A DNA stretch of 64,000 nt from Natrinema salaciae (GCF_900110865.1 NZ_FOFD01000008.1:62001-126000); one strand, 5' to 3'. Shown: positions 1-64,000, numbered from the stretch's first letter. Program-made: numbers and translations. The notes: a model not told the origin generated them from the sequence alone.

Positions 1-2487
1 GGCGTAACCGCGCTCGTGCCCGTGCTGACGGGACAGCGGGGAATGTTCGTCGAGGAGGAAGGGAAGACCGATGACCCGCCGATTCTCACGGGCGACGCGA
101 TGGAGAGCGCCCAATTCGCCGTCTTCCGCGACGAGAACGGCGATTGGAAGTGGCACGTCCTCCACCTCGAGGCGCTGGCCCAGAGCAACGAGAGCGCCGT
201 GACGCGGCCCGACGCGACGGAGGGAATCGAGCGGGTCAAGTCCCAGATCAGCTCCGCGGGGCTGATGGAGCTGACGACCTCGGCGTTCCGGCTCTACGAG
301 GACCGTGACGGGACCTGGCAGTGGACGCTCGCGCGCGACGACGGCTCCATCGTCGGCACCTGTGCCGGCGAGTTCGACCGTCGCGACGGCGCGGAGGAGT
401 CCGTGAGTTTCCTGAAGGACCGCGGTCCGGACGCCGACGTCATCGAGATCGAGGGGGCCGCGTTCACCTACGCCGAGAAGCGCGACCAGTGGCACTGGAC
501 GCTCGTCGACGACGACCGGACGCCGCTCGCCTCGAGCGAGACGGGACACGCGACACAGGAACGCGCCGAGGAGGCGGCCCGAACCTTCGCCGAACGGTTC
601 GATCGGGCGCGAGTGCTCGACATCGACCACATCGGCGTGGAACTCTGCGAACGGGCCGACGGCTGGACCTGGCGGTTCGTCGACGCGACCGACGAGGTCG
701 TCGCTACCAGTACCCACGAGTTCGGTTCTCGGCGCGCCGCCGAGGAAGCCGCCGAATCGCTGCTGCCCGAACTCGAGTCGGCGTCGGTCACCGTTTCCGG
801 CGAACCGACCTACGAACTCTACGAGTCGGGCGAGGAGTGGCGGTACCGCCTCGTCGACGAAACCGGACACGTCGTCGCGCGCGGCCCGGAGGGAACCGCC
901 GAGCACAGCGGCTCCGAGCGGTGGGCCGAACAGTTCAGCGAGAACGCCGTCGAGGCCGACGTCGTCGAGATCGAGGCCGCGGAGTACGAGGTCTACCCGG
1001 CGGACGACGCGAGCGCCGGAAGCTCCGCGTCCACGGCGGACAGCGAGTTCGCAGAGGCGATCGACGAACCCGAGCCGGCGGCCGACGGCGGGACGACGGT
1101 CGACGATGCGGCGGCCGACGAGGGGAACCCGTGGCACTGGCGGCTCGTGACGGACGACCGCGATATCATCGCGGCGAGCACCGAACCCCACGGCGACGCC
1201 GACTCGGCGACGGAAGCGATCGAGCGCGTCCGACAGCAGGCCAGCGAGGCCGACCTCATCGAGTTCGAAAACGCGGCGTTCCAGGTGTACGAGGCCGACT
1301 CCGGCGAGTGGCGCTGGCGGCTCATCGACGAAGACGGCAACGTCCTCGCCGACAGCGGCGAGGAACACACCTCCCGCGGCGAGGCGGCGGAAGCGATGAT
1401 GACGCTGAAAGAGCAGGCCCCCGACGCCGAACTGCTCGAGATCGAGACCGCGGCGTTCGAACTGTTCGTCAACGAGGACAACGAGTGGGGCTGGCGGCTC
1501 ATCGACAAGGGCGGGAAGCTCGTCGCCGAAGACCCGACCACGCATCCGACCCGCGATGCGGCTCGCGAGGCGATGAACCGACTGCTCGAGCACCTCGACT
1601 CCGACGTGCGGACGATGGATCGGGCGATCTTCCAGACGTACGCGACGGAGGACTGGCACTGGCGGTTCGTCTTGCCGCCGGGCGAGACCGTCGCCGTCGG
1701 CGACGAAGCCCATCCGACTCGCGACGAACTGGTCGACAGCCTCGACGACGTGCGCGACGCCGCTGCGACAGCACAACAGTTCACGATCGGTAACGTGTCC
1801 GTTCAACTCTACGGCAACGGCGAGAGTCACTTCCGACTGCTCGACCGCGACCGCGAGGAGATCGCCGATTCGAACGTCTCCTACGCCGACCACGACGCGG
1901 CGAAGGCCGGCGTCGAGGACCTCCAGCGACACGTAGCCGACGCGCCGATCTTCGCGATCGAGGAGGCCGCGATCAGACTCGACGGCGACGACGAGTGGAC
2001 CTGGGAGCTCGTCGACCGCGACCGCGAGGTGTTCGCGAACGCGGTCGGCACCGAAGCGACCAAGGACGACCTGCTGGACGCGATCGATACGGTCCGCCAG
2101 CTTGCCCCGATGGCCGGCCGCGTCGACTTCGACGTCGCCTCCTTCGAACTCGTCGCCGACGAAGACGACCGCTGGCAGTGGCGGCTCATCGACGAGGACG
2201 GCCGGACCGTCGCGACCGGCTCCGAAATGCACGAGACGGCCGAGGCCGCACGCGCGGCGCTCGAGGACGTCCGCGCGCTCATCGAGTCCGCGAGCATCCT
2301 CGAGATCGACAGCGTCTCGTTCGAACTGCACACCGCCGAGGACGGCTGGGTCTGGCAGCTGATCGACGAGTACGGCGCGACGATGGCCGAGAGCACCCAG
2401 ACCTACGAGACCCGGACCGCCGCCCGCGAGGCGATGAACGACGTGAAAGCGCAGGCACCCGAGGGCTGGATCACGTTCACGGAGTAA
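1..2487 (+). CDS. DUF1508 (YegP/HVO_2922-like) tandem-repeat protein, possibly 5'-partial
   Basis: The frame is open to the window edge, so the gene may begin upstream; a GTG at 16 and an ATG at 43 are possible starts. About 13 copies of a ~60-70 residue unit are visible. Each has an F/Y-x-L/V-Y strand, an aromatic core such as WRWRLID, and a helix rich in A and E (for example AAFELF...EWGWRLIDKGG...AAREAM). This is the DUF1508/YegP fold known as short one- or two-repeat proteins. Unit six is split by an acidic, Ser/Ala-rich insert of about 45 residues. No signal peptide is seen, so it is probably cytoplasmic; its function is unknown. It is followed by a T-rich stretch and stands alone. Confidence 0.8.
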   Translation, partial: GVTALVPVLTGQRGMFVEEEGKTDDPPILTGDAMESAQFAVFRDENGDWKWHVLHLEALAQSNESAVTRPDATEGIERVKSQISSAGLMELTTSAFRLYEDRDGTWQWTLARDDGSIVGTCAGEFDRRDGAEESVSFLKDRGPDADVIEIEGAAFTYAEKRDQWHWTLVDDDRTPLASSETGHATQERAEEAARTFAERFDRARVLDIDHIGVELCERADGWTWRFVDATDEVVATSTHEFGSRRAAEEAAESLLPELESASVTVSGEPTYELYESGEEWRYRLVDETGHVVARGPEGTAEHSGSERWAEQFSENAVEADVVEIEAAEYEVYPADDASAGSSASTADSEFAEAIDEPEPAADGGTTVDDAAADEGNPWHWRLVTDDRDIIAASTEPHGDADSATEAIERVRQQASEADLIEFENAAFQVYEADSGEWRWRLIDEDGNVLADSGEEHTSRGEAAEAMMTLKEQAPDAELLEIETAAFELFVNEDNEWGWRLIDKGGKLVAEDPTTHPTRDAAREAMNRLLEHLDSDVRTMDRAIFQTYATEDWHWRFVLPPGETVAVGDEAHPTRDELVDSLDDVRDAAATAQQFTIGNVSVQLYGNGESHFRLLDRDREEIADSNVSYADHDAAKAGVEDLQRHVADAPIFAIEEAAIRLDGDDEWTWELVDRDREVFANAVGTEATKDDLLDAIDTVRQLAPMAGRVDFDVASFELVADEDDRWQWRLIDEDGRTVATGSEMHETAEAARAALEDVRALIESASILEIDSVSFELHTAEDGWVWQLIDEYGATMAESTQTYETRTAAREAMNDVKAQAPEGWITFTE

Positions 2488-2520
2488 CCGCGACGGCGAC
2501 TCGAATCGACCGCTGACCGA

Positions 2521-2533
2521 CGCTGTTTTTCGT
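2521..2533 (+). terminator. T-rich terminator after the DUF1508 gene
   Basis: A run of five T followed by CGTTT lies 34 bases after the stop codon. Archaeal termination commonly uses such U-tracts. No strong hairpin precedes it. Confidence 0.3.
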
Positions 2534-2812
2534 TTCGTTCGACCGCGCTCCCGCTCGACGCGGGCGATTCGGACCCACCGCGTGTGCGAGGCGTTCCGCG
2601 TCCGTCTCGAGTGGCCGCGCGGCGTCCGCTGACGGGTCGGCCCGAGCGCGAGAGGGGAGGACGCGGCGGCGACGGCAGCCCGGCCGATCAGTCCGTGCCG
2701 GAGCCACCGCCGGTGTGGGGACGATCAATATCGCTATTTTCGGCGGCGAACGGATGAAAATACTCGCGATAGCTATCGGGGATTCATGTCCATCGAGCGA
2801 CGTACTCGAGGC

Positions 2813-3460
2813 ATGAAATCGATGCGTCTCGAACTGGAATACGCACCGGAGGCGATCCCGCCGCTCCACGAGGGCATCTGCGAGTCGCCGGCCATCGAGC
2901 GCGAGGTGATCGTCGGCGGCCAGGCGGTCGACGGCGTCGAAACGATCACGTCGTTCGTGTACGGCGATCCCGAGGCGTACGAGTCGCTACTGGTCGATCT
3001 GGAGGCCGTCTGGGAGTACGACATCACGCCGGCTGACGACGGGTTCTTCTGCTACCTCCGGCGGGAACTCGGTTCCGAGGGTGCCTCGCTGTTGACCGCG
3101 CTCTCGCAGGAGACGGTCGTGGTCGTGCCGCCGATCGAGGTCCGATCCGACCGGACGATCCGGCTGACGCTCGTCGGTCACTCGAAGGGGCTGACGGCCG
3201 TGGTCGACGAGGTCCCGGCGGGGATGACACTGGACGTCCGCTGGGTGAGCGACGACGTGACGGTCACCGGATCGCCACTCTCCGACCGCCAGTCGGCGGC
3301 GCTCCGGGCGGCCAGCGACGTCGGGTTCTACGAGATTCCCCGGCGGGGCGGGATCGAGGCGGTCGCCGACGAGCTCGACTGTGCCGTCTCGACGGCGTCG
3401 GAACTCCTCCGACGCGGCGAGGCTACCGCGGTCGACCGCGTGCTCGAGGACGGCCCGTAG
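2813..3460 (+). CDS. HTH_10 (bacterio-opsin-activator-like) transcriptional regulator
   Basis: A 215-aa protein of the common haloarchaeal Bat-like layout: an N-terminal beta-rich sensor region (from MKSMRLELEY) and a C-terminal HTH_10 domain at about residues 160-210 (LSDRQSAALRAA...GFYEIPRRG...ELDCAVSTASELLRR). The ATG at 2813 gives the usual N-terminus of the family. An in-frame ATG at 2786 would add nine residues and has an A/T-rich element about 25 bases upstream, so the start is not certain. It is a single gene, convergent with the methyltransferase that follows. The signal it responds to cannot be read from sequence. Confidence 0.8.
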   Translation: MKSMRLELEYAPEAIPPLHEGICESPAIEREVIVGGQAVDGVETITSFVYGDPEAYESLLVDLEAVWEYDITPADDGFFCYLRRELGSEGASLLTALSQETVVVVPPIEVRSDRTIRLTLVGHSKGLTAVVDEVPAGMTLDVRWVSDDVTVTGSPLSDRQSAALRAASDVGFYEIPRRGGIEAVADELDCAVSTASELLRRGEATAVDRVLEDGP

Positions 3461-3470
3461 GACGGGCCGA

Positions 3471-4175
3471 TCAGTCGCCGTCTCGTTTCGTACAGATCGC
3501 CGTGTACGCGGTGCCAGCGAAGTGCGTATCCACGATTTCGCAGTCGTCGAAGACGGCCTCGAGCGATCCCGGGACGTCGCCGTCGGGATTCCAGTTCGCG
3601 TACCAGCGGAAGAACCGCCGGATGAGCGGATTCAGCACTCGAACAGGCCCGCTCGGCGCCGGCCGGACGTCGACGACCCCGAGGCGTGCGCCGGGGCCGA
3701 TCGACCGGTAGATGTGCTCCACAGTGCGGCGAACGTCGGGCATCACGGAGAGCGAAAGCGACGCGAGCGCCGCATCGAACGGCTCCTCGAACTCGACCGT
3801 CGTCGCGTCGGCGCGACGCACGCGGACGTTCTCCCAGCCGCGGGCGTCGATCCGGTCTCGTGCGTTCGCGATCATCCCGGGGCTGTAATCGACGGCGACG
3901 AGTTCGCCTTCCGCGCCGATCTCGCGTCGGACCGGTTCGAAGTTGACGCCCGGACCGCACCCCACCTCGAGCACGCGGTCCCCCGGTTCGAGGGCCAGCC
4001 GATCGATGGCCGCCTCGCGGATCGGTTCGAAGTCCCGCTCGCTCATCCCGTAGCGGTCGCTCCATCGGTCCCAGACCGCCCGACTGCGCTCGAGGTGCGC
4101 CTCGTACTCCTCGTCCCGATACTCCGAACTGGACGTCTCCGTCGACGGGCCCTGATCCCGGCGTTCCGTGGCCAT
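3471..4175 (-). CDS. class I SAM-dependent methyltransferase
   Basis: A 234-aa protein. The SAM-binding motif I is clear (VLEVGCGPGVNFEPV, about residues 69-83), followed by an acidic motif II (VAVDYSP) and motif post-I (RRADATTVEF). The architecture is that of the Methyltransf_11/ubiE-like group. The N-terminal 40 residues are charged and probably disordered. No feature fixes the substrate; members near this type act on lipids, quinones or small molecules. It runs convergently to the HTH gene (10 bases between stops) and has a divergent neighbour at 4382, so it is probably monocistronic. Confidence 0.8.
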   Translation of the reverse strand: MATERRDQGPSTETSSSEYRDEEYEAHLERSRAVWDRWSDRYGMSERDFEPIREAAIDRLALEPGDRVLEVGCGPGVNFEPVRREIGAEGELVAVDYSPGMIANARDRIDARGWENVRVRRADATTVEFEEPFDAALASLSLSVMPDVRRTVEHIYRSIGPGARLGVVDVRPAPSGPVRVLNPLIRRFFRWYANWNPDGDVPGSLEAVFDDCEIVDTHFAGTAYTAICTKRDGD

Positions 4176-4381
4176 AGTTGCAGGTGAACCGACTCGACCG
4201 AGTAGCTTTACCCGAAACCTATCGGGGAGTTATGTGTCACCTGTGGCGGTCGCGATCGATGCCGGTCGACTGCGGTCGCCGTGTCCGCCGATCGGCGGCC
4301 CCGATCGTCGAAGACGGGCCGAGCTGACGGCCCCGGAGATCGATCGGGCCGCTTTTTATCGACCCAACCCAGTGATCGATC

Positions 4382-5167
4382 GTGAACGACTACGACACCG
4401 TCTCCGCCGACGTCGAACACGAGGACGAGATCCCGGAGGACCATCCCAGATACCAGGACCTGATCACCCGCCACCGGATCGAGGCGGGCGTCGAGAAGGG
4501 GATCACCCACCTTCAGGGGATGCACGCCGAGGGACGGGGCAGCGCCTTCGACTACCTGCTGGGCGAGGAGACGATTCCCAGCGCCGACGCGGCCGAACGC
4601 GCGGCCGCGGCCCACCTCCTGCTCGCCGACCGCCCCGTACTCTCGATCAACGGCAACGTCGCGGCGCTCGTCCCCAGCGAGATGGTCGCCCTCGCCGACG
4701 CCACGGGTGCCGACCTCGAGGTCAACCTCTTCAATCGGACGCCCGAACGGCTCCAGGCGATCGCCGACCACCTCCGCGAGCACGGCGCGGACGAGGTCAA
4801 GGGGCTCGAGGCCGACGCGCACATTCCGAACCTCGACCACGAGCGCTCGAAGGTCGACGCCGACGGGATCTACGCGGCCGACGTGGTGCTCGTCCCGCTC
4901 GAGGACGGCGACCGGGCCGAGGCCTTAGACGAGATGGACAAAACGGAGATCGTGATCGACCTCAACCCGCTGTCGCGCTCGCCGCAGGTGGCCGACGTAC
5001 CGATCGTCGACAACATCATCCGCGCCGTGCCGACCATCACCGAGCACGCGCGGGCGTTAGCGGACGCGGACGAGGACGAACTCCGGGCGATCGTCGAGGA
5101 GTTCGACCGGGAGCAGGCGCTCGAGGCGGCGGAGGAGCGAATCCGGACGGGAACCACGGACGAGTAG
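4382..5167 (+). CDS. 4-phosphopantoate--beta-alanine ligase (archaeal phosphopantothenate synthetase)
   Basis: 261 aa, matching the archaeal-specific enzyme that joins 4-phosphopantoate to beta-alanine with ATP in CoA synthesis, replacing bacterial PanC. Family features visible are the conserved N-terminal ITRHRIEAGVEKGITHLQ, the SINGNVAAL segment, the NLFNRTPER nucleotide-binding region and the late DLNPLSRSPQ and DNIIRAVP motifs. The start is a GTG at 4382; a TATA-like TTTTTATCG lies about 25 bases before it, so the transcript is probably leaderless. It is monocistronic, followed by a short tandem repeat. Confidence 0.93.
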   Translation: MNDYDTVSADVEHEDEIPEDHPRYQDLITRHRIEAGVEKGITHLQGMHAEGRGSAFDYLLGEETIPSADAAERAAAAHLLLADRPVLSINGNVAALVPSEMVALADATGADLEVNLFNRTPERLQAIADHLREHGADEVKGLEADAHIPNLDHERSKVDADGIYAADVVLVPLEDGDRAEALDEMDKTEIVIDLNPLSRSPQVADVPIVDNIIRAVPTITEHARALADADEDELRAIVEEFDREQALEAAEERIRTGTTDE

Positions 5168-5212
5168 TCGTCGCGGCGCATTCCTGGAAACCCGATCGCA
5201 TAGCGGTGCGAT

Positions 5213-5275
5213 CGGTTCGATCGGTGTCGTCAGTGCCGTCAGTGCTGTCGGTGCCGTCGGTGCCGTCGGTGCGGT
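5213..5275. repeat. 9-bp tandem repeat (minisatellite), about 7 units
   Basis: Seven consecutive 9-base units follow the consensus CGGTGCCGT with one to three changes each: CGGTTCGAT, CGGTGTCGT, CAGTGCCGT, CAGTGCTGT, CGGTGCCGT twice, CGGTGCGGT. It sits between two convergent genes and encodes nothing. Confidence 0.85.
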
Positions 5276-5282
5276 GCTCTAT

Positions 5283-5438
5283 TCAGTGTCGGCGGCCGCC
5301 CGTAATCCGTCTACCGTCGCCGTCGAAGGCGAGTTCGCAGTCGTCACAGAGCCACCAGCCGACGACCGGATCGGGGCGGGGGATCACCGCGTCGCACTCG
5401 AGACACCGTATCGACCGCCGGTCTCGAGACCCTGTCAT
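5283..5438 (-). CDS. zinc-finger microprotein, 51 aa
   Basis: A short gene of 51 aa. Two CxxC knuckles are present: CLEC at residues 12-15 and CDDC at 31-34, separated by PRPDPVVGWW, the pattern of a two-knuckle zinc ribbon. Its ATG overlaps the TGA of the upstream 82-aa zinc-ribbon gene as ATGA, so the two are almost certainly translationally coupled. Haloarchaea carry many such 40-80 aa zinc-finger proteins, some linked to biofilm or swarming, but the role of this one is unknown. It ends just after the 9-bp repeat. Confidence 0.65.
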   Translation of the reverse strand: MTGSRDRRSIRCLECDAVIPRPDPVVGWWLCDDCELAFDGDGRRITGGRRH

Positions 5439-5683
5439 TCGGTATCCGCTCCGGTCTCGGGTTCGGGACCCGCCTTGAACTCGGGGTCGTCGCCCTCGTA
5501 CCGTATCACACAGGGCGGGACCGAACAGCCACAGGGTCTGACGGTTCCGGTATCAGGACCGGTCGCAGTCACGGTCGTGATTGGTCCGCCGCAGACGGGA
5601 CAGGTGGGGAGCGATGTCGGCTCGTCGCTCTTGTCCGCGTGGGCGTCGTCGCTCGCGCCGGATTCCTCACACATCGGAATCAT
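5435..5683 (-). CDS. zinc-ribbon small protein, 82 aa
   Basis: 82 aa with CPVC at residues 28-31 and a second cysteine group (CGCSVPPC, about residues 51-58), then YEGDDPEFKAG and an acidic tail. The first 25 residues are acidic and low in complexity. The pattern fits a haloarchaeal zinc ribbon. It is the first gene of a two-gene unit; its stop overlaps the start of the 51-aa zinc-finger gene. The ATG at 5683 is followed four codons later by another ATG (MIPMCEESG), so the start may be either one. No specific function is recognised. Confidence 0.65.
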   Translation of the reverse strand: MIPMCEESGASDDAHADKSDEPTSLPTCPVCGGPITTVTATGPDTGTVRPCGCSVPPCVIRYEGDDPEFKAGPEPETGADTE

Positions 5684-5746
5684 TGCTCGAGTCCGGCGTC
5701 GGCGGTAGGGTTGGTTTTGTCTGGCGATTCGACTGTCGTGCGGGAC

Positions 5747-5755
5747 GTTTATATC
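5747..5755 (+). promoter_or_regulatory. TATA box of a candidate RNA
   Basis: GTTTATATC is a good haloarchaeal TATA element. Transcription would start near 5775-5780, at the foot of the first strong hairpin and not at any convincing reading frame. Confidence 0.5.
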
Positions 5756-5774
5756 CCGGTAGAATGTACGGAAT

Positions 5775-5890
5775 CATGCTTCCGAAACCCTTGTGGGGGT
5801 TTGGAAGCCTGTCTCGGGTGTCTTCAGCACCCGGGGCATTTCGTACGCCCCCTGTCGGAGACGAGGCCTCCGGCTTAATCGTCGGAACAT
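5775..5890 (+). ncRNA. candidate structured non-coding RNA
   Basis: Directly after a TATA box there is a 12-bp stem with one bulged G (GCTTCC-G-AAACCC at 5778-5790 with GGGTTTGGAAGC at 5797-5808). Next comes a three-way junction: GTCTC (5811-5815) pairs with GAGAC (5858-5862) and encloses two hairpins, CGGGTG/CACCCG (5815-5833) and GGGGC/GCCCC (5833-5851). An ACA triplet at 5887-5889 leaves an H/ACA guide RNA possible, but no pocket was verified. The short ATG frames here do not look coding. RNase P and SRP RNA signatures are absent. The family is unknown. Confidence 0.4.
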
Positions 5891-5987
5891 TGTTACTTAT
5901 AACTATTGTTTCCGGTGGTGAATGGATCGGTCACCGTTCATTAGGGGCTCACCTACACCTTAGTGACCCGATCGGAATCACGTCTGT

Positions 5988-6083
5988 ATGGATTCGAAAG
6001 ACTACGTGATTCTATTCGCACTCGACGTGATTGCGACCGTCGTCGGGATCTTCGTGTACATCGCCATCGGCGGCTCGTTCTGA
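5988..6083 (+). CDS. 31-aa single-membrane-segment peptide
   Basis: A 31-codon frame from ATG to TGA: a charged start (MDSKDYV) and then one continuous hydrophobic segment (ILFALDVIATVVGIFVYIA) ending GGSF. The composition is that of a small membrane protein. A weak TATA-like element (ACTTATAACT) lies about 85 bases upstream. No homologue is recalled, so it could be chance, but a hydrophobic run this clean in high-GC DNA is unusual. Confidence 0.4.
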   Translation: MDSKDYVILFALDVIATVVGIFVYIAIGGSF

Positions 6084-6469
6084 CGGGCGAAGACGCGTCC
6101 TGCGACCGCGGCGACAGGGACGACCACGCCCTCCCCAGCCGATTCGTTCGGTCGCTGCACTCCCTCACTCATCCCTCGCGCAGTATCGTCGACTGGCCTC
6201 ACTGTCGTTCGGCCAGCTGACAGCGCGCGCCACCGCGTACCGGGTGAGTAGTCTCAACGAGGTACCGGTCACCGATACCGAACGACAAATACGGCTCGAG
6301 CCCACCGGAACTGAGGGCCTGTGATTCGCTACTGTGGTCGTCTGCGATAGCGTCGCTGGTATTCCCGCTTCCGGCGTTTCTCTCCGGAATCGGGTCGTGG
6401 ACGGAGTAGCCGTTTCGGAACCCGTTCGAATCCCAACAACTAATCGTTCGCGGGTCGAACCGTCCGCGC
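6084..6469. other. intergenic stretch, no gene seen
   Basis: 386 bases. No reading frame has haloarchaeal composition with a plausible start, and no RNA or clear repeat is seen. The last 35 bases probably hold the promoter (AACTAATCG) of the small gene at 6470. Confidence 0.5.
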
Positions 6470-6667
6470 ATGCCATCGCTCGAGCCTCCGTGTCTGCGAT
6501 CGGAACACGCCTCGAAGGGCGCAGCGAAGGGTGCGAAAGTAGGCGGCAAGGTCGGCGGCGTCGCCGGACCGGCCGGCGGAGCCGTCGGGGCCGGCGTCGG
6601 CGCGGCGGGCGGCTACCTCGCCGGCACCGCACGCGACCGCGTCGAGAGCGTCCTGAAGCCGTTCTGA
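6470..6667 (+). CDS. small glycine-zipper protein
   Basis: 65 aa. After a 14-residue N-terminus the rest is a glycine/alanine repeat with G or A every fourth position (KGAAKGAKVGGKVGGVAGPAG...), ending TARDRVESVLKPF. Glycine-zipper segments pack in or along membranes. A weak TATA-like AACTAATCG lies about 30 bases upstream, which fits a leaderless transcript. It precedes tyrS on the same strand but tyrS has its own promoter. Function is unknown and the gene is moderately likely to be real. Confidence 0.5.
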   Translation: MPSLEPPCLRSEHASKGAAKGAKVGGKVGGVAGPAGGAVGAGVGAAGGYLAGTARDRVESVLKPF

Positions 6668-6711
6668 GCGGCCCCGGGTCGCCGTCCTCGAGGGAGGGCC
6701 GATCGCCTTTC

Positions 6712-6731
6712 AGGAGGTATAAATTCCTCCT
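6712..6731 (+). promoter_or_regulatory. tyrS TATA box inside a perfect inverted repeat
   Basis: TATAAATT (6718-6725) is flanked by AGGAGG (6712-6717) and CCTCCT (6726-6731), a perfect 6-bp inverted repeat. The ATG of tyrS is 23 bases from the TATA end, so the transcript is probably leaderless. A protein bound to the arms would occlude TBP. Confidence 0.6.
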
Positions 6732-6747
6732 CCGGTTTCCCTTCCAC

Positions 6748-7728
6748 ATGGACGCCTACGAGTTGCTGACGCGAAACGCCGAGGAGGTCGTCACCGACGA
6801 GGAGGTCCGCGACCTCGCCGACGATCCGGCGGGGAAACGCGCCTACGTCGGCTACGAGCCCTCGGGCGTGCTCCACCTCGGCCACCTCCTGACCGCGAAC
6901 AAACTCATCGACCTCCAGGACGCCGGCATGGAGGTCGTCGTCCTGCTGGCGGACGTCCACGCCTACCTCAACGGGAAAGGCACCTTCGAGGAGATCCGGG
7001 ACACCGCCGAGCAGATGAAGGCCCAGTTCCTCGCCTACGGCCTCGAGGAGGACAGCACCGAGTTCGTCTACGGCTCGGAGTTCCAGCTCGACGAGGAGTA
7101 CACGCTCGATCTGCACACCCTCGAACTCGAGACGACGCTCAACCGGGCCCAGCGCGCGATGGCCGAGATCCAGGGCGACGAGACCGCGAAGGTGAGCCAC
7201 GTCGTCTACCCCCTGATGCAGACCCTGGACATCGAGTACCTCGATCTCGACCTCGCGGTCGGCGGCCTGGACCAGCGGAAGGTCCACATGCTCGCCCGCG
7301 AGAAGCTGCCGGATCTCGACTACGACGTCCGGCCGGCGCTCCACACGCCCATCGTCGCCGACCTCACCAGCGGCGAGGGGAAGATGTCCTCGAGCGAGGG
7401 GGTCACGATCTCGATGGAGGACTCGACCGCGGACCTCGAAGAGAAGGTCAACTCGGCGTTCTGCCCCCCGACGCGGGACCCCGAGGACGACCTCGAGAAC
7501 CCCGTCCTCGAGCTCTTCGAGTACCACGTCTTCCCGCGGTTCGAGTCGGTCGTCGTCGAACGCCCGGAGAAGTACGGCGGCGACCTGACCTACGAGGAGT
7601 ACGAGGCGCTCGCGGCGGACCTCGAATCGGGCGAGCTCCACCCCGCGGACGCGAAGGGAACGCTCGCGACGTATCTCGACGAATTGATCGCGCCGGGCCG
7701 CGAGAAGCTGCGCGAGATCCGCGGCTAA
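6748..7728 (+). CDS. tyrS: tyrosine--tRNA ligase
   Basis: 326 aa, the normal size of archaeal TyrRS, which lacks the bacterial C-terminal S4 domain. It charges tRNA-Tyr with tyrosine using ATP. Class I signatures are present: HLGH at residues 43-46 (HIGH) and KMSSS at 212-216. The Tyr-binding region (YVGYEPSG) and the FVYGSEFQ and YPLMQ.LDIEYL segments are typical of archaeal TyrRS. The ATG at 6748 fits both the family N-terminus and the leaderless promoter; the frame stays open upstream but that part has no TyrRS similarity. It is monocistronic and convergent with the next gene. Confidence 0.96.
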   Translation: MDAYELLTRNAEEVVTDEEVRDLADDPAGKRAYVGYEPSGVLHLGHLLTANKLIDLQDAGMEVVVLLADVHAYLNGKGTFEEIRDTAEQMKAQFLAYGLEEDSTEFVYGSEFQLDEEYTLDLHTLELETTLNRAQRAMAEIQGDETAKVSHVVYPLMQTLDIEYLDLDLAVGGLDQRKVHMLAREKLPDLDYDVRPALHTPIVADLTSGEGKMSSSEGVTISMEDSTADLEEKVNSAFCPPTRDPEDDLENPVLELFEYHVFPRFESVVVERPEKYGGDLTYEEYEALAADLESGELHPADAKGTLATYLDELIAPGREKLREIRG

Positions 7729-7761
7729 CCGGCCCGTCCCGCGAGTTCTCGCGCCTCGCGG

Positions 7762-8469
7762 TCACTCGACGAACACGCGGTCGTCGTCGGTGTCGAGGAG
7801 GGTACTGAAGAGCGTCCCTTCGACGGTCCGGAGGTGCTGTGAGAAGGTCGCCGGCGAGATACCGAGTTCGTCGGCGAGTTCGGCGGCCTCGTGTTTGCGC
7901 GGCCAGTCGTAGTAGCCGTTCATGTAGGCCGTCAGAAACACTTCTCGCTGCCTGTCGGTGAGCGCACCGATAGCGTCCTGTTTGAAATCGTGGTGCGTAA
8001 AGAGCGGCGTCGACCGCTGGCGATCGCGGCAGTCGTCGACGGCGACCGTCGGATGTTCCCGTTCGAACCGGTCGACGAGTTCGGCGGCGTCGCCCCGCGA
8101 CGAGACCTCCGCGACGACGCGGCCAACTCCGCCGTCCGCTTCGACGAGCCGCGGGATCGCGCCGAAATCGACGACGCTCACCGCGACGCACCGCTCCCGG
8201 ACGTGAAACCGCAATCGGCCGCCGTCGGCGTGTTGCGCGACGAGAGTCGCGTCGACGCCGTCGTCGTCGAGGGTCTTCAGCACCCGCTCCGGCGGAGCGC
8301 CGGCGAGGGTGAAGTACTCGACGAACCCGTCGTCGGAGTGCGGGGCGATCACCTCGAGATCGAGCCGACAGGTATCGGCCCGCGACGCGCCGACGAACGG
8401 GTACGATGGATCGCGAACGCGAAACTCCACTTCGACGACGTTTTTGACCCGACGGCCTCCGCGTTCCAT
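7762..8469 (-). CDS. HTH_10 (bacterio-opsin-activator-like) transcriptional regulator
   Basis: 235 aa from the ATG at 8469 (an in-frame ATG at 8508 would add 13 non-family residues). The N-terminal half is a sensor region of unknown ligand; the C-terminal part is a full HTH_10 domain (ALTDRQREVFLTAYMNGYYDWP...AAELADELGISPATFSQHL). DNA binding is expected from this domain; the target is unknown. It is a single gene, with its stop 33 bases from the tyrS stop (convergent) and a divergent acyl-CoA dehydrogenase remnant upstream. Confidence 0.85.
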   Translation of the reverse strand: MERGGRRVKNVVEVEFRVRDPSYPFVGASRADTCRLDLEVIAPHSDDGFVEYFTLAGAPPERVLKTLDDDGVDATLVAQHADGGRLRFHVRERCVAVSVVDFGAIPRLVEADGGVGRVVAEVSSRGDAAELVDRFEREHPTVAVDDCRDRQRSTPLFTHHDFKQDAIGALTDRQREVFLTAYMNGYYDWPRKHEAAELADELGISPATFSQHLRTVEGTLFSTLLDTDDDRVFVE

Positions 8470-8656
8470 GGTGTCCCGTCGCGTCCGCGGCACTGGTCGG
8501 TTTTCCATTGGCTAGCAAGCGATATCGTCGCGTTCGGACGCGAACGGGACGGCCGCGATCGCCGTGACGCCGGTTTCACGGCACCCGTACACCCGCCCTC
8601 TCGGGTGGGCGGTCCGCGCCGATGGGTTGACGACCCTCGGTCTCGGGGCCCGAGGT

Positions 8657-9058
8657 ATGCCGTTCCAGCTCACAGCAGAGCAGCAAGCGATCCGGGACGC
8701 GGTCCGCGCGTTCGGCGAGAGCGAGATCCGGCCGGTCGCCGCGGAGTACGAGGCGGAACAGCGGTACCCCGCCGATCTCATCGCCGACGCCGCCGACCTC
8801 GACCTCGTGGCACCGCACGTCCCCGAGGCGTACGGCGGCGCGGGGATGGACCCGATTTCGACGATCATCGTCACCGAGGAACTCTGGCGAGCCGATCCCG
8901 GCGTCGGCGGCTCGATCTCCGCGGCGGACTTCGGGACCGGAATGCTCGTCGAGTACGGCGACGAGCGGCAGTGCGAGGAGTGGCTGCCGCGGATCACGAC
9001 GCTCTACGACGGGACGAGCGAGATCCAGAAGAACATCATCGCCGACCAGTTGCGCTGA
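8657..9058 (+). pseudogene. acyl-CoA dehydrogenase, internally deleted remnant
   Basis: 133 codons from ATG to stop, against about 380 in the family. Residues 1 to ~108 are a clear N-terminal acyl-CoA dehydrogenase domain (MPFQLTAEQQAIRDAVRAFG, VPEAYGGAGMDPIS, MLVEYGDERQCEEWLPRI). The sequence then jumps straight to the extreme C-terminal motif TLYDGTSEIQKNIIADQLR. The FAD-binding middle and the catalytic Glu region, about 250 residues, are missing. The frame is kept across the junction, which falls in an Arg-Ile that both ends would share. It cannot be an active dehydrogenase; a short expressed peptide is possible. Confidence 0.8.
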
Positions 9059-9154
9059 TCGCTCGAGTGATCCAGCGGACGGAACGCGATCGCAGCGGTC
9101 GGCCACGGCGGTCGATCCCGCCGATTGAAGTACGAGCGGCCCCCTTGCGAGTGC

Positions 9155-10093
9155 ATGAACGAGACGCGACGAGCGATCCTCGAGGCGCTCACGGACGGGC
9201 CGGTCTCGGGGCCGGCGCTGGCCGAGAACCTCGACATCTCGCGGGCGGCCGTCTGGAAACATATCGAAGGCCTCCGCGAGGCGGCGTTCGAGATCGAGAG
9301 CGGCCCGGACGGCTACGAACTCGCGGCCGTCGATGCGTACAACGCCCCGGCGGTCGAGTTCGAACTCGCAGCCCCGTTTTCGGTCGAGTACCACGATTCC
9401 ATCGCGAGTACCAACAACCGAGCGCGGGAACTGGCGGGCGAGGGCGCGACCGACGTCGTCGTCCTCGCGGACGAACAGACCGGCGGCCGTGGCCGCCTCG
9501 AGCGCGAGTGGACGGCGCCGTCGGGCGGCGTCTGGCTGAGTGTCGTCTGCCGGCCCGACATCGCGCCGGCGCGGGCTCCGTTGTACACGCTCGCGATTTC
9601 GGTCGCGACGGCCCGGGCGGCCCGCGAGGCGGGCGTCGACGCGTGGATCAAGTGGCCAAACGACGTGGTCGTCCCCACCGACGACACGGGCGACTACCGC
9701 AAGCTCTCGGGGATCCTGACGGAGATGGAAGGCGAGACCGATCGCGTCGAGTGGATCGTCGTCGGGCCCGGCATCAACGCGAACATCGACGCCGACGCGC
9801 TTCCGGCGGGCGCGACCAGCATCCGCGAGGAGGCGGGTGACGTCGATCGGCGGCGGTTCGTCCAGCGACTGTTAGCGGAGTTCGATCGCTACCGGACCGA
9901 CCTCGAGGCGGTCGTCCCCGCGTGGCGCGAGCTGGCGCTGACGCTCGGCCAGCGCGTGCGAGTCGACCGCCCCGCGGGCGAGCTCGTCGGCGAGGCGGTC
10001 GACGTCACGGGATCGGGCGCGCTCGTGATCGAAACGGACGACGGCCGAGTGACGGTTTCGGCGGGCGACTGCGAGCACTTGCGGCCCGTCTGA
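9155..10093 (+). CDS. birA: BirA: biotin--[acetyl-CoA-carboxylase] ligase with HTH repressor domain
   Basis: 312 aa, a two-domain (group II) BirA. Residues 1-60 form a winged HTH (RRAILEALTDGPVSGPALAE...SRAAVWKHIEGLR). The catalytic domain has the biotinyl-AMP loop GGRGRLEREW near residue 110 and KWPNDVVV near 166, and ends in the C-terminal SH3-like domain (GEAVDVTGSGALVIETDDG). It makes biotinyl-5'-AMP and biotinylates carrier proteins; the HTH suggests it also represses biotin genes. A BirA-like operator lies before bioY at 17449-17480, 7.4 kb away. The ATG at 9155 matches family starts; there is open frame upstream. Confidence 0.93.
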   Translation: MNETRRAILEALTDGPVSGPALAENLDISRAAVWKHIEGLREAAFEIESGPDGYELAAVDAYNAPAVEFELAAPFSVEYHDSIASTNNRARELAGEGATDVVVLADEQTGGRGRLEREWTAPSGGVWLSVVCRPDIAPARAPLYTLAISVATARAAREAGVDAWIKWPNDVVVPTDDTGDYRKLSGILTEMEGETDRVEWIVVGPGINANIDADALPAGATSIREEAGDVDRRRFVQRLLAEFDRYRTDLEAVVPAWRELALTLGQRVRVDRPAGELVGEAVDVTGSGALVIETDDGRVTVSAGDCEHLRPV

Positions 10094-10176
10094 GTGGTGA
10101 CTCGTTCTTCGAGGCCGACCGGTAGCACTGGACAGAGACGACTGCAGCCCCGGGTGGCCGTTTGGCTCCGATGCCG

Positions 10177-10659
10177 TTACTCGACGGCGACCTGCGGCTC
10201 TTCGGGCTGGTCGTCGATCTCGTCGGGATCGACCTGGACCGTCAACACCGGCACCGAGGCCTGCCGGACGACCCGTTCCGTGACGCTGCCGAGCAACAGC
10301 CGGTCGATCCCGCCGCGGCCGTGGGTTCCCATGACGATCAGGTCGCACTCGGCGGGGTCCGCCGCATCGACGATGACGCGACTCGGTGCCCCCTCGAGCA
10401 CCTCGGTTTCGACCGGGATATCGTCCGGGGCGAGCTCCTCGACCCGACCGACCGCAGACTTGCCCTCGTCGCGGAGCGCGTCGCTGACCCCTTCGAGGGC
10501 GGCCTCCATCGGCAATCCGCTGTAGCCGGCCACGTTGACGACGTAGAGCGCGCGAATCGTCGCGTCGTGCAGACGCGCGAGGTCGAAGGCGTACTCGAGC
10601 GCGTGTTCGACCTCGCGCGAGCCGTCGGTCGGGACGAGGATGCAGTCGTACATTGTCAT
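10177..10659 (-). CDS. UspA-family universal stress protein
   Basis: 160 aa, a single Usp domain of standard length. The nucleotide-binding pattern G-2x-G-9x-G-S is complete (residues 111-125, GTHGRGGIDRLLLGS), so it is of the ATP-binding type. The N-terminal strand ILVPTDGS is also typical. The last 15 residues are an acidic tail. The initial MTM gives two start choices one codon apart. A TATA-like ATATACG is about 30 bases upstream of the start. It is monocistronic; it probably acts in stress adaptation in the cytoplasm. Confidence 0.92.
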   Translation of the reverse strand: MTMYDCILVPTDGSREVEHALEYAFDLARLHDATIRALYVVNVAGYSGLPMEAALEGVSDALRDEGKSAVGRVEELAPDDIPVETEVLEGAPSRVIVDAADPAECDLIVMGTHGRGGIDRLLLGSVTERVVRQASVPVLTVQVDPDEIDDQPEEPQVAVE

Positions 10660-10837
10660 GTGATATCATACACCGAACACGTATATCAGCGTTTTCCTGA
10701 CACGACTGACCGTCAATTCGGATGACTGTTTTCCGGGCGGCGGTCGTGCGGTTCGCCGTCGAACGGAGCGGGGAGCGGCCGGCTCGCGAGCGGAGAGAGG
10801 GGAAACGCTGATACAGCCACCGACCCAACCGGGTGCC

Positions 10838-11302
10838 ATGAGCGAGAACCCGTGGACGGATCGGATCGTCGGCGAGCGAATGACCGTCGATCAGGAGTTT
10901 TCGACGCGAATCCAGCAGTCGGAGTTTTCGAACCAGCAGTGGAGCCTGATCATGACCGCCACGGAGTTCGAAATCGAGCATCCCGACGATCCTGACCGGG
11001 CGCGGATCGTCGCTAACACGGACAAGCTCGACGGGGTCATCCCGGAACTCGACAACGTCCAGGCCGGGATGGGCGCGATGGCCGGAGGGGGTGCCGCCGG
11101 CGGCTCGAGCTCCTCGGGCGGCGGCATTTTCGAGACGATCATGGGCGCGCTCGGAATGGGCGGGAACGGCGGTTCCTCCGAGAAAGAGCACCGCGAGGCG
11201 GCCGAACGGCTCACGCAGGAGTACGCCGACGAACTCCAGTCACACCTCGAGTCGAAGGGGAAGTGGGACCGGATTCGGGACACGGCCGCCGACGGCCAGT
11301 AG
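10838..11302 (+). CDS. conserved haloarchaeal protein (DUF5799-like)
   Basis: 154 aa. The conserved part is N-terminal (PWTDRIVGERMTVDQEFSTR, then NQQWSLIMTATEFEIE). A Gly/Ser-rich linker at about residues 76-113 follows and then a charged C-terminal helix (KEHREAAERLTQEYADELQ). I recall this layout as haloarchaeal DUF5799, without being able to check. No catalytic motif, signal peptide or membrane segment is seen. It is soluble, probably cytoplasmic, function unknown. It is monocistronic and convergent with the antitoxin-like gene. Confidence 0.75.
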   Translation: MSENPWTDRIVGERMTVDQEFSTRIQQSEFSNQQWSLIMTATEFEIEHPDDPDRARIVANTDKLDGVIPELDNVQAGMGAMAGGGAAGGSSSSGGGIFETIMGALGMGGNGGSSEKEHREAAERLTQEYADELQSHLESKGKWDRIRDTAADGQ

Positions 11303-11334
11303 GACTATCGCGGGCGGGCAGTGGGACCCCGCCG

Positions 11335-11478
11335 TCAGTCGCCGGCGTGAAAGAGCGTGTACTCGCTCGTTTCGTAGATGTTGATGAGTTCGGTGACGAG
11401 TTCGTCGTAGGACTCGTCTTCGACGCGCAGCGCGTCGAGCCGTTCGATCGTTTCCTCGTCGAGGTCAACGGCTGGCAT
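11335..11478 (-). CDS. 47-aa VapB-like/DUF7557-type small protein
   Basis: 47 aa starting MPAVDLDEETIERLDALR, then VEDESYDELVTELINIYE and ending HAGD. The pattern of a short beta strand and two helices resembles ribbon-helix-helix antitoxins and the haloarchaeal DUF7557 family. No toxin gene is adjacent, so an antitoxin role is only a possibility. The ATG at 11478 matches family starts; longer in-frame starts exist upstream but add non-conserved sequence. Confidence 0.7.
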   Translation of the reverse strand: MPAVDLDEETIERLDALRVEDESYDELVTELINIYETSEYTLFHAGD

Positions 11479-11601
11479 ACTCGAGCGTTCGTCTCCGACG
11501 AGCAAAAACGCAACGGGGGTCGACGCCTCGGCATCGATCCGCGGGCGCGGTGACCGGTGCAAGCCACAGCACCTTTACGGACGGTTCCCGACCGTAGGAG
11601 T

Positions 11602-11892
11602 ATGACCGACGAAGTTCAGACGACGACATTCTCGATCAGTTCCGAAGACGGCGCGACCGACGACGTCACGATTCCGGCCGGCCTCGTCGACCTCGTCGCC
11701 GAGGGCGACCAGACCGACGCCGAAACGGTCGGCGACGTGATGCTGCTATCGTTCGCCAGCCGCGCCCACCACATCGTCCACCACGGCGAGGACGCCGACG
11801 ACGAACTCGAGGCCCAGGAGGAACGCGTGATGGATCTCTTCGAAGAGCGGTTCGGCGTCACGTTCGGCGAAGCGACCGGCCACCAGCACTGA
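11602..11892 (+). CDS. conserved haloarchaeal protein, 96 aa
   Basis: 96 aa, acidic, starting MTDEVQTTTFSISSEDG with a beta-rich first half and helices (AETVGDVMLLSFASRAHHIVHHG, ERVMDLFEERFGVTFGEA) ending in GHQH. I recall similar proteins in most haloarchaea (a DUF75xx family) but no function. The ATG at 11602 is preceded by a GGAG (11597-11600), close for a ribosome binding site. No membrane segment. It is monocistronic and convergent with the giant surface protein gene. Confidence 0.7.
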   Translation: MTDEVQTTTFSISSEDGATDDVTIPAGLVDLVAEGDQTDAETVGDVMLLSFASRAHHIVHHGEDADDELEAQEERVMDLFEERFGVTFGEATGHQH

Positions 11893-11951
11893 GGACCGCG
11901 ACGCATCGATTTCTCGAGTGAACAGCGAAGCGACGCGGTGTCGCGCGGCTT

Positions 11952-14900
11952 CTACCCTGTAGCCGAGCCGTTGGGCGTTTCGGTCGGTTCTGATGCCGAC
12001 TCGTCGGGCGGGCCTTGACCTTCAGGTGGCCCCGTCTCGTCAGGTGAGCCTTGACCTTCAGGAGGGCCCGACTCGTCTGGAGGACCTGGTTCTTCAGGAG
12101 GGCCCGGTTCGTCAGGCGGCCCCGTCTCGTCAGGCGGTCCCTGATCGTCGCCCGTCTCCGGCCCGGCGTCCCCGTTCGATCCTGCAGACTCCGGTGCAGC
12201 CGCTTCGATCGTCACCGACGCCTGATCGTCGTCCGTCGTAATCGTGTGCGTCGACGTTCCCTCCGGCAACACCGACGAGAACTGAATCTCGGCCGATTGT
12301 CCGCCTGCGAGGGTCACGGTGGACTGGGCGACCGGCTGGTCGTCGACGCCGTAGGTCACCGTCTGGGTTCCCTCGCGGTCACCCTCGTTCTCGACGATGG
12401 CAGTCACCGCCACTTCCTCGCTGGGCTCGCCGCTCGCGGGGGCCGAAACGTCAGTCACCGAGAACTCGGCCGGCTCGCCGCTCGCTTCGACGGTCACCGT
12501 CGTCTCGGCGGTCTCGTTCGCCGTCGACACCGCGAGCGGATACTCGCCGGGGTCGAGATCCGCCGTCTCGTAATTTAGCGTGACCGTCTGCGTTTCACCG
12601 GGCTCGAGGGAGACCGACACCGGTTCGCCGGGCACGCCGTCGACGGCGATCCCGACGTCCTGGGTCCCCGCCTCGTCGCCAACGTTCTCGAGTTCGGCTT
12701 CGACCGCGAGGGGATCGCCCCGTTCGACCGGGCTGTTGGTCCCCGTAATCGAGACGTCGAACGTCGCGGGCTCGCCGCTCGCTTCGACGATCACCGTCGT
12801 CTCGGCGGTCTCGTTCGCCGTCGACACCGCGAGCGGATACTCGCCGGGGTCGAGACCGTCGGTGTCGACCGCGAACGAGGCGGTCCGACTCTCGCCGGGC
12901 TCGAGCGAGACGGACTCCGCGTCGACCGTCGTCCCGTCGACCGCGAGCGTGACGTTCTGGGTACCCGCTTCGCCGCCGGTGTTGCGAACGTCGGCCTCGA
13001 CCGCGAGCTGGTCTCCCTGCTCGACCGGGCTGTTGGTCCCCGTGATCGAGACGCCGAAGCTCGCGGGATCGGACGGCTCGATCTCGCCGGCGGTCGGCGT
13101 CGCTGCGGTCACCGGGTCGTCGTACCCGTAGTTCGCGAAGTCGATCTCCCAGACGAGTCGTTCGTCGTCGCTCTCGGGCGTCCACTCGACGGTAACCGTC
13201 CCCTCGCCGGGCTCGAGTTCGCTCGGCGGCTCGTCGGCCGTCGTCCCCTCGACGAACCGGCTGTTACCGCTCACGGTCGCATCGTTCGGGTTCTCGTAGC
13301 CGAAGGTCACGTTGATGCCGTCATCGGTGGGCGTCGTCTCCACGACCGACAGTGACGGCAGATCCGGTCTGGCCTCCTCGTTACACGTTTCCGCCGAGGG
13401 GTTCCCGTAGTCGATCGCCGCGAACGGGACCGCCTCCGGCGAACTGATGCCGGAGATGTACGTCCCGAAGGTGCCGTACTCCGGTATCTGAACGGTCACG
13501 TTGTCGCCGTCGACCGTCACGTCGCGCTCGTCGCCGATCTCGAAGACGATCGTGCCGTCGAACGGGGCCTCGACGTCCTCGCCGACGGTGACGTAGTCTT
13601 CGATGATGGTGTTCCCGAAGCCGGCCCGGTCGTAGAAACCCGTACTCGCGGCGACCTCGTCGCCCGCCTCGAGCGAGGCGTCGACCACCGCGCGCGAACA
13701 GCTGGTGAACGCCACGTCGAAGTTCTCGACCTCGCCGTCGACCGTGTACGCGACGGTGTTCGTCTCGAGGACCGCCCCGTCCTCGGTCGCGACGACCGCG
13801 ACCTCGAGCGTCGCGTTCTCCTCGAGCGGCGGTTCGAGCTCGAGCGCCGTCGGCCCGATCGTTTGGTTCGCCGAGAACGCGTCGCTTTCGGCGATCCGGG
13901 TGCCGTCCTCGTCGGTGACGGTGATCGCGTAGTCGACGCTGGCGTTGGCCGCGGTGACGGTCAGCGTCTCCCCGTCGCCCGCCTGATCGGCGACACTGAG
14001 GTTCGCCGTCGGCTGCGCGGGGTCCGGCTCCACGACCGCGTACTCGATCGACTCGTTCGCGAGCACCGCGTCGTCCGCCGCGGCGCGAACGGAGACGTCG
14101 ACGGTCGCGTTCTCTTCGAGCGGCGGCTCGAGCTCGAGTGACTGCTCGGCGACCGTCTCGTTGGCCTCGAAGCGGTCGCTGTCGACCCGCTCGCCGTCGT
14201 ACTCCGCCGTCACGATATACGGCACGGACGCCCTCGTCGCGTCGATCTCGAGCGTGTCGCCGTCGCCGGTCTGATCGTCGACGGAGAGGGTCGCCTCGGG
14301 TTCGGTCGGTTCGTCCGTGACCGCGTATTCGATCGTCTCGTTGACGAGCCGTTCGTCGTCCGCCGTCGCGACGACTGCCACGTCGACGGTCGCGTTCCCC
14401 TCGAGCGGCGGCTCGAGCGCGACCGTCTCGTTCGTGACCGCTTCGTTGGCGGGGAACGCGTCGCTCTCCGCGATCGGAGCGCCATCCTCGTCGGTCACGG
14501 TGAGCGCATACTCGACCGTTGCGTTCGCTTCGTCGACGGTCAGCGTCGACCCGTCGCCCGTCTGATCGGACACCGATAGCGTCGCGTTCGGTTCGTCGAC
14601 CGGCTCGTCCGGGACGGCGTCGTCAGTGATAGTGTACTCGATCGATTCGTTCGCGAGCGCCTCGCCGTCCTCGCTGACGACCGACACGTCGACGGTCGCG
14701 TTCTCCTCGAGTGGCGGGTCGAGGTCGATCGAGCGGTTCGTCACCGCCTCGCCGGCAGCGAACGTCTCGCTCTCGACGGTCTCGCCGTCGTACTCGGCCG
14801 TCAGGGCATAGGGGACCGACGCGTTCGCCTCGTCGACGGTCAGCGTCTCCCCGTCGCCGGTCTGATCGTCGACGGAGAGGGTCGCCTCGGGCTCGTCGGG

Positions 14901-16973
14901 TTCGTCCGCGATCGTCACGAACGCGCTGGCGAACACGGGGATACCGCCCTGCCCGACGTACGGCACGTCCACCTCGCCGCCGGAATCGGCGTACTGGAAC
15001 GTCTCGTCGTCGTTGGTGTCGTGATGGGCGATCGCGACGATGATGCTGCTTTCCGCCAGCGGCTCGTCGAGTTCGATCGTGACGTTCTCGTGATCGCCGG
15101 CCTCGAGATAGCTCGAGACGCCGCGGACCTCGTCGGGGTCGGCGTCGACCGCGGCCCCCTCGTAGACGGCCACGAAGCCGCCCTCCGAGAGCGAAACGTC
15201 CTCGATCGTGACCCGCTCGCCGTCACTCTCCTGCTCCGTGAGGTCGATCGAGGCCGTTCCCTCGATCGGGTCGATCGCCTCGATCCGCTGGTCGACCTCG
15301 ACCTCGACGTGCTGGGAGATCACCGTCACGTCGGTGGTATCCTCCCGAATCGCGTACGCGGTCGCGTCGGCCGCGATCTCCGCAGTCAGCGTCTGAAGCT
15401 GCGTGACGCTGATCCGCTGGGACTGAACGGCTCGAGCCGTCCCCGTACAGGCGCTCTGTGCTGCGATCTGGACCTGCGTTACCGTCGCCTCCTGGGACTG
15501 GACGAGCGCGCCGCTCGCTGCACCCTGCGCGAGTCGCTGGACCTGCGTCACGTGGACGACCTGCGTCTGAGTCACCGCGCCCTCGCCGGCACCGAACGCC
15601 GCGGCCTGTACCTGCTCGATCGAAATCTCCTGGCGCTGGATCGCCGCGGTGACCGCCCCCGACGCGGCACCCGTCGCTGCCGACTGGGTCTGCGTGACCG
15701 ACACCGACTGCCGCTGGACGAGAACGCCACCCGCGGCCCCGTCAGCGGCGGCCTGAATCTGCTCGACGGTCGCCTCCTGACTCTGGGTGATCGAGCCCGT
15801 CGCCGCGCCGAAGGCAGCCTCCTGAACCTGCGTGATCGAAATTCGCTGGAACTGCGCCACGCTGACGGACTGGATCTGTTTCAACGACCCGCGGCTCGCA
15901 CCGCGGGCCGCGGCCTGCGTCTGCTCGACCGAGACCGCCTGCTGCTGTACGAGCGCCCCCTTCGCCGCCCCGGCCGCCGACTTCTGAATCTGCTTGATCG
16001 TCACCCGCTGGCGCTGTTCGGCCTCGACCCGCTGTTCCTGTCCCGTCTCGGTTCGTTGCTCCTGTCGGACGTCCACCCGTTGCTCCTGCTCGAGCGCCGC
16101 GGGGGTGCTCCCCTCGAGCGAGCCGGCCGCAGCGCCGGCCGCCGCGTGCTGGACGTGCTCGAGCGTCACCTGCTGGCGCTGTTCGACCGATATCGACTGG
16201 TACTGCGTCAGGACACCGTAGGCCGATCCCTGCGCGGCTTCCTGGATCTTCGGGACCGCCCCGACGTCTTTCGCGCCCGCCTCGCTCGCGGCCCCCGCGG
16301 CCGCACCGTTGCTCGCGAACTGGAGCTGTTCGACGGTCACGTTCTGGCTCTGTGCGATCGTGCCGTGTGCCGCCCCCCAGGTCGCACTCTGGAGCTGGGT
16401 CGCGTTCACCGACTGGGACTGGGAGAGCCCGCCACCGGTCGCGCCACCGACGGTGGACTGAATCTGGGTCGCGTTCACCGACTGCTTCTGAATCAGCGCC
16501 CCGTGGACCGCGCCCGCGGTCGCCGCCTGCACCTGCTCGGCCTCGGCGGTCTGGTACTGCGAGGCGGCCTCTCGAGCGCCGTCGATTGCCGCCGCTCGCT
16601 GTTCCTGTGTCACCTCGACGCCCTGGGACTGGACGAGCGCGATTCCGTCGCTGACACCCGCCTCGACGGCGTCGTCGTGGTCTGCCTGGACCGCGGCCTG
16701 ATCGTCCTGTTCGCCGCCCGCGGTAGTCGCCGCGCCGTCGGTCCCGGGCGGCTCCAGCTCTATTGGATCGAACTCGGTACTCTCTCGGTCGGCGTCTTCC
16801 TGCAGCGCAGCCTGTGACGCGGCGTCGGACGCCGATTTGGCGGTCGCGTCGACGGCCGCCTCGTCCGGAGCGAGCGGCTCGAGGCCGCCCTGGAGTACCG
16901 GCAACGCGACGACGCTCCCGACCATCGCGGCCGCGACCAGCGTGACGACGATGGCAGTTCGCGGTCGGTTCAT
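11952..16973 (-). CDS. giant secreted repeat protein (Gln/Ala repeats, DUF7282-like, CARDB domains)
   Basis: 1673 aa. Residues 1-35 are a signal peptide or membrane anchor (TAIVVTLVAAAMVGSVVALP). About residues 110-560 hold some 15 repeats of a ~23-residue unit with pattern QxQxVxxxQxQxAAxGAAxG (such as QSQSVNATQLQSATWGAAHG). A DUF7282-like domain follows (~575-670), then four beta-sandwich repeats starting ATLSVDDQTGDG, a unique region containing the only close cysteines, three CARDB-like adhesion domains (SITGTNSPVEQGD) and a Pro/Gly/Glu tail of PPDE/PPEG units. Many N-x-S/T sequons suit AglJ-type glycosylation. There is no PGF-CTERM anchor. The start at 16973 was chosen for the signal peptide, although the frame is open to 17153. 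Confidence 0.85.
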   Translation of the reverse strand: MNRPRTAIVVTLVAAAMVGSVVALPVLQGGLEPLAPDEAAVDATAKSASDAASQAALQEDADRESTEFDPIELEPPGTDGAATTAGGEQDDQAAVQADHDDAVEAGVSDGIALVQSQGVEVTQEQRAAAIDGAREAASQYQTAEAEQVQAATAGAVHGALIQKQSVNATQIQSTVGGATGGGLSQSQSVNATQLQSATWGAAHGTIAQSQNVTVEQLQFASNGAAAGAASEAGAKDVGAVPKIQEAAQGSAYGVLTQYQSISVEQRQQVTLEHVQHAAAGAAAGSLEGSTPAALEQEQRVDVRQEQRTETGQEQRVEAEQRQRVTIKQIQKSAAGAAKGALVQQQAVSVEQTQAAARGASRGSLKQIQSVSVAQFQRISITQVQEAAFGAATGSITQSQEATVEQIQAAADGAAGGVLVQRQSVSVTQTQSAATGAASGAVTAAIQRQEISIEQVQAAAFGAGEGAVTQTQVVHVTQVQRLAQGAASGALVQSQEATVTQVQIAAQSACTGTARAVQSQRISVTQLQTLTAEIAADATAYAIREDTTDVTVISQHVEVEVDQRIEAIDPIEGTASIDLTEQESDGERVTIEDVSLSEGGFVAVYEGAAVDADPDEVRGVSSYLEAGDHENVTIELDEPLAESSIIVAIAHHDTNDDETFQYADSGGEVDVPYVGQGGIPVFASAFVTIADEPDEPEATLSVDDQTGDGETLTVDEANASVPYALTAEYDGETVESETFAAGEAVTNRSIDLDPPLEENATVDVSVVSEDGEALANESIEYTITDDAVPDEPVDEPNATLSVSDQTGDGSTLTVDEANATVEYALTVTDEDGAPIAESDAFPANEAVTNETVALEPPLEGNATVDVAVVATADDERLVNETIEYAVTDEPTEPEATLSVDDQTGDGDTLEIDATRASVPYIVTAEYDGERVDSDRFEANETVAEQSLELEPPLEENATVDVSVRAAADDAVLANESIEYAVVEPDPAQPTANLSVADQAGDGETLTVTAANASVDYAITVTDEDGTRIAESDAFSANQTIGPTALELEPPLEENATLEVAVVATEDGAVLETNTVAYTVDGEVENFDVAFTSCSRAVVDASLEAGDEVAASTGFYDRAGFGNTIIEDYVTVGEDVEAPFDGTIVFEIGDERDVTVDGDNVTVQIPEYGTFGTYISGISSPEAVPFAAIDYGNPSAETCNEEARPDLPSLSVVETTPTDDGINVTFGYENPNDATVSGNSRFVEGTTADEPPSELEPGEGTVTVEWTPESDDERLVWEIDFANYGYDDPVTAATPTAGEIEPSDPASFGVSITGTNSPVEQGDQLAVEADVRNTGGEAGTQNVTLAVDGTTVDAESVSLEPGESRTASFAVDTDGLDPGEYPLAVSTANETAETTVIVEASGEPATFDVSITGTNSPVERGDPLAVEAELENVGDEAGTQDVGIAVDGVPGEPVSVSLEPGETQTVTLNYETADLDPGEYPLAVSTANETAETTVTVEASGEPAEFSVTDVSAPASGEPSEEVAVTAIVENEGDREGTQTVTYGVDDQPVAQSTVTLAGGQSAEIQFSSVLPEGTSTHTITTDDDQASVTIEAAAPESAGSNGDAGPETGDDQGPPDETGPPDEPGPPEEPGPPDESGPPEGQGSPDETGPPEGQGPPDESASEPTETPNGSATG
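12472..12557. repeat. near-identical 86-bp repeat inside the CARDB region, copy 1
   Basis: Matches 12769-12854 with about one difference; the two are 297 bases (99 codons) apart. It encodes the same strand (GEYPLAVSTANETAETTV) in successive CARDB domains, showing a recent domain duplication or gene conversion. Confidence 0.85.
12769..12854. repeat. near-identical 86-bp repeat inside the CARDB region, copy 2
   Basis: Second copy of the 12472-12557 repeat; it differs by about one base (GGTCACC versus GATCACC). Confidence 0.85.
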
Positions 16974-17492
16974 CGAACGGTCCCTCCCGTCGTTCCGGTC
17001 GTCGGCCTCGTCACGCTCGCCCCCGCTACGTCTCGTCGCCGAACCGCGCGGCCGCGGACACACCGACTCCGACGGCGAACCCGTTCCCGACGCCGGAGCG
17101 GCGGTTCGCAGTCCCGACGTTGGACACCCGGTTCCGCGACGGTGCTCCCCCAACTGACAGCCTTCGTGCTACCGGTTCGCATTTTCCCATCACCGGGCGG
17201 AAATAGCGCATAAGAACGCCGGTCGTTCCGGTTAGCGAGGCGAGACAATTCGCTATTACCCACTTCTCATTCGCGCCCGAGCGGCGCAAACGCCCGAATC
17301 AGGTCCGGATACGAGGGTTGTCGTCGACTGTGGCGGCGGTCCCGACAGTCGCTCGTACTAGAACGAAGCGCGTAGTTTCGTCCCGCCTCGAGAGACGATG
17401 GTCGGCCGACGCGATTCGGACCACGTGTCAGCGCGATCCCGTTTTATCTCGGAAACCGAAGTCTTGATCCCGGTTTACGAACGAGCGGGGGT
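16974..17492. other. divergent promoter region between the surface protein and bioY
   Basis: 519 bases. It should hold the surface-protein promoter on the minus strand (a TATA-like CTTATGCGC near 17210 would give a long leader) and the bioY promoter on the plus strand (GTTTTATC at 17441-17448). No gene is seen in it. Confidence 0.5.
17449..17480 (+). promoter_or_regulatory. candidate BirA operator before bioYMN
   Basis: Left half TCGGAAACC (17449-17457), 14-base spacer, right half GGTTTACGA (17472-17480). Against the known bacterial BirA site TTGTAAACC-N14-16-GGTTTACAA the halves match 7/9 and 8/9 and the spacing fits. It lies between the TATA box and the bioY start codon, where a bound repressor would block transcription. 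Confidence 0.55.
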
Positions 17493-18080
17493 ATGGCAAC
17501 GGAAGGGAATTCGGTGGATGCAGTCGACGACACGGTCGTTCGACAGTTCGCTCGAGCAGCGGTCCTCGCGGCGCTCGTCGGCGCGACGGCGGCCGTGTCG
17601 ATCCCGGTGCCGCTGTCGCCGGCACCGATCACGCTCCAGGTGTTGTTCGTTTTTCTCGCCGGACTCGTCTTGGGTCCGGTCTGGGGGGGGTTCTCGCTCC
17701 TGCTCTATCTCGTCGCCGGCGCCGTCGGACTGCCGGTGTTCGCCGGTATGAGAGGGGGATTCGGCGTCCTGTTCGGAGACTCCGGCGGCTATCTGTGGTC
17801 GTACCCGATCGCTGCGGGCCTGATCGGGTTCGTCGCCCACGGGGGAACCGCGCTCCGGGATCTCCGGACCGTTCGGCTCCCGGTGATCGTCGGGGCGCTC
17901 GTCGTGGGGACGATCGTCATCTACGGCATGGGGACGGCGTACATGGCCTGGCTCCTCGAACTGAGCGCCTGGAAGGCCGTCTCAGCCGGTGCACTCCCGT
18001 TCATCCCCGGCGAAATCCTCAAGATGGCCGCCGCGATCGCCGTCGTCAGATCCGGTCGGCTCACACCGGTCCGATCGTGA
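17493..18080 (+). CDS. bioY: BioY: biotin-specific S component of an ECF transporter
   Basis: 195 aa with about six hydrophobic segments and the BioY signature regions (AALVGATAAVSIPVP...PITLQVLFVFLAGLVLGPVWGG and LPVFAGMRGGFGVLFGDSGGYLWSYP). BioY captures biotin at the membrane and works with an ATPase and a transmembrane coupling protein, which follow directly (bioM 13 bases later, then bioN). The ATG at 17493 follows a GGGGG stretch. The operon is preceded by a BirA-like operator and birA itself is in this window. Confidence 0.93.
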   Translation: MATEGNSVDAVDDTVVRQFARAAVLAALVGATAAVSIPVPLSPAPITLQVLFVFLAGLVLGPVWGGFSLLLYLVAGAVGLPVFAGMRGGFGVLFGDSGGYLWSYPIAAGLIGFVAHGGTALRDLRTVRLPVIVGALVVGTIVIYGMGTAYMAWLLELSAWKAVSAGALPFIPGEILKMAAAIAVVRSGRLTPVRS

Positions 18081-18093
18081 CCGCGGCGAACCG

Positions 18094-18798
18094 ATGATCG
18101 AGTTCCAGTCGGTCTCGTACGCGTTCGGCGACCGTCCCGTCCTCAGAGACATCTCGCTCTCGATCGACGACGGCGAGTTCGTCCTGCTGGCGGGGGCCAA
18201 CGGCAGTGGGAAGACGACGCTGCTGCGTCACTGCAACGGCCTGTTGACCCCCGACTCGGGCTCGGTTCGCGTGGACGGCACGCCCGTCGCGGACGACCCG
18301 ATCGCCGCCCGCTCGAGTGTCGGGATGGTCTTCCAGCACCCCCGCGACCAGTTCGTCTCCGCGATCGTCGGCGCCGACGTCGCCTTCGGGCCCGAGAACC
18401 TCGGACTGCCGCGCGAGGAGATCGACCGCCGCGTCGCGGCCGCGCTCGAGGCGGTCAACATGACCGGCCGAGAAGACGACCGAATCGACGCCCTCTCGGG
18501 CGGCGAGCAATCGCGCGTCGCTATCGCGGGCGCGCTCGCGATGGAGCCGACGCACCTCGTCCTCGACGAGCCGTTCACCGGGCTCGACGAGCCCGCGCGC
18601 CGCTCGGTCCTCGCCCGCCTCGAATCGCTCTCTGCCGAGGGTACCGGGATCCTGCTCGCGACCCACGACCTCCGGGACGTACTGGGACTGGCCGATCGGG
18701 TGATCGCGATGCGGGACGGACAGGTAGCAGTCGACGGGCCGCCCGCGGACGCACTGGACGAACTCGAGGGGCTCGAGGTCCGCGTCCCGGATCGGTGA
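18094..18798 (+). CDS. bioM: BioM/EcfA-type ATPase of the biotin ECF transporter
   Basis: 234 aa, an ABC ATPase with all motifs: Walker A GANGSGKTT (residues 34-42), Q-loop VFQHPRDQF (Q81), signature LSGGEQ (134-139), Walker B LVLDEP (155-160) and switch His191. The DQF after the Q-loop is typical of ECF-type ATPases. It powers BioY-mediated biotin uptake on the cytoplasmic side. It lies 13 bases after bioY and 49 bases before bioN, so one operon is expected. Confidence 0.93.
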   Translation: MIEFQSVSYAFGDRPVLRDISLSIDDGEFVLLAGANGSGKTTLLRHCNGLLTPDSGSVRVDGTPVADDPIAARSSVGMVFQHPRDQFVSAIVGADVAFGPENLGLPREEIDRRVAAALEAVNMTGREDDRIDALSGGEQSRVAIAGALAMEPTHLVLDEPFTGLDEPARRSVLARLESLSAEGTGILLATHDLRDVLGLADRVIAMRDGQVAVDGPPADALDELEGLEVRVPDR

Positions 18799-18847
18799 TC
18801 ACGGTGGCCGAGCCACCACTGCTGACACGGCACGCGGGAGGGGATCG

Positions 18848-19552
18848 ATGCTGACCTACGAACCGGACGACACGTTCGCCCACCGACTCGATCCCCGGAC
18901 GAAGCTGGCGTTCCAGCTTGGGTTCACCGCGACGGCCCTGGCCCATCCGACGCCGCGGGCGTTGCTCCTCCTCTCTGTCCTGGCGGCGGTCGTATCAGCC
19001 GCGGCGGGGCTGTCGATCCGTCGAACGCTCGCGTCCTATCGGTTCGCGCTGGTCATCCTCGCGCTCGCACCGCTGCTCTCGGGCGTCGCGCTCGGCCCGC
19101 CCTGGATCGATCGGTCGGCCGCCGTCGCATCGGGACTGGCGAGCTACCGCGTTCTGTTGATCCTGTTCGTCAGCGCGGCGTACGTGCGCTCGACGCCGAT
19201 CCGAGACTCTCGAGCGGCGATCCAGCGGACGGTCCCCGGAAAACCGGGCCAGATGCTGGCCGTCGGCGTGAGTCTCGTCTTCCGGTTTCTCCCCGTGCTT
19301 CGGGCCGACCTCCGGACGATTCGAGAGGCGATGGCCGCGCGACTGGGGACCGAACGCAGTGCGATCGACCGCGCGAGCACGGTCGGCGTCCTCGGACTGA
19401 CGCGCGCGTTCGACCGCGCCGATCGGCTCTCGCTCGCGCTGCGGGCGCGGTGTTTCGCGTGGAACCCGACGCTCCCGGTGCTTTCCATCTCGCGAGTTGA
19501 CTATCCGGTGCTCGCGGTTGCCGTCGTCCTCGCGCTCTCCGCGTTCTACTAG
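18848..19552 (+). CDS. bioN: BioN/EcfT transmembrane component of the biotin ECF transporter
   Basis: 234 aa with about five membrane segments. It starts in the CbiQ/EcfT manner (MLTYEPDDTFAHRLDPRTKLAFQ), and the cytoplasmic coupling helices carry the two Ala-Arg motifs expected (IREAMAARLGTER and LALRARCFAW). This subunit couples the BioM ATPase to BioY. It is the last gene of bioYMN; the next gene runs towards it on the minus strand. Confidence 0.9.
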   Translation: MLTYEPDDTFAHRLDPRTKLAFQLGFTATALAHPTPRALLLLSVLAAVVSAAAGLSIRRTLASYRFALVILALAPLLSGVALGPPWIDRSAAVASGLASYRVLLILFVSAAYVRSTPIRDSRAAIQRTVPGKPGQMLAVGVSLVFRFLPVLRADLRTIREAMAARLGTERSAIDRASTVGVLGLTRAFDRADRLSLALRARCFAWNPTLPVLSISRVDYPVLAVAVVLALSAFY

Positions 19553-19641
19553 CTCGTCGGTTCCCTCCGTTCCCCGGCCGTCGCGACGACCGAACCCGGC
19601 GGTATACCACACTCGTTCGGAGCCGGTCCTCGAGCGACTCG

Positions 19642-20691
19642 TCAATCGTCCCGAACGGACCCCGAAGTCGGCACCCGCGCGGGCGCGCCGGGAACGAGCC
19701 ACGCCGGTACCGCTCGAGTGAGAACGACCATCCCCGTCAGTTCGACCAGCGTCTGCGTGACGACGACCGCCGGTGCCAGCTCGTAGCCCGCCGGGAGCGC
19801 GAGCGCCAGTGGCAGGACGACCAGCGAGTTCCGCGTCGTCGCCGTGAACACGAGCGCGCGAGCCTCGCCGACCTCCATCCCGACGATTCCGGCGGCGAGC
19901 CGCCCGAGCAGCGGCATGACAACCAGGAAGGCGACGTACACCGGGACGACGGCGGCGATCCGGCCGATCGAGTCCTGGACGCGGGGGAGCTGCGAGGCGA
20001 TGACGACCAGCAGCGTCGCCCCCATCATCGGAACCGGCAGCCAGCCGATCGCCGCCTGCCACCGCTCGCCCGTGTCGGATCGGTCCGCCCACACCTCGGT
20101 GACCCACGCGAGCGCCAGCGGCACGGCGATGAGGACGACGAACGCCTCGACGAACGGGCGGGCCTCGACGATCTCCGCGATCCGGCTTCCCATGAACAGC
20201 CAGAGGTACACCGGGAGCAAGAGCAGTTGCACGACCAGCAGGGCCGGCGTCGCGGCGGTGATCTGCTCGCCGTTCCCGTCCGCGAGTTCGGTGAACGGAA
20301 TGACGTAGTCGATACAGGGCGTCAACAACACCATGAACGCCCCGACGAGGAGCACCGGTTCCTGCGGGAGAACCCTGGTGAGGCCGTAGACCACGACCGG
20401 AACGACGAGGAAGTTCAGCCCGAGGGCCGCGGCCATGAACCGGCCGTTAGTGAACGCGCGACGGAAGCGGACGAACGGAATCTCGAGGAAGGTCGCGTAC
20501 AGGAGGACCGCCAAGACGGGGGTGATGAGCCGCTCGAAGACCGAGGCGGCCGCGGGAACGCCGAACCCGAACACGGCGGCGAGCAGGACGGCTCCCGCGT
20601 AGACGGTGAGCTGTCGCCGCTGGAGCCATCCCTTCGTGATCATTTGCCGAAAATTCGGTCGCGGCACGGAAACCGTCGTTGTTCGCGTCAT
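19642..20691 (-). CDS. arsenite/bile-acid:sodium symporter family (ACR3/BASS-like) transporter
   Basis: 349 aa with about ten membrane segments. The segment LLTPCIDYVIPFTELADGNG carries the Cys of the ACR3/'arsenic resistance protein' subgroup of the BASS fold, and ATTRNSLVVLPLALALP is the conserved second crossing helix. Substrate could be arsenite or an organic anion; there is no arsR, arsC or arsA gene beside it. The GTG/ATG starts at 20691 and 20643 (MITKGWLQRRQ) are both possible; the later one gives a more typical N-terminus. It is convergent with bioN. Confidence 0.8.
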   Translation of the reverse strand: MTRTTTVSVPRPNFRQMITKGWLQRRQLTVYAGAVLLAAVFGFGVPAAASVFERLITPVLAVLLYATFLEIPFVRFRRAFTNGRFMAAALGLNFLVVPVVVYGLTRVLPQEPVLLVGAFMVLLTPCIDYVIPFTELADGNGEQITAATPALLVVQLLLLPVYLWLFMGSRIAEIVEARPFVEAFVVLIAVPLALAWVTEVWADRSDTGERWQAAIGWLPVPMMGATLLVVIASQLPRVQDSIGRIAAVVPVYVAFLVVMPLLGRLAAGIVGMEVGEARALVFTATTRNSLVVLPLALALPAGYELAPAVVVTQTLVELTGMVVLTRAVPAWLVPGAPARVPTSGSVRDD

Positions 20692-20788
20692 TCCTCTCGA
20701 AGTGGCAACGTCAGCCGCTCCAATTGGTTAAATCTGGTTTTAATACTACGACCGAACTAATACGAGACGACGGCAATTCGTGGATACG

Positions 20789-21598
20789 ATGGTCACAGTC
20801 TCCGCATTCAAAGACGGATTCGCAGCCCTCCGAGCAAATCCGATCCTGCTCGTCGCTGGCCTTCTCTTCGGGGCCGGAAGCCAACTGCAGTACGTGGATC
20901 ACCTGACCGAATCACCATTGCTGTCAGCAGGGATCTCGCTCGCGTGGCTGGTTGTTTTCCCGTTCGTTCTCGGCGGCTTCATCGGAACCGCTCAGGCCGC
21001 GATCGAAGGAACAGGTGCATCGCTCACCCAATTTTTCACCGCAGCGCGGACACATTACCTCCCACTTCTCCTTGGAACCGTGTTGTTCGTGGTTCTCGTC
21101 CTCGGAATCGCTATCGGACTCGGATTCATCGGGTTCTTCCTCGGATTCGGATCGATGGCGCTCGCCGTGATCAACGAGATGGCTGCCTTCGTCGCAGGCG
21201 TCGGCTCTATACTCATGTGGCTGCTGTCTGTCCTCGTTGTCATTATGTTCGTGCAGTTTTATCACACTGCGATCGTCATCGAAAACCAGAGCGTTACTGA
21301 TTCGTTCCGGAGAAGTATTGCCCTCGTCCGCTCGAACCTCAAAAGCGTCGCCGGGTTCTCGCTGGTCTGGATCGTCCTGTTGAACGCCTTCGTCATACCC
21401 GAGTACCTCCTCCAGTTGACGCTGACGGACGCTGGGCCGGCTGACGTATTACCGATCGACCTCGGGATTCCGACAGCTGTGCTCCTCCCGATCGGAATCG
21501 GCCTTTCCGCGGTTGGCTTCGCGTACTTCTATACGGTGTACACGGCCTACTACTTGCGATTGATCGCTGCTTCAGCTGCCACCTCGGAATCAGTATGA
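20789..21598 (+). CDS. multi-pass membrane protein (DUF7847-like)
   Basis: 269 aa with six predicted membrane segments (such as PILLVAGLLFGAG, LLLGTVLFVVLVLGIAIGLG, MWLLSVLVVIMFVQF). A conserved cytoplasmic stretch reads VTDSFRRSIALVRSNLKSV. The shape resembles haloarchaeal DUF7847/glycerophosphodiester-type membrane regions. It begins at ATG 20789 (a GTG at 20780 is possible) after an A/T-rich promoter. It is a relative of the protein at 22137, with an ArsR-like regulator between. Base use is more A/T-rich than in the flanking housekeeping genes. Confidence 0.7.
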   Translation: MVTVSAFKDGFAALRANPILLVAGLLFGAGSQLQYVDHLTESPLLSAGISLAWLVVFPFVLGGFIGTAQAAIEGTGASLTQFFTAARTHYLPLLLGTVLFVVLVLGIAIGLGFIGFFLGFGSMALAVINEMAAFVAGVGSILMWLLSVLVVIMFVQFYHTAIVIENQSVTDSFRRSIALVRSNLKSVAGFSLVWIVLLNAFVIPEYLLQLTLTDAGPADVLPIDLGIPTAVLLPIGIGLSAVGFAYFYTVYTAYYLRLIAASAATSESV

Positions 21599-21687
21599 GT
21601 TCCTACCACCAACTACATATTACGGTCTCGAATAGCCATTGACGGATCAGATCCCCGCAACCTCCATTCACAGAAGAAACCGTAACT

Positions 21688-22140
21688 ATGGCACGACTCT
21701 TTCCGACACAAACGGACGCCGCCGTCGAACGAAGCGATTCCCCGGCCGTACTGAGCCTCGACGACGACGCGACGCGAGAGGTGATCGAAGCGCTATCCTC
21801 CGAAACCGCCTACGAGATTTTCCGGCTGCTCAACGAGACGCCGGCGACACCGGCCCGGATCGCTGAGCAACTCGACCAGAGCGTCCAAAACATTCACTAT
21901 CACCTGACGAACCTCGAATCGGCCGGGGTAATCGAAGTCACGGACACCTGCTATTCGGAGAAAGGCCGGGAGATGAGTGTGTACGTCGTTTCGAAAGACC
22001 CGACGCTACTCTTTCTCGGTACCGAGGACGATCGGCCGAGTCTCAAACGCGCGTTCAAATCCTTCGCCTCGCTGCTCGGTCCACCATCGATTCTGCTCGC
22101 AGTCGGGGAGTCCATCTCACAGTTTGTTACTGCTGAATGA
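21688..22140 (+). CDS. ArsR-like winged-HTH transcriptional regulator
   Basis: 150 aa. The winged helix is at about residues 28-100 (VIEALSSETAYEIFRLLNETPATPARIAEQLDQS, then IHYHLTNLESAGVIEV and the wing CYSEKGREMSVYVVSK). The C-terminus (PSLKRAFKSFASLLGPPSILLAVGES) is moderately hydrophobic, and may attach to a membrane or dimerise. No cysteine metal site is evident. Its stop overlaps the next start as ATGA, so it is cotranscribed with the membrane protein at 22137 and probably regulates this small cluster. Confidence 0.82.
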   Translation: MARLFPTQTDAAVERSDSPAVLSLDDDATREVIEALSSETAYEIFRLLNETPATPARIAEQLDQSVQNIHYHLTNLESAGVIEVTDTCYSEKGREMSVYVVSKDPTLLFLGTEDDRPSLKRAFKSFASLLGPPSILLAVGESISQFVTAE

Positions 22141-23057
22141 GCGAACGCACCGACTCACCGATCCGAAGTATTTCTGTCTTTCACGATACAGCCGCATGTG
22201 ACATGGCACCAACGATCAAGGCACGAGACGATGTCGATGGGTGTGGGTGTCTCGAATGCCGCAACATCGAGACGACTACCACCAATCGGACCGTCCTCGA
22301 TGCGCTGGCCTGGTCCGTTCGCCTGTTTCGATCCTCCCCGTCGATTGTCGCCTTCACGGGCGTGCTCATCCTCGCCAACCGACTTCTCGAGACGGACAGT
22401 ATCAACGTGCTCCCGCTGCCCGTGATCGACGTGTTCGAGGCCCTGACAGCGTTCGCGTTCGTTTTCTTGATTCGAGCCTACGTCGGAACGATCGTCGCCG
22501 GAGAACTGACCGGCGACCCCGTCACGATACGCGAGGGACTGCATCGAAGTATTGCTCGGATACCGGCGTTAGTTGGCGTCATCCTTCTACTCGTATTTTC
22601 CAGTATGGTGATCCCATCTCTCCTCTCTCTGCCACTACTCGTTCTTGCTGGCGTTATTCCGGGCAATCCCGTGGAGATGGTTGGCTTTCCCGTCGCGGCG
22701 ACAGTCGTCGGGATCGTCTTTGCCGCGCCGTTTCTCTTCCTGTTGTTCAAATTCTGGTTCGTCCCGGAAGCCTGCGTCATCGGCCAGTACGGCCCCATCA
22801 AATCACTTCGGGTTAGCTGGCGCATCACGACGAACTACCGAGGAAAGTTCGTGCTCATCGTCGTGATCGGTATCGGAAGTGCGATTAGCCTTTATTTGCC
22901 GACAGCGCCGCCCGAAATGGGGGCGAGCCTGGCTTCGTTGAATCCCGTTTCGAGTATAATCTCATCAAGCGTCGGTGAACTACTGTCCGTCGTGTGGGCG
23001 GGTGCTTACGCGCACATCTACGTTCAGGGGATCGTGTCGTGGACTCAATCCTCTTGA
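22137..23057 (+). CDS. multi-pass membrane protein (DUF7847-like)
   Basis: 306 aa from the ATG that overlaps the regulator's stop; a shorter start at 22203 (MAPTIKARDD) is possible. The N-terminal 60 residues are hydrophilic and carry GCGCLECRN, a possible metal or redox site. Five or six membrane segments follow, with a loop (IKSLRVSWRITTNYRGKFV) placed like SFRRSIALVRSNLK of the protein at 20789. The two are distant relatives flanking one regulator. Function is unknown. Confidence 0.68.
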   Translation: MSERTDSPIRSISVFHDTAACDMAPTIKARDDVDGCGCLECRNIETTTTNRTVLDALAWSVRLFRSSPSIVAFTGVLILANRLLETDSINVLPLPVIDVFEALTAFAFVFLIRAYVGTIVAGELTGDPVTIREGLHRSIARIPALVGVILLLVFSSMVIPSLLSLPLLVLAGVIPGNPVEMVGFPVAATVVGIVFAAPFLFLLFKFWFVPEACVIGQYGPIKSLRVSWRITTNYRGKFVLIVVIGIGSAISLYLPTAPPEMGASLASLNPVSSIISSSVGELLSVVWAGAYAHIYVQGIVSWTQSS

Positions 23058-23962
23058 ATGGCGTCGATTACGATCGGCTTCGTCGGACTGAACTGGTATC
23101 GATACGAGTACTCCGACTGAGCGAGCTATCACGAGTAAACTCGTGGGATTCCGCGTGGACTCCCGGTCTGGCCGATTCCTCGGCAGAAGAATAGCCTCCG
23201 TTTACGTCCAGCGCCCCGTTCGAGCGCAAAGAAAACGGCCTCAACCACTGACCGACGGTGATAGATGTCATCGCCATGGTGAGCGTCGTGCGCCATCTCG
23301 AGCGGATGGCCTGTTTAGGCCCTCCTGAAAACGTTGGTTAGGTGTTCAATCGGGTGAGCGGTGTTCGTCTGTGAGCATATTTTCCCCGGATTGATCTCAC
23401 GGCGTGCGACCCCACGTGAATATAGCCAATCTGACAAGTGGTAGTTGTGCCTGCGAGGGTTCGAAATAGACGTTCGATCGGTGGGGACCACCACGACGAT
23501 GGAGATTCGATCCAAAATTGGCCCATCCTCCGAAACTGCGGGGAACGGGACGCAGCCGGTTTGATATCGCACATACTAATTTATGTCGTGAGTGGGGGCG
23601 ATCGACTCGAGCCTCGACCCGAATCGGAACTCGAGCGACGGTCGACTGTGATATCGGCGTCGAGGCGGCGTTCAAACGTCAGTTCGGGGTCGGCCGGTCG
23701 CATCATCGAACGAAATTGTGGAATCCTCGGATTCGGTTGCGTCGGAACCCGCGTTCCGTTCGGAACGCGGTGCCTGTACCCCGGTTCGAGAGACCAGACT
23801 TTCCGATCGCTCTCGATGCACTCCCGTCTCACGACCGCCGCAGTGGCCGGGAGAACGACGGGCGTGAGCCACGGCTCCAGCGATGTCGTCTCCAGATTGG
23901 AAGGCGCCACGATCCCCGTCAGAACACGGCGGCAACTCACGAGTTTGATCGTCGGAGAAGTA
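23058..23962. other. gene-poor, partly AT-rich stretch with hairpins
   Basis: 905 bases. No reading frame has haloarchaeal composition and a plausible start. Two perfect hairpins are visible: CACGAGT-AA-ACTCGTG at 23130-23145, whose form recalls the subterminal hairpins of IS200/IS605 elements, and CCGCGTTCC/GGAACGCGG at 23750-23769. It lies downstream of tRNA-Thr and may be eroded mobile DNA, but no transposase remnant is convincing. Confidence 0.45.
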
Positions 23963-24036
23963 AGCCGGTGGAGGGATTTGAACCCTCGACCTAATCCTTA
24001 CGAAGGATTCGCTCTGCCAGTCTGAGCTACACCGGC
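23963..24036 (-). tRNA. tRNA-Thr (anticodon CGU)
   Basis: 74 bases on the minus strand. The acceptor stem is GCCGGTG/CACCGGC with discriminator T; the T-loop is GGTTCAAATCC. The anticodon stem AATCC/GGATT encloses loop TTCGTAA, so the anticodon is CGT, reading the Thr codon ACG. No intron is seen and CCA is not encoded. It lies upstream of degraded DNA, so it is also a possible integration site, but no repeated tRNA fragment is found in this window. Confidence 0.96.
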
Positions 24037-24135
24037 GCGCATTCATTCGTAGGACCGATACCAGCCATAAGAGTTGCGAATCGATCCAGTCGTGGGAGGT
24101 GGGTACGCGACTCGAGGCCCGTTCCGCGTAGCCGA

Positions 24136-25128
24136 TCATCGCTCGAGTCGCACGTCGAGACAGACGTTCAGCTCGTGGGGCGCGTACGAGCGGACGGTGT
24201 GGCGAGTCTCGACGGTGACCTCGTAGTCGGGTTCGGCGGCCGCGCGGATCGCGCGTTCGCCCGGCCCGAACGGGTCGTCCTCGTGCTGGATGTCGTAGTA
24301 GTGGAGGGTGCAGTCGTCGCCGGCCAGGGTCACCGCCGACTCGAGGAACGCGTCGGCGCTGTGGGGGAGGTTCATCACGATGCGGTCGGCCCAGTCCTCG
24401 TAGTCGACGGCGACCTCGCGGACGTCGTCGTTGATCGCGGTCACGCGGTCCGCGACCCCGTTTCGACGGGCGTTCTCGCGGAGGTAGTCGATCGCAGTCG
24501 CGTTGATATCGACGCCGACACACTCCGCGCCGCGTTTCGCGAACGGGACGACGAACGGCCCGACGCCGGCGAACATGTCGAACGCCCGTTCGTTTCCCTC
24601 GAGCTGTTCGGCAACGCGGTGGCGTTCGGTGGCCAGTCGCGGCGAGAAGTACACGTCCGCGAGATCCAGCAGGAACTCGCAGCCGTATTCGCGGTGGACC
24701 ACTTCTGTGTTCTCGCCGGCGAGCACCTCCCAGTCTCGCACCCGCGTCTCGCCTTTGACCTTCGACGCCTTGTTCAGCACCGTCTCCGCGGGGAGATCGG
24801 ACTCGAGGATGGCGTCCGCGATCGCCCGCGCGCGGTCGGGGTCGTCTTCGTCGATGAGCGCGGCCTCGCCGAGGCGTTCGTAGGTGGGATCGAACGCGAG
24901 CAGATCCGCCGGCGTCGTCTGCTGCTGGCGCTCGGGGACCGCGTGTGAGACCACCTCGACGTCGCCGTCGAGTACGTCTCGGACGGCGGCGGGATCGGTA
25001 ATCGGGATGTAGAGCCGGCCGCCCTCGACGGCGATTTCGTACGCGTCGTCGATCAGGTCCGCGTCGGCGAGCGCTGCGCGCGTCGCTTCCCCTGCTTCGG
25101 GCTCGACGCGGACGCACGGAACGTCCAT
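24136..25128 (-). CDS. trm5: Trm5: tRNA (guanine37-N1)-methyltransferase
   Basis: 330 aa, the archaeal/eukaryal Trm5 family. It methylates N1 of G37 beside the anticodon, protecting the reading frame. The N-terminal D1 domain and the DLLAFDPTYERLGEAALI segment are typical; the Rossmann domain has FAGVGPF at residues 186-192, VGVDIN near 204-209, and the family's NLPHSA at 253-258. The length is normal. The start ATG at 25128 is followed by the standard opening VPCVRVEP. It is next to tRNA-Thr on the same strand (about 100 bases apart) and is probably monocistronic. Confidence 0.93.
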   Translation of the reverse strand: MDVPCVRVEPEAGEATRAALADADLIDDAYEIAVEGGRLYIPITDPAAVRDVLDGDVEVVSHAVPERQQQTTPADLLAFDPTYERLGEAALIDEDDPDRARAIADAILESDLPAETVLNKASKVKGETRVRDWEVLAGENTEVVHREYGCEFLLDLADVYFSPRLATERHRVAEQLEGNERAFDMFAGVGPFVVPFAKRGAECVGVDINATAIDYLRENARRNGVADRVTAINDDVREVAVDYEDWADRIVMNLPHSADAFLESAVTLAGDDCTLHYYDIQHEDDPFGPGERAIRAAAEPDYEVTVETRHTVRSYAPHELNVCLDVRLER

Positions 25129-25861
25129 GCCCGAACTGACCGTCGGGCCGCCGTAACACTGACGTTTTTCCGGGGCCGCCCCAACTGATAAACCAACAAT
25201 GGCTATATCAAATGTGTCGGGCGAACCGGCTCACTGTTTCGGAAGATGAAATCGTTTCGGGACTCCCTTCGTCGACTCGTTTCCTGTTATCGATCAAAAG
25301 TTAGTGCTGAACACTCACGGTCGTACTTATCTGGACGAGTGTGGGGAATTGCGAGGATTCTGGGACTGCTGAATGGTGTTGTCACTTCCGAGCAGCGGAC
25401 TCAGCGAAGGATCAGTCGGACGGTCATATCTAGTCATTATCATCTGTTGCTGGTATGCTTTGATGATGTCCGTATATACGGATCTATACTGAGGCGGTGT
25501 CTGCAGGGTCAACTCTATCGTTCAGATACTGGTTCCGAAGCGGCGTCGGCAGGCTGTTGAGCCTCTGGTGGAAAATACCACTGGGACAATCGCCACGAGG
25601 CGTCGTCCATGACCCTGACGGAGCGGCCGAACGGGTTCAGCGAGTCGTCGCGTTTCACGAGGCCGGTTGCCTGATGACCGTCTCTGCCGAACTGTCCTCG
25701 GCGGTTTACGAGTCTGGGATCGGTCCTGCGTCAGTCGGCATCACGTCGTATAGAGGCGGTAATCGGTCAGTGCGGTTTCACTTGAAAGTCACGGTAGTGG
25801 GGCGAAAATCGTAGATATACTAAGAAATTTTTTACCTACCCCGCCGAATTCTATCGACGGT
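25129..25861. other. AT-richer stretch without a convincing gene
   Basis: 733 bases. Base composition drops compared with trm5. A perfect 14-base palindrome, TCCGTATATACGGA, is at 25469-25482 with no obvious gene to serve. Short frames on both strands (for example 25497-25814 plus) have no recognisable domain. The last 60 bases hold an A/T-rich element (AAATTTTTTACC) that is probably the promoter of the regulator at 25862. Confidence 0.45.
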
Positions 25862-26449
25862 ATGCCCTCGCTCGACGAGACAGACATCGAGATTCTGCGA
25901 CTCCTCAGCCACGATGCCCGGCGGACGTACACCGATATCGCCGAGGAGGTGGGCATGTCCGGGCCAGCGGTCGCAGACCGAATCGAACGGCTGCAGGACA
26001 CGGGGATCATCAACCGCTTCACCGTGGACATCGACCGAACACAGCTGGGAGCGGGCGCACAGATTTTTGTTCAAGTCGATCCTGGAGACTCGTTTGAACA
26101 GCTCCGGTCACGTCTCGACGGGTCCGACGCGGTGGAACACGTCATGGTAACTGCCGGCGGAGAACTCTGGTTCAATGCACGTGCAGAGGTCCACAGCGTA
26201 CACACATGGGTCAGAAGCCTTCTGGAACCGGCCGACGTCGTAGCGTATTCCGTGACGCTCATCGACGAGATCGAGTGGCAACCGTCACTCGACGGGACGG
26301 ATTTCGCGCTCACCTGTGCGGAGTGTGGGAATACCGTCGACAGCGAGGGCGAATCCGAGTGGATCGACGACCGGATGCATCACTTCTGCTGTACCACTTG
26401 CCAGAGTCAGTTCAAGGACCAGCTGAATCAGCTCAAAGAAGGCGTCTGA
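25862..26449 (+). CDS. Lrp/AsnC-family regulator with C-terminal TRASH metal-binding domain
   Basis: 195 aa. Residues 1-60 are an AsnC HTH (DETDIEILRLLSHDARRTYTDIAEEVGMS), followed by an Lrp-type ligand region. A TRASH domain sits at about residues 150-186 with Cys152, Cys155, Cys176/177 and Cys180 (CAECGNT and CCTTCQSQF). TRASH-Lrp proteins in archaea are known copper or heavy-metal sensors, usually next to a metal ATPase or chaperone. No ATPase is adjacent here; an HMA chaperone and DUF2182 protein lie 4 kb downstream. The ATG at 25862 fits the family. Confidence 0.88.
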   Translation: MPSLDETDIEILRLLSHDARRTYTDIAEEVGMSGPAVADRIERLQDTGIINRFTVDIDRTQLGAGAQIFVQVDPGDSFEQLRSRLDGSDAVEHVMVTAGGELWFNARAEVHSVHTWVRSLLEPADVVAYSVTLIDEIEWQPSLDGTDFALTCAECGNTVDSEGESEWIDDRMHHFCCTTCQSQFKDQLNQLKEGV

Positions 26450-26531
26450 ACGGTTTGGAATCCAAGCGATGGGTTTCCAAAATCCTCGATATTATTCGTG
26501 GTGGTCCGTGAATCGGATGCAGTCTCACGCA

Positions 26532-27953
26532 TCAGTCAGCGAGTGACGGTCGACGGGACCGACTTGCGACCGTCCACTTCCCGGAGTGAACCCGATACCC
26601 GGTCACGATAGCTGCACCCCAGGTTTCTGCGATCAGGGCTCCGAACACGGCAGCGTGCCCCAACGACGTCGTCACCCCTAAATACGTCAACGGGAGAAGA
26701 AGGAGATACAGGCCGAGAAGCCGTCCGTACATCGTCCACCGATTCTCGCCAGACCCTTTCAGAATTCCCTCGTACGTCCTGAATATACCGAGCCCGACGA
26801 AGCTGACGCTGGCAACCCGTACAAACGGGATCGTTCGAGCGACTGTCTCCGGGTCCCGGCTGAAGAGGCCGGCGATGACCGGAGCAAGAGCGAAGACGAG
26901 TATCCCAGCGAGCACGTACACGATTACCGAGAAGACAACCGTATCACGGCCGAAATCGACGGCCAACTGTTCGTCCGACTGTCCTAGTGCCTGGCCGACG
27001 AGACTGCTTGCGGACAGAGAAAACCCTGCCCCGAAGGCATTCAATAGATTCCGCACTCGACGAGCTACCTCGAACGAAGCGACAACGGTCGGCCCAACCA
27101 TGGCGAGCAGTGTCAACAGCGGGAATCGAACGAAGACGTTCCCGAGCCGGTGACCGATCAACGGCACCGACGTGCCCACCAGCTGTCGAAGTATACGACC
27201 GTCGAGATACGGGCCCGTCAGCGATATGGTGAGAGGGAACGGCCCGAGCCCGGGGAACTCTCCGCGAACCAGTCCATACGCGAAACTCGCCGCAACGAGG
27301 CCTTCGGCGATGACTGACGCGAGAGCGGCTCCGAATACTCCCAGTCCCAGGCCGAAAATGAAGATTGCGTTGAGACCGATGTTAACGGCGGCACCGGTCG
27401 CCCGAATCGACATCGGAATCCACGTGTTGTTCGCTCCTGCGAGCGTGCGGCTCGCGACAACGTTGAACGTGACAAACAGTAGAACAACCGTGCTCACCCG
27501 CAGGTACGTCGCCCCGTATCGGACTGTCCTGCTGTCTTCGGTAAACACTCGGATCAACTCTTCGGCACCGAGCCAGTAGGCGACGACGAACGGGAGTCCA
27601 AGCGCGAGACCGAGAAGCACGCTCTGTTTGACGACGAGGCTCGCCGCTGCCGATTGGCCGGCACTATAGCGTTGCGCAACCAGCCCGATCGTTCCACCAG
27701 CGATCCCGATGGCGAAAGCGAACGCGAACTGCCAGTAGACGACTGCAAAGGAGATGCCGACGATGGCCGTGGAACCGAGGGCCAGGCCGACCATCGCAAT
27801 GTCGGACACACGGAGGGAGAACCTGGCGATCATCGTCAGGAACCGCGGCCAGGTGAGGTCCGCGATTCGCCGTCCGCGCTGGTCGTCGATGGCCCCCACC
27901 CCGGCCAGTCGGCGAGCGAGCCACCGGAACCACCAGACAATGGGGTTGAACAT
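26532..27953 (-). CDS. MATE-family efflux transporter
   Basis: 473 aa with 12 membrane segments in two homologous halves. MATE features include WPRFLTMIARFSLRVSDIAMVG near the start and NNTWIPMSIRATGAAVNIGLNAIF in the middle. Such proteins export drugs or metabolites with Na+ or H+. The ATG at 27953 is five bases after the stop of the MBL-fold gene upstream, so the two are cotranscribed. The frame stays open further upstream but that part overlaps the MBL gene in another frame and is not coding. Base composition is slightly A/T-richer than average. Confidence 0.9.
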   Translation of the reverse strand: MFNPIVWWFRWLARRLAGVGAIDDQRGRRIADLTWPRFLTMIARFSLRVSDIAMVGLALGSTAIVGISFAVVYWQFAFAFAIGIAGGTIGLVAQRYSAGQSAAASLVVKQSVLLGLALGLPFVVAYWLGAEELIRVFTEDSRTVRYGATYLRVSTVVLLFVTFNVVASRTLAGANNTWIPMSIRATGAAVNIGLNAIFIFGLGLGVFGAALASVIAEGLVAASFAYGLVRGEFPGLGPFPLTISLTGPYLDGRILRQLVGTSVPLIGHRLGNVFVRFPLLTLLAMVGPTVVASFEVARRVRNLLNAFGAGFSLSASSLVGQALGQSDEQLAVDFGRDTVVFSVIVYVLAGILVFALAPVIAGLFSRDPETVARTIPFVRVASVSFVGLGIFRTYEGILKGSGENRWTMYGRLLGLYLLLLPLTYLGVTTSLGHAAVFGALIAETWGAAIVTGYRVHSGKWTVASRSRRPSLAD

Positions 27954-27957
27954 CGAA

Positions 27958-28785
27958 TCAGACTCTCGGCGGGAGTTCGAGTGAACTTCCGACGCCCACT
28001 GAGCGAAACGCCTCAGGGAGACGCTCCGAGAGAATCTTCTCGGCCTGGAAGCCCGTGCAGTGAGTCCCGGCAAACAGATCGAGTTGACCTTCCAACCAGT
28101 CCGCGAGGTCGTGAATTTCGTCCGCATCACGGGCAACGAGGTGGGTACCGCCGATGACGAAGCGAACCTCCGTGCCGGTGACTGTCTCGGCGTGCTCAAT
28201 AGTGTTGCGAAGGCCTGCGTGACAGCACCCGAGCACGAGTGCGGTGCCATCTTCGGTCTCGACGGCGATCGACTGGTCGTCCGGCACCGAATCGTCGACC
28301 AGTTCACCATCCTTCTCGCGCAAGTGGACAGGATTGTCGTCGTGAGGCCGGGGAATCTCACCGAGCGCGAATACACCATCGCGTACCTCTACAGGGTCAC
28401 GGTGCTCGATGATATCGGCCCCCGTTTCGACTTCGGCTCGAGAGAATGGAACTCCGATGTGGATCGGCTCGTCCAGCGTCCGGCCGTCAGCAGGCTTTCG
28501 GATGAACCGCTCAGCCCAGATATCAGGATGACAGTACACAGTCGGTTTGTCAAACGGATCGAGGAACTCGTCCAGACCCATGGTGTGGTCATAATGGGCG
28601 TGGCTCAGCACGATGTCGTCGAACGCCGTACCGACATCTAGTAACCGTGCATTGTCGAGGGCGGCGGTGGATTGGCCTGTATCGAACAGCACGTCATCAA
28701 CTGCCGCCGCGAACCCCCATTCGCCGCGGAGGCCTTTCGGAATCCCCGTTGCCACGGTGTTGTCAGCGAGAATTGTCACGTTCAT
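27958..28785 (-). CDS. metallo-beta-lactamase-fold hydrolase (COG1237-like)
   Basis: 275 aa from the ATG at 28785. The metal motif is SHAHYDHTMG (H62, H64, D66, H67), followed by GCCHAG (H199) and GTHCTG (H252), the pattern of the COG1237 group, some of which are linked to dihydropterin-ribofuranosyl-aminobenzene-phosphate metabolism in archaea. The substrate here is not known. It precedes the MATE gene by four bases. A plus-strand remnant of the same family's C-terminus lies 580 bases away at 29364-29489, which suggests that a second copy has decayed. Confidence 0.88.
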   Translation of the reverse strand: MNVTILADNTVATGIPKGLRGEWGFAAAVDDVLFDTGQSTAALDNARLLDVGTAFDDIVLSHAHYDHTMGLDEFLDPFDKPTVYCHPDIWAERFIRKPADGRTLDEPIHIGVPFSRAEVETGADIIEHRDPVEVRDGVFALGEIPRPHDDNPVHLREKDGELVDDSVPDDQSIAVETEDGTALVLGCCHAGLRNTIEHAETVTGTEVRFVIGGTHLVARDADEIHDLADWLEGQLDLFAGTHCTGFQAEKILSERLPEAFRSVGVGSSLELPPRV

Positions 28786-29363
28786 ACGTATCGACCATCC
28801 AAGATATCCCACTGGGTCGCTACAGAATGGTCGTGGTTACACTGTTGGCCACCGAGCATGGAGGCGCTCGAATCAAGATTTACTGAAGTTCTCACAAAGA
28901 GTGATAGGGGTGCATTTCTGATTGCAGTTTCCGTTAGAAATGCTAAGGACGGAGTGTTAGAACATTGAATTTGAAATCGAGACACCGCCCATGAGGGGCC
29001 TCGGCGGGGACTCCGAAAACTCTCCCAGCTACCCGTGAGACCGCCGACTGCTCCGCTGGTAGAGCTACTCCGCGCAGGACCTGCATGCGGGTGAACACCG
29101 CTTTCAGAACGACTGAACGGTGTCGCTGACGAACTTTGGTTTTCAAATTAATATGCCTCTCCACCATTCTTTTCATAGTTCCCACTCGGTTAGCAACACT
29201 GTTCGAACGTACGAATAGCCAGAGATGAATCACGAAAACCAGTCGTTATCGCCGTCTCTAGCCGCTTGTACACGAGACAGTGGGGGGCCATCCGAGACGA
29301 CACCTGTATCACAAATCAGGACCAGCAAGGGATGGGAGACACATCGAGGGGAACGAGAGAGGA
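28786..29363. other. degraded intergenic DNA
   Basis: 578 bases without a convincing gene. The first part holds the promoter of the MBL-MATE pair. The rest contains broken frames on both strands and runs into the MBL remnant, and is probably a decaying insertion. No insertion-sequence end could be defined. Confidence 0.45.
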
Positions 29364-29489
29364 ACACTCGACTTGCTCGTCGGTGCCCACTGTACAGGGA
29401 CAGCGGCGATGGGAATCCTCAATGAGCATCTTCCAGAGATCTTCGAACCAGCGGGCGTCGGGAGTACGATACGGCTCGACGGAGTTTGA
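29364..29489 (+). pseudogene. 3' remnant of an MBL-fold (COG1237-like) gene
   Basis: The last ~40 codons before a stop read LDLLVGAHCTGTAAMGILNE and then LPEIF..AGVGSTIRL. They align with the C-terminus of the intact gene at 27958 (LDLFAGTHCTGFQAEKILSE, LPEAF..VGVGSSLEL). The whole N-terminal MBL domain, with its HxHxDH metal site, is missing. The fragment is on the opposite strand to the intact copy. Confidence 0.75.
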
Positions 29490-29719
29490 CCACCCACACT
29501 AGTACCCAAATTCATCAGGGGCGGGATAAAGGCGCACATCAAATCCATCCTCCGAGATCGTGAACCGACTCGGTAGGTCGAGAGCGGGAACACCCGACGT
29601 CTCCAGAACCGGCCATTGCGGGCGGTACGCGCCGAACCGCCGGACACGCCCGACGACGCCGGGGAATGGAGACCCAACCGATCGAATAGATCCCGCGGCC
29701 GCCGAATCGGGTGTCCGCG

Positions 29720-30067
29720 TCAATCGAGACGGTCGTGCAGCCAGCCGCCGATGAATCCACGGAGCTGCCCGACGATCAGGAACACGACGACCCCAATCAC
29801 GACGGTGCATCCGGCCGCAGCCACCGAACTCGCGGCCATCAGCCACGAGTCGCCGACGAGATCGACGAGTATCGGATGGTTCCACCACTCGAGCGCGGTC
29901 GTCCCGCTTTGCCAGAGGAGGATCGGGACCCCACCGATCGCCGCGGTCACCGCGCCCGCCCGCGTTCCGTCGCTCGATTGCGCCCCGTCGTGATATCCCG
30001 AGAGGACGCACGCGACGATCAGGGCCGTCCCTGAAACGGTATCCGGATCCAGGACCCAGTTACTCAC
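29720..30067 (-). CDS. small membrane protein (DUF5518-like), N-terminus uncertain
   Basis: 115 aa from a GTG at 30067 with three or four hydrophobic stretches (VSGTALIVACVLSGYHDG, AGAVTAAIGGVPILLW, VAAAGCTVVIGVVVFLIVG) in the pattern of haloarchaeal DUF5518 proteins. Upstream of the GTG the frame stays open for about 15 codons and still encodes a hydrophobic segment (RTAIFLGLVSIPFTVV) with no start codon before a TAG. The true N-terminus may therefore have been lost to a frameshift. Function is unknown. Confidence 0.5.
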   Translation of the reverse strand: MSNWVLDPDTVSGTALIVACVLSGYHDGAQSSDGTRAGAVTAAIGGVPILLWQSGTTALEWWNHPILVDLVGDSWLMAASSVAAAGCTVVIGVVVFLIVGQLRGFIGGWLHDRLD

Positions 30068-30371
30068 GACCGTGAACGGGATCGAGACGAGGCCGAGGAA
30101 GATCGCAGTCCGGAACCGACGACCCTACACCGGTCAGCCCATGCTGGTCACACGTCCTTGCGGGCCACTGACGCGGGCTCCGGTCTCGCGCGCCGGTCGA
30201 ATAGTTCGAACGCCGCGTCGATCCCGTACCGGCACGCCTCCCCTCGTCGGTGCCGGAAGATCGCAGGTCGATGCGCGGATCGAGCCGGTTCTAGTCTTCG
30301 GTACCGTTTAGTGCAGAAAATATCAGAATTTCATCAATTTATGCCCGCTCGACGCGTTGTCCGGATGCAGA
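30068..30371. other. intergenic stretch before the HMA gene
   Basis: 304 bases. The left end may carry the lost 5' end of the membrane gene on the minus strand. The right end has A/T-rich TCAATTTATGCC at 30334-30345, a likely TATA element about 30 bases before the HMA start. Nothing else is seen. Confidence 0.45.
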
Positions 30372-30575
30372 ATGGACGAATACACGCTCGAAGTTCCCGC
30401 AATGACGTGTGAAGGGTGTGAGATAGTTATCACCGGTGCAGTGGCCGACATCCCTGGAGTGGGGGTCGTCGACGCCGACGCCACGGCCGGTCGAGTGACG
30501 ATTCACGGGGATGCGTCGGTACGCCCCCGCGTGCGGGCGGCCATCGAAAACGCCGGCTACGACGTACGAGACTAG
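30372..30575 (+). CDS. heavy-metal-associated (HMA) domain copper chaperone-like protein
   Basis: 67 aa, one complete HMA domain with the metal loop MTCEGCE (Cys13, Cys16) and the usual beta-alpha-beta-beta-alpha-beta order ending AAIENAGYDVRD. Stand-alone HMA proteins carry Cu(I) to ATPases or sensors. It starts at ATG 30372; a GTG or ATG five codons upstream is less likely. It is followed 110 bases later by a DUF2182 membrane protein and then a Rieske protein. A metal-sensing Lrp/TRASH gene is 4 kb upstream. Confidence 0.88.
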   Translation: MDEYTLEVPAMTCEGCEIVITGAVADIPGVGVVDADATAGRVTIHGDASVRPRVRAAIENAGYDVRD

Positions 30576-30684
30576 CCGTGATCGATTCTACCCCGTTTGG
30601 TGGTTCGGAGACGATGACGACGACCCGTGCAGACTCTGCATCGCCGTTCACCGTCCGTCACACCCTCGAGGGAGGGAGAGTCGA

Positions 30685-31530
30685 ATGAGTGCAGTGCTTC
30701 GGGCTGCGATCGAACGGACGACGGATCGCCTCCCGACCGGGTTCGATCGGACGACTGCCGTGGTCACCGCGATGCTCGGTCTCGACGCGGTCTGGTGGCT
30801 GTTGCTGTACGGCGGTCACGTCCCGATGCCCGGAATGGAGTGGCTGACGATGGAGGCCGAAATCCCGATGGCCGCACCCGGTGCGATGGAACGCGGTGCC
30901 GCCCACGTCGGGACGCTCGAGGCGATTATCGGCTACACCGTCATGTGGGGCGTGATGATGTGGGCGATGATGCAACCGGCGATGATGCGGTTCACCCGGG
31001 AGTACGTCGCGTCCTATCGGGGATCGGCTTCCGGTGCGGTGCGAGCGCTGGCGTCGTTTCTCGTCGGCTACTACGTCGTCTGGATGGCGTCGGCCTGCGT
31101 TCCGCTCCTGTACGACATCGTCCTCCCGGGCGGAATTTATGGCGTCACCCGCACGCACACCCACGTCGTCATCGGGAGCGTCCTCGTGCTCACCGGACTG
31201 TACCAGCTCTCGAGGTTCAAACGGTCGTTCCTGCGGACGTGTTGTGCCACCGTGCCGGCTCACGTCGACGGCGTCCCGCAGGCGATCCGGGAGGGGCTCT
31301 ATCACGGCGTGCGCTGTGTCCTCACCTGCTTCGGGGTCTTCTTCCTGGTGATGGTCTTCGTCGGCGAGATGAACCTCGTCTGGATGGTCGCACTGACCGG
31401 CGTCGTCACGATAGAGCGCCTGCCGACCTGGGGCGAAGAGATCGCCGTCGGCATCGGGCTCGTCTCGCTCGCGGCCGGCGTCATCGTGTTGGCGATCCAG
31501 CCGCCGCTCCCGCTGGCGTTCACGCTCTGA
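30685..31530 (+). CDS. DUF2182 membrane protein (predicted metal-binding)
   Basis: 281 aa with seven or so membrane segments. It is strikingly Met-rich around HVPMPGMEWLTMEAEIPM and MWGVMMWAMMQPAMMRF, the hallmark of DUF2182 proteins, which are predicted to bind copper or similar soft metals in the membrane. Further Cys residues appear in SFLRTCCATVP and GVRCVLTCFG. The ATG at 30685 follows a GGGAGGGAGAG purine stretch that can serve as a ribosome binding site. Together with the HMA gene upstream this forms a likely copper-handling pair. Confidence 0.85.
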   Translation: MSAVLRAAIERTTDRLPTGFDRTTAVVTAMLGLDAVWWLLLYGGHVPMPGMEWLTMEAEIPMAAPGAMERGAAHVGTLEAIIGYTVMWGVMMWAMMQPAMMRFTREYVASYRGSASGAVRALASFLVGYYVVWMASACVPLLYDIVLPGGIYGVTRTHTHVVIGSVLVLTGLYQLSRFKRSFLRTCCATVPAHVDGVPQAIREGLYHGVRCVLTCFGVFFLVMVFVGEMNLVWMVALTGVVTIERLPTWGEEIAVGIGLVSLAAGVIVLAIQPPLPLAFTL

Positions 31531-31633
31531 GAGCCGGCTGTGCCTCGCGGACGGCACGAGCCGTCCGTGCGCTGCTGTCCGGCGCGGTCCGTCGGGACCG
31601 TTTTCCGTTCGTGGTCCATACTGTCCGCTCGAA

Positions 31634-32140
31634 ATGAGTGTGCGAACGCGGCTCACGACCGTCGAGACGGTTTACGAGAACCGGTCGTGGCTGTTCACGA
31701 TTCGAGATCAGCACGGCGAACCCGACGAAGTCGTCCTCGTGCCCTGCGAGGACGACGCCGAGCACGACTCGACGAGCCCTCCTTCGAACGCTCGGGAGGA
31801 CGGCGTGGACCACGGTTCCACGAGCAGTCAGCCTGCGGCCGACGACGGTGTCGAAGCGTGGATCAACCGATGCACCCACGAAGCCCAGCGATTCGATACG
31901 GGCCGCGGGGCCCCGATGCGCGACGGCCGGCTCATCTGTCCGAAACACGGCTCGATGTTCGACGCCTGTTCGGGCTACTGTGACAACGGCGAAGCAGCCG
32001 AGACGACGCTGCCGTCAGTCGACGTCAGCGTCGACGACGGCGTCGTCTACCTGACCGACGACGACGTGACGTTCGCCCACGCTGGCGGAATCGACGACGG
32101 AGACGACGGTCCCGCATCGACCTCGCACATCGGGTTCTGA
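31634..32140 (+). CDS. Rieske-type (2Fe-2S) protein
   Basis: 168 aa with a complete Rieske cluster site, CTH at residues 80-82 and CPKH at 102-105 (Cys80, His82, Cys102, His105), followed by GSMFDACSGYC. The first 35 residues form the expected strands; a 40-residue acidic, Ser-rich insert separates them from the cluster. There is no oxygenase catalytic domain, so it is a Rieske ferredoxin or nitrite-reductase-small-subunit-like protein. It follows the DUF2182 gene by about 100 bases; a link to copper is only positional. Confidence 0.88.
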   Translation: MSVRTRLTTVETVYENRSWLFTIRDQHGEPDEVVLVPCEDDAEHDSTSPPSNAREDGVDHGSTSSQPAADDGVEAWINRCTHEAQRFDTGRGAPMRDGRLICPKHGSMFDACSGYCDNGEAAETTLPSVDVSVDDGVVYLTDDDVTFAHAGGIDDGDDGPASTSHIGF

Positions 32141-32221
32141 CCAGTTCCCCCGACGGCCGAGACGACGCGCGGTTCCCGTCGTCCGGCGGAATCTTTTCAC
32201 CGTTCGGCTCGCAGTCACCGC

Positions 32222-32617
32222 ATGGACAGACAGACCGTCTCGAGCGGCACCGAGTGGGAACCGCGGGTCGGTTACTCCCGTGCCGTCCGGACCGGCTCGC
32301 AGGTACACGTCTCGGGAACGACGGCGACCGCCGAGGACGGCTCCGTCGTCGCTCCGGGAGAGCCGTACGCACAGACCGTTCGAGCCCTCGAACTGATCGA
32401 GCACGCGCTCGACGAGGCGGGCGCGACGCTCGAGGACGTCGTCCGCACGCGCATCTACGTAACGGATATCGACGACTGGGAAGCAGTCGGCGAGGCCCAC
32501 GGCGAATTCTTCGCCGACGTTCGCCCGGCCTGTAGCATGGTCGAAGTACAGCGGTTAATCGATCCCGACCATCTGGTCGAGATCGAAGCGGTTGCGATCG
32601 TCGACGACGGGGAGTGA
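32222..32617 (+). CDS. RidA-family (YjgF/YER057c) protein
   Basis: 131 aa, one RidA/Rid domain of normal length. Conserved parts include [20 protein letters not shown], the helix [20 protein letters not shown], then [12 protein letters not shown] and the R-P-A-C-S-M-V loop (Arg of the active site in [11 protein letters not shown]), ending EIEAVAIV. RidA proteins hydrolyse reactive enamine/imine intermediates made by PLP enzymes; some Rid subfamilies lack this activity. The ATG at 32222 is preceded by a TTTTCACC element about 25 bases upstream. Confidence 0.9.
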
Positions 32618-32727
32618 CTGTCAGGGTAGTCTCGCCCGTCGACCCGACGGTTGATTTTCCGACCGGTCAGAGACGTGTCGACAACCGTTATTGCTGCAAC
32701 TGCCCTCTCTCGTATGGGTCGTTACCA

Positions 32728-33150
32728 ATGAACATAGAAGACAACAAAGCGCTCGCCCGCCGCATGCAAGCGGACGTCTGGAACGAGGGAAACGTGGACG
32801 CGATCGACGACCTCCTCGCCGAGGACTTCGTCCAGCACTCCCCGTGGGAGCCGTCCGAGTTACGCGGCCGAGACGAGTTCAAACGGCAGATCCGGGACTT
32901 CCACGCCGCGTTTCCCGACCTGCACGGAACGGTCGACGACATCGTCGCCGAAGGCGATACGGTCGCGAACCGCTTTACCATGCACGCGACTCATCGGGGC
33001 GAATTCATGGGCGTCGAGCCGACGGGAAACGAGATCGAACTGGTCGGCACGATCTTCGCCCGCGTCGAGGACGGACGGATCGCCGAGCGGTGGGTCGTCG
33101 ACCACGTGCTCGGCTTCCTCGAGCAACTCGGGACCGTCTCCGAACGGTAA
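32728..33150 (+). CDS. SnoaL-like ester cyclase-family protein
   Basis: 140 aa, an NTF2-like fold. Motifs shared with the SnoaL/ester cyclase group are WNEGNVDAIDDLLAEDFVQH, GRDEFKRQIRDFHAAFPDL and HRGEFMGVEPTGNEIE, with the late ARVEDGRIAERW. Such proteins bind small hydrophobic ligands; some cyclise polyketides, but many haloarchaeal members have no known substrate. The ATG at 32728 matches the family opening (MNIEDNKALARRM); the upstream open frame carries no conserved sequence. Confidence 0.85.
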   Translation: MNIEDNKALARRMQADVWNEGNVDAIDDLLAEDFVQHSPWEPSELRGRDEFKRQIRDFHAAFPDLHGTVDDIVAEGDTVANRFTMHATHRGEFMGVEPTGNEIELVGTIFARVEDGRIAERWVVDHVLGFLEQLGTVSER

Positions 33151-33280
33151 TCGACGGCCAGTGTCGACCGCCCCGCGTTCGCCGTTTTCGGGTCGCCCAG
33201 AGGCGTCGTTCGGTTCGACCGGCGAATCGTCCGCAATCGGACTCGAAAGGTTATAGCGACGGTGCCGACTAGCGGCGGCT

Positions 33281-34054
33281 ATGCTGACCTTCATCGGCCT
33301 CGGTCTCTACGACGAGCGCTCGATCACCGTCGAGGGGCGGGCGGCGCTTCGGAGCGCCGACCGGGTCTACGCCGAGTTCTACACCAGCAAATTGATCGGG
33401 ACGACGATCGACGACCTCGAGTCCGCCCACGGCGTCGACATCGAGGTCCGTGACCGGGCCGGCGTCGAGCAACATCCCGAGGACATGCTCGAGGCGGCCG
33501 CGAACGAGGACGTGGCCTTCCTGACGGCGGGCGACACGATGATCTCGACGACTCACGTCGACCTCCGACTGCGAGCCCACGACCGCGGCATCGAGACGCG
33601 GGTGATTCACGGCGTCACCGCCCAGACCGCGACGAGCTCACTGACGGGGCTCCAGAACTATCGGTTCGGGAAGGCGACGACGTTACCTTTCCCCTACGCC
33701 CACGGTGCCGAGGGCCTCCCCGCGAGCGTGACGGAAACGATCGCCGACAACCGCGCGGACGGCCTTCACACCGTCGTCTACCTGGATATAAAGGCCGAAC
33801 GTGAGGAGTACATGACCGCCGACGTCGGTGCCGAACTGCTCGCCGAGGCGTACCCCAACCTCGTCGGGGTCGTCGTCGCCCGCGCGGGTGGGCCCGAACC
33901 GCTCGTCGAGGCCGGACCCATGGCCGAACTCGCGGACCGAACGTTCGGCGACCCGCTGCACCTGCTCGTCGTTCCGGGGGCGTGTCACCTGCTCGAGGCC
34001 GACGCGCTGGTGGAACTGGCCGGGGCGGACCGGGACGACCTCGAGATCGTCTGA
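33281..34054 (+). CDS. dphB: diphthine synthase (Dph5)
   Basis: 257 aa, a SAM-dependent methyltransferase of the tetrapyrrole-methylase fold. It trimethylates the modified histidine of elongation factor 2 in diphthamide synthesis. The family opening MLTFIGLGLYDERSITVEG and the motifs GDTMISTTHVDLRLRA, GVTAQTATSSLTGLQNYRFG and the PFPYAHG region are all present. Length is standard. A TATA-like GGTTATAGC about 25 bases upstream suggests a leaderless transcript. It is monocistronic. Confidence 0.95.
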   Translation: MLTFIGLGLYDERSITVEGRAALRSADRVYAEFYTSKLIGTTIDDLESAHGVDIEVRDRAGVEQHPEDMLEAAANEDVAFLTAGDTMISTTHVDLRLRAHDRGIETRVIHGVTAQTATSSLTGLQNYRFGKATTLPFPYAHGAEGLPASVTETIADNRADGLHTVVYLDIKAEREEYMTADVGAELLAEAYPNLVGVVVARAGGPEPLVEAGPMAELADRTFGDPLHLLVVPGACHLLEADALVELAGADRDDLEIV

Positions 34055-34160
34055 GACGCCGGCGACCGTCCCGCCGATCGAACCCGTCGCTCGACCCGAC
34101 GGTATTCGCATCGGGAACGGACGCCGGCAGATTTACGATCGGAGCGGGAAAGGATGGCCC

Positions 34161-34982
34161 ATGAGCGGCCGAGAGGTCTCCGACGAGTCGGGAGCGGCCA
34201 CCGAGCGGGACGCCCTCGATCGCGAGACGCTCGAGTTGGCCCGCGAGGAACTGCGGACGACGTTCGACTACCAGGTCGAGCGCGTTCGGGAGATCGACGA
34301 GAAGGCGATCGAGATCCTGAAGGCGAACCTCCTGTTGATCGGGCTGGTCGTCACGGGCGGCTCGATCGTCGTCCAGACGGATCTCGATATCGCGCCCTTC
34401 GTGAACCTCTTTACCATCACCAGCGGGCTCCTCTTGCTGGTCTCGACCGGCCTCGCCGGGGTGACGTACACGGCGTCGAATCTCAGAGGCGGGATCGACG
34501 GCGACGCGGTCGACGTCGCGCTCGCGACGGCTCGAGCCGATCCCGGGGCCGATGCGGACCGGTTCGAGGTGCGACTGCTCCGGAGCTACGGACGGTGGAT
34601 CGAGTACAACGCGCGGGTGACCGCCGTCAACGACATGTTCGCGACGATTACCGTCCTCATCGTGATCGCCGCGTTCGTCTACGTCGTCGCGGGGATCGCG
34701 GTCGGTGCGCTGGGCCCGTCCGTGCTCGTCTCGGCGATCGGCTTTCTCGCGCTCACGGCCGCGCTGGTGTGGCTCGCGGGCTTCGCCTATTACATGGATC
34801 ACCTCGGAGCGAACGACGAGCGCTGGGAGGGCACGTTCGACGGCGTCAGGATATCGAAGGGCGTGACCCGAAAACGCGGCCTGTCGACGCTCCGAACGAT
34901 GCGCAGCGAAGGGGCGACCGACGAACGGGAGGAAGCGGCAGCGGACCGGCGGTCCCACGACGGGCGCGAACCGCGGTCGTAG
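34161..34982 (+). CDS. haloarchaeal four-segment membrane protein of unknown function
   Basis: 273 aa. A charged N-terminal helix (about residues 18-60) leads into two membrane segments (LLLIGLVVTGGSIVVQ, LFTITSGLLLLVSTGLAGV). A central acidic loop is followed by two more (MFATITVLIVIAAFVYVVAGIA, LIGFLALTAALVWLAGF-like) and a charged tail. The 2+2 arrangement with a soluble helix resembles SLATT or Pycsar-effector-type membrane proteins, but there is no nearby cyclase or nucleotide sensor, so that is only a shape comparison. The ATG at 34161 was chosen because the upstream frame overlaps dphB. Confidence 0.65.
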   Translation: MSGREVSDESGAATERDALDRETLELAREELRTTFDYQVERVREIDEKAIEILKANLLLIGLVVTGGSIVVQTDLDIAPFVNLFTITSGLLLLVSTGLAGVTYTASNLRGGIDGDAVDVALATARADPGADADRFEVRLLRSYGRWIEYNARVTAVNDMFATITVLIVIAAFVYVVAGIAVGALGPSVLVSAIGFLALTAALVWLAGFAYYMDHLGANDERWEGTFDGVRISKGVTRKRGLSTLRTMRSEGATDEREEAAADRRSHDGREPRS

Positions 34983-35029
34983 CGTCCCCGGCGAGGGGGA
35001 CGGCCGGGGCGGCCGTTCCGTCGGGTTCG

Positions 35030-36115
35030 TCAGCCGCGCAGGACCGACTCGAGCCGATCCAGAAAGTCACCGGGAACCTCGAGGTGGGGCGTGTGGCCCG
35101 CATTACCGAAGACGACTTCCTCGAACTCGCCGCCGCGATCGGCGTAGCGCTCGAGGACGGTTCGGGTCTGGTCGACCATCGGCTGGGGCGGGAAGACGTC
35201 CTCGCCGGGCCAGTCGGGGAGTTCGCCCATACGACCGAGCGTGCCCAGATCGAACAGGGAGGCGTTCGAGACGATCTGGTCCGAGTCGCCGCGAATCCAC
35301 AGCACGGGCGGTTTCTCGTCGGGATCGATCTCGGTGATCGCCTCGAGGTCGCAGTACTTCGGCGAGATCGCGTTGTTCACTCCCGTCTCGCCCGGGGCGA
35401 TGCCGGGCCAGTTGTCGCTGGGAATCGAGGAGCCGGGATAGTTCTCCGCGCCGGTCGCCGTATCGAGCATCCCCGTCAGGTACGACTCCTCGCGCTCGTC
35501 GTCGAACTCGTGGGTCGGGTCGACGTAGTAGGTTCGCAGGACCTTTCGGGGCGAGGTCTGCCCCTCCACGCTTCGGTCGCGGTCGGCCAGCCCGGCCACG
35601 AACGCGTCGTTACCGATCCCGCCGCCGGAGCCGGCGTAGTCGTCGAAGCAGGGCGTCCCGTCTACGTCTCTCGTGCCGCCGAAGCCGTGCGGCGAGAGCG
35701 GGTTGACGAGCACGAGAGCGGACACGTCGTCGGGGTGGTCGATCGCGTACCGCATCGCGACGCCGCCGCCGTTCGACCAGCCGACGAGGGCGAACGGCCG
35801 TTCGAGCCCGAGTTCCGCCACCAGCGCGCTGACGTCGCCCTCGAAGTCGCCGAGGCCGTTCGTCGCGTCGACCGGTTTCGTCTCCGAATCGCCGTACCCC
35901 CGCAGATCGGGCGCGACCGCCCGGTGACGGGCCGGGAGATCGGCCATCGCGTCTTCGAAAAACCGCGAGGAAGAGACGTTCCCGTGGAGAAAGAGGACGG
36001 TCGTGCTCTCGTCGTCCGCCCGGTCGGTGCCGCCCGACTCGAGGTAGTGGGTCTCGAGGCGGGCAGTGTCGACGGTTCGCGAGTCGACCCCGGCGAGGGT
36101 GTCGTCTCGAGTCAT
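35030..36115 (-). CDS. alpha/beta-hydrolase
   Basis: 361 aa from ATG 36115. The oxyanion strand VLFLHGNVSSSRFF, the nucleophile elbow VGWSNGG (Ser114), an acid in WIRGDSDQIV and the catalytic His in GNAGHTPHLE form a full triad. A long cap region between residues ~150 and 270 contains an acidic insert. It could be an esterase, lipase or C-C hydrolase; nothing fixes the substrate. No signal peptide is present. It is monocistronic on the minus strand, followed by a convergent gene. Confidence 0.85.
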   Translation of the reverse strand: MTRDDTLAGVDSRTVDTARLETHYLESGGTDRADDESTTVLFLHGNVSSSRFFEDAMADLPARHRAVAPDLRGYGDSETKPVDATNGLGDFEGDVSALVAELGLERPFALVGWSNGGGVAMRYAIDHPDDVSALVLVNPLSPHGFGGTRDVDGTPCFDDYAGSGGGIGNDAFVAGLADRDRSVEGQTSPRKVLRTYYVDPTHEFDDEREESYLTGMLDTATGAENYPGSSIPSDNWPGIAPGETGVNNAISPKYCDLEAITEIDPDEKPPVLWIRGDSDQIVSNASLFDLGTLGRMGELPDWPGEDVFPPQPMVDQTRTVLERYADRGGEFEEVVFGNAGHTPHLEVPGDFLDRLESVLRG

Positions 36116-36198
36116 GGCCGCCGGTACCACGGCCCCCGTGATAACTCTCCGGCCGTGACCGGTTTCCGCGCCGCTCGGTCGACGCGACGGCGAGCGGC

Positions 36199-37458
36199 TC
36201 AGTCGTCCGCGGCGACGCCGTCCCGAGACCGCCGTCCGGAGCGGCGGTGGAGCGTCCCGCCGATGAGGGCGGCGATCGCGGCACAGGCGGCGACGACGGC
36301 GAACAGCGCCGTCGGCATCGACCGCGTCAGGATGAGGCCGGCGAGCGACGAACCGATCGCACCGACGCCGAAAATCGCCGTGTACGTGTAGCCGAAGGAG
36401 AGCCCTCTGGCGTCGGCCGGCGTGTAGGTCGAGATCGCTTCCTGGTTGATCGGCGCGATCATGAAGGCGAGGAATCCGAGGACGCCGGCGACGACCAACA
36501 GCGGGACGAGTCCCGCGTTCGCCGACGGAACGAACGCGATCGCGACGACGGCCAGGGCGACGTAGCCGCCCAGAAGCACGGTTTCGAGCCGGGCGCGGTC
36601 GACGAGCCGCCCGCCGACGTACTGCCCGATCCCGCCGACGAGCAGGAGCCCCGAGTAGACGTACTGGCTGGGTTCGAACGAGCGGCCGACGACCGGGACC
36701 GGATCGAACAGCGGCAGGTCAGCGAGGATGTCCGGCAGGAAGGTAAACGTCGCCCGGTAGTAGACGCCGTAGAGGATGCCGATCGCGAAAACGAGGCCGA
36801 AGCCGACGGTAAACAGCCGCCGCGAACTGGCGAGAAACGCCGCGAGGCTGTGCGGTCCCTCGCGGGTGGTAGCGGTGCCGTCCGCACCTCGAGCCGAACT
36901 CCCCGCGGTTTCGTCGAACTCCAGTCGCGTTCCGACGACTGCCGCGAGCAGGACCGGCACCAGGAGCAGGGCGGCCACGGTTCGCCAGCCGACGAACGCC
37001 AGCAGAACGGCCGCGAGCAGCGGCCCGGTCGCGACGCCGACGTTGCCTGCAGCGCCGTGATACGCGAAGGCGGTGCCCCGCTCTTTCGTCCCGCGACTGA
37101 GCAGCGCCAGCCCGGCGGGATGGTAGAGGCTCGCCGCCGCTCCCCACAGTAACAACCCGACCGTCAGGATGGCGACGTTCGGCGCGACGGAGACGAGCGC
37201 GAAGGCACCGCCCATGCCGAGCAGACAGGCGAGGATCAACCGCTTGGAGCTGAACCGGTCGGCGAGCAGCCCCGTCGGGAGCGCGCCGACGCCGATCAGG
37301 GCGTAGCTCGCGCCGACCGCGACGCCGAGAAACGCCGGCGTCGTCGAGAACGCCTCGAGCCAGCCGACGACGAAGATCGGTATCACCAGCTCGTAGGCGT
37401 GGAACATCGCGTGGCCGAGCATGGCGAACGCCGTCACGGCCCTGTCGTTTCGATCCAT
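36199..37458 (-). CDS. MFS-family transporter
   Basis: 419 aa with 12 membrane segments. The MFS A-motif appears in the first loop (GALPTGLLADRFSSKRLI) and a degenerate copy follows segment 8 (YVGGRLVDRARLE). A charged loop of about 35 residues (around residues 185-215) separates the halves. It opens MDRNDRAVTAFAMLGHAMFHAYELVIPIFVVG, a form seen in small-molecule exporters near the fosmidomycin-resistance type. Substrate is unknown. The start at 37458 fits the family. Confidence 0.88.
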   Translation of the reverse strand: MDRNDRAVTAFAMLGHAMFHAYELVIPIFVVGWLEAFSTTPAFLGVAVGASYALIGVGALPTGLLADRFSSKRLILACLLGMGGAFALVSVAPNVAILTVGLLLWGAAASLYHPAGLALLSRGTKERGTAFAYHGAAGNVGVATGPLLAAVLLAFVGWRTVAALLLVPVLLAAVVGTRLEFDETAGSSARGADGTATTREGPHSLAAFLASSRRLFTVGFGLVFAIGILYGVYYRATFTFLPDILADLPLFDPVPVVGRSFEPSQYVYSGLLLVGGIGQYVGGRLVDRARLETVLLGGYVALAVVAIAFVPSANAGLVPLLVVAGVLGFLAFMIAPINQEAISTYTPADARGLSFGYTYTAIFGVGAIGSSLAGLILTRSMPTALFAVVAACAAIAALIGGTLHRRSGRRSRDGVAADD

Positions 37459-37561
37459 GGTCAGTTCGGCGCACTCGCACTGTCCCCGCCGGCTCGGCGT
37501 CCGCGTCGTCTACGTCGTTCGCACCTGCGACGCGCACAGCGGGTACAGCGCTCGAGCGGCC

Positions 37562-38542
37562 TTACAGCCGGTCGATGACCGCCCTAGTTACGTCCTCGGT
37601 CGCGGCGTCGCCGCCGAGATCCGGCGTCCGTGGTCCGTCCTCGAGCGTCGCTTCGACGGCCTCGTGGACGTCGTCGCTCGCCTCGTCGTAGCCGAGGTAC
37701 TCGAGCAGCATGGCGGCGGAGATGATCGTCGCGGCCGGGTTCGCGACGCCCTCGCCGGCGATGTCGGGGGCGGTGCCGTGGACGGGTTCGAACAGGGCGC
37801 GCTCGGGGCCGATGTTCGCCGAGGGGAGCAGGCCCAGCCCGCCGACGAGGCCGGCCGCGAGGTCCGAGAGCACGTCGCCCGCGAGGTTCGGACAGACGAC
37901 GACGTCGAACTGTTCGGGGTCGAGACAGACTCGCGTCGCAAACGCGTCCATCAGCACTTCGTCCGTCTCGACGTCTCGCTCGTCGGCCACGTCGCGGACG
38001 GTATCGCGGAAGAGGCCGTCGGTCTCGCGCATGACGTTGGCCTTGTGGACGATCGTGAAGCCGTCGTGCTCGTCGCCGGCGACGTAGTCGCAGGCGAAAT
38101 CGGCGAGCCGTTCGGAGGCCGATTCGGTGACGACGCGGGTGAGCGTCGACACGTCCTGATGCAGCCGGTTTTCGTGACCCGCGTAGACCCCCTCGGTGTT
38201 CTCGCGGAGGAACACGAGGTCGGTCTCGGGCCGGACGGCGTCGATCCCCGGATACGCCGTCGCGGGTCGAACGTTGACGAACGAATCGACCGCCGTCCGG
38301 AGCGGCAGGATCACGTCCGCGGCCGTGTCGCCGGCCGCGCCGAACAGGGTCGCGTCCGCCGACGCCGCGAGGTCGTAGGTCTCCTGTGGCAGCGCCTCGC
38401 CGGTCGCTTCCGCGACCGCGTCGCCGGCGTCGGCTTCGACGAACTCGAAGTCGATCTCGAGGGCCTCGAGGACGTCGACCGCGGCGGGTGTCACTTCCTG
38501 TCCGATCCCGTCGCCCGGAATGACGGCGATTTCGTGAGTCAT
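37562..38542 (-). CDS. leuB: 3-isopropylmalate dehydrogenase
   Basis: 326 aa. It oxidises 3-isopropylmalate with NAD+ in leucine synthesis. Visible are the opening [15 protein letters not shown], the substrate loop [13 protein letters not shown], the [14 protein letters not shown] segment and the metal/signature [20 protein letters not shown] close relative such as homoisocitrate or isocitrate dehydrogenase is less likely given the length. Unlike in many haloarchaea it is not joined to leuCD, which lie 10 kb away; a leuD remnant lies between at 42577-42759. Confidence 0.9.
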
Positions 38543-38665
38543 GCACTACCATCGTCGGGGGGGCGAAAAGAGGGTATCGATACCGTCACCGATCGATCGC
38601 CGTCGTTCCCCATCGGCGGTCGGCGCTCGACCCCGGACCGGCGACCCGGTCTCGCCGGCCGCGGG

Positions 38666-39580
38666 TCAGGGGCTGCCGACGCCGGTCGAGACCCCCACCG
38701 CGTCCGCGATCGCGCGGCGTTTGAGCAGCGCGAAGCCGACGGCGACCAGTCCGAAGCCCGCGACGGTCAGCACGCCGACATCCTCGCCGAGCAGGAAGAC
38801 GCTGGCGACCGTCGCCACGATCGGCACCAGGTAGCCGATCAGCGCCGCCTCGAACGCGCCGTGTTCCGCGAGCACCCTGAAGTAGATCAGGAAAGCGATG
38901 GCGGTCGCGAAGACGCCGAGATAGAGCAGGGCCCCGAGCGAGACGGGACCGATCACGTCGGGGCGGGGGAACTCCCCGGCCGCGAGGCTGACGGTGTGCA
39001 AAACGAGGCCGCCGACGAGCATCGACCAGCCGACCAGCGGGAGCCGGTCGATGCTCGGGCCTGCCCGCTGGATCAGGACGCCGCCGAGCGCGACGCTGCA
39101 GACCTGGCCGACGATGAGCAATCGCGCGGCGGTATCGCCCGCGAGGAGGTTCCCGGGATCGGGCTGGATCACGAGGCCGACGCCGAGAAAGCCGATCGCC
39201 GCGCCGACGGCCCCGAGCGGCGAGAGCCGTTCGCCCAGCAGCGGGATCGCCCACAGCGCGGTGACGATCGGGACCAACCCCTGCAGGATCGCGGCGACGC
39301 CGCTGGGAACCGTCTGCTGGCCGAGGAAGAGGAGGCCGTTCCCGCCGACGAGGAACACGCCGCCGCCCGCGACGGCGGCCAGATCGTTCCGCGCGGTCGG
39401 CCGCCACTTCTCGACTCGCAGGGCGGCCGCCGTCAACAGCAGGACCGCCGCGATGTCGTACCGGGCTGCCGCGAAGAGCAACGGCGGCAGGTACTCGAGA
39501 CCGATCGAGATCGCCGGAAAGGAGAACCCCCAGAGCACGGCGAGCACCAGGAAAAGCGACGCATCGAGGGACCGAGACAT
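38666..39580 (-). CDS. EamA/DMT-superfamily transporter
   Basis: 304 aa from ATG 39580, with ten membrane segments in two EamA halves. The first half begins LFLVLAVLWGFSFPAISIGLEYLPPL and ends LQGLVPIVTALWAIPLLGERLSPLGAVGAAIGFLGV; the second has the matching ALIGYLVPIVATVASVFLLGEDVGVLTVAGFGLV. Such proteins export amino acids or metabolites. It runs in the same direction as leuB, about 120 bases before it, so a leucine-related role is possible but unproven. Confidence 0.88.
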   Translation of the reverse strand: MSRSLDASLFLVLAVLWGFSFPAISIGLEYLPPLLFAAARYDIAAVLLLTAAALRVEKWRPTARNDLAAVAGGGVFLVGGNGLLFLGQQTVPSGVAAILQGLVPIVTALWAIPLLGERLSPLGAVGAAIGFLGVGLVIQPDPGNLLAGDTAARLLIVGQVCSVALGGVLIQRAGPSIDRLPLVGWSMLVGGLVLHTVSLAAGEFPRPDVIGPVSLGALLYLGVFATAIAFLIYFRVLAEHGAFEAALIGYLVPIVATVASVFLLGEDVGVLTVAGFGLVAVGFALLKRRAIADAVGVSTGVGSP

Positions 39581-39782
39581 ACCCGTCGTTGGGGGCAGCC
39601 GCCGAAGTATCTCGCGATTCCGGGGAAGCCCGCCGCCGTTGCAGGGACGTGGACGACCTCGGCCGAGCGACGAGTCGGTCGCATCACTCGGTCGATCGGA
39701 CCGCCGTGGCGGCACCCGACACCGAGCGGCCGACATAGGTCATTTCACTGATCTTTATGCGGACCCGCTGCGTGGTTGCGCC

Positions 39783-40172
39783 ATGAGCCACTGGACGGTC
39801 ATCGTCTTCGATCCAGGCAACCGCGATCCGGACGCCGTCGAAGCGGATCTGCTGGAATCGATTCGAACGGGGGACGACAGTCTCTGTCGAAATCCGGACG
39901 ATCCCCGGACCTGGCAGGAGTCCGACGGTCGGGTGGGATGGTACCTGCACGGATTCTCGTACGAGGAGACGATCGCCCAGCTCACGGTCCCCTGTCGGCG
40001 CGCGCTCGCGATGGACGTCAACGATACCTCGGAAGCGGCCGTCGGCTACCTCTACGAGTGGGTCGACGGCGCGTTCCTGAAGGTGGACACCTACGCCGAC
40101 AACGAATACGGCCGGGCCTGTCTCGATTACTTCGCCCTCAAGTACGGGATACAGGGGGAGCGCCGTGTCTGA
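39783..40172 (+). CDS. unrecognised 129-aa protein, first of a two-gene unit
   Basis: 129 aa with an opening strand SHWTVIVFDPGN, then an acidic helix and a compact C-terminal half (EAAVGYLYEWVDGAFLKVDTYADNEYGRACLDYFALKYGIQGE). It looks like a globular single domain of immunity- or adaptor-like size. No family is recognised. Its stop overlaps the GTG start of the 802-aa gene by eight bases, so the two are translationally coupled. A TATA-like CTTTATGCGG lies 25 bases before the ATG, suggesting a leaderless transcript. Confidence 0.7.
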   Translation: MSHWTVIVFDPGNRDPDAVEADLLESIRTGDDSLCRNPDDPRTWQESDGRVGWYLHGFSYEETIAQLTVPCRRALAMDVNDTSEAAVGYLYEWVDGAFLKVDTYADNEYGRACLDYFALKYGIQGERRV

Positions 40173-42573
40173 TCTCCCCCATCCCGCCCCGGCGCGGGCG
40201 CTCGAGCGATTCGCCGACCGCATCGTCGATCGCGGAGCGACGCGCGGCGCCGACCCGGAAGCCACGGTCCGATCGGCCTGTGAGCGCCGGCCGGGGATCG
40301 TCCGCGACCAGTTCTCGGTACTCGCGGACGCCCTCCGCGAGGAGCCTCCGGCGACGGCCGACGTCGACCGCGAAGCAGCCGCCAGAATGTGTTACGCGGT
40401 ACTCGATAGCGTCGGGGAGCCCTGTTTCGAGGTCGTGACCGAAGCCGCATGGGACGCGGTCGACGCCGCGGTTGATGCGCGGGGCGCACCCGGTGCCGTC
40501 GGGACGTACGCGCGGGCGACCAGCAGGGCAGTCCCATTTCCGAACGAGTACGTCCCGTCGGACGGACCGGTGACCCCGGACGACGTTCGAGACCGACTCG
40601 AGGACCCCGAGTGGCGACGGACCGCGGCGTATCTCTGCGCTCGCCACCACCACGTTCCCGAGGGCTGTGCCGAGACACTCGCAGCGTGTCTGGACGCTGA
40701 TCCGGCCGGCCGCTGGGCGGCCGCGGCGTTCGACTGGGACGACTCGCGACCGGACGCCGTTGCCGACCGCCTGCTCGCCGCGACCGAGCGCGACGAGGCG
40801 TCGGTTCGGGCGGGGGCGATCGGTGCGCTCTGTCACCGGCTCTGGCTGCGAGACGACGTTCCGGACTGGGCCGACGAGGCGATGGACGCGCTTGCAGACG
40901 CCCTCACCGACGACGCGGACGTCGTTCGCCTGCGCGCCGGCGGCGTCCTCGACTGTTATCCGTCCTACCTCTACGAGTCGGATCTCTGGGACGGGTTGGA
41001 TCCAGGCGTTCGTGGCCGACTGGCGCTCGGCAAGATACGACTCGGTCCGGATGCGACGGCCAGCGACGACGGCTCGCCGAGCGGTCGGGGGATCGTCGGC
41101 GTGCTCGACCCACCGGACGTCTGGGCGGTCCGTGACGAACTGTTCGACGCCGGCTGGAAGTCGGCCGACGATTCGTCCATGCTCGCTCGCTCAGCGATGG
41201 TCGCTCGCTCGGCCATCGCCGACGCGGCCGACGCCGATCCCGACGGGATCGACGATCCGGTCCGGTACGTCGACGCGATACGCGCTCGAGCGGGACCCGA
41301 CGGTGTCGGCGAACACGAGGCCAGATTGCTTCGGGTGCTGTTCGAGTCCGGCTGTGATGCGGTCGTCGACGCCGTCCCGGAACTCGAGAGCACCCTCGAC
41401 ACCGAGTCGCCGGAGGACGACAGCCGGGAAGCAGCACGGGCACTCGGCGTGATCCGGAACGCCGATCGAGACGCGGTTCCGGTCGGCCGAGAGACGCTCG
41501 TCGCCGCCGTCGGTGAGCCGATCGTTCGCGGCTATCTCAAGCCCGAGCGACTGGCCGCGCTCGCGACGATCGATCCGGATGCGGCGACGCCGACGCTCCA
41601 TGCGGCGTGCGACGACGTCGACGAGTACGGACGCGACGTCGGGAAGGCGATCGAAACGGTCGCGGAGGCGGACCCGACGGTCGTGGCAGCCGTTGGAGAC
41701 GCGGCAACGGCGGCCGTCGGCGAACTCGACGAGCGGGACCGAGCACGGCCGCTCCGGGGGCTCGCGATCGTCGCGGACCATGATCCCGACGCACTGGCTC
41801 CCGATACGGACGCGTTCGTCGATCATCTCGAGTCGATCTATCCGGAAGCGCGGACCGCTGCCGCCCACGTACTGCGACGGGTTGGGCAGGCTCGTCCCAG
41901 CGCGGTCCCGGCTGCGGTCGACGCGCTCGTCGAGACCGATCCCGACGCGCCGGGGTGGCCGCTCACACCCATCTCGCGTGACTCGCCGAAACTCGGCCGA
42001 CGTGCCGTCTCGAACGCCACCTCGACGCTCGAGAACCGCTGGAGCCCGGAGTCATCGCTTTGCTGTAAGACGATCGCGGAAGTCGCCACCGGCGCTCCCG
42101 ATCTGGGTCGAGAAGGGGCGACAGCACTGGTCGCAGACCCTTCGGACGAGACCGCCCGGGACGAGACCGACATCGGCGCGTTCCTCGGACTCGCGGACCA
42201 CCAGCCCGCGATCGCGGCCGAAGCAACCGGCGACCTCCTCCGATGGCTCGACGAGGAACCACCGACGGAGCGGGCCCGCGATTCCCTCGAAGAGATCCTC
42301 GAACCGGTCGCCGAGGCGGCACCCGATCGCGTCCGCGACGCGATTCTCGCGCAGTACGACACGCCGGACGCGTTCGTCGACGCGGCCCCGTCGGATCCGG
42401 AGCATCGCGCCCGTCGGCGACGAGTCGCCTCGAGCGTCGGCCTTGAGCCCAGCGATCCCGTGGCGGCGGACCCAACAGCGATGGATGAGTCGCCGTCAGC
42501 GGAGACGAACGACGGGTTTCTCCGAAGACTTCTCGACAGCATCGGTGGTAGCAACGACGCCGACAATCGGTGA
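40165..42573 (+). CDS. 802-aa HEAT-repeat-like protein
   Basis: 802 aa, acidic, almost entirely helical. Repeated helix pairs resemble HEAT/ARM units (for example GAIGALCHRLWLRDD...EAMDALADALTDDADVVRLRAG and RTAAAHVLRRVGQARPSAVPAAVDALVE). No catalytic motif, signal peptide or membrane segment is visible. Such solenoids bind other proteins or nucleic acids. Coupling to the 129-aa gene suggests that the two proteins act as a pair. The C-terminus (FLRRLLDSIGG) ends just before a leuD remnant on the other strand. The start is a GTG. Confidence 0.75.
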   Translation: MSDLPHPAPARALERFADRIVDRGATRGADPEATVRSACERRPGIVRDQFSVLADALREEPPATADVDREAAARMCYAVLDSVGEPCFEVVTEAAWDAVDAAVDARGAPGAVGTYARATSRAVPFPNEYVPSDGPVTPDDVRDRLEDPEWRRTAAYLCARHHHVPEGCAETLAACLDADPAGRWAAAAFDWDDSRPDAVADRLLAATERDEASVRAGAIGALCHRLWLRDDVPDWADEAMDALADALTDDADVVRLRAGGVLDCYPSYLYESDLWDGLDPGVRGRLALGKIRLGPDATASDDGSPSGRGIVGVLDPPDVWAVRDELFDAGWKSADDSSMLARSAMVARSAIADAADADPDGIDDPVRYVDAIRARAGPDGVGEHEARLLRVLFESGCDAVVDAVPELESTLDTESPEDDSREAARALGVIRNADRDAVPVGRETLVAAVGEPIVRGYLKPERLAALATIDPDAATPTLHAACDDVDEYGRDVGKAIETVAEADPTVVAAVGDAATAAVGELDERDRARPLRGLAIVADHDPDALAPDTDAFVDHLESIYPEARTAAAHVLRRVGQARPSAVPAAVDALVETDPDAPGWPLTPISRDSPKLGRRAVSNATSTLENRWSPESSLCCKTIAEVATGAPDLGREGATALVADPSDETARDETDIGAFLGLADHQPAIAAEATGDLLRWLDEEPPTERARDSLEEILEPVAEAAPDRVRDAILAQYDTPDAFVDAAPSDPEHRARRRRVASSVGLEPSDPVAADPTAMDESPSAETNDGFLRRLLDSIGGSNDADNR

Positions 42574-42576
42574 GCC

Positions 42577-42759
42577 GTCTTCCTCCGCGTCCGACATCGC
42601 GGCGTTCTCGACGGACGGCAGTTCCTGAGCTTTCGCACGGACTGCATCGGCATTGGACTTCATCAGCGCCGTCGTGTTCCGGACACCCTGCCACGGGAGG
42701 GGACGCCGAATCGGCGCGCCCGAATCGCGGATGTCGATATCTTGATCATCGTCCTGCAA
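42577..42759 (-). pseudogene. leuD: leuD remnant (3-isopropylmalate dehydratase small subunit)
   Basis: On the minus strand, codons read [20 protein letters not shown] then ELPSVENAAMSDAEED. This matches the C-terminus of the intact LeuD at 48504 ([20 protein letters not shown] then [14 protein letters not shown]). The first codons (DIDIRDSGAPIR) resemble the LeuD N-terminus ([13 protein letters not shown]) more weakly, so the remnant may have both ends with the middle deleted. There is no own stop; it reads on into antisense of the HEAT gene. Confidence 0.75.
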
Positions 42760-42914
42760 GGACCGGCAAGATCACTCGTTTACCGGCGAGAGCGTCGAAC
42801 AGACGACGGTCACTGCGCCCGAAAAATCACTGCCTCGGACGGGTCGCCGACACGCTGCGCGAACCCGACTCGAGTGAGACGGGTGGTCGTCGAACGATTC
42901 CGGTCGGCGATCCG

Positions 42915-43133
42915 TTACCGATCCCCGTCGATCACCGCCACGTCGTCGGGGTCGGGGCCGATCACGACGCGGTAGTCGCCGTACGCGAAGCGGACCGTGA
43001 CGTCGCCGTTCGACTCGAGCACGGCGGCCAGCGCCTCGGGATCGACGACCTCGTACAGCGGCGGCAGCGCCGATCGATCGCAACCCTCACGGGCCGCGAT
43101 ACGTGCGAGTGCCGTGGCGAGTGCTGGGTGCAT
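42915..43133 (-). CDS. HalOD1 output-domain protein, copy 1
   Basis: 72 aa, a single haloarchaeal HalOD1 domain: LARIAAREGC, then LPPLYEVVDPEALAAVLE and the C-terminal strands VTVRFAYGDYRVVIG. Such domains occur alone or at the end of signalling proteins and are thought to pass a signal on; there is no measured function. The ATG at 43133 lies inside the upstream zinc-ribbon gene, in another frame, with an overlap of 47 bases. It has a near-identical partner at 45006. Confidence 0.8.
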   Translation of the reverse strand: MHPALATALARIAAREGCDRSALPPLYEVVDPEALAAVLESNGDVTVRFAYGDYRVVIGPDPDDVAVIDGDR

Positions 43134-43266
43134 GGTGATCGTCGGGGAGTTCGAAGACCGTCGTCGCGAACGCTGTGCCACAGTCCGGACACGTGACTGG
43201 GTCATCGGTCGTCGCGATACGGACATCGGTACCACAGTCACAGTGAATGGTAATTCTCGAGACCAT
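43087..43266 (-). CDS. zinc-ribbon protein (DUF7560-like), copy 1
   Basis: 59 aa starting MVSRITIHCDCGTDVRIATT, then CPDCGTAFATTVFELPDDHH. Four cysteines in two pairs (CDC and CPDC) form a rubredoxin-like zinc ribbon. I recall haloarchaeal DUF7560 zinc ribbons next to HalOD1 genes. The last 47 bases overlap the HalOD1 gene in another frame, which ties their expression together. The C-terminal residues (STRHGTRTYRG) are probably shaped by that overlap. Confidence 0.75.
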   Translation of the reverse strand: MVSRITIHCDCGTDVRIATTDDPVTCPDCGTAFATTVFELPDDHHAPSTRHGTRTYRGP

Positions 43267-43359
43267 ATCTATCGTGATTTACAGGCCCCGACACGGCGGT
43301 ACACAACCCAGCGAGCGCGTCAGTCACAGCTGCGACTGGTCGGCGGGACGTCGGCACAT

Positions 43360-43367
43360 CTTTATTT
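43360..43367 (+). promoter_or_regulatory. TATA-like element before RNA-like element, copy 1
   Basis: CTTTATTT, conserved exactly in the second copy (45450-45457), about 25 bases before the first hairpin. It points to plus-strand transcription away from the zinc-ribbon gene. Confidence 0.45.
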
Positions 43368-43387
43368 CGCCAACGTCAATGGTGGAT

Positions 43388-43510
43388 TGCTCCCGCGTTG
43401 CGGGGGCGGCGTATGAGCCGGAGTGCTGGTTGGTCCTGGACACTCCGGCTCGGCGCACTTTCGTGCGCATCTTCGCGGTACGCAACCAATCATAAAGAAC
43501 GTTAGGATAT
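43388..43510 (+). ncRNA. candidate structured RNA, copy 1
   Basis: Three hairpins follow the TATA element: CCCGC/GCGGG (43392-43404), an 11-bp stem GAGCCGGAGTG/CACTCCGGCTC (43415-43425 with 43441-43451), and GCGCAC/GTGCGC (43453-43468). Compared with the second copy, an inner 3-bp extension changes from TAG/CTA to TGG/CTG, which keeps pairing as G-U only if the plus strand is the RNA. No plus-strand reading frame is preserved between copies. The 3' end is not defined. Confidence 0.45.
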
Positions 43511-43610
43511 TGACCGGTTGGGCCGGGGTGTCGCCCCCGGGACGAGCGCAGGACGAGGATTTCTCCGGTCGCGTCGTCGTAATCGTCTCCGGTCGCGTCG
43601 ACGAAACCGA

Positions 43611-44357
43611 TCACGGAACGGTCGACAGTTGCTCCTCGAGTTCGTCCGTCGTCGTCCACGAGAAGCACCGGTCCAGCGACTCGAGGTGGACGAGGGAATC
43701 GGTTATCACGCCGCTGTACGACGGCGTTCGACCGCCGAGTTCGGTCTCCACGTAGGACTCGAGGTCCTGCGTCGAGACGTCCAGTTCGTGGTCGCGCGCG
43801 TGGTCGGCGAGCGCAGCGAGTTCCGCGTCGAACTCAGCGGCGTGATACGCCAGTTCGATGGCCCGAGCGCGGATCGCGTCCCGTGTCGTCAGCACGGACT
43901 CGTCGTCGTAGCGTTCCTCCCGCGACCGCGGGAAGAGATACGTGCGCTCGAGCAGCGTCGGCCGTTCGACGCGACCGAACTCGGCGACCGCTCCACCGGT
44001 GTCGTGCTCGAGAATCAGCGGGATCGACTCCGCATAGAGGGCGTGAAGGAAGAACTTCACTTTGAGAGCCGGGACGTCGGCCGACACGTCGAGGTCGGGC
44101 TGGGTGGCGAGCAGGTACGCGTAGGCGTCGTGCCGACGGTTCAGTACGTCGAGCGCCTCGTCGAGACGATACTTGAACGGCGGTTCGTAACTCCCGAGCA
44201 CGAAGTACGTCGAATGCGGCCCGAAGAGGTGTTCGTGTCGCTCTCGCATGTACGAGAGCAGTCGTTCGCTATCCACCGGGTCGAGGTCGACGCCGTAGAG
44301 AACGTCGCTCAGGATGAAGTCCGTGAGTTCGTCGGTGTTCTCCGGTATCTTCGCCAT
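43611..44357 (-). CDS. unrecognised 248-aa protein (gene X)
   Basis: 248 aa, mostly helical, starting MAKIPENTDELTDFILSDVL and including GPHSTYFVLGSYEPPFKYRL and PTLLERTYLFPRSREERYDD. There is no membrane segment, signal peptide or known catalytic motif. It is divergent from an HTH gene, with a palindromic operator in between that overlaps its own start codon region, so it is probably under the control of that regulator. The last 34 codons are duplicated as a remnant at 45679-45785. Function unknown. Confidence 0.75.
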   Translation of the reverse strand: MAKIPENTDELTDFILSDVLYGVDLDPVDSERLLSYMRERHEHLFGPHSTYFVLGSYEPPFKYRLDEALDVLNRRHDAYAYLLATQPDLDVSADVPALKVKFFLHALYAESIPLILEHDTGGAVAEFGRVERPTLLERTYLFPRSREERYDDESVLTTRDAIRARAIELAYHAAEFDAELAALADHARDHELDVSTQDLESYVETELGGRTPSYSGVITDSLVHLESLDRCFSWTTTDELEEQLSTVP

Positions 44358-44361
44358 ACTA

Positions 44362-44397
44362 ACCAGTATGGTAAAATAGCATTATAACCATACTGGT
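44362..44397. promoter_or_regulatory. palindromic operator between divergent gene X and the HTH gene
   Basis: ACCAGTATGGT (44362-44372) and its exact reverse complement ACCATACTGGT (44387-44397) are separated by 14 A/T-rich bases that include a TATA-like ATTATAA. A third half-site, CCATACT, overlaps the gene X start codon at 44354-44360. This is the arrangement expected for a dimeric winged-HTH protein controlling both directions. Confidence 0.7.
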
Positions 44398-44457
44398 CTA
44401 ACTGGGGGAAGTCGAGCCCGTGTACTTATGTGCGCCGCCATCGTACGGTCAGGTACC

Positions 44458-44931
44458 ATGGCCGACATCTCCGCGCAGTCTTCCACTGACCGCGAGGAAA
44501 ATCCCTTAGAGCGCCAGCGTGAGCTGATGGAACTGCTGTCACAGGAAACTCGACACAGCATCGTTCAGGCGCTGCTGGGGCACCCGAAACACCTCGCGTC
44601 GACGGCCGAACTCGACCACTTCGTCCCGAGTAAATCGAAAAAGACCGTCGAAGAGCAACTGGACGTGCTCGTCGACGCGGAGATCCTCGCCCTCTACGAG
44701 TATCCCCCGAACAGGGAAAAGCGCGGCTTGCCGTGGAAGTTCTACGGCGTCACCGAGTACGGCGCTGCCGTCCTCGGGGACTTCAACTACCTCGAGGGCG
44801 TCCCGATGGCGCGAGCCGTCCATCGGAAGACGCGGAAACCCGAGAAAATCGAGCGACACGAAGCGGCCCCGCGACCGCCCCTCCCGGAACCGGTCCGGGC
44901 GACGTTCCGACTCGACGAGGAGACGGACTAA
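44458..44931 (+). CDS. winged-HTH transcriptional regulator (ArsR/PadR-like)
   Basis: 157 aa from ATG 44458 (44428 is an alternative). The HTH is ERQRELMELLSQETRHSIVQALLGHP then LDHFVPSKSKKTVEEQLDVL, with a wing at LYEYPPNREKRGLPWKFYGVTEYG. Many haloarchaeal regulators of this shape control one neighbour. It is divergent from gene X and a palindrome lies in the 100-base gap, so autoregulation and control of gene X are likely. The C-terminal tail is basic, then acidic (RKTRKPEKIERHEA..LDEETD). Confidence 0.82.
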   Translation: MADISAQSSTDREENPLERQRELMELLSQETRHSIVQALLGHPKHLASTAELDHFVPSKSKKTVEEQLDVLVDAEILALYEYPPNREKRGLPWKFYGVTEYGAAVLGDFNYLEGVPMARAVHRKTRKPEKIERHEAAPRPPLPEPVRATFRLDEETD

Positions 44932-45005
44932 CGGCCGGCGCAATCGTCGAGCAACGACGCTCGAGGGAGTCGGGTGGTCGTCGAACGATTCCGATCGCCG
45001 ATCCG

Positions 45006-45224
45006 TTACCGAGCCCCGTCGATCACCGTCACCTCGTGCGGTCCGGGACCGATCACGACGCGGTAGTCGCCGTACGCGAAGCGGACGGTGACGTCCCCGT
45101 TCGACTCGAGCACGGCGGCCAGCGCCTCGGGATCGACGGCCTCGTACAGCGGCGGCAGGGCCGTCGGAGCACAGCCCTCACGGGCCGCGATACGTGCGAG
45201 TGCCGTGACGAGTGCTGGATGCAT
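45006..45224 (-). CDS. HalOD1 output-domain protein, copy 2
   Basis: 72 aa, about 85% identical in appearance to the protein at 42915 (LARIAAREGCAPTALPPLYE then AVDPEALAAVLESNGDVTVR). Changes fall mostly in the loop after GC and at the C-terminus (GPGPHEVTVIDGAR). Both copies keep the reading frame and the overlap with the zinc-ribbon gene, which suggests both are functional. It starts at ATG 45224. Confidence 0.8.
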   Translation of the reverse strand: MHPALVTALARIAAREGCAPTALPPLYEAVDPEALAAVLESNGDVTVRFAYGDYRVVIGPGPHEVTVIDGAR

Positions 45225-45357
45225 GGTGATCGTCGGGGAGTTCGAAGACCGTCGTCGCGAACGCTGTGCCACAGTCCGGACACGTAACCGGGTCGTCGGT
45301 CGTCGCGATACGGACGTCGGTACCACAATCACAGTGGATGGTAATTCTCGAGACCAT
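45178..45357 (-). CDS. zinc-ribbon protein (DUF7560-like), copy 2
   Basis: 59 aa, identical to the copy at 43087 over nearly its whole length (MVSRITIHCDCGTDVRIATT, CPDCGTAFATTVFELPDDHH). Four cysteines are kept. It overlaps the HalOD1 gene by 47 bases in another frame, as in copy 1. A weak TATA-like GTAACCGATC lies upstream on the minus strand. Confidence 0.75.
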   Translation of the reverse strand: MVSRITIHCDCGTDVRIATTDDPVTCPDCGTAFATTVFELPDDHHASSTRHGTRTYRGP

Positions 45358-45478
45358 GTATTGATCGGTTACAGGCCCCAACACAGCGAAACACAATCCA
45401 GCGAACGCGCCGGTCACAGCTACGACTGGTCGGCGGGACGTCGGCACATCTTTATTTCGCCAACGCCAATGGCGGATT

Positions 45479-45602
45479 GCTCCCGCTTCGCGGGGGCGTA
45501 GTCGACGAGCCGGAGTGATAGTTGGTCCTAGGCACTCCGGCTCGGCGCACTTTCGTGCGCATCTGCGCGGTACGCAACCAATCGTAAAGAACGTTAGGAT
45601 AT
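45479..45602 (+). ncRNA. candidate structured RNA, copy 2
   Basis: Same order as copy 1: CCCGC/GCGGG with a changed loop (45482-45494), GAGCCGGAGTG/CACTCCGGCTC (45507-45517 with 45533-45543) extended by TAG/CTA (45519-45521 with 45528-45530), then GCGCAC/GTGCGC (45545-45560). The same TATA-like CTTTATTT is at 45450-45457. Stems are unchanged while loops and spacers differ between copies. Confidence 0.45.
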
Positions 45603-45678
45603 TGACCGGTTGGGCCGGGGGGTGTCCCTCCCGGGACGAGAGTAGGACGAGGATTTCTCCGGACATTGGCGAGACCGA

Positions 45679-45785
45679 TCACGGGACGTTCGACAGTTGC
45701 ACCTCGAGTCCGTCCGTCGTCGTCCACGAAACGCGCCGGTCCAGTGACTCGAGGTGGACGCGGGGATCGAGTATCACGCCGCTGT
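45679..45785 (-). pseudogene. 3' remnant of gene X
   Basis: Minus-strand codons read SGVILDPRVHLESLDRRVSW then TTTDGLEVQLSNVP and stop. They match the end of gene X at 43611 (SGVITDSLVHLESLDRCFSW, TTTDELEEQLSTVP). Everything 5' of this is absent, so it is the edge of the duplicated module. Confidence 0.8.
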
Positions 45786-45790
45786 CGACG

Positions 45791-46882
45791 TCAATCGAAT
45801 CCGCTGACCAGTGTTACGACCCACTGTGCCGGATCGCCGCGTCGTCGGACGTCCACTCGTTCGACCCACTTGACCCACTGGAACCCCCGGCGACCGGGGG
45901 CGACGAGTCGCAGCGGGGCTCCGTGGCCGTGGCTGAGGCGCTCGCCACCGACGTGGGTCGCCAGGAGCGCATCCCGCGCCTCGTCGATCGGGAGGCTCCA
46001 GCGGTAGCCGGTGACCGAGACGAACCGAACGAACTGGCCCTCCTCGTCCACACCGGCCGCATCGAGCACGTCGCCGACGCGGAGCCCCCGCCACTGCTGT
46101 ACCGTATACCACCCGCTGGTGCAGTCCAACAGCGCCTGTCGTTCGGTATCGGCGGACAGGTCCCGGTACTCGAGTTCCAGCGGCGACTCCACCGCTCCGC
46201 GGACGGTGAGCGTCCAGTCCGAGAGCTCGACGGGGGCAGGGTCATCGGCGACCCACGCGGTGATCGGAAAACTCTCGTTGCCCGCTCCGTCTCGCGGCTG
46301 TGAGCCCGTGAATCGACGGTCCGCGCCGGGCCCGTTCAGGAACCGATTCGCGAACTCCTGCCCGCGATATGCCACTGCGCCGCCGACCAGCAAGACGGTG
46401 TACTGGAGGATCGTCCGACGCCGGTCGAAGTCACGCCGTTTCGGAAGCCGAAATCGGGTCGTGAGGTGCCACAGCATGAGCGGAACGAGCACGAGACCGA
46501 ACCCGACGTGCACGCTCAGGAGGGTCCACTGGGAGAGGCGAACGTCCAGGCCGAACACCCAGCTGATGCCGGTCGCCAGCACGCCGACCACCGAGAGCAG
46601 CGTCACGACCGACAGGACGGTCGACGGGACCCACTGCCCGCTGTTCGTGAGCCGATGCCGAACGCGAGCGAGTTTGAAGCCGAGCAAGACGATGAGCGTC
46701 AGCCCGGCGATCCGGTGAGCCCAGAACAGCGGCCACCAGGCGACCGATCCGACGGTGAAGGAAACGAGCCCCGAGACGGCCTCGAAACAGACGATCGCGA
46801 AGATCGACCAGTCGACGAGCCGCGGCGGTGGCCGCACGAAAGCGGGGGCAGCCTGCAGACCCGCTCCCACTTTCCGTACCAT
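45791..46882 (-). CDS. fusion: cytochrome-b-type membrane domain + molybdopterin oxidoreductase (sulfite oxidase/MsrP-like)
   Basis: 363 aa from ATG 46882. Residues 1-170 hold about five membrane segments with His56, His76, His125 and His139 placed like the heme-b ligands of b-type membrane subunits. Residues ~205-363 are a sulfite-oxidase-family molybdopterin domain; the Moco-binding cysteine is probably Cys244 in LLDCTSGWYTVQQWRG, followed by VRFVSVTGYRWSLPIDEA and the final WVERVDV. In bacteria the equivalents (MsrP and MsrQ) are separate proteins. There is no twin-arginine signal. A 2Fe-2S ferredoxin gene lies upstream on the same strand. Confidence 0.82.
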   Translation of the reverse strand: MVRKVGAGLQAAPAFVRPPPRLVDWSIFAIVCFEAVSGLVSFTVGSVAWWPLFWAHRIAGLTLIVLLGFKLARVRHRLTNSGQWVPSTVLSVVTLLSVVGVLATGISWVFGLDVRLSQWTLLSVHVGFGLVLVPLMLWHLTTRFRLPKRRDFDRRRTILQYTVLLVGGAVAYRGQEFANRFLNGPGADRRFTGSQPRDGAGNESFPITAWVADDPAPVELSDWTLTVRGAVESPLELEYRDLSADTERQALLDCTSGWYTVQQWRGLRVGDVLDAAGVDEEGQFVRFVSVTGYRWSLPIDEARDALLATHVGGERLSHGHGAPLRLVAPGRRGFQWVKWVERVDVRRRGDPAQWVVTLVSGFD

Positions 46883-47100
46883 ATTCGTACTACGTCGCTC
46901 TCCCTCAAATAGTGTCACCGTCAACCACACGCCCGAACTGGCTGTCTGTCTGCTCTTTCTCGAGCGCTCAGTACGCAACCCGTACTGGGCGACCGGACGG
47001 CACTCGGAGCGGGCAAGAGAGCGGGGATCGCGTGATGAACCCGCCAAGTCGGGGCAGCGCCGATCTGTCAGGAGAATCTGTGCTCTCACACCGTCTGTAT

Positions 47101-47442
47101 TTAGTCTGGAGACAACTGGCGCGGAAAGACTTGTCCCCAGACGTACTTGTCCAAGAGCCTGACCGTCATCGGTTCCTCGACCTCGAGACAACAGGAGAGT
47201 CGTGGATATCCGAACCGAACGGCTGCGGCGTCGTGCCAGTGGGTTGGCTCCGGCGCGGGATCGACCGCAACGGTACAGGTCGAACAGAGCCCCCGTCCAC
47301 CGCAGTTGGCGTACTGTGACAGCGTTCCGTAGACCGGCAGGTCGTGCTCGAGCAACGCATCCCGGAGGTTTGCGCCGGATTCGACCGCAATCGTTGTTTC
47401 CTCGTCACCGGTGATGACCCGAACCGGAATTCCCTCGTCCAT
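47101..47442 (-). CDS. 2Fe-2S ferredoxin
   Basis: 113 aa with the plant-type cluster motif CGGRGLCSTC (Cys47, Cys53, Cys56: C-x5-C-x2-C) and the fourth ligand in LSCCLEV (Cys84 or Cys85). The fold is the beta-grasp type (VRVITGDEETTIAVESGANL, then LRDALLEHDLPVYG). It is an electron carrier, probably for redox enzymes nearby such as the fused molybdopterin protein 218 bases downstream on the same strand. Promoter-like TAGTATGAG lies about 25 bases before the start. Confidence 0.9.
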   Translation of the reverse strand: MDEGIPVRVITGDEETTIAVESGANLRDALLEHDLPVYGTLSQYANCGGRGLCSTCTVAVDPAPEPTHWHDAAAVRFGYPRLSCCLEVEEPMTVRLLDKYVWGQVFPRQLSPD

Positions 47443-47811
47443 GGCGTTCAGTGTGTTCTCATACTACGTGGTTCTACCGGGGAGGCCGCACTGGAAGACC
47501 ACGACACAAAGTCGTCCCGAAGCCTCCCGAGACCCAGCGGTCGCCGCGCTACAGAGCCTTCACCTCTCGAGTAGGCGCGGGGGTTCGGCCAGATACTTCG
47601 CAGCCACCAACTACTCGATGGGCACCGCGCGTCCTGTACTGAACGATCACCACCGTCGCAAATCGAACCGAATTTCGTGCTACGTTCGCGCCCGATAGTC
47701 AGCAGCGCCGTCCCAAACTTCTGTCCCCCTGTCAGTGCTGGACCGCCCAGCACAACGGAAAAATGTCGCAGCCCGATCGCGACAAGAGGACTGGTCCCTC
47801 TGTCGGTCGGA
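47443..47811. other. intergenic stretch, no gene seen
   Basis: 369 bases between the ferredoxin and AhpD-like genes, both on the minus strand. It must contain the ferredoxin promoter. No frame has a typical haloarchaeal composition and no stable repeat is seen apart from a GTGCTGG/CCCAGCAC stem near 47734-47750, which could end the AhpD-like transcript. Confidence 0.4.
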
Positions 47812-48213
47812 TCAGTCGTCTGCTGTTGGCGCTTCTTGTTCTTCGATGTACTCGACGATTTCGTCCGTTTCGGCGACGAACTCGTCGTGGTCAACCTCGT
47901 TCCCGTGCAGGATCGTCGAGAAGTACCGAGTGACACCGGCCAGATTTATCGTCTCTTCGAGTTCGTCTTCGGACACCTCCGCCAACCGCGCTTCCTCTTT
48001 GTGGAAGTACGTGCAGTAAGGACACTGCATCGCGGCTGCGGCGCTCACCTCGACGAGCGCTTTTTCCCGTTTGGATAGGTTGGTCTCCCCGAGGCCGAGA
48101 TCCCGGAAGATCCCCCAACTGTGGTCGCTCGCCGGCTCCGCGAGATGCTCCATCCAGCTGGGCACCTGCCCGAGATGCTCTTCCATCTCCTGTTGTGTTT
48201 GCTTCGTTGCCAT
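47812..48213 (-). CDS. AhpD-like/carboxymuconolactone decarboxylase-family protein
   Basis: 133 aa from ATG 48213. The redox pair is in AMQCPYCTYFHKEEA (Cys64, Cys67, His71), the AhpD core motif. This subgroup reduces peroxides or passes electrons to peroxiredoxin. The N-terminal part (EEHLGQVPSWMEHLAEPA) and the C-terminal acidic tail are typical. A 290-base upstream region with strong palindromes suggests tight regulation, perhaps by redox state. Confidence 0.85.
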   Translation of the reverse strand: MATKQTQQEMEEHLGQVPSWMEHLAEPASDHSWGIFRDLGLGETNLSKREKALVEVSAAAAMQCPYCTYFHKEEARLAEVSEDELEETINLAGVTRYFSTILHGNEVDHDEFVAETDEIVEYIEEQEAPTADD

Positions 48214-48304
48214 GGTTTCTCGTCCCCCCGCTCTCCGTTGCGAACGGTACGTTGCGCTCAATACTGTGACCGCTGGTATCGAGCACCATGCTACCCACCA
48301 CGAT

Positions 48305-48336
48305 ATATTATTTATAATTATTCGGCGAGAATAATT
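48305..48336 (-). promoter_or_regulatory. AhpD-like gene promoter with an A/T palindrome
   Basis: AATTATTC (48316-48323) and GAATAATT (48329-48336) are exact inverted arms around a 5-base spacer. A minus-strand TATA-like ATAAATAATATA overlaps one arm, about 95 bases before the start codon, so a bound protein would block the promoter. Confidence 0.5.
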
Positions 48337-48382
48337 CATAACTCGTTCCGAATATTTGCCGCGCGATTCAGTTGAGCACCTA

Positions 48383-48410
48383 CCCACACGATGTGTGGGG
48401 TTCCCACACC
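48383..48410. promoter_or_regulatory. CCCACAC/GTGTGGG inverted repeat
   Basis: CCCACAC (48383-48389), three bases, GTGTGGG (48393-48399), then a third arm CCCACACC (48403-48410). It lies between leuD and the AhpD-like gene; which of them it serves is not clear. Confidence 0.4.
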
Positions 48411-48503
48411 AGGAAGAGCTGCACTCTCTCAAGGATAGACGATTCCGGATACTCGAGCAGCCAGCTCGACGAAAACCGCACTCGAGCGGGTCGAGAGACG
48501 AGG

Positions 48504-49139
48504 CTATTCGGCTTCCGGGATCGCCGCGTCGTCGACGTAGGGCAGTTCTCGAGCCGTCTCTCGGACTGCGCCGGCGTTGGACTTCATCAGCGCCGTCGTG
48601 TCCCAGACGCCGTCGACGAGGGCCTTGCGCTGGGCGTCGTCGACGGTGACGTCGATGGTTCGATCGCCGTAGGTGACCGTCTCGGCCTCGACGTCGATGT
48701 CGATCTCGCCGTCGGGGTGTTCGTCCACCCACTCCTGCAGGTCCTCGATCGTCTCGCTGTCGGCCGTAACGGTCGGAATACCGAGTGCCAGACAGTTGCC
48801 CGCGAAGATCTCGGCGAAGCTCTCGCCGATGATCGCGTCGATCCCCCAGCGCATCAGGGCCTGGGGTGCGTGCTCGCGCGAGGAGCCACACCCGAAGTTC
48901 GAGTTGACGACCATCACCGAGGAGTCCTGAAACCGGTCCTCGTTGAACGGGTGCTCCTTCTGGTTGTCGTCGTCGTCGAACCGCAGGTCGAAGAACGCGA
49001 ACTCGCCCAGCCCGTCGAAGGTGACGACCTTCATGAACCGCGCGGGGATGATCTGGTCGGTGTCGATGTCGTTGCCCCGAATCGGGACGCCCGAACCGGA
49101 AACGGAGTTGACCTCCGGAATCTCGACGTCGTCCGTCAT
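48504..49139 (-). CDS. leuD: 3-isopropylmalate dehydratase small subunit
   Basis: 211 aa, the swivel-domain subunit that works with LeuC to isomerise isopropylmalate. The signature [20 protein letters not shown] is intact and the opening [21 protein letters not shown] is canonical. Its ATG overlaps the TGA of leuC (ATGA), so the two are coupled. It ends the branched-chain cluster; leuB does not follow. A C-terminal (and perhaps N-terminal) remnant of a second leuD lies at 42577-42759. Confidence 0.95.
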
Positions 49140-50557
49140 GCGAGGTTCACCTCCTTCAGCTCGCGCACGTCAGAGACTTCGCCGGTGATCGCTGCCGCCG
49201 CGACCATCCGCGGGTTCATCAGGACGGTCCGCCCGTCCTTACTCCCTTGGCGGCCGACGAAGTTCCGGTTCGAGGAGGAGGCGCAGGCCTCGTCGCCCTC
49301 GAGTTGGTCCTCGTTCATGCCCAGACACATCGAACAGCCGGCGTTTCGCCACTCGAAGCCGGCTTCCTCGAAGGTGTCCTTGAGACCTTCCTCCTCGGCG
49401 GCTTTCTGGACCCGCTGGCTGCCGGGGACGACCATCGCGCGGACGTCGTCGTCGACCTCCCGCCCCTCGACGATTCGGGCCGCGCGTCGCAGGTCCGGCA
49501 GGCGAGCGTTCGTACAGGAGCCGAGGAAGGCCACGTCGATATCGTAGCCCTCCATCGAGTCGCCGGCCTCGACGCGCATGTGCTCCTGCGCGCGTCGGGC
49601 AGTATCCTGCTTGTCTTCGGCCAGATCCTCGGGTGCCGGGATCGGCTCCGTGACGCCGACGCCCTGGCCGGGTGTGGTGCCCCAGGTGACGACCGGCTCG
49701 AGTTCGTTCGCGTCGATGTGGACGACGTCGTCGTATTCGGCGTCCGCGTCGGAGCGGATGGACTCCCAGTAGGGCTTGAGTTCGTCGAATTTTTCCGGAT
49801 TCTCCTGGAAGTAGTCGGTCTCCGCGAGCCACTCGTAGGTGGTCTCGTCGGGGTTGACGTAGCCCGCGCGAGCGCCGCCCTCGATGGACATGTTACAGAT
49901 CGACATCCGACCCTCCATCCCCAGCGACTCGATGGCCTCGCCGGCGTACTCGTAGACGTAGCCGACGCCGCCCTCGGTGCCGAGTCGGCGGATGATCTCG
50001 AGGATGACGTCTTTCGCCTCGACGCCGTCGCCGAGTTCGCCGTCGACCTGGATCTTGCGGACCTTCTGTTTCTCCATCGCGACGGTACCCGTCGCGAGCA
50101 CGTCGCGGATCTGGGAGGTCCCGATGCCGAAGGCGAGCGCGCCGAAGGCACCGTGCGTCGAGGTGTGGGAGTCCCCACAGACGATCGTCTTCCCGGGCTG
50201 GGTGATCCCCTGCTCCGGTCCGATGACGTGGACGATCCCCTGATCCCCCGTCGTCGGGTCCGAGAACGCGATGCCCGCCTCGCGGACGTTCTCCTCGAGT
50301 TCGGCCATCATCTCCTCGGCCGCGTCCTCCTCGTAGGGGCGGGACTGGTCGGCCGTCGGGACGATGTGGTCGACCGTCGCGTGGGTCAGTTCGGGGTAGG
50401 CGACCTCGAGGTCGCGCTCGCGGAGCATCCCGAACGCCTGCGGGCTGGTCACCTCGTGGATGAGGTGAAGCCCGACGAACAGCTGGTCCTGTCCGGTGGG
50501 CAGCGTGGTGACCTTGTGTCGATCCCAGACCTTGTCGTACAGTGTGCCCGTACTCAT
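49136..50557 (-). CDS. leuC: 3-isopropylmalate dehydratase large subunit
   Basis: 473 aa, aconitase-like. Cluster cysteines appear in [15 protein letters not shown] and in [17 protein letters not shown] (three Cys of the 4Fe-4S site), with ICGDSHT-like [20 protein letters not shown] earlier. With LeuD it carries out the second step of leucine synthesis. Its ATG overlaps the TGA of the 98-aa gene upstream, and its own stop overlaps leuD, consistent with one translated operon. Confidence 0.95.
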
Positions 50558-50850
50558 TCCTCTTCCTCTACGACCGTGTCGGTGTCCGATCGTCGTCCGT
50601 GTTCGGTCCCTCGCTCGAAGACGCGGTTCGCGTCGTCGGCTTCCTTCGGCGGCGTGTGGTCGACGTCGCGCATCGTTCCCTTGCCCTCGGAGTCAGGACG
50701 CTCGTCCTCGTCGGTCGCCGTCGTGTCCGGCGTCCCGCCGTCGGCCGCGACGATCGGTCCGCGGTTGAACAGCCGGCCGGCCGTTTCTCCTGTGTAGGGG
50801 TTGGTGTGGCTAACGTCGCCCATCGTGTCCGTGTTGTCGTGTTCTGTCAT
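50554..50850 (-). CDS. 98-aa acidic protein inside the ilv-leu operon
   Basis: 98 aa, acidic and probably mostly disordered. Two repeated short motifs read [20 protein letters not shown] and [20 protein letters not shown], both with D-V-x-H-T and then R-V/L-F, so the protein may be an internal duplication. There is no catalytic motif. The stop overlaps leuC and the gap to ilvC is 10 bases; it is always transcribed with the pathway. I recall similar small genes at this place in other haloarchaea, function unknown. Confidence 0.75.
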
Positions 50851-50860
50851 GGGTTCGCTC

Positions 50861-51916
50861 TCAGTCGTCCGCCTGCACCTGGACGGACTCGTCTTCGTTC
50901 TCGGTCTCCTGGTCCTCCGCCCACGCGAACAGGTCGCGCAGTCGCTCGCCGACGTCCTCGATCTCGTGGTTCTTCTCGGCCTCCCGAAGCTGGTTGTAGC
51001 TCGGCCGACCCGCCTGGTTCTCGAGGATCCACTCGCGGGTGAACTCGCCGTTCTGAATCTCCTCGAGGGTCTCCTCCATGTTTTCGCGGACGTGTTCGTC
51101 GACGATGCGGTCTCCGCGGCTCAGCCCGCCGTATTCGGCGGTGTCGGAGACGGAGTCCCACATCTCGGCGTGACCGCCTTCGTACATCAGATCGACGATC
51201 AGCTTGAGCTCGTTGAGACACTCGAAGTAGGCGATCTCGGGCGAGTAGCCGGCGTCGACCAGCGTCTCGTAGCCGTGCTTGACCAGCGAGGTGACGCCGC
51301 CACAGAGGACGGCCTGCTCGCCGAAGAGGTCGGACTCGACCTCCTCCTGAAACGTCGTCTCGATGACGCCCGCACGGGTACAGCCGATCCCCTTCGCGTA
51401 GGCGAGCGCGCGGTCCTCGGCGTCGCCCGTCGTGTCCTGGTAGATCGCCAGCAGCCCGGGCGTCCCCTCGTCGTTCTCGAAGTTCCGTCGGACGAGGTGG
51501 CCCGGGCTCTTGGGCGCGACCATCGTCACGTCGACGTTCTCCGGCGGCTCGATCTGGTTGTAGTGGATGTTCAGCCCGTGGGCGAACTGGAGCGTGTCGC
51601 CGGCCTCGAGGTTGGGCTCGATGGCGTTCTCGTAGACCGACGCCTGGACGGTGTCGGGAACGAGCACGGAGACGTACGAGGCCTGCGCGACCGCGTCGGC
51701 CGGCGTCGCGACCGTCAGCCCGTCCGCCTCGGCGGCGTCTCGCGAGGCCGAGTCCTCGCGCAGGCCGACGACCACGTCGACCCCACTGTCGTGGAGGCTC
51801 AGCGCGTGAGCGTGGCCCTGGCTCCCGTAGCCGAGCACGGCTACAGTCTCGTCGTCGAGCGTCGATACGTCAGCGTCGTCGTCGTAGTAGATGTCGGTGG
51901 TGAAGTCGTCAGTCAT
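50861..51916 (-). CDS. ilvC: ketol-acid reductoisomerase
   Basis: 351 aa. It isomerises and reduces acetohydroxy acids with NADPH in Val/Ile synthesis. The Rossmann loop [19 protein letters not shown], the [13 protein letters not shown] region and the KARI metal site ([15 protein letters not shown], then [17 protein letters not shown]) are complete. It is a class I, short-type enzyme plus an acidic C-terminal tail ([18 protein letters not shown]). The ATG at 51916 overlaps the end of ilvN by eight bases. Confidence 0.95.
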
Positions 51917-52574
51917 CGTCTGCTGGATTGGTATGTTGGAGGTCGCGGTTCGCCTCGTCGGCGGTCTGTGCTGTCGAATCGGTCGCAGCCGTCCGGTCGG
52001 TGCCGCGGGCCAGCGCCGTCGTCCCCGTTCGGGAGATCTCCAGGATTCCGAACTGACTGAAGGTGTCGATCGCGGCCTCGATCTTCCGGCGCGCACCGGT
52101 CACTTCGATCGTCGCCGTCTCCGGACTCGAGTCGACGGTCTTGCCGTCGTACATGTCCGCGACGGCGGCGACCTGATCGGGACGCTCGGCGCGTACCTTG
52201 ATCAGCGCCAGTTCCCGACGCATCGCGTCGGGCTCGAGTTCGCGCACGGAGACGACCGGCACGAGCTTGCGGAGCTGTTTCTCGACCTGATCGATCCCCG
52301 GATCGGGCTCCTCGACGACGATCGTGATCCGCGCGCGATCCTCGTTCGCCGTGGGGCCGACGGTCAGGCTCTCGATGTTGAACTGCCGCCGCGAGAACAG
52401 TCCCGAGACGTCGGAGAGCACGCCGGGCTCGTGTGCGACCAGCGCCGAGATGACGGTGCGCCGGGGCTCGTGTGTCGCTTCGACCTCGGGGTCGATGCGG
52501 ATGCCCTGCTTGTTGCGCCGTCCCGCGGGGGTCGGTCGCTCCTCGGGAGTCGGTCCGTCGAGTCCGCGCTTCAT
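51909..52574 (-). CDS. ilvN: acetolactate synthase small (regulatory) subunit
   Basis: 221 aa, with an ACT domain ([20 protein letters not shown] then [15 protein letters not shown]) and a second domain ([20 protein letters not shown]). It activates and feedback-regulates the IlvB catalytic subunit by valine. The ~45-residue N-terminal extension and ~30-residue C-terminal acidic tail are typical of haloarchaea. The ATG at 52574 overlaps the ilvB stop as ATGA, and its end overlaps ilvC. Confidence 0.94.
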
Positions 52575-54385
52575 AGCTGGTCCTCCGCCAGCGCGAACTG
52601 GCCGTTGTCGCCGCCACTCGGCACCATCGGGTAGACGTTGGCGTCGGGATCGATGTGGACGTCGATCACCGATGGACCGTCGTAGGCGATCGCCTCGTCG
52701 ATCGTCTCGGCGACGTCGTCGTAGTCGTCGATCCGGAAGCCGGACGCGCCGAACGCTTCGGCGAGTTTGTCGAACTCCGGCATCCAGCCGTAGTCCGACG
52801 CGGAGTGGCGGCCGTCGAAGAAGGCGTCCTGCCACTGTCGGACCATGCCGATGTACTCGTTGTTGAGCACGGCGACGGTGATGTCGAGTTCCTCGCGGAC
52901 GGCGACCGACAGCCCCTGTAACGTCATCAGGAACGAGCCGTCGCCGTCGATGCAGACGACCTCCTGATCGTCGTCGGCCGCGAGCCGCGCGCCGATCGCC
53001 GAGGGCAGCCCGTAGCCCATCGTCCCGAGGCCGTGACTCGAGACCCAAGTGCGGGGCTCGGTAAACGTCCAGTACTGGCAGGCCCACATCTGGTGTTGAC
53101 CGACGCCGGTCGTGACGATCGCCCGATCGCTCGTGGCCTCGTCCAGCGCCTCGACGACGAACTCCGGCTGGACCGGCTCGTCCTCGGGTGCGTCGTAGGC
53201 CATCGAGTAGTCGGACTTCCACTGCTGGCACTGGGCGCGCCACTTCTTCGCCTCCGGCGAGGCGTCGACGGCCGCGGCCAGTTGCTCGACGACCGTCTCG
53301 GCGTCGCCGACCAGCGGGTAGTCCGCGTGGATGTTCTTCGAGATCTCGGCCGGATCGATGTCGATGTGAATGAGCTCCGCCTCGGGCGCGAAGGTCTCGA
53401 TGCCGCCGGTCAGCCGGTCGTCGAACCGGGTTCCGATCCCGATCAGCGTGTCGCAGTGGGTGATCGCCATGTTGGCGTACCCGGTGCCGTGCATCCCCGC
53501 CATCTCGAGGGACAGCTCGTGATCCTCGGGGAACGCGCCGAGGCCGGGCATCGTGGTGATGACCGGGATTTCGTGTTCCATGGCGAACTCGCGGCAGGCC
53601 TCGCTGGCCTCGCCTTTGATGATGCCGCCGCCGAGCAATATGACGGGCCGGGCGGCGTTCTCGATCCGCTCGGCCGCGGCCGCGACGATCTCAGGCTCGG
53701 CTCGCTCCTGCACCTCGTAGGTGTCCGGAACTGCGGGGGCGTCGGGCTCGCGATCGGTCTCGCCGTTCGTGACGTCTTTCGGCAGGTCGACCAGGGTCGG
53801 TCCCGGCCGTCCCTCGCGGGCGAGCGCGAACGCCTCGCTGACGTCGCTGCCGACGCGGTCCGAGTCGCTCGCGAACGTGTTGTCCTTCGTGATCGGCGTC
53901 GTGACGCCGGTGGTGTCGGTCTCCTGGAAGGCGTCGTTGCCGACGAAGTCGGTCGCAACTTGGCCGGTCAGTGCGACCAGCGGGTCCGAGTCCATGTCGG
54001 CGTCCGCGATGCCGGTGACCAGGTTGGTCGCGCCCGGCCCCGAGGTCGCGAGGCAGATGCCCGGTTCGCCCGAGACGATTCCGTAGGCATCGGCCGCGTG
54101 GGCCGCGCCTTGCTCGTGCGCCATCGTCACGTGACGAATGTCCGAGTCGTAGAGCGCGTCGTAGACGGGCATGATCGCCCCGCCCTGCACGCCGAAGGCG
54201 TACTCGACGCCCGCGTTCTCCAACGCGCGGACGACGGACTCGGCACCCGTGGTGACGGGGTCGGTCGGCTCGGCGTCGATCGTCGCGTCGTCCTCGGCGG
54301 CCGCGTCGGGCGCGGCACCGTCGGTGAGCTGGTCGTCGTCCTGTTCCTCTTCCGCTGGCGAAATCTTTGCTGCGCGTTCGCTCAT
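52571..54385 (-). CDS. ilvB: acetolactate synthase large (catalytic) subunit
   Basis: 604 aa, TPP-dependent. It condenses pyruvate units to acetolactate or acetohydroxybutyrate. Visible are the N-terminal Glu region (GVEYAFGVQGGAIMPVYDAL and AHEQGAAHAADAYG), the FAD domain (NIHADYPLVGDAETV) and the TPP motif (CIDGDGSFLMTLQGL then NNEYIGMVRQWQ). An acidic N-terminal extension of ~45 residues is haloarchaeal. There is a 326-base gap to leuA upstream, with a palindrome beside a TATA element, so ilvB probably has its own promoter. Confidence 0.96.
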   Translation of the reverse strand: MSERAAKISPAEEEQDDDQLTDGAAPDAAAEDDATIDAEPTDPVTTGAESVVRALENAGVEYAFGVQGGAIMPVYDALYDSDIRHVTMAHEQGAAHAADAYGIVSGEPGICLATSGPGATNLVTGIADADMDSDPLVALTGQVATDFVGNDAFQETDTTGVTTPITKDNTFASDSDRVGSDVSEAFALAREGRPGPTLVDLPKDVTNGETDREPDAPAVPDTYEVQERAEPEIVAAAAERIENAARPVILLGGGIIKGEASEACREFAMEHEIPVITTMPGLGAFPEDHELSLEMAGMHGTGYANMAITHCDTLIGIGTRFDDRLTGGIETFAPEAELIHIDIDPAEISKNIHADYPLVGDAETVVEQLAAAVDASPEAKKWRAQCQQWKSDYSMAYDAPEDEPVQPEFVVEALDEATSDRAIVTTGVGQHQMWACQYWTFTEPRTWVSSHGLGTMGYGLPSAIGARLAADDDQEVVCIDGDGSFLMTLQGLSVAVREELDITVAVLNNEYIGMVRQWQDAFFDGRHSASDYGWMPEFDKLAEAFGASGFRIDDYDDVAETIDEAIAYDGPSVIDVHIDPDANVYPMVPSGGDNGQFALAEDQL

Positions 54386-54711
54386 CGGTTGCCTCCCGCC
54401 GTTGGCTGGCGATCGGGTGGTGTACGGTAGTGTGTCATCTGGGGGGTTGCTGATCGCTCGGAGAACGATGCGGCGAATTCGGGTCTGAAGCGACGAAGTA
54501 CTATATGAGGGGCTATACTGCCCCTACAATACGAATCGAATCGAACGCGCTGCTGTCGACCGCCTGGGCGGATGCCGACAGGGAAGCGCGGACCGTCATT
54601 ACTGTCTACGTAGCTTCCTCGAGGGATATAATCCTTACGAGTGACCCGGGTCCGATCGTTCGAACGCGATAGCCGAGGCTCGCGAACGGTGGCAAACGGG
54701 GAGGACATCCC
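54386..54711. other. ilvB promoter region
   Basis: 326 bases between leuA and ilvB. No gene is seen. It holds the palindrome and TATA element at 54500-54525. Confidence 0.5.
54500..54525 (-). promoter_or_regulatory. palindromic operator next to the ilvB TATA box
   Basis: AGGGGC (54508-54513) and GCCCCT (54520-54525) are exact inverted arms around six bases. The minus-strand TATA-like CATATAGTA lies directly downstream (54499-54507). The site would suit a regulator of branched-chain synthesis; a leader of about 90 bases to the start codon follows. Confidence 0.5.
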
Positions 54712-55945
54712 TCAGACGCGCACCTCCTCCTCCTCGTGCTGACGCTCGACGTCGGCCTCCTCGGCGAAGCGCTCGAGGTCGTCGACGGTGACTCGGCGTT
54801 TCTCGGCCCCGTAGTCCTTGACGCGGCGGGTGACCGCGCGGACCTGGTCGTCGGTGGGGTCGAACCCGCACTCGACGAGCCGCTCGCGGACCGAGTGAGT
54901 CCCGGTGTGTTTCCCCATGACCAGTCGGCGTTCGGCACCGACCATCTCCGGGGTCATGACGCCGGGTTCGAAGGTATCGGAGTTCTCGATGACGCCGGCG
55001 GCGTGGATACCGCTCTCGTGGGAGAAGGCGTTGGCACCGACGATGGGCTTGTTGCCCGGCGTGTCCATGCCGCTTTTCTCCTCGACGACGTTCGAGAGCT
55101 CGGCGATGCGCGTCGTGTCGATACCAGTATCGCACTGGTAGAGCGACTCGACGGCCATCACGTACTCCTCGTAGGCGGCGTTGCCGGCCCGCTCGCCGAT
55201 CGAGTTGACCGACACCTGCGCCTGCGCTGCGCCCGCTTCGATCCCGGCCAAGGCGTTGGCGGTGGCCAGCCCGAAGTCGTCGTGGGTGTGGACGTCGATC
55301 CGCGCGTCGGTGTGGGCACAGACCTTCTCGATCATGGCCCGGAATCGGGTCGGCGTGGCGACGCCGCAGGTGTCGGGAATATTGATCCAGTCGGTTCCCG
55401 CCTCGGTGACCGCTTCGATCACCTCGATCAGGTACGCCTCGTCGGTCCGAGTCGCATCCATCGGCGAGAACATGCAGGTCGCACCCGCCTCTTTGATGCG
55501 TTCGACCGACTCGACTGCGCGCTGTACGACTTCCTCCCGGGTGGCGTGCATCGAATCCTCGATCTGGACGTCGCTGGTGCTGACGAACGTGTGCACCATT
55601 TCGACGCCGGAATCGAGTGCGGCTTCGATGTCTCCGTCGACGACGCGGGCCAGGCCGCAGGTCGTCGAACTGGTCGCCGAAGCGATATCACGAACGGCCT
55701 CGAACTCCGCGTCGGAGTTGACGGGGAACCCGGCCTCGATGACGTGGGTTCCCATCTCGTCCAGAATGGACGCGATCTGCCGTTTATCGTCGTAGGAGAA
55801 CGAAGTTCCGGGTGACTGCTCGCCGTCCCGGAGGGTCGTATCGAAGACACGTGCTGACTCTATTTCGTCAGTGGAATCTAACGTGCCCTGGAAGAACTCG
55901 ACCCCCCTGATTGGTATCAGAGGATGGGCTGTCTTGTGAAGACAT
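54712..55945 (-). CDS. leuA: 2-isopropylmalate synthase, frameshifted near the start
   Basis: The gene starts at ATG 55945, 27 bases after TATATAAA, and reads MSSQDSPSSDTNQGG. It then hits a stop after 25 codons. Shifting frame at a run of six G (55902-55907) restores the family sequence VEFFQGTLDSTDEIESARVF then DTTLRDGEQSPGTSFSY, containing the catalytic metal motif, and the frame then stays open to 54712 (the part from MGTHVIEAGFPVNSD is 347 aa). The DHDDFGLATANALAG region and C-terminal HESGIHAAGV motif are intact. Either the extra G is a sequencing error, or leucine synthesis is impaired. Confidence 0.9.
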
Positions 55946-56452
55946 TGTATCTGAACCCGACGTGCGACGATGTATATAAAACTACCGCTGCAGGGGACTC
56001 CGCTCGACGGCCTGCTCTATAATTATCGTTCGTGTTTATCCGAAAACCGCAAGACTGCGACGACCTATTATCTGACCCTACATCCTAATACAGTATAGGC
56101 CAGCGCCGAGCGACCGGCCCGATACGCCGGAATCGACCGCCGATTGTCGGCCGTTCGCTCCCGCTCGACACCCTCGAGCGCTGGCGCGCGGTCGCCGGTC
56201 GACGTTCGGTCAGTGCGGGCGACCAACTGCAGACCGAAGTGTACACTCTGTGATTGCGGCGACCATTTCTTCACGAGCGTTCATTTTATCCCGGGGAGTC
56301 ACACAGAGCCGCATGGATACGAGTGCGAGCGACGATTTCGACTATTCGCGACTCTCCGCTCGAGGACCGGAGCGGAATCGACCGAAGACACTGACGATCG
56401 AGGCGAGCGCGCGTGTCAACACTTTATGTGTGGTCGTGATAGGACGGTGCGC
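55946..56452. other. divergent promoter region between leuA and the ferritin-like gene
   Basis: 507 bases. The leuA TATA box TATATAAA (55973-55980, minus) lies 27 bases before its ATG. For the ferritin-like gene, ACTTTATGTG (56420-56429) is about 25 bases before ATG 56453. A 47-codon frame from ATG 56313 to a TGA that overlaps ATG 56453 has its own TATA-like ATTTTATC upstream, but its sequence is not gene-like in composition. Confidence 0.5.
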
Positions 56453-56908
56453 ATGACGACAGACGAGATCACCGACCTGCTGACCGGCGCGTACGTCGAC
56501 GAACACGAGACGGTGATGAACTACCAGACCAACGCGATCGTCCTCGACGGAATCCACGCCGAGGAGGTGAAGGCGAGCCTCGAGGAGGATATTCAGGAGG
56601 AACTCGACCACGCGCAGATGCTCGGCGAGCGGTTGAAGCAACTCGACGAGTCCCCGCCCGGGTCCGAGGGGTTCGAGGCCACCCAGCACAGCCTCCAGCC
56701 ACCCGAGGACACGACGGACGTCCAGTCGGTCATCGAGGGCGTCCTCGCGGCCGAGGAGGACGCCATCGAGACCTACCGGTCCCTGATCGAGGCCGCGACC
56801 GAGGCGAACGATCCCGTTACGGAGGACGTGGCGGTGACGATTCTCACCGACGAGGAGGCCCACCGCACCGAGTTCCGCGGGTTCCAGAAGGAGTTCCCCA
56901 TGGACTGA
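56453..56908 (+). CDS. ferritin-like domain protein
   Basis: 151 aa, a four-helix bundle with the ferritin/rubrerythrin di-iron pattern: Glu in AYVDEHETVMNY, E-x-x-H in QEELDHAQMLGE, Glu in VLAAEEDAIETYRSLI and E-x-x-H in TDEEAHRTEFRGF. Such small haloarchaeal proteins (Dps/bacterioferritin relatives) probably store iron or remove peroxide. The ATG at 56453 has a TATA element 25 bases upstream (leaderless). It is monocistronic and followed by a chain of hairpins. Confidence 0.85.
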   Translation: MTTDEITDLLTGAYVDEHETVMNYQTNAIVLDGIHAEEVKASLEEDIQEELDHAQMLGERLKQLDESPPGSEGFEATQHSLQPPEDTTDVQSVIEGVLAAEEDAIETYRSLIEAATEANDPVTEDVAVTILTDEEAHRTEFRGFQKEFPMD

Positions 56909-56953
56909 GTATGTGATAGCAACCGCGAGCGGACCGACGACCGATGTGGAGAG

Positions 56954-57155
56954 CGCGGCGCTACGCGCCGCGATCAGGCAAACGGCGAAGCCGTGAGCCA
57001 GGCTCGCGTAGCGAGCCGAAACGGAAAGAGGAGTGCTTTTGATCGACCGTTTGCCGAGGGACGCCGTGCTGTGTGGCGTAGCCACCAGCACGGCAGACCG
57101 TCGTTCGAGACGGCTCCGCCGTCTCGTGATCACGAAAGACGCAACGCGTCTTTCG
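56954..57155. repeat. chain of six perfect hairpins with 3-base loops
   Basis: Six hairpins in a row, all different in sequence: CGCGGCGC (56954-56961) with arm at 56965-56972, ACGGC/GCCGT (56982-56994), GGCTCGC/GCGAGCC (57001-57017), GCCGTGCT...AGCACGGC with inner TGGC/GCCA (57063-57094), CGAGACGGC/GCCGTCTCG (57106-57126) and CGAAAGACGC/GCGTCTTTCG (57133-57155). Each has a 3-base loop (TAC, GAA, GTA, GTA, TCC, AAC). They fill the gap between two genes. Confidence 0.85.
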
Positions 57156-57215
57156 AACGACAGAGCAAACGGTCGGAGGCGAACGTTTTTCTCGCCCCGG
57201 TTCGACCCACCCGGT

Positions 57216-57506
57216 ATGAGCGACTTCGACCTCGACCTTCGGGCCGTCGAGGAGCACATCGACGACGAACTCGAGCTCGAGGGCAGTATCGTCCTCGGGG
57301 TCCTCGACGGGGAGACGCCGGCCGACGAGTGGCTCGAAGGAATCTCGAAGGGGAACGTACTGATCCTGAACGTCGACGGCGACGTCAACGAACTGGCGTC
57401 CGGGTTCGCGCGGGACGTGAAGGAATCGGGCGGCAACCTCGTCCACTTCCGGGGCTTTCTGGTCGTCACGCCGCCGGGTGTGGACGTGAGTACGGAACGA
57501 CTGTAG
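57216..57506 (+). CDS. conserved haloarchaeal protein (DUF5779-like)
   Basis: 96 aa: MSDFDLDLRAVEEHIDDELE, then EGSIVLGVLDGETPADEWLE, GISKGNVLILNVDGDVNELA and the C-terminal GGNLVHFRGFLVVTPPGVDV. I recall it as DUF5779, present in most haloarchaea, with a small alpha/beta fold and no assigned function. No membrane segment. A TATA-like GTTTTTC lies about 30 bases upstream of ATG 57216, after the hairpin chain. Confidence 0.82.
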   Translation: MSDFDLDLRAVEEHIDDELELEGSIVLGVLDGETPADEWLEGISKGNVLILNVDGDVNELASGFARDVKESGGNLVHFRGFLVVTPPGVDVSTERL

Positions 57507-57515
57507 TGACGGGCC

Positions 57516-58289
57516 CTATTTCGTTCCCATCACGTGGAGTTCGTTCTCCCGGTCCGCTAGCGCAGTAATCGAAAAGCCGGCGGACGTAAGCGTCTCGAGG
57601 ACGTCGTCGACGCTCGACCCGAAGTCTTCGACCGAGGTGCGCGACGCTTTCGGTCGATGGATCTCGCAGAACACGGCCCGGCAGCCGTCCGTGCGAAGCG
57701 TTTCTTCCAGTCCATCGAGCACGAGCGGTTCGGCCCCCTCGACATCGATCTTGACGACGTTCGGAACCCCCAGCTCGTCCGCGACTGCATCGCCCCGCTT
57801 CGTGGTCGCAGTGAGTGGCCCGTCGTGTGCGGATCCGAGCGTCTCCTCGGTCATCGTGATCGATCCCTCGGAATCCGACAGCGCGTACTGCTGGACGCGA
57901 ACGGAGAGATCGTTGCGGAACGCGTTCGTCCGGATTCGGTCGCAGAGCACGGGGACCGGTTCGAACGCGACGACGTCCGTCTCCGCGTGGGCGGCCGCAA
58001 AGCAGGAGTAAAACCCGAGGTTTGCGCCGACGTCCCAGACGGTATCCCCGTCGTCGAGTTCGGCGAGGAACGCGTCGAGCATCGTTCGTTCGGCCAAGTG
58101 AAAGTAATTCAGCGAATCCGAACTTCGGCCCTCGGTCACGAAGGTGACTGCGGTCCCGTTCTGACTCATCGTTCGCTTGCCTCGGACGCGTCCAGCGTAC
58201 ACGTCGAACCGGCGTTTGCCGTACGAAATCGCTCGAGACGTGAACTCGAGCCCGTCACTGAGGACCCGTCCGATAGTGGTGGCAGACAT
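57516..58289 (-). CDS. FkbM-family methyltransferase
   Basis: 257 aa. The SAM site is DTVWDVGANLGFYSCFAAAH (about residues 81-100) and the FkbM signature VVKIDVEGAEPLVLDGLEET (about residues 178-197) is complete. FkbM enzymes methylate oxygen on glycans, lipids or other small groups. It is not beside an obvious glycan cluster, although AglJ lies 3 kb away. The start at 58289 fits the family. No membrane segment. Confidence 0.88.
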   Translation of the reverse strand: MSATTIGRVLSDGLEFTSRAISYGKRRFDVYAGRVRGKRTMSQNGTAVTFVTEGRSSDSLNYFHLAERTMLDAFLAELDDGDTVWDVGANLGFYSCFAAAHAETDVVAFEPVPVLCDRIRTNAFRNDLSVRVQQYALSDSEGSITMTEETLGSAHDGPLTATTKRGDAVADELGVPNVVKIDVEGAEPLVLDGLEETLRTDGCRAVFCEIHRPKASRTSVEDFGSSVDDVLETLTSAGFSITALADRENELHVMGTK

Positions 58290-58505
58290 CTGTGGACCCC
58301 GCCGTGATCTATCTTCCTCCTTTGTGCACGTCGTAGTTACAATTTATTCACGGGTACTGTACAACTAGCATACGGTGACGTACTCGAGTCGCATAGTTAC
58401 CGCCGGCGGTATCGATCTCGCATCGGACTCCCGTTCGACGGGCGGAGCCCGTCAGGTCGTGTTCGTCGCTGCTGACGGACCGATCTGTCGAGTTCGTCGA
58501 CCACG

Positions 58506-59192
58506 TCACGACGACGTGAACGTCAGGACGTGTCCGTCTGGATCGCGAACCACGACTTCTCCGTCCGATTCCCGGTCGACCGCTCGAACGCGGTCGCGAA
58601 CGGCCTCGAGCGCTGCATTCGGATCGTCCGTCTCGAACCCGAGGTCGACGTGGACGCCGCCGCGGGCGTCCGCGATGCCCAGGTGGGGCTCCCAGAGCTC
58701 GAGCGCCATCGGTCCCTGGAGCCGCACGCGCGTGCGGTCGTCGCCCTCGTCGACGGTCGCGAAGCCGAGGTCCTCGTAGAACTCCCGAGCGCGGTCGAGG
58801 TCCTCGACCTCGAGAACGACTTCGAAGATCCCGTCGATTCCGGGTCCGGCCACGTCCTGCTGGCCGAGTTCGACGCAGTTGCCGTCGGGATCGTACAGGT
58901 ACAGCGACCGCGCGGGGCCGAACTGCGCCTCCTCGAGGTCGTACTCGTCGCCGAGTCGGTCCCACCAGTCGTCGTACTCGCCCTCGGGGATCGAGAACGC
59001 GTAGTGGGTGTGGAGCCCGCCGCGCGGAAATCCGGCCGGCCGGCGGAGCAGGAGATCGGTTTCGCCGGCCGCGAAGACGAGTTCGTCCGCCCGCCGCTCG
59101 CGGACGGTCAGTCCCAGCCGTTCCTCGTAGAACTCCCTCGCCGGCTCGAGGTACTTGGCCTCGAGCGCCAGCCAGGCCAGCCCGGTTACCAT
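58506..59192 (-). CDS. VOC-superfamily (glyoxalase-type) protein
   Basis: 228 aa from ATG 59192, with two VOC half-modules (GLAWLALEAKYLEPAREFYE... and IFEVVLEVEDLDRAREFYEDL). Metal ligands are likely in GGLHTHYAF and YDPDGNCVEL, then GGVHVDLGFET and DPDGHVLTF. The layout resembles ring-cleavage dioxygenase or fosfomycin-resistance-type proteins; the substrate is not known. It is monocistronic; the intergenic side (58290-58505) is too short to hold another gene. Confidence 0.85.
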   Translation of the reverse strand: MVTGLAWLALEAKYLEPAREFYEERLGLTVRERRADELVFAAGETDLLLRRPAGFPRGGLHTHYAFSIPEGEYDDWWDRLGDEYDLEEAQFGPARSLYLYDPDGNCVELGQQDVAGPGIDGIFEVVLEVEDLDRAREFYEDLGFATVDEGDDRTRVRLQGPMALELWEPHLGIADARGGVHVDLGFETDDPNAALEAVRDRVRAVDRESDGEVVVRDPDGHVLTFTSS

Positions 59193-59349
59193 GCGCGACC
59201 GTACGCGGAGGGGACGCATAGAAGCGTCGCCGATCCCGTCGCCGGAGGCGACAGGTCTCGCGCAGCCGCCCTCGGTCAGGTGAAACAACGTGGAACTCCC
59301 GAGAAATCGTTTACCCAGGCTTATGGGGTTACGTCTCGTAACCTATGGC

Positions 59350-60033
59350 ATGGCTTCACGTGTCGACGAGCGGCCGAGCAGTTTCGAGGAGATCGACCGA
59401 TTCGACGGCGGCGTCGGCTGGATCGCCTATCCCGAGGAAACGATGGGACGCGCCAGTCACGCCCTCGAGATCGACGGTGACGTCTGGGTTCTCGACCCCG
59501 TCGACGCCGACGGGATCGACGAACTCTTCGCGGAGTTCGGCGACGTCGCGGGCGTCGTCGTCATGCTCGACCGACACAAACGCGACGCCGCTGCCGTCGC
59601 GGACCGCCACGACGTCCCGGTCTACCTCCCCGAGTTCTTCGAGGGAGTCACCGAGGAACTCGACGCGCCGGTCGCCCGGTTCGACGACGAACTCTCCGAT
59701 ACCGGGCTACAGGCGTTTCCCGTGGTCGACAACCGCTTCTGGCAGGAAGTCGCGCTCTACGACCCGACCGACGGCACGCTCGTCGTTCCCGAAACGGTAG
59801 GGACGGTCGACTACTTCCTGGCCGGCGACGAGCACCTCGGCGTCCACCCCATGTTGCGACTGAACCCCCCGCGGGCGGCCCTCCGTGGCGTCGCCCCCGA
59901 ACGCGTGCTCGTCGGCCACGGCTCCGGTATCATGGAGGGTGCATCGCAGACGCTCGAGGACGCGCTCGCCGGCTCCCGCAAGCGGACGCCGCGGCTGTAC
60001 GGGGGGATCGTCCGGGACCTGCTTCCCGTCTGA
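59350..60033 (+). CDS. haloarchaeal metallo-beta-lactamase-like fold protein
   Basis: 227 aa. The order of strands and the motifs VVVMLDRHKRDAAAVADRHD, with an H and D at the position of the HxHxD motif, and the C-terminal VGHGSGIMEGAS suggest a degenerate MBL fold with an incomplete metal site. Annotated as hypothetical in many haloarchaea. The ATG at 59350 (MASRVDERPSSFEE) matches; a TATA-like CTTATGGGG lies about 25 bases upstream, giving a leaderless transcript. A second ATG at 59345 is out of frame. Confidence 0.72.
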   Translation: MASRVDERPSSFEEIDRFDGGVGWIAYPEETMGRASHALEIDGDVWVLDPVDADGIDELFAEFGDVAGVVVMLDRHKRDAAAVADRHDVPVYLPEFFEGVTEELDAPVARFDDELSDTGLQAFPVVDNRFWQEVALYDPTDGTLVVPETVGTVDYFLAGDEHLGVHPMLRLNPPRAALRGVAPERVLVGHGSGIMEGASQTLEDALAGSRKRTPRLYGGIVRDLLPV

Positions 60034-60106
60034 AGCGAGTGCGACCGGCTCCGACTCGCACCGCTGGTGGGCATACATCTAACTACTATCCACCCGAAGG
60101 TGGCCT

Positions 60107-60529
60107 GTGGTTTACGTAACTCGCGCGCTCGTCGACGTCCTGTTGGATCTGGCCAGCGACGCGGATCCGGACGACGTGACGACCGGCGTCTCCGTCAGCC
60201 CCGCCGGCGATCTCGAGGGCGCGGATGGCCTCCCGGCCGAGACGCCGGTCTTCACCGACTTCTATCTCCCCGATCCGGGCAACTCGGTCAACGCCGTCTT
60301 CGGCGTCGATCTCTCGACGCCCGCCCGGCAGGCACAGGGCCGGTTCGTCTCCCACCCCGTCGGCGAACTCGAGGTGACGCGACGGGACGATCTGGCCGAG
60401 ATCGTCTTCGTCGCCGTCCCGCCGTGGACGGTCGAAGAGCGGTCGTTCGCCGCGTTCGACCGGAGCGGCGAGCGCCACCCCCTCGAGATCGTCGACGCCT
60501 TGCCGCCGGGGCAATCGCTGACAGACTGA
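60107..60529 (+). CDS. conserved haloarchaeal protein, 140 aa (MPN-like?)
   Basis: 140 aa from a GTG at 60107. Order: MVYVTRALVDVLLDLASDAD, a strand-rich middle (TPVFTDFYLPDPGNSVNAVF then GVDLSTPARQAQGRFVSHP) and the end ERHPLEIVDALPPGQSL. The FVSHP with a preceding Glu-rich region recalls MPN/JAB-type folds, but the full E...HxH...S..D zinc site is not complete. I would not claim an isopeptidase. No membrane segment; single gene. Confidence 0.65.
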   Translation: MVYVTRALVDVLLDLASDADPDDVTTGVSVSPAGDLEGADGLPAETPVFTDFYLPDPGNSVNAVFGVDLSTPARQAQGRFVSHPVGELEVTRRDDLAEIVFVAVPPWTVEERSFAAFDRSGERHPLEIVDALPPGQSLTD

Positions 60530-60661
60530 GTCGCGCCGTTCGCCCCTCGAAACGTCGATCCGAAGGCCGTCGAAAACGAGTGCGGGGTCGAACGTTCGGC
60601 GTGGAGGAGACCCGGCTTCGGATTCGGACGCGCCCCTCGCGACGGCGGGCGCGCGTCGGTC

Positions 60662-60871
60662 CTACTCGAGGTAGCCGAGTCCGCGAAGCTGCTCGGTAAT
60701 CTCTTCGAACTCCGCTTCGGTGAGTTCGCCCTGTTTCTGGTGCTGGATGACGATGCTGCGCAGCAGGAACCGGACGAGGTCGCTCGTGCTCTGGAAGCTC
60801 GTCCCGTCGATCGTTTCCTCGACGCGGTCCGCGAGATCTTTCGGGATCGAGACCGTGGTGTACTCGGTCAT
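60662..60871 (-). CDS. ribbon-helix-helix (CopG-like) DNA-binding protein
   Basis: 69 aa, starting MTEYTTVSIPKDLADRVEET and continuing STSDLVRFLLRSIVI, a ribbon-helix-helix of the CopG/Arc type, with a C-terminal extension (ELTEAEFEEITEQLRGLGYLE). Such proteins bind DNA as dimers, either as repressors or as antitoxins; no toxin gene is adjacent, so a regulator is more likely. It is a single gene between two divergent small genes. Confidence 0.85.
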   Translation of the reverse strand: MTEYTTVSIPKDLADRVEETIDGTSFQSTSDLVRFLLRSIVIQHQKQGELTEAEFEEITEQLRGLGYLE

Positions 60872-61056
60872 ACGCCATACTCCGTCGCGGCCCCCAAAGG
60901 AGTGTCGGCAGGGCGCGACCGATCCCCGCCCGGGAGGCCCGTCTCCGGCCTCTCCGAGCAGTGACAGCAGCGGCCTCTCCGAGCAGCAACGGCGGTCGCC
61001 CCTCGCCCGTCTCCACAGGCATTTTTATATCAGGCTCCGTAGCGAGAGGTACAGGC

Positions 61057-61386
61057 ATGGGAGTCCGGCCACCATCGAGCGGAGACGACGAGGAACCCGA
61101 CAGTATCGAGTTCGGCATCGCTGCCGTCGACGCTCATCTCAGGGACGCTGATCTCACCTTTCCGGTCACGAAAGACGACGTCAGGGCCGAGCTCGGTCAC
61201 GAACGCATCCCCTACGACGTCCACGGGAACGACGTGGCGCTGAGCGAGATACTCGCCGACGTCCCGGCGGAGCAGTTCGATTCCCGACAGGAGCTGTTGA
61301 ACGCGCTTCACCAGCCCTTCGAGGAGTATCGACACACGCACTCGAGCGGCGTCGTCGCGCAGGTCCGCTCGCTGTTGCCGTTCTGA
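61057..61386 (+). CDS. conserved haloarchaeal protein (DUF5789-like)
   Basis: 109 aa, acidic. The conserved core is DAHLRDADLTFPVTKDDVRA then LGHERIPYDVHGNDVALSEI followed by EQFDSRQELLNALHQPF, recognised from haloarchaeal DUF5789 proteins. The two-helix/one-strand pattern suggests a small DNA- or protein-binding domain; no function is known. A TATA-like TTTTTATATC lies about 30 bases before ATG 61057 (leaderless). Confidence 0.78.
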   Translation: MGVRPPSSGDDEEPDSIEFGIAAVDAHLRDADLTFPVTKDDVRAELGHERIPYDVHGNDVALSEILADVPAEQFDSRQELLNALHQPFEEYRHTHSSGVVAQVRSLLPF

Positions 61387-61477
61387 GTCCGGACACGGGG
61401 GGCCGACGCCAGCTGGTCGTCGCGTTTCGTCCGCGAAGCAACGTCCCGGTCGGGCTCGCTGAGGGGCCCTGATGCGG

Positions 61478-62485
61478 TCACCGGTCGTTCGACTCTCGAG
61501 CGATCCGCTCGAGTCGGCGGCGCTGCTCGCGGTGGAGGGTGACGAGCATGTCCGAGAGGACGCCGAACATGAGCAGTTGGACGCCCAGCATGATCGCGGC
61601 AGCCGAGGCGACGGCCATGACCTCGTGGCTCTGGTGGTACTGGACCCACTCCCAGAGGACGTACGCCGCGATGAACGTCCCCGAGGCGATGCCCCCCAGT
61701 CCGAGACTTCCGAAGTAAAACAGCGGGTTGTTCGTCTTGGCGAGGGTGTACAGCGTCAGGAGAATCGTGCCGCCATCTCTGATCGGGTGCAGGTTCGTCT
61801 CCGACTCGTCGGGTCGGGCGCTGTAACTGATCGGGACGACCGTGGTCTCGACCCCGTGTTTGACGCACTCGACGGCGAGTTCGGTCTCGATCGTGAACCC
61901 GTCGGAGTCGAGCGAGAGCCGTCTGAACGAGTCGACGGTAAACGCCCGATACCCCGAGAGGATGTCCTGGTAGTTGGCCCCGTGGACGAACCCGAACGCG
62001 CGGTTTATCATCCGGTTGCCGAAGCCGTTCAGCGCGCGCATCGCGTCGTCGTCCATGTCGGCGAAGCGATTCCCGATCACGTGCTCGTACCCCCGCGAGA
62101 GGGGCTCGACCATCTTGTCGGCGTCGGCCGGATCGTAGGTGCCGTCGCCGTCGACCATCAACACGTACGGCACCGTCACGTACTCGAGCGCTTCGCGGAC
62201 AGCCTGTCCCTTCCCGGAACCGGACTGGACCAGTACCTCGGCACCGTGATCGCGGGCGATGTCGCGGGTCTCGTCGGTGGAGTCGCCGTCGACGACGACG
62301 ACGTTCGTGTACCCCTGCTCGTAGAAGCCCTCGATCACGTCGCCGATCGTGGCCGCCTCGTCGAGCGTCGGGATGAGCACGCAGACGTCGTCGGCCGAGA
62401 TCTCGGCGGTTTCCTCGGTCACGGCGATGGTCTCGCCGCCGTCCGAGCGGGGACTCGAGCCCGTCCGAACCGCGTCGTCTTCCAT
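61478..62485 (-). CDS. aglJ: dolichyl-phosphate glycosyltransferase AglJ (S-layer N-glycosylation)
   Basis: 335 aa, a GT2 enzyme that adds the first sugar to dolichol phosphate for S-layer glycoprotein glycosylation. Residues ~35-280 hold the catalytic domain (VCVLIPTLDEAATIGDVI, VDGDGTYDPADADKMV and GNRMINRAFGFVHGANYQDI then LSGYRAFTVDSFRRL). The C-terminal ~70 residues contain two membrane segments (LGLGGIASGTFIAAYVLWEW, VASAAAIMLGVQLLMFGV). The match to the Haloferax AglJ architecture is strong. It probably serves the sequons of the giant secreted protein in this window as well as the S-layer. Confidence 0.9.
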   Translation of the reverse strand: MEDDAVRTGSSPRSDGGETIAVTEETAEISADDVCVLIPTLDEAATIGDVIEGFYEQGYTNVVVVDGDSTDETRDIARDHGAEVLVQSGSGKGQAVREALEYVTVPYVLMVDGDGTYDPADADKMVEPLSRGYEHVIGNRFADMDDDAMRALNGFGNRMINRAFGFVHGANYQDILSGYRAFTVDSFRRLSLDSDGFTIETELAVECVKHGVETTVVPISYSARPDESETNLHPIRDGGTILLTLYTLAKTNNPLFYFGSLGLGGIASGTFIAAYVLWEWVQYHQSHEVMAVASAAAIMLGVQLLMFGVLSDMLVTLHREQRRRLERIARESNDR

Positions 62486-62665
62486 TGGGCAATACTCCCC
62501 CACCGAACTGCAAAAGGTTACTGATTGACCAGTCGACGGGGTCCGTCGTGACCGCGCCGAACCGAGCGATCGAGTCGCGGCGCGCGTACCGCCGCCGCCG
62601 ATCGCGGGTGTGGCGAACTCGAAAGATATTCTTTCAAGGGAGACCACCGATCGGAGAAGAGTGGT

Positions 62666-63223
62666 ATGCAGGACCCCCTCGGCAGACACGGCCGTCTCGT
62701 CGCCGGAATCGTTCTCCTCACCGTCCTGGCGGGACTCGTGCTGTGGGCGGGCGCGACGACCGACGACCTGATGGAGAGCGATTACCCGGACCAACTCGAC
62801 GTCAACCAAGACCGCGAGGCGTACGTCGGCGAGCGAGTCGTCCTCGGCGGCCGCATCGTCGACACGGACCCCGTCGTCGTCGCAACTCGCGCCAACGGAT
62901 ACGGCAGATACACCCTCGTGAACGCGGACGACAGACTGCAGAACGCGGACGGTCCCCTCGAGCGGGGAGACCGCGCGACCGCCTTCGGGACGCTTGAGGA
63001 CGAGTCCACGCTCGTCGTCGAGCGCACGACGATCGGCGATGTGGCCGGGACGGTGTACATGCTCGTCGCGTCGTTCGTCGCCGGACTCTGGGCCTTCGGC
63101 CGGTTCGCCCGCGACTGGCGGTTCGACCGCGACCGACTCGCGTTCGTCCCGCGGGCCGCTCCGCTCTCGCTCCGGGACGTCCTCCCCACTGGGGACGCGA
63201 GCGACGGTGATCGCGGTGCCTGA
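62666..63223 (+). CDS. membrane-anchored OB-fold-like protein
   Basis: 185 aa. An N-terminal membrane segment (RLVAGIVLLTVLAGLVLWAG) leads to an OB-fold-like beta domain (REAYVGERVVLGGRIVDTDP then VVATRANGYGRYTLVN) and a second membrane segment (TVYMLVASFVAGLWAFGRF). It recalls the CcmE-type or NfeD-type OB layout but has no heme His or other site. Function unknown. It overlaps the next gene by eight bases, so the two are coupled. Confidence 0.68.
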   Translation: MQDPLGRHGRLVAGIVLLTVLAGLVLWAGATTDDLMESDYPDQLDVNQDREAYVGERVVLGGRIVDTDPVVVATRANGYGRYTLVNADDRLQNADGPLERGDRATAFGTLEDESTLVVERTTIGDVAGTVYMLVASFVAGLWAFGRFARDWRFDRDRLAFVPRAAPLSLRDVLPTGDASDGDRGA

Positions 63224-63719
63224 CGTCCTCACCCACGTCCTCGTCGGCTACGTCGTCGGGACGCTCCTGTCGATCCGGTACGAGCGGATTCGGCGGGCAC
63301 ACGTCGGGCTCGTCATGATCGGCGCGCTCTCGCCCGATTTCGTGAAGATCGATCTCGTGTTCCCGTCGGAGTTCGTCGGCTACGTGCTCGGCGTTCCGTT
63401 CGCCTGGGGGCCGCTGCACACGCTCGGCGGGACGCTCGTCGTGGCGGGGCTCGGATCGCTCCTGTTCGCACCCGAGTACCGGCGGGACGCGATCGCGCTG
63501 GTCCTGCTCGGTGCCGTGTCACACCACGTTCTCGATCTGGGGCTGATGACGCCGACGGGGTACTCCTACGCCGCCTTCTGGCCGTTCACGGAGTTCCGTC
63601 CGCCGGCGGGCAGTCTCTACATGAGCACCGACCGCTGGCCGTCGCTCGTCGCCGGGCTGTGTGCGGTTGTCGTCCGGGCGGCCAAACGCCGATTCGAGTC
63701 GGCGTCCGCCGCGCCGTGA
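63216..63719 (+). CDS. membrane-bound metal-dependent hydrolase-like protein (DUF457/YbcI type)
   Basis: 167 aa from the GTG at 63216, which overlaps the TGA of the preceding gene. Conserved His/Asp residues include PDVLTHVLVGY, GALSPDFVKID, LHTLGGTLVV and SHHVLDLGLM, the pattern of DUF457 membrane hydrolases, with four membrane segments. Substrate unknown. Coupling to the OB-fold protein suggests a shared membrane task. Confidence 0.78.
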   Translation: MPDVLTHVLVGYVVGTLLSIRYERIRRAHVGLVMIGALSPDFVKIDLVFPSEFVGYVLGVPFAWGPLHTLGGTLVVAGLGSLLFAPEYRRDAIALVLLGAVSHHVLDLGLMTPTGYSYAAFWPFTEFRPPAGSLYMSTDRWPSLVAGLCAVVVRAAKRRFESASAAP

Positions 63720-63732
63720 CCTGCCGGCTCGG

Positions 63733-64000
63733 TCAGTCCGGAGCCGTGTACTCGAGCGCGAAGCGTTCCGCTTCGTCGGGCTGCTCGTCGAGGAGGGCAG
63801 CCGCGCGAGTCGGGGCGCGGAAGGTGGTGGAGCCCGCGTACGGCATCGCGTAGACCGCGTCGACGGCCGCCGCCGCGTCGTCCGCTACCTCGAGCCCGTC
63901 CTCGCCGAGAAACCGGTCGCGCTCGAGCCCGTACCAGATCGCCAGCGAGTCCGTCGACGCGACGAAGCCGACGTCGTCCGGCGTTCGCTCGGTGCCGTCG
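63733..64000 (-). CDS. partial gene at the window end, unrecognised
   Basis: The last 89 codons of a minus-strand gene that continues past 64000; the stop is at 63733-63735. The readable part (DGTERTPDDVGFVASTDSLA, then IWYGLERDRFLGEDGLEVAD and ALEYTAPD at the end) is acidic and haloarchaeal in style. No domain is recognised from this part. No start codon is in the window. Confidence 0.6.
   Translation of the reverse strand, partial: DGTERTPDDVGFVASTDSLAIWYGLERDRFLGEDGLEVADDAAAAVDAVYAMPYAGSTTFRAPTRAAALLDEQPDEAERFALEYTAPD

Follow-up and report, generated by a model that had tools for sequence, protein, structure and literature searches.

A structured RNA family linked to a zinc-ribbon micro-protein in Halobacteria, with a possible role in copy-specific antisense control

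Cis-antisense control RNAs act through the kissing of stem-loops, for example, RNAI and RNAII of ColE1, CopA and CopT, and RNAII of pMV158. By general knowledge of these systems, the RNA element studied here is similar to them in having a stem-loop RNA, opposing promoter-like elements, a fast-evolving copy-specific loop, and a UUGG (YUNR-type) loop on one or the other strand. Unlike them, it is chromosomal and archaeal, it has three hairpins, it is tied to a zinc-ribbon protein, it shows no sequence relation to them, and its opposing promoter is predicted. Among haloarchaeal RNAs, the closest are the intergenic sRNAs of Haloferax volcanii, such as sRNA132 (PMC6560208), which are likewise small and non-coding and have their own promoter (here predicted); no relation to these sRNAs was shown, and most members of the present family come from Natrialbaceae, with some from a small number of other genera.

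The element adjoins genes for two small proteins. The first, ZnR, is similar to the haloarchaeal C(P)XCG zinc-finger micro-proteins HVO_0758 and HVO_2753 (PMC10716476) in that it has fewer than 70 aa, two short cysteine motifs, and one predicted zinc site, but it forms its own subfamily with a CDCG...CPxC core and a conserved C-terminal G...RGP tail. The second is a stand-alone protein of the HalOD1 family (PF18545), to which DdfA (NF053557) also belongs. The part of Galperin et al. 2018 (PMC5847659) used here reports stand-alone HalOD1 in nearly all halobacterial genomes, with up to 49 copies in one genome and more than 2,000 in total by the 2018 count, and the part of PMC10869688 used here reports that DdfA affects cell shape; these parts of the two papers mention no RNA partner. 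Unlike DdfA, the HalOD1 protein of the module lies below the NF053557 equivalog cut-off (51.5 vs 70 bits).

Layout of the two modules

The window, which is the whole 64,000-nt stretch of Natrinema salaciae DNA that was analysed, contains two copies of the RNA element, both located within the leucine/isoleucine gene region (Table 1). As the preliminary description had stated, CTTTATTT is present in both copies and is followed by three hairpins, the second of which has an identical 11-bp stem. The same description took them for a duplicated non-coding RNA. The RNA itself is supported by the covariation described below, but the copies are not free-standing: each is part of a duplicated block of approximately 0.9 kb that consists of HalOD1 and ZnR on the minus strand, the RNA element on the plus strand, and downstream sequence. 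The two blocks are 89-93% identical, with a start-to-start spacing of approximately 2090 nt.

Table 1. Features of the two module copies (window coordinates; P+, TATA-like box; P-, inward-facing promoter-like block)
Feature	Position	Strand	Remark
Copy 1 of RNA element	43360-43523	+	TATA-like box, then three hairpins, fixed spacing
Copy 1 upstream motif ACGTCGGCA, possible regulator site	43348..43356	+	near-invariant in Natrialbaceae loci, precedes P+
Copy 1 TATA-like box CTTTATTT (P+)	43360..43367	+	constant offset to hairpin 1 (88/90 loci)
Copy 1 hairpin 1, GCTCCCGC / GCGGGGGC	43389..43407	+	conserved U.G pair
Copy 1 hairpin 2, 11-bp stem GAGCCGGAGTG / CACTCCGGCTC	43415..43451	+	compensatory changes in relatives
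Copy 1 hairpin 2 stem arms	43415-43425 with 43441-43451	+	
Copy 1 hairpin 2 apical segment	43426-43440	+	hypervariable part
Copy 1 hairpin 3, GCGCAC TTTC GTGCGC	43453..43468	+	near invariant
Copy 1 P-, plus strand TCATAAAGAACGTTAGGATA	43490..43509	-	minus-strand TATA/BRE-like
Copy 1 ZnR zinc-ribbon micro-protein, 59 aa, divergent from RNA	43087..43266	-	invariant residues; co-occurrence with RNA
Copy 1 HalOD1 protein, 72 aa	42915..43133	-	PF18545 52.4 bits vs cut-off 26.3
Copy 2 of RNA element	45450-45615	+	TATA-like box, then three hairpins, fixed spacing
Copy 2 TATA-like box CTTTATTT (P+)	45450..45457	+	
Copy 2 hairpin 1	45479..45497	+	
Copy 2 hairpin 2	45507..45543	+	stem arms 45507-45517 with 45533-45543
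Copy 2 hairpin 3	45545..45560	+	
Copy 2 P-	45582..45601	-	
Copy 2 ZnR, 59 aa	45178..45357	-	
Copy 2 HalOD1, 72 aa	45006..45224	-	

An operator-like inverted repeat, AACCAGTATGGT ... ACCATACTGGT, was seen at 44360-44405, flanked by a minus-strand gene without family assignment (43611-44357) and a divergent HTH_20-like gene (44428-44931). Copy 2 is followed by what is left of the C-terminal end of the protein encoded at 43611-44357 (45670-45785), so the second module copy appears to be the product of a tandem duplication followed by a deletion. A leuD 3'-end fragment, 80% identical, is found at the far side of the module block (42584-42687 and 48508-48611), which suggests that the tail of leuD was the site of an insertion or a rearrangement. 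Two orthologous chromosomal positions carry modules repeatedly, one beside the pab (folate) genes and one beside the leu genes, across species and, for leu, also across genera (L037-L064 and the window / L049-L057, L109, L112, L113, and L149). In Halopiger djelfimassiliensis (L103), a five-repeat CRISPR array (9662-9965) lies between RNA copies at 9300-9465 and 10787-10952.

Distribution of the RNA and its protein partners

Because two copies alone decide neither strand nor function, homologues were collected. When 29 Natrinema genomes were searched at the DNA level, approximately 30 homologues were obtained, four of them in the window's own genome. With the covariance model R1, built from 29 sequences, 31 of 125 Natrialbaceae genomes proved to contain the RNA, in approximately 85 copies and up to 12 per genome. 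Searches with R1 and with R2, a model that includes remote members, gave approximately ten such remote members, which mostly belong to different families within the order; a few further relatives were gained with R2, and the family comprises approximately 95 members in total. The exact pattern was scanned in 84,980 species, and all 47 loci obtained were from Natrialbaceae, namely Natrinema (N. ejinorense, N. gari, N. pallidum, N. altunense, N. salsiterrestre, and N. mahii among them), Natrialba, Natrarchaeobius, Halopiger, Halobiforma, and one MAG. No copies were found in the viral contigs, phages, and plasmids searched. Rfam 15 at gathering thresholds gave no match on the element in the window or at eight other loci, six of them remote (the hits elsewhere on these sequences were one tRNA and CRISPR repeats), and a relaxed threshold of E up to 10 returned chance-level hits only. 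A full-text search of open-licence papers found no RNA described as linked to HalOD1 or to this ZnR. Since the literature searched was open-licence papers, we only provisionally regard this RNA family of Halobacteria as previously undescribed.

An oppositely transcribed gene for ZnR (approximately 44-60 aa) and/or HalOD1 was found at 86 of the 90 loci. The other four are L125, a copy at a contig edge, and L105, L111, and L145, in which the RNA is present with no recognisable ZnR or HalOD1. In Natrinema, 14 of 29 genomes contain the RNA, and exactly these 14 also contain ZnR; the genomes are related and do not amount to 29 independent tests. Each full ZnR match adjoins an RNA. This one-to-one relation is stronger than the link to a zinc-ribbon/HalOD1 module first proposed. 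Lying back to back at nearly every copy marks the RNA and the zinc-ribbon protein as what is probably one working unit. HalOD1 has 37 copies in the window's own genome and only four of them are in RNA modules, which indicates that ZnR is the specific partner.

ZnR carries CDCG and CPDC(G/E) motifs; C9, C11, G12, C26, C29, G52, G58, and P59 are invariant in 23 homologues, and thus the four cysteines and the C-terminal G...RGP tail are kept. Its zinc-ribbon matches in Pfam and NCBIfam are below cut-off, its zinc binding is predicted, and its structural model is of low confidence (pLDDT 68). A PADLOC match to Cas12f (E 0.0045) was judged to be a generic zinc-ribbon match. HalOD1 meets the PF18545 gathering score (Table 1), and its structure is predicted with confidence (pLDDT 86), but the fold had no match in the PDB (best E 0.59) and therefore gives no biochemical hint. 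HalOD1 starts inside the 3' end of ZnR, with a 44-nt overlap in another frame (42915-43266 and 45006-45357). Conservation of the ZnR tail (...RGP) extends to loci in which no HalOD1 can be recognised, e.g., L119, L132, L140, and L141.

In remote families, a ZnR of 42-44 aa (CxxC ... CxC or CxxC ... YAVTV) stands in the same place at several loci. When a profile of the remote ZnR was searched against 391 genomes, the RNA was adjacent to all of the seven best matches, which is a consistency check rather than an independent test because six of these seven proteins built the profile. Weaker ZnR-like matches are present in many Halobacteria; among the 30 loci examined, the seven best adjoin an RNA and L225 (rank 10) adjoins a truncated one, and the remaining ones mostly belong to other micro-protein families without RNA. 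The genome of L225 is a Natrinema genome that lacks the main type of the RNA, and both its ZnR and the truncated RNA next to it are of the remote type. L224 (G153), and perhaps L223, looks by eye like a decayed remnant. In one further copy of the window's own genome (L047, G000:C3:208613-209178), the RNA and HalOD1 are kept beside a ZnR with lost cysteines and a stop codon, and G019:C24 (L046) shows the same arrangement, with a broken ZnR.

Structure, strand, and promoter-like elements

The plus strand of each copy in the window folded more stably than its shuffles (z approximately -4.8, 0/200), and six diverse members folded 3.7-5.5 sd below theirs. The minus strands folded comparably (z approximately -5.5), as near-palindromic stems would lead one to expect, and thus folding energy alone cannot pick the strand. 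An alignment of 36 sequences and 28 pairs (A4) was examined, which was fitted to the structure and is biased to that extent. In it, 13 of the 28 pairs vary on both sides yet stay paired, compared with 5.1 in shuffles (0/500 reached 13), the covariation score was 0.240 vs 0.153 in shuffles, and 96.3% of cells were paired vs 28-57% when slid. None of 500 shuffled and slid controls equalled the alignment on any of the five measures. The covariation over homologues that the preliminary description had suggested looking for is thus strong. It is clearest in hairpin 2, whose stem is GAGCCGGAG/CTCCGGCTC in Natrialbaceae and GAGAGGGAG/CTCCCTCTC or GAGAAGGAG/CTCCTTCTC in remote loci, and these compensatory changes are visible in the raw sequences despite the fitted alignment. 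By parsimony, hairpins 1-3 underwent 23 compensatory double changes from one Watson-Crick pair to another.

The two wobble sites on which the structure was originally argued are both present, but they are the weakest evidence: TGG/CTG vs TAG/CTA sits in the hypervariable apical segment, and the upstream 4-bp stem (CGTC/GGTG vs CGCC/GGCG) sits in the promoter spacer upstream of hairpin 1 and was left unused. The real evidence is the three stems across approximately 90 homologues. A candidate helix 4 after hairpin 3 (RTYY / GGAT) pairs in Natrialbaceae but cannot form at several of the remote loci. All it shows are transitions, which a G/U-rich partner strand always tolerates, and it was dropped from R2.

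The cells of hairpins 1-3 include 125 G.U and 15 A.C. On the tree, the plus strand gained G.U 37 times and A.C 10 times (two-sided p = 1e-4 including reversals). A plus-strand A.C is a minus-strand G.U, so the excess of G.U on the plus strand indicates that the plus-strand structure is the selected one, in agreement with the strand proposed from the two copies. The U.G pair of hairpin 1 is kept in 71 of 91 copies, and the minus-strand hairpin 1 would have a C.A mismatch in most copies. A conserved protein frame, together with transcripts only on the minus strand, had been named as one observation that would speak against an RNA; no frame was open in more than 58 of the 90 loci, and the coding explanation was rejected. 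The length of the apical segment also differs by single bases between copies. Almost all copies keep the TTTC loop of hairpin 3, and no inversion of it was observed, although this hairpin too is palindromic.

The offset from P+ to hairpin 1 agrees with the usual separation of TATA box and start site in archaea, and hairpin 1 in all likelihood begins at or near +1 of the predicted plus-strand RNA. Remote loci have an AT-rich box at the P+ position (CTATATT, CTAAATC). Beyond hairpin 3, another AT box lies at 21-24 nt in 79 of the 81 scored loci (23-24 nt in 74). On the minus strand of remote loci, this P- reads CCCGAA-N5-TTTATA, close to the published haloarchaeal promoter elements CGAAA (BRE) and TTWT box (PMC4983044). 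In most Natrialbaceae, it reads TTCTTTA[G/C]G, a weaker match without the CGAAA BRE and often without the TTWT box. We consider P-, which like the inverting loop described below goes beyond the preliminary description, to be a putative second, inward-facing promoter. Between P+ and ZnR, no AT-rich promoter box is conserved. Judged from sequence comparison, the element very probably represents a new structured non-coding RNA family of Halobacteria whose transcription starts from the TATA box and follows the plus strand, and which forms one genetic unit with the divergent ZnR (usually ZnR-HalOD1).

The variable loop and a possible antisense control

Natrialba has nine copies that are nearly identical but for the apical segment of hairpin 2, in which they differ. 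In four sets, with inverted copies turned, the divergence of this segment was 0.22-0.31 per site, and in each set it exceeded that of the 4-fold sites of neighbouring genes (0.11-0.26); over the P+ to hairpin 1 stretch the divergence was 0.05-0.08, and over the stretch that runs from the 3' arm of hairpin 2 to P- it was 0.03-0.15. This hypervariability could reflect relaxed constraint rather than diversifying selection. The segment is reverse-complemented in approximately 17 of 85 copies from at least four genera (20 were labelled automatically, and L108, L113, and L121 proved mislabelled on inspection), and the segments of L129 and L130 are identical at 20 of 21 nt after turning. The inversion turns UUGG into CCAA in approximately a fifth of copies.

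We tentatively favour, as an unproven model, that the RNA is an antisense-type switch which controls the ZnR-HalOD1 genes in a copy-specific way. The conserved three-hairpin chassis would present a copy-specific apical loop on hairpin 2. P- would read from beyond hairpin 3 through the hairpins into ZnR-HalOD1, so that the leader of this mRNA would have the plus RNA as its antisense partner, and a loop-loop (kissing) contact would tune the expression copy by copy. Paralogues could then diverge without cross-talk, and ZnR and/or HalOD1 may act back on the two promoters. Both transcripts, the contact, and the regulation are what we infer from the arrangement of conserved elements. Because sense and antisense would come from the same DNA, the loop would be free to mutate or flip with self-recognition kept, and divergence between paralogues is predicted. 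Against this model, P- is weak in most Natrialbaceae, and it is the plus-strand pairing that is selected, whereas the minus-strand hairpin 1 would be mismatched in most copies. The three loci without ZnR or HalOD1 and the two Natrinema copies beside a broken ZnR also count against it, since they suggest that the RNA may have a role beyond the locus that encodes it.

The copies that keep the RNA beside a broken ZnR would suit a trans-acting RNA or RNP, in which the plus RNA binds ZnR (perhaps HalOD1) or others and the hairpin-2 loop pairs with distinct distant targets in each copy. Maintained plus-strand structure, an obligate ZnR partner, and loops that differ between paralogues would all be expected of it. 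Yet inversions from UUGG to CCAA should destroy a fixed target, and no targets were identified; we regard this explanation as somewhat unlikely. For a double-stranded or cruciform DNA element, such as a regulator-binding or recombination site with the hairpins as palindromic DNA, the inversion would be neutral, and the palindromic arms and the two recurrent chromosomal sites (pab and leu) would fit; the bias of G.U over A.C has no explanation in DNA, and the constant spacing between the TATA box and hairpin 1 also speaks against such an element, which we regard as improbable. A structured 5' leader of the ZnR-HalOD1 mRNA on the minus strand (attenuator or riboswitch) could account for a promoter-like block directly beyond hairpin 3 and for the lack of a conserved box between P+ and ZnR. 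A leader should be selected on the strand of its downstream gene, but here pairing is kept with plus-strand wobbles, the bias lies on the opposite strand, and the minus-strand hairpin 1 would be mismatched in most copies, so that we give this explanation little credence, slightly less than the DNA element. A toxin-antitoxin or addiction locus, with ZnR or HalOD1 kept in check by the RNA, would agree with the patchy multi-copy distribution and the duplication, but it is very improbable, as ZnR is hydrophilic and not a hydrophobic type I toxin, PADLOC gave no match above generic zinc ribbons, the plasmids and phages searched lack the family, and partners are lost singly while the locus persists.

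The antisense model is preferred because inversion would deprive a trans-acting RNA of any fixed target and no G.U bias would arise at a DNA site, whereas an antisense pair tolerates both loop change and inversion. As a whole, the RNA family together with copy-specific antisense control of ZnR-HalOD1 is the best explanation we can offer, at a confidence somewhat short of even. Independently of the antisense model, our confidence in the RNA family and in its connection to ZnR is high.

Few archaea-specific structured RNA families have a dedicated protein partner, and the present family has approximately 95 members, covariation, and a one-to-one linkage to ZnR. It offers a testable function for two widespread kinds of haloarchaeal 'dark matter', namely the stand-alone HalOD1 proteins and the zinc-ribbon micro-proteins. 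It is possible, although doubtful, that a conserved RNA chassis with a diversified, invertible loop gives each copy its recognition identity with ZnR as the dedicated RNA partner, which would be a mechanistically new class of copy-specific archaeal RNA regulator. It is unusual for a frozen scaffold to carry a loop that is hypervariable and inverts, and such a loop would open the specificity of antisense RNAs or RNPs in archaea to direct tests.
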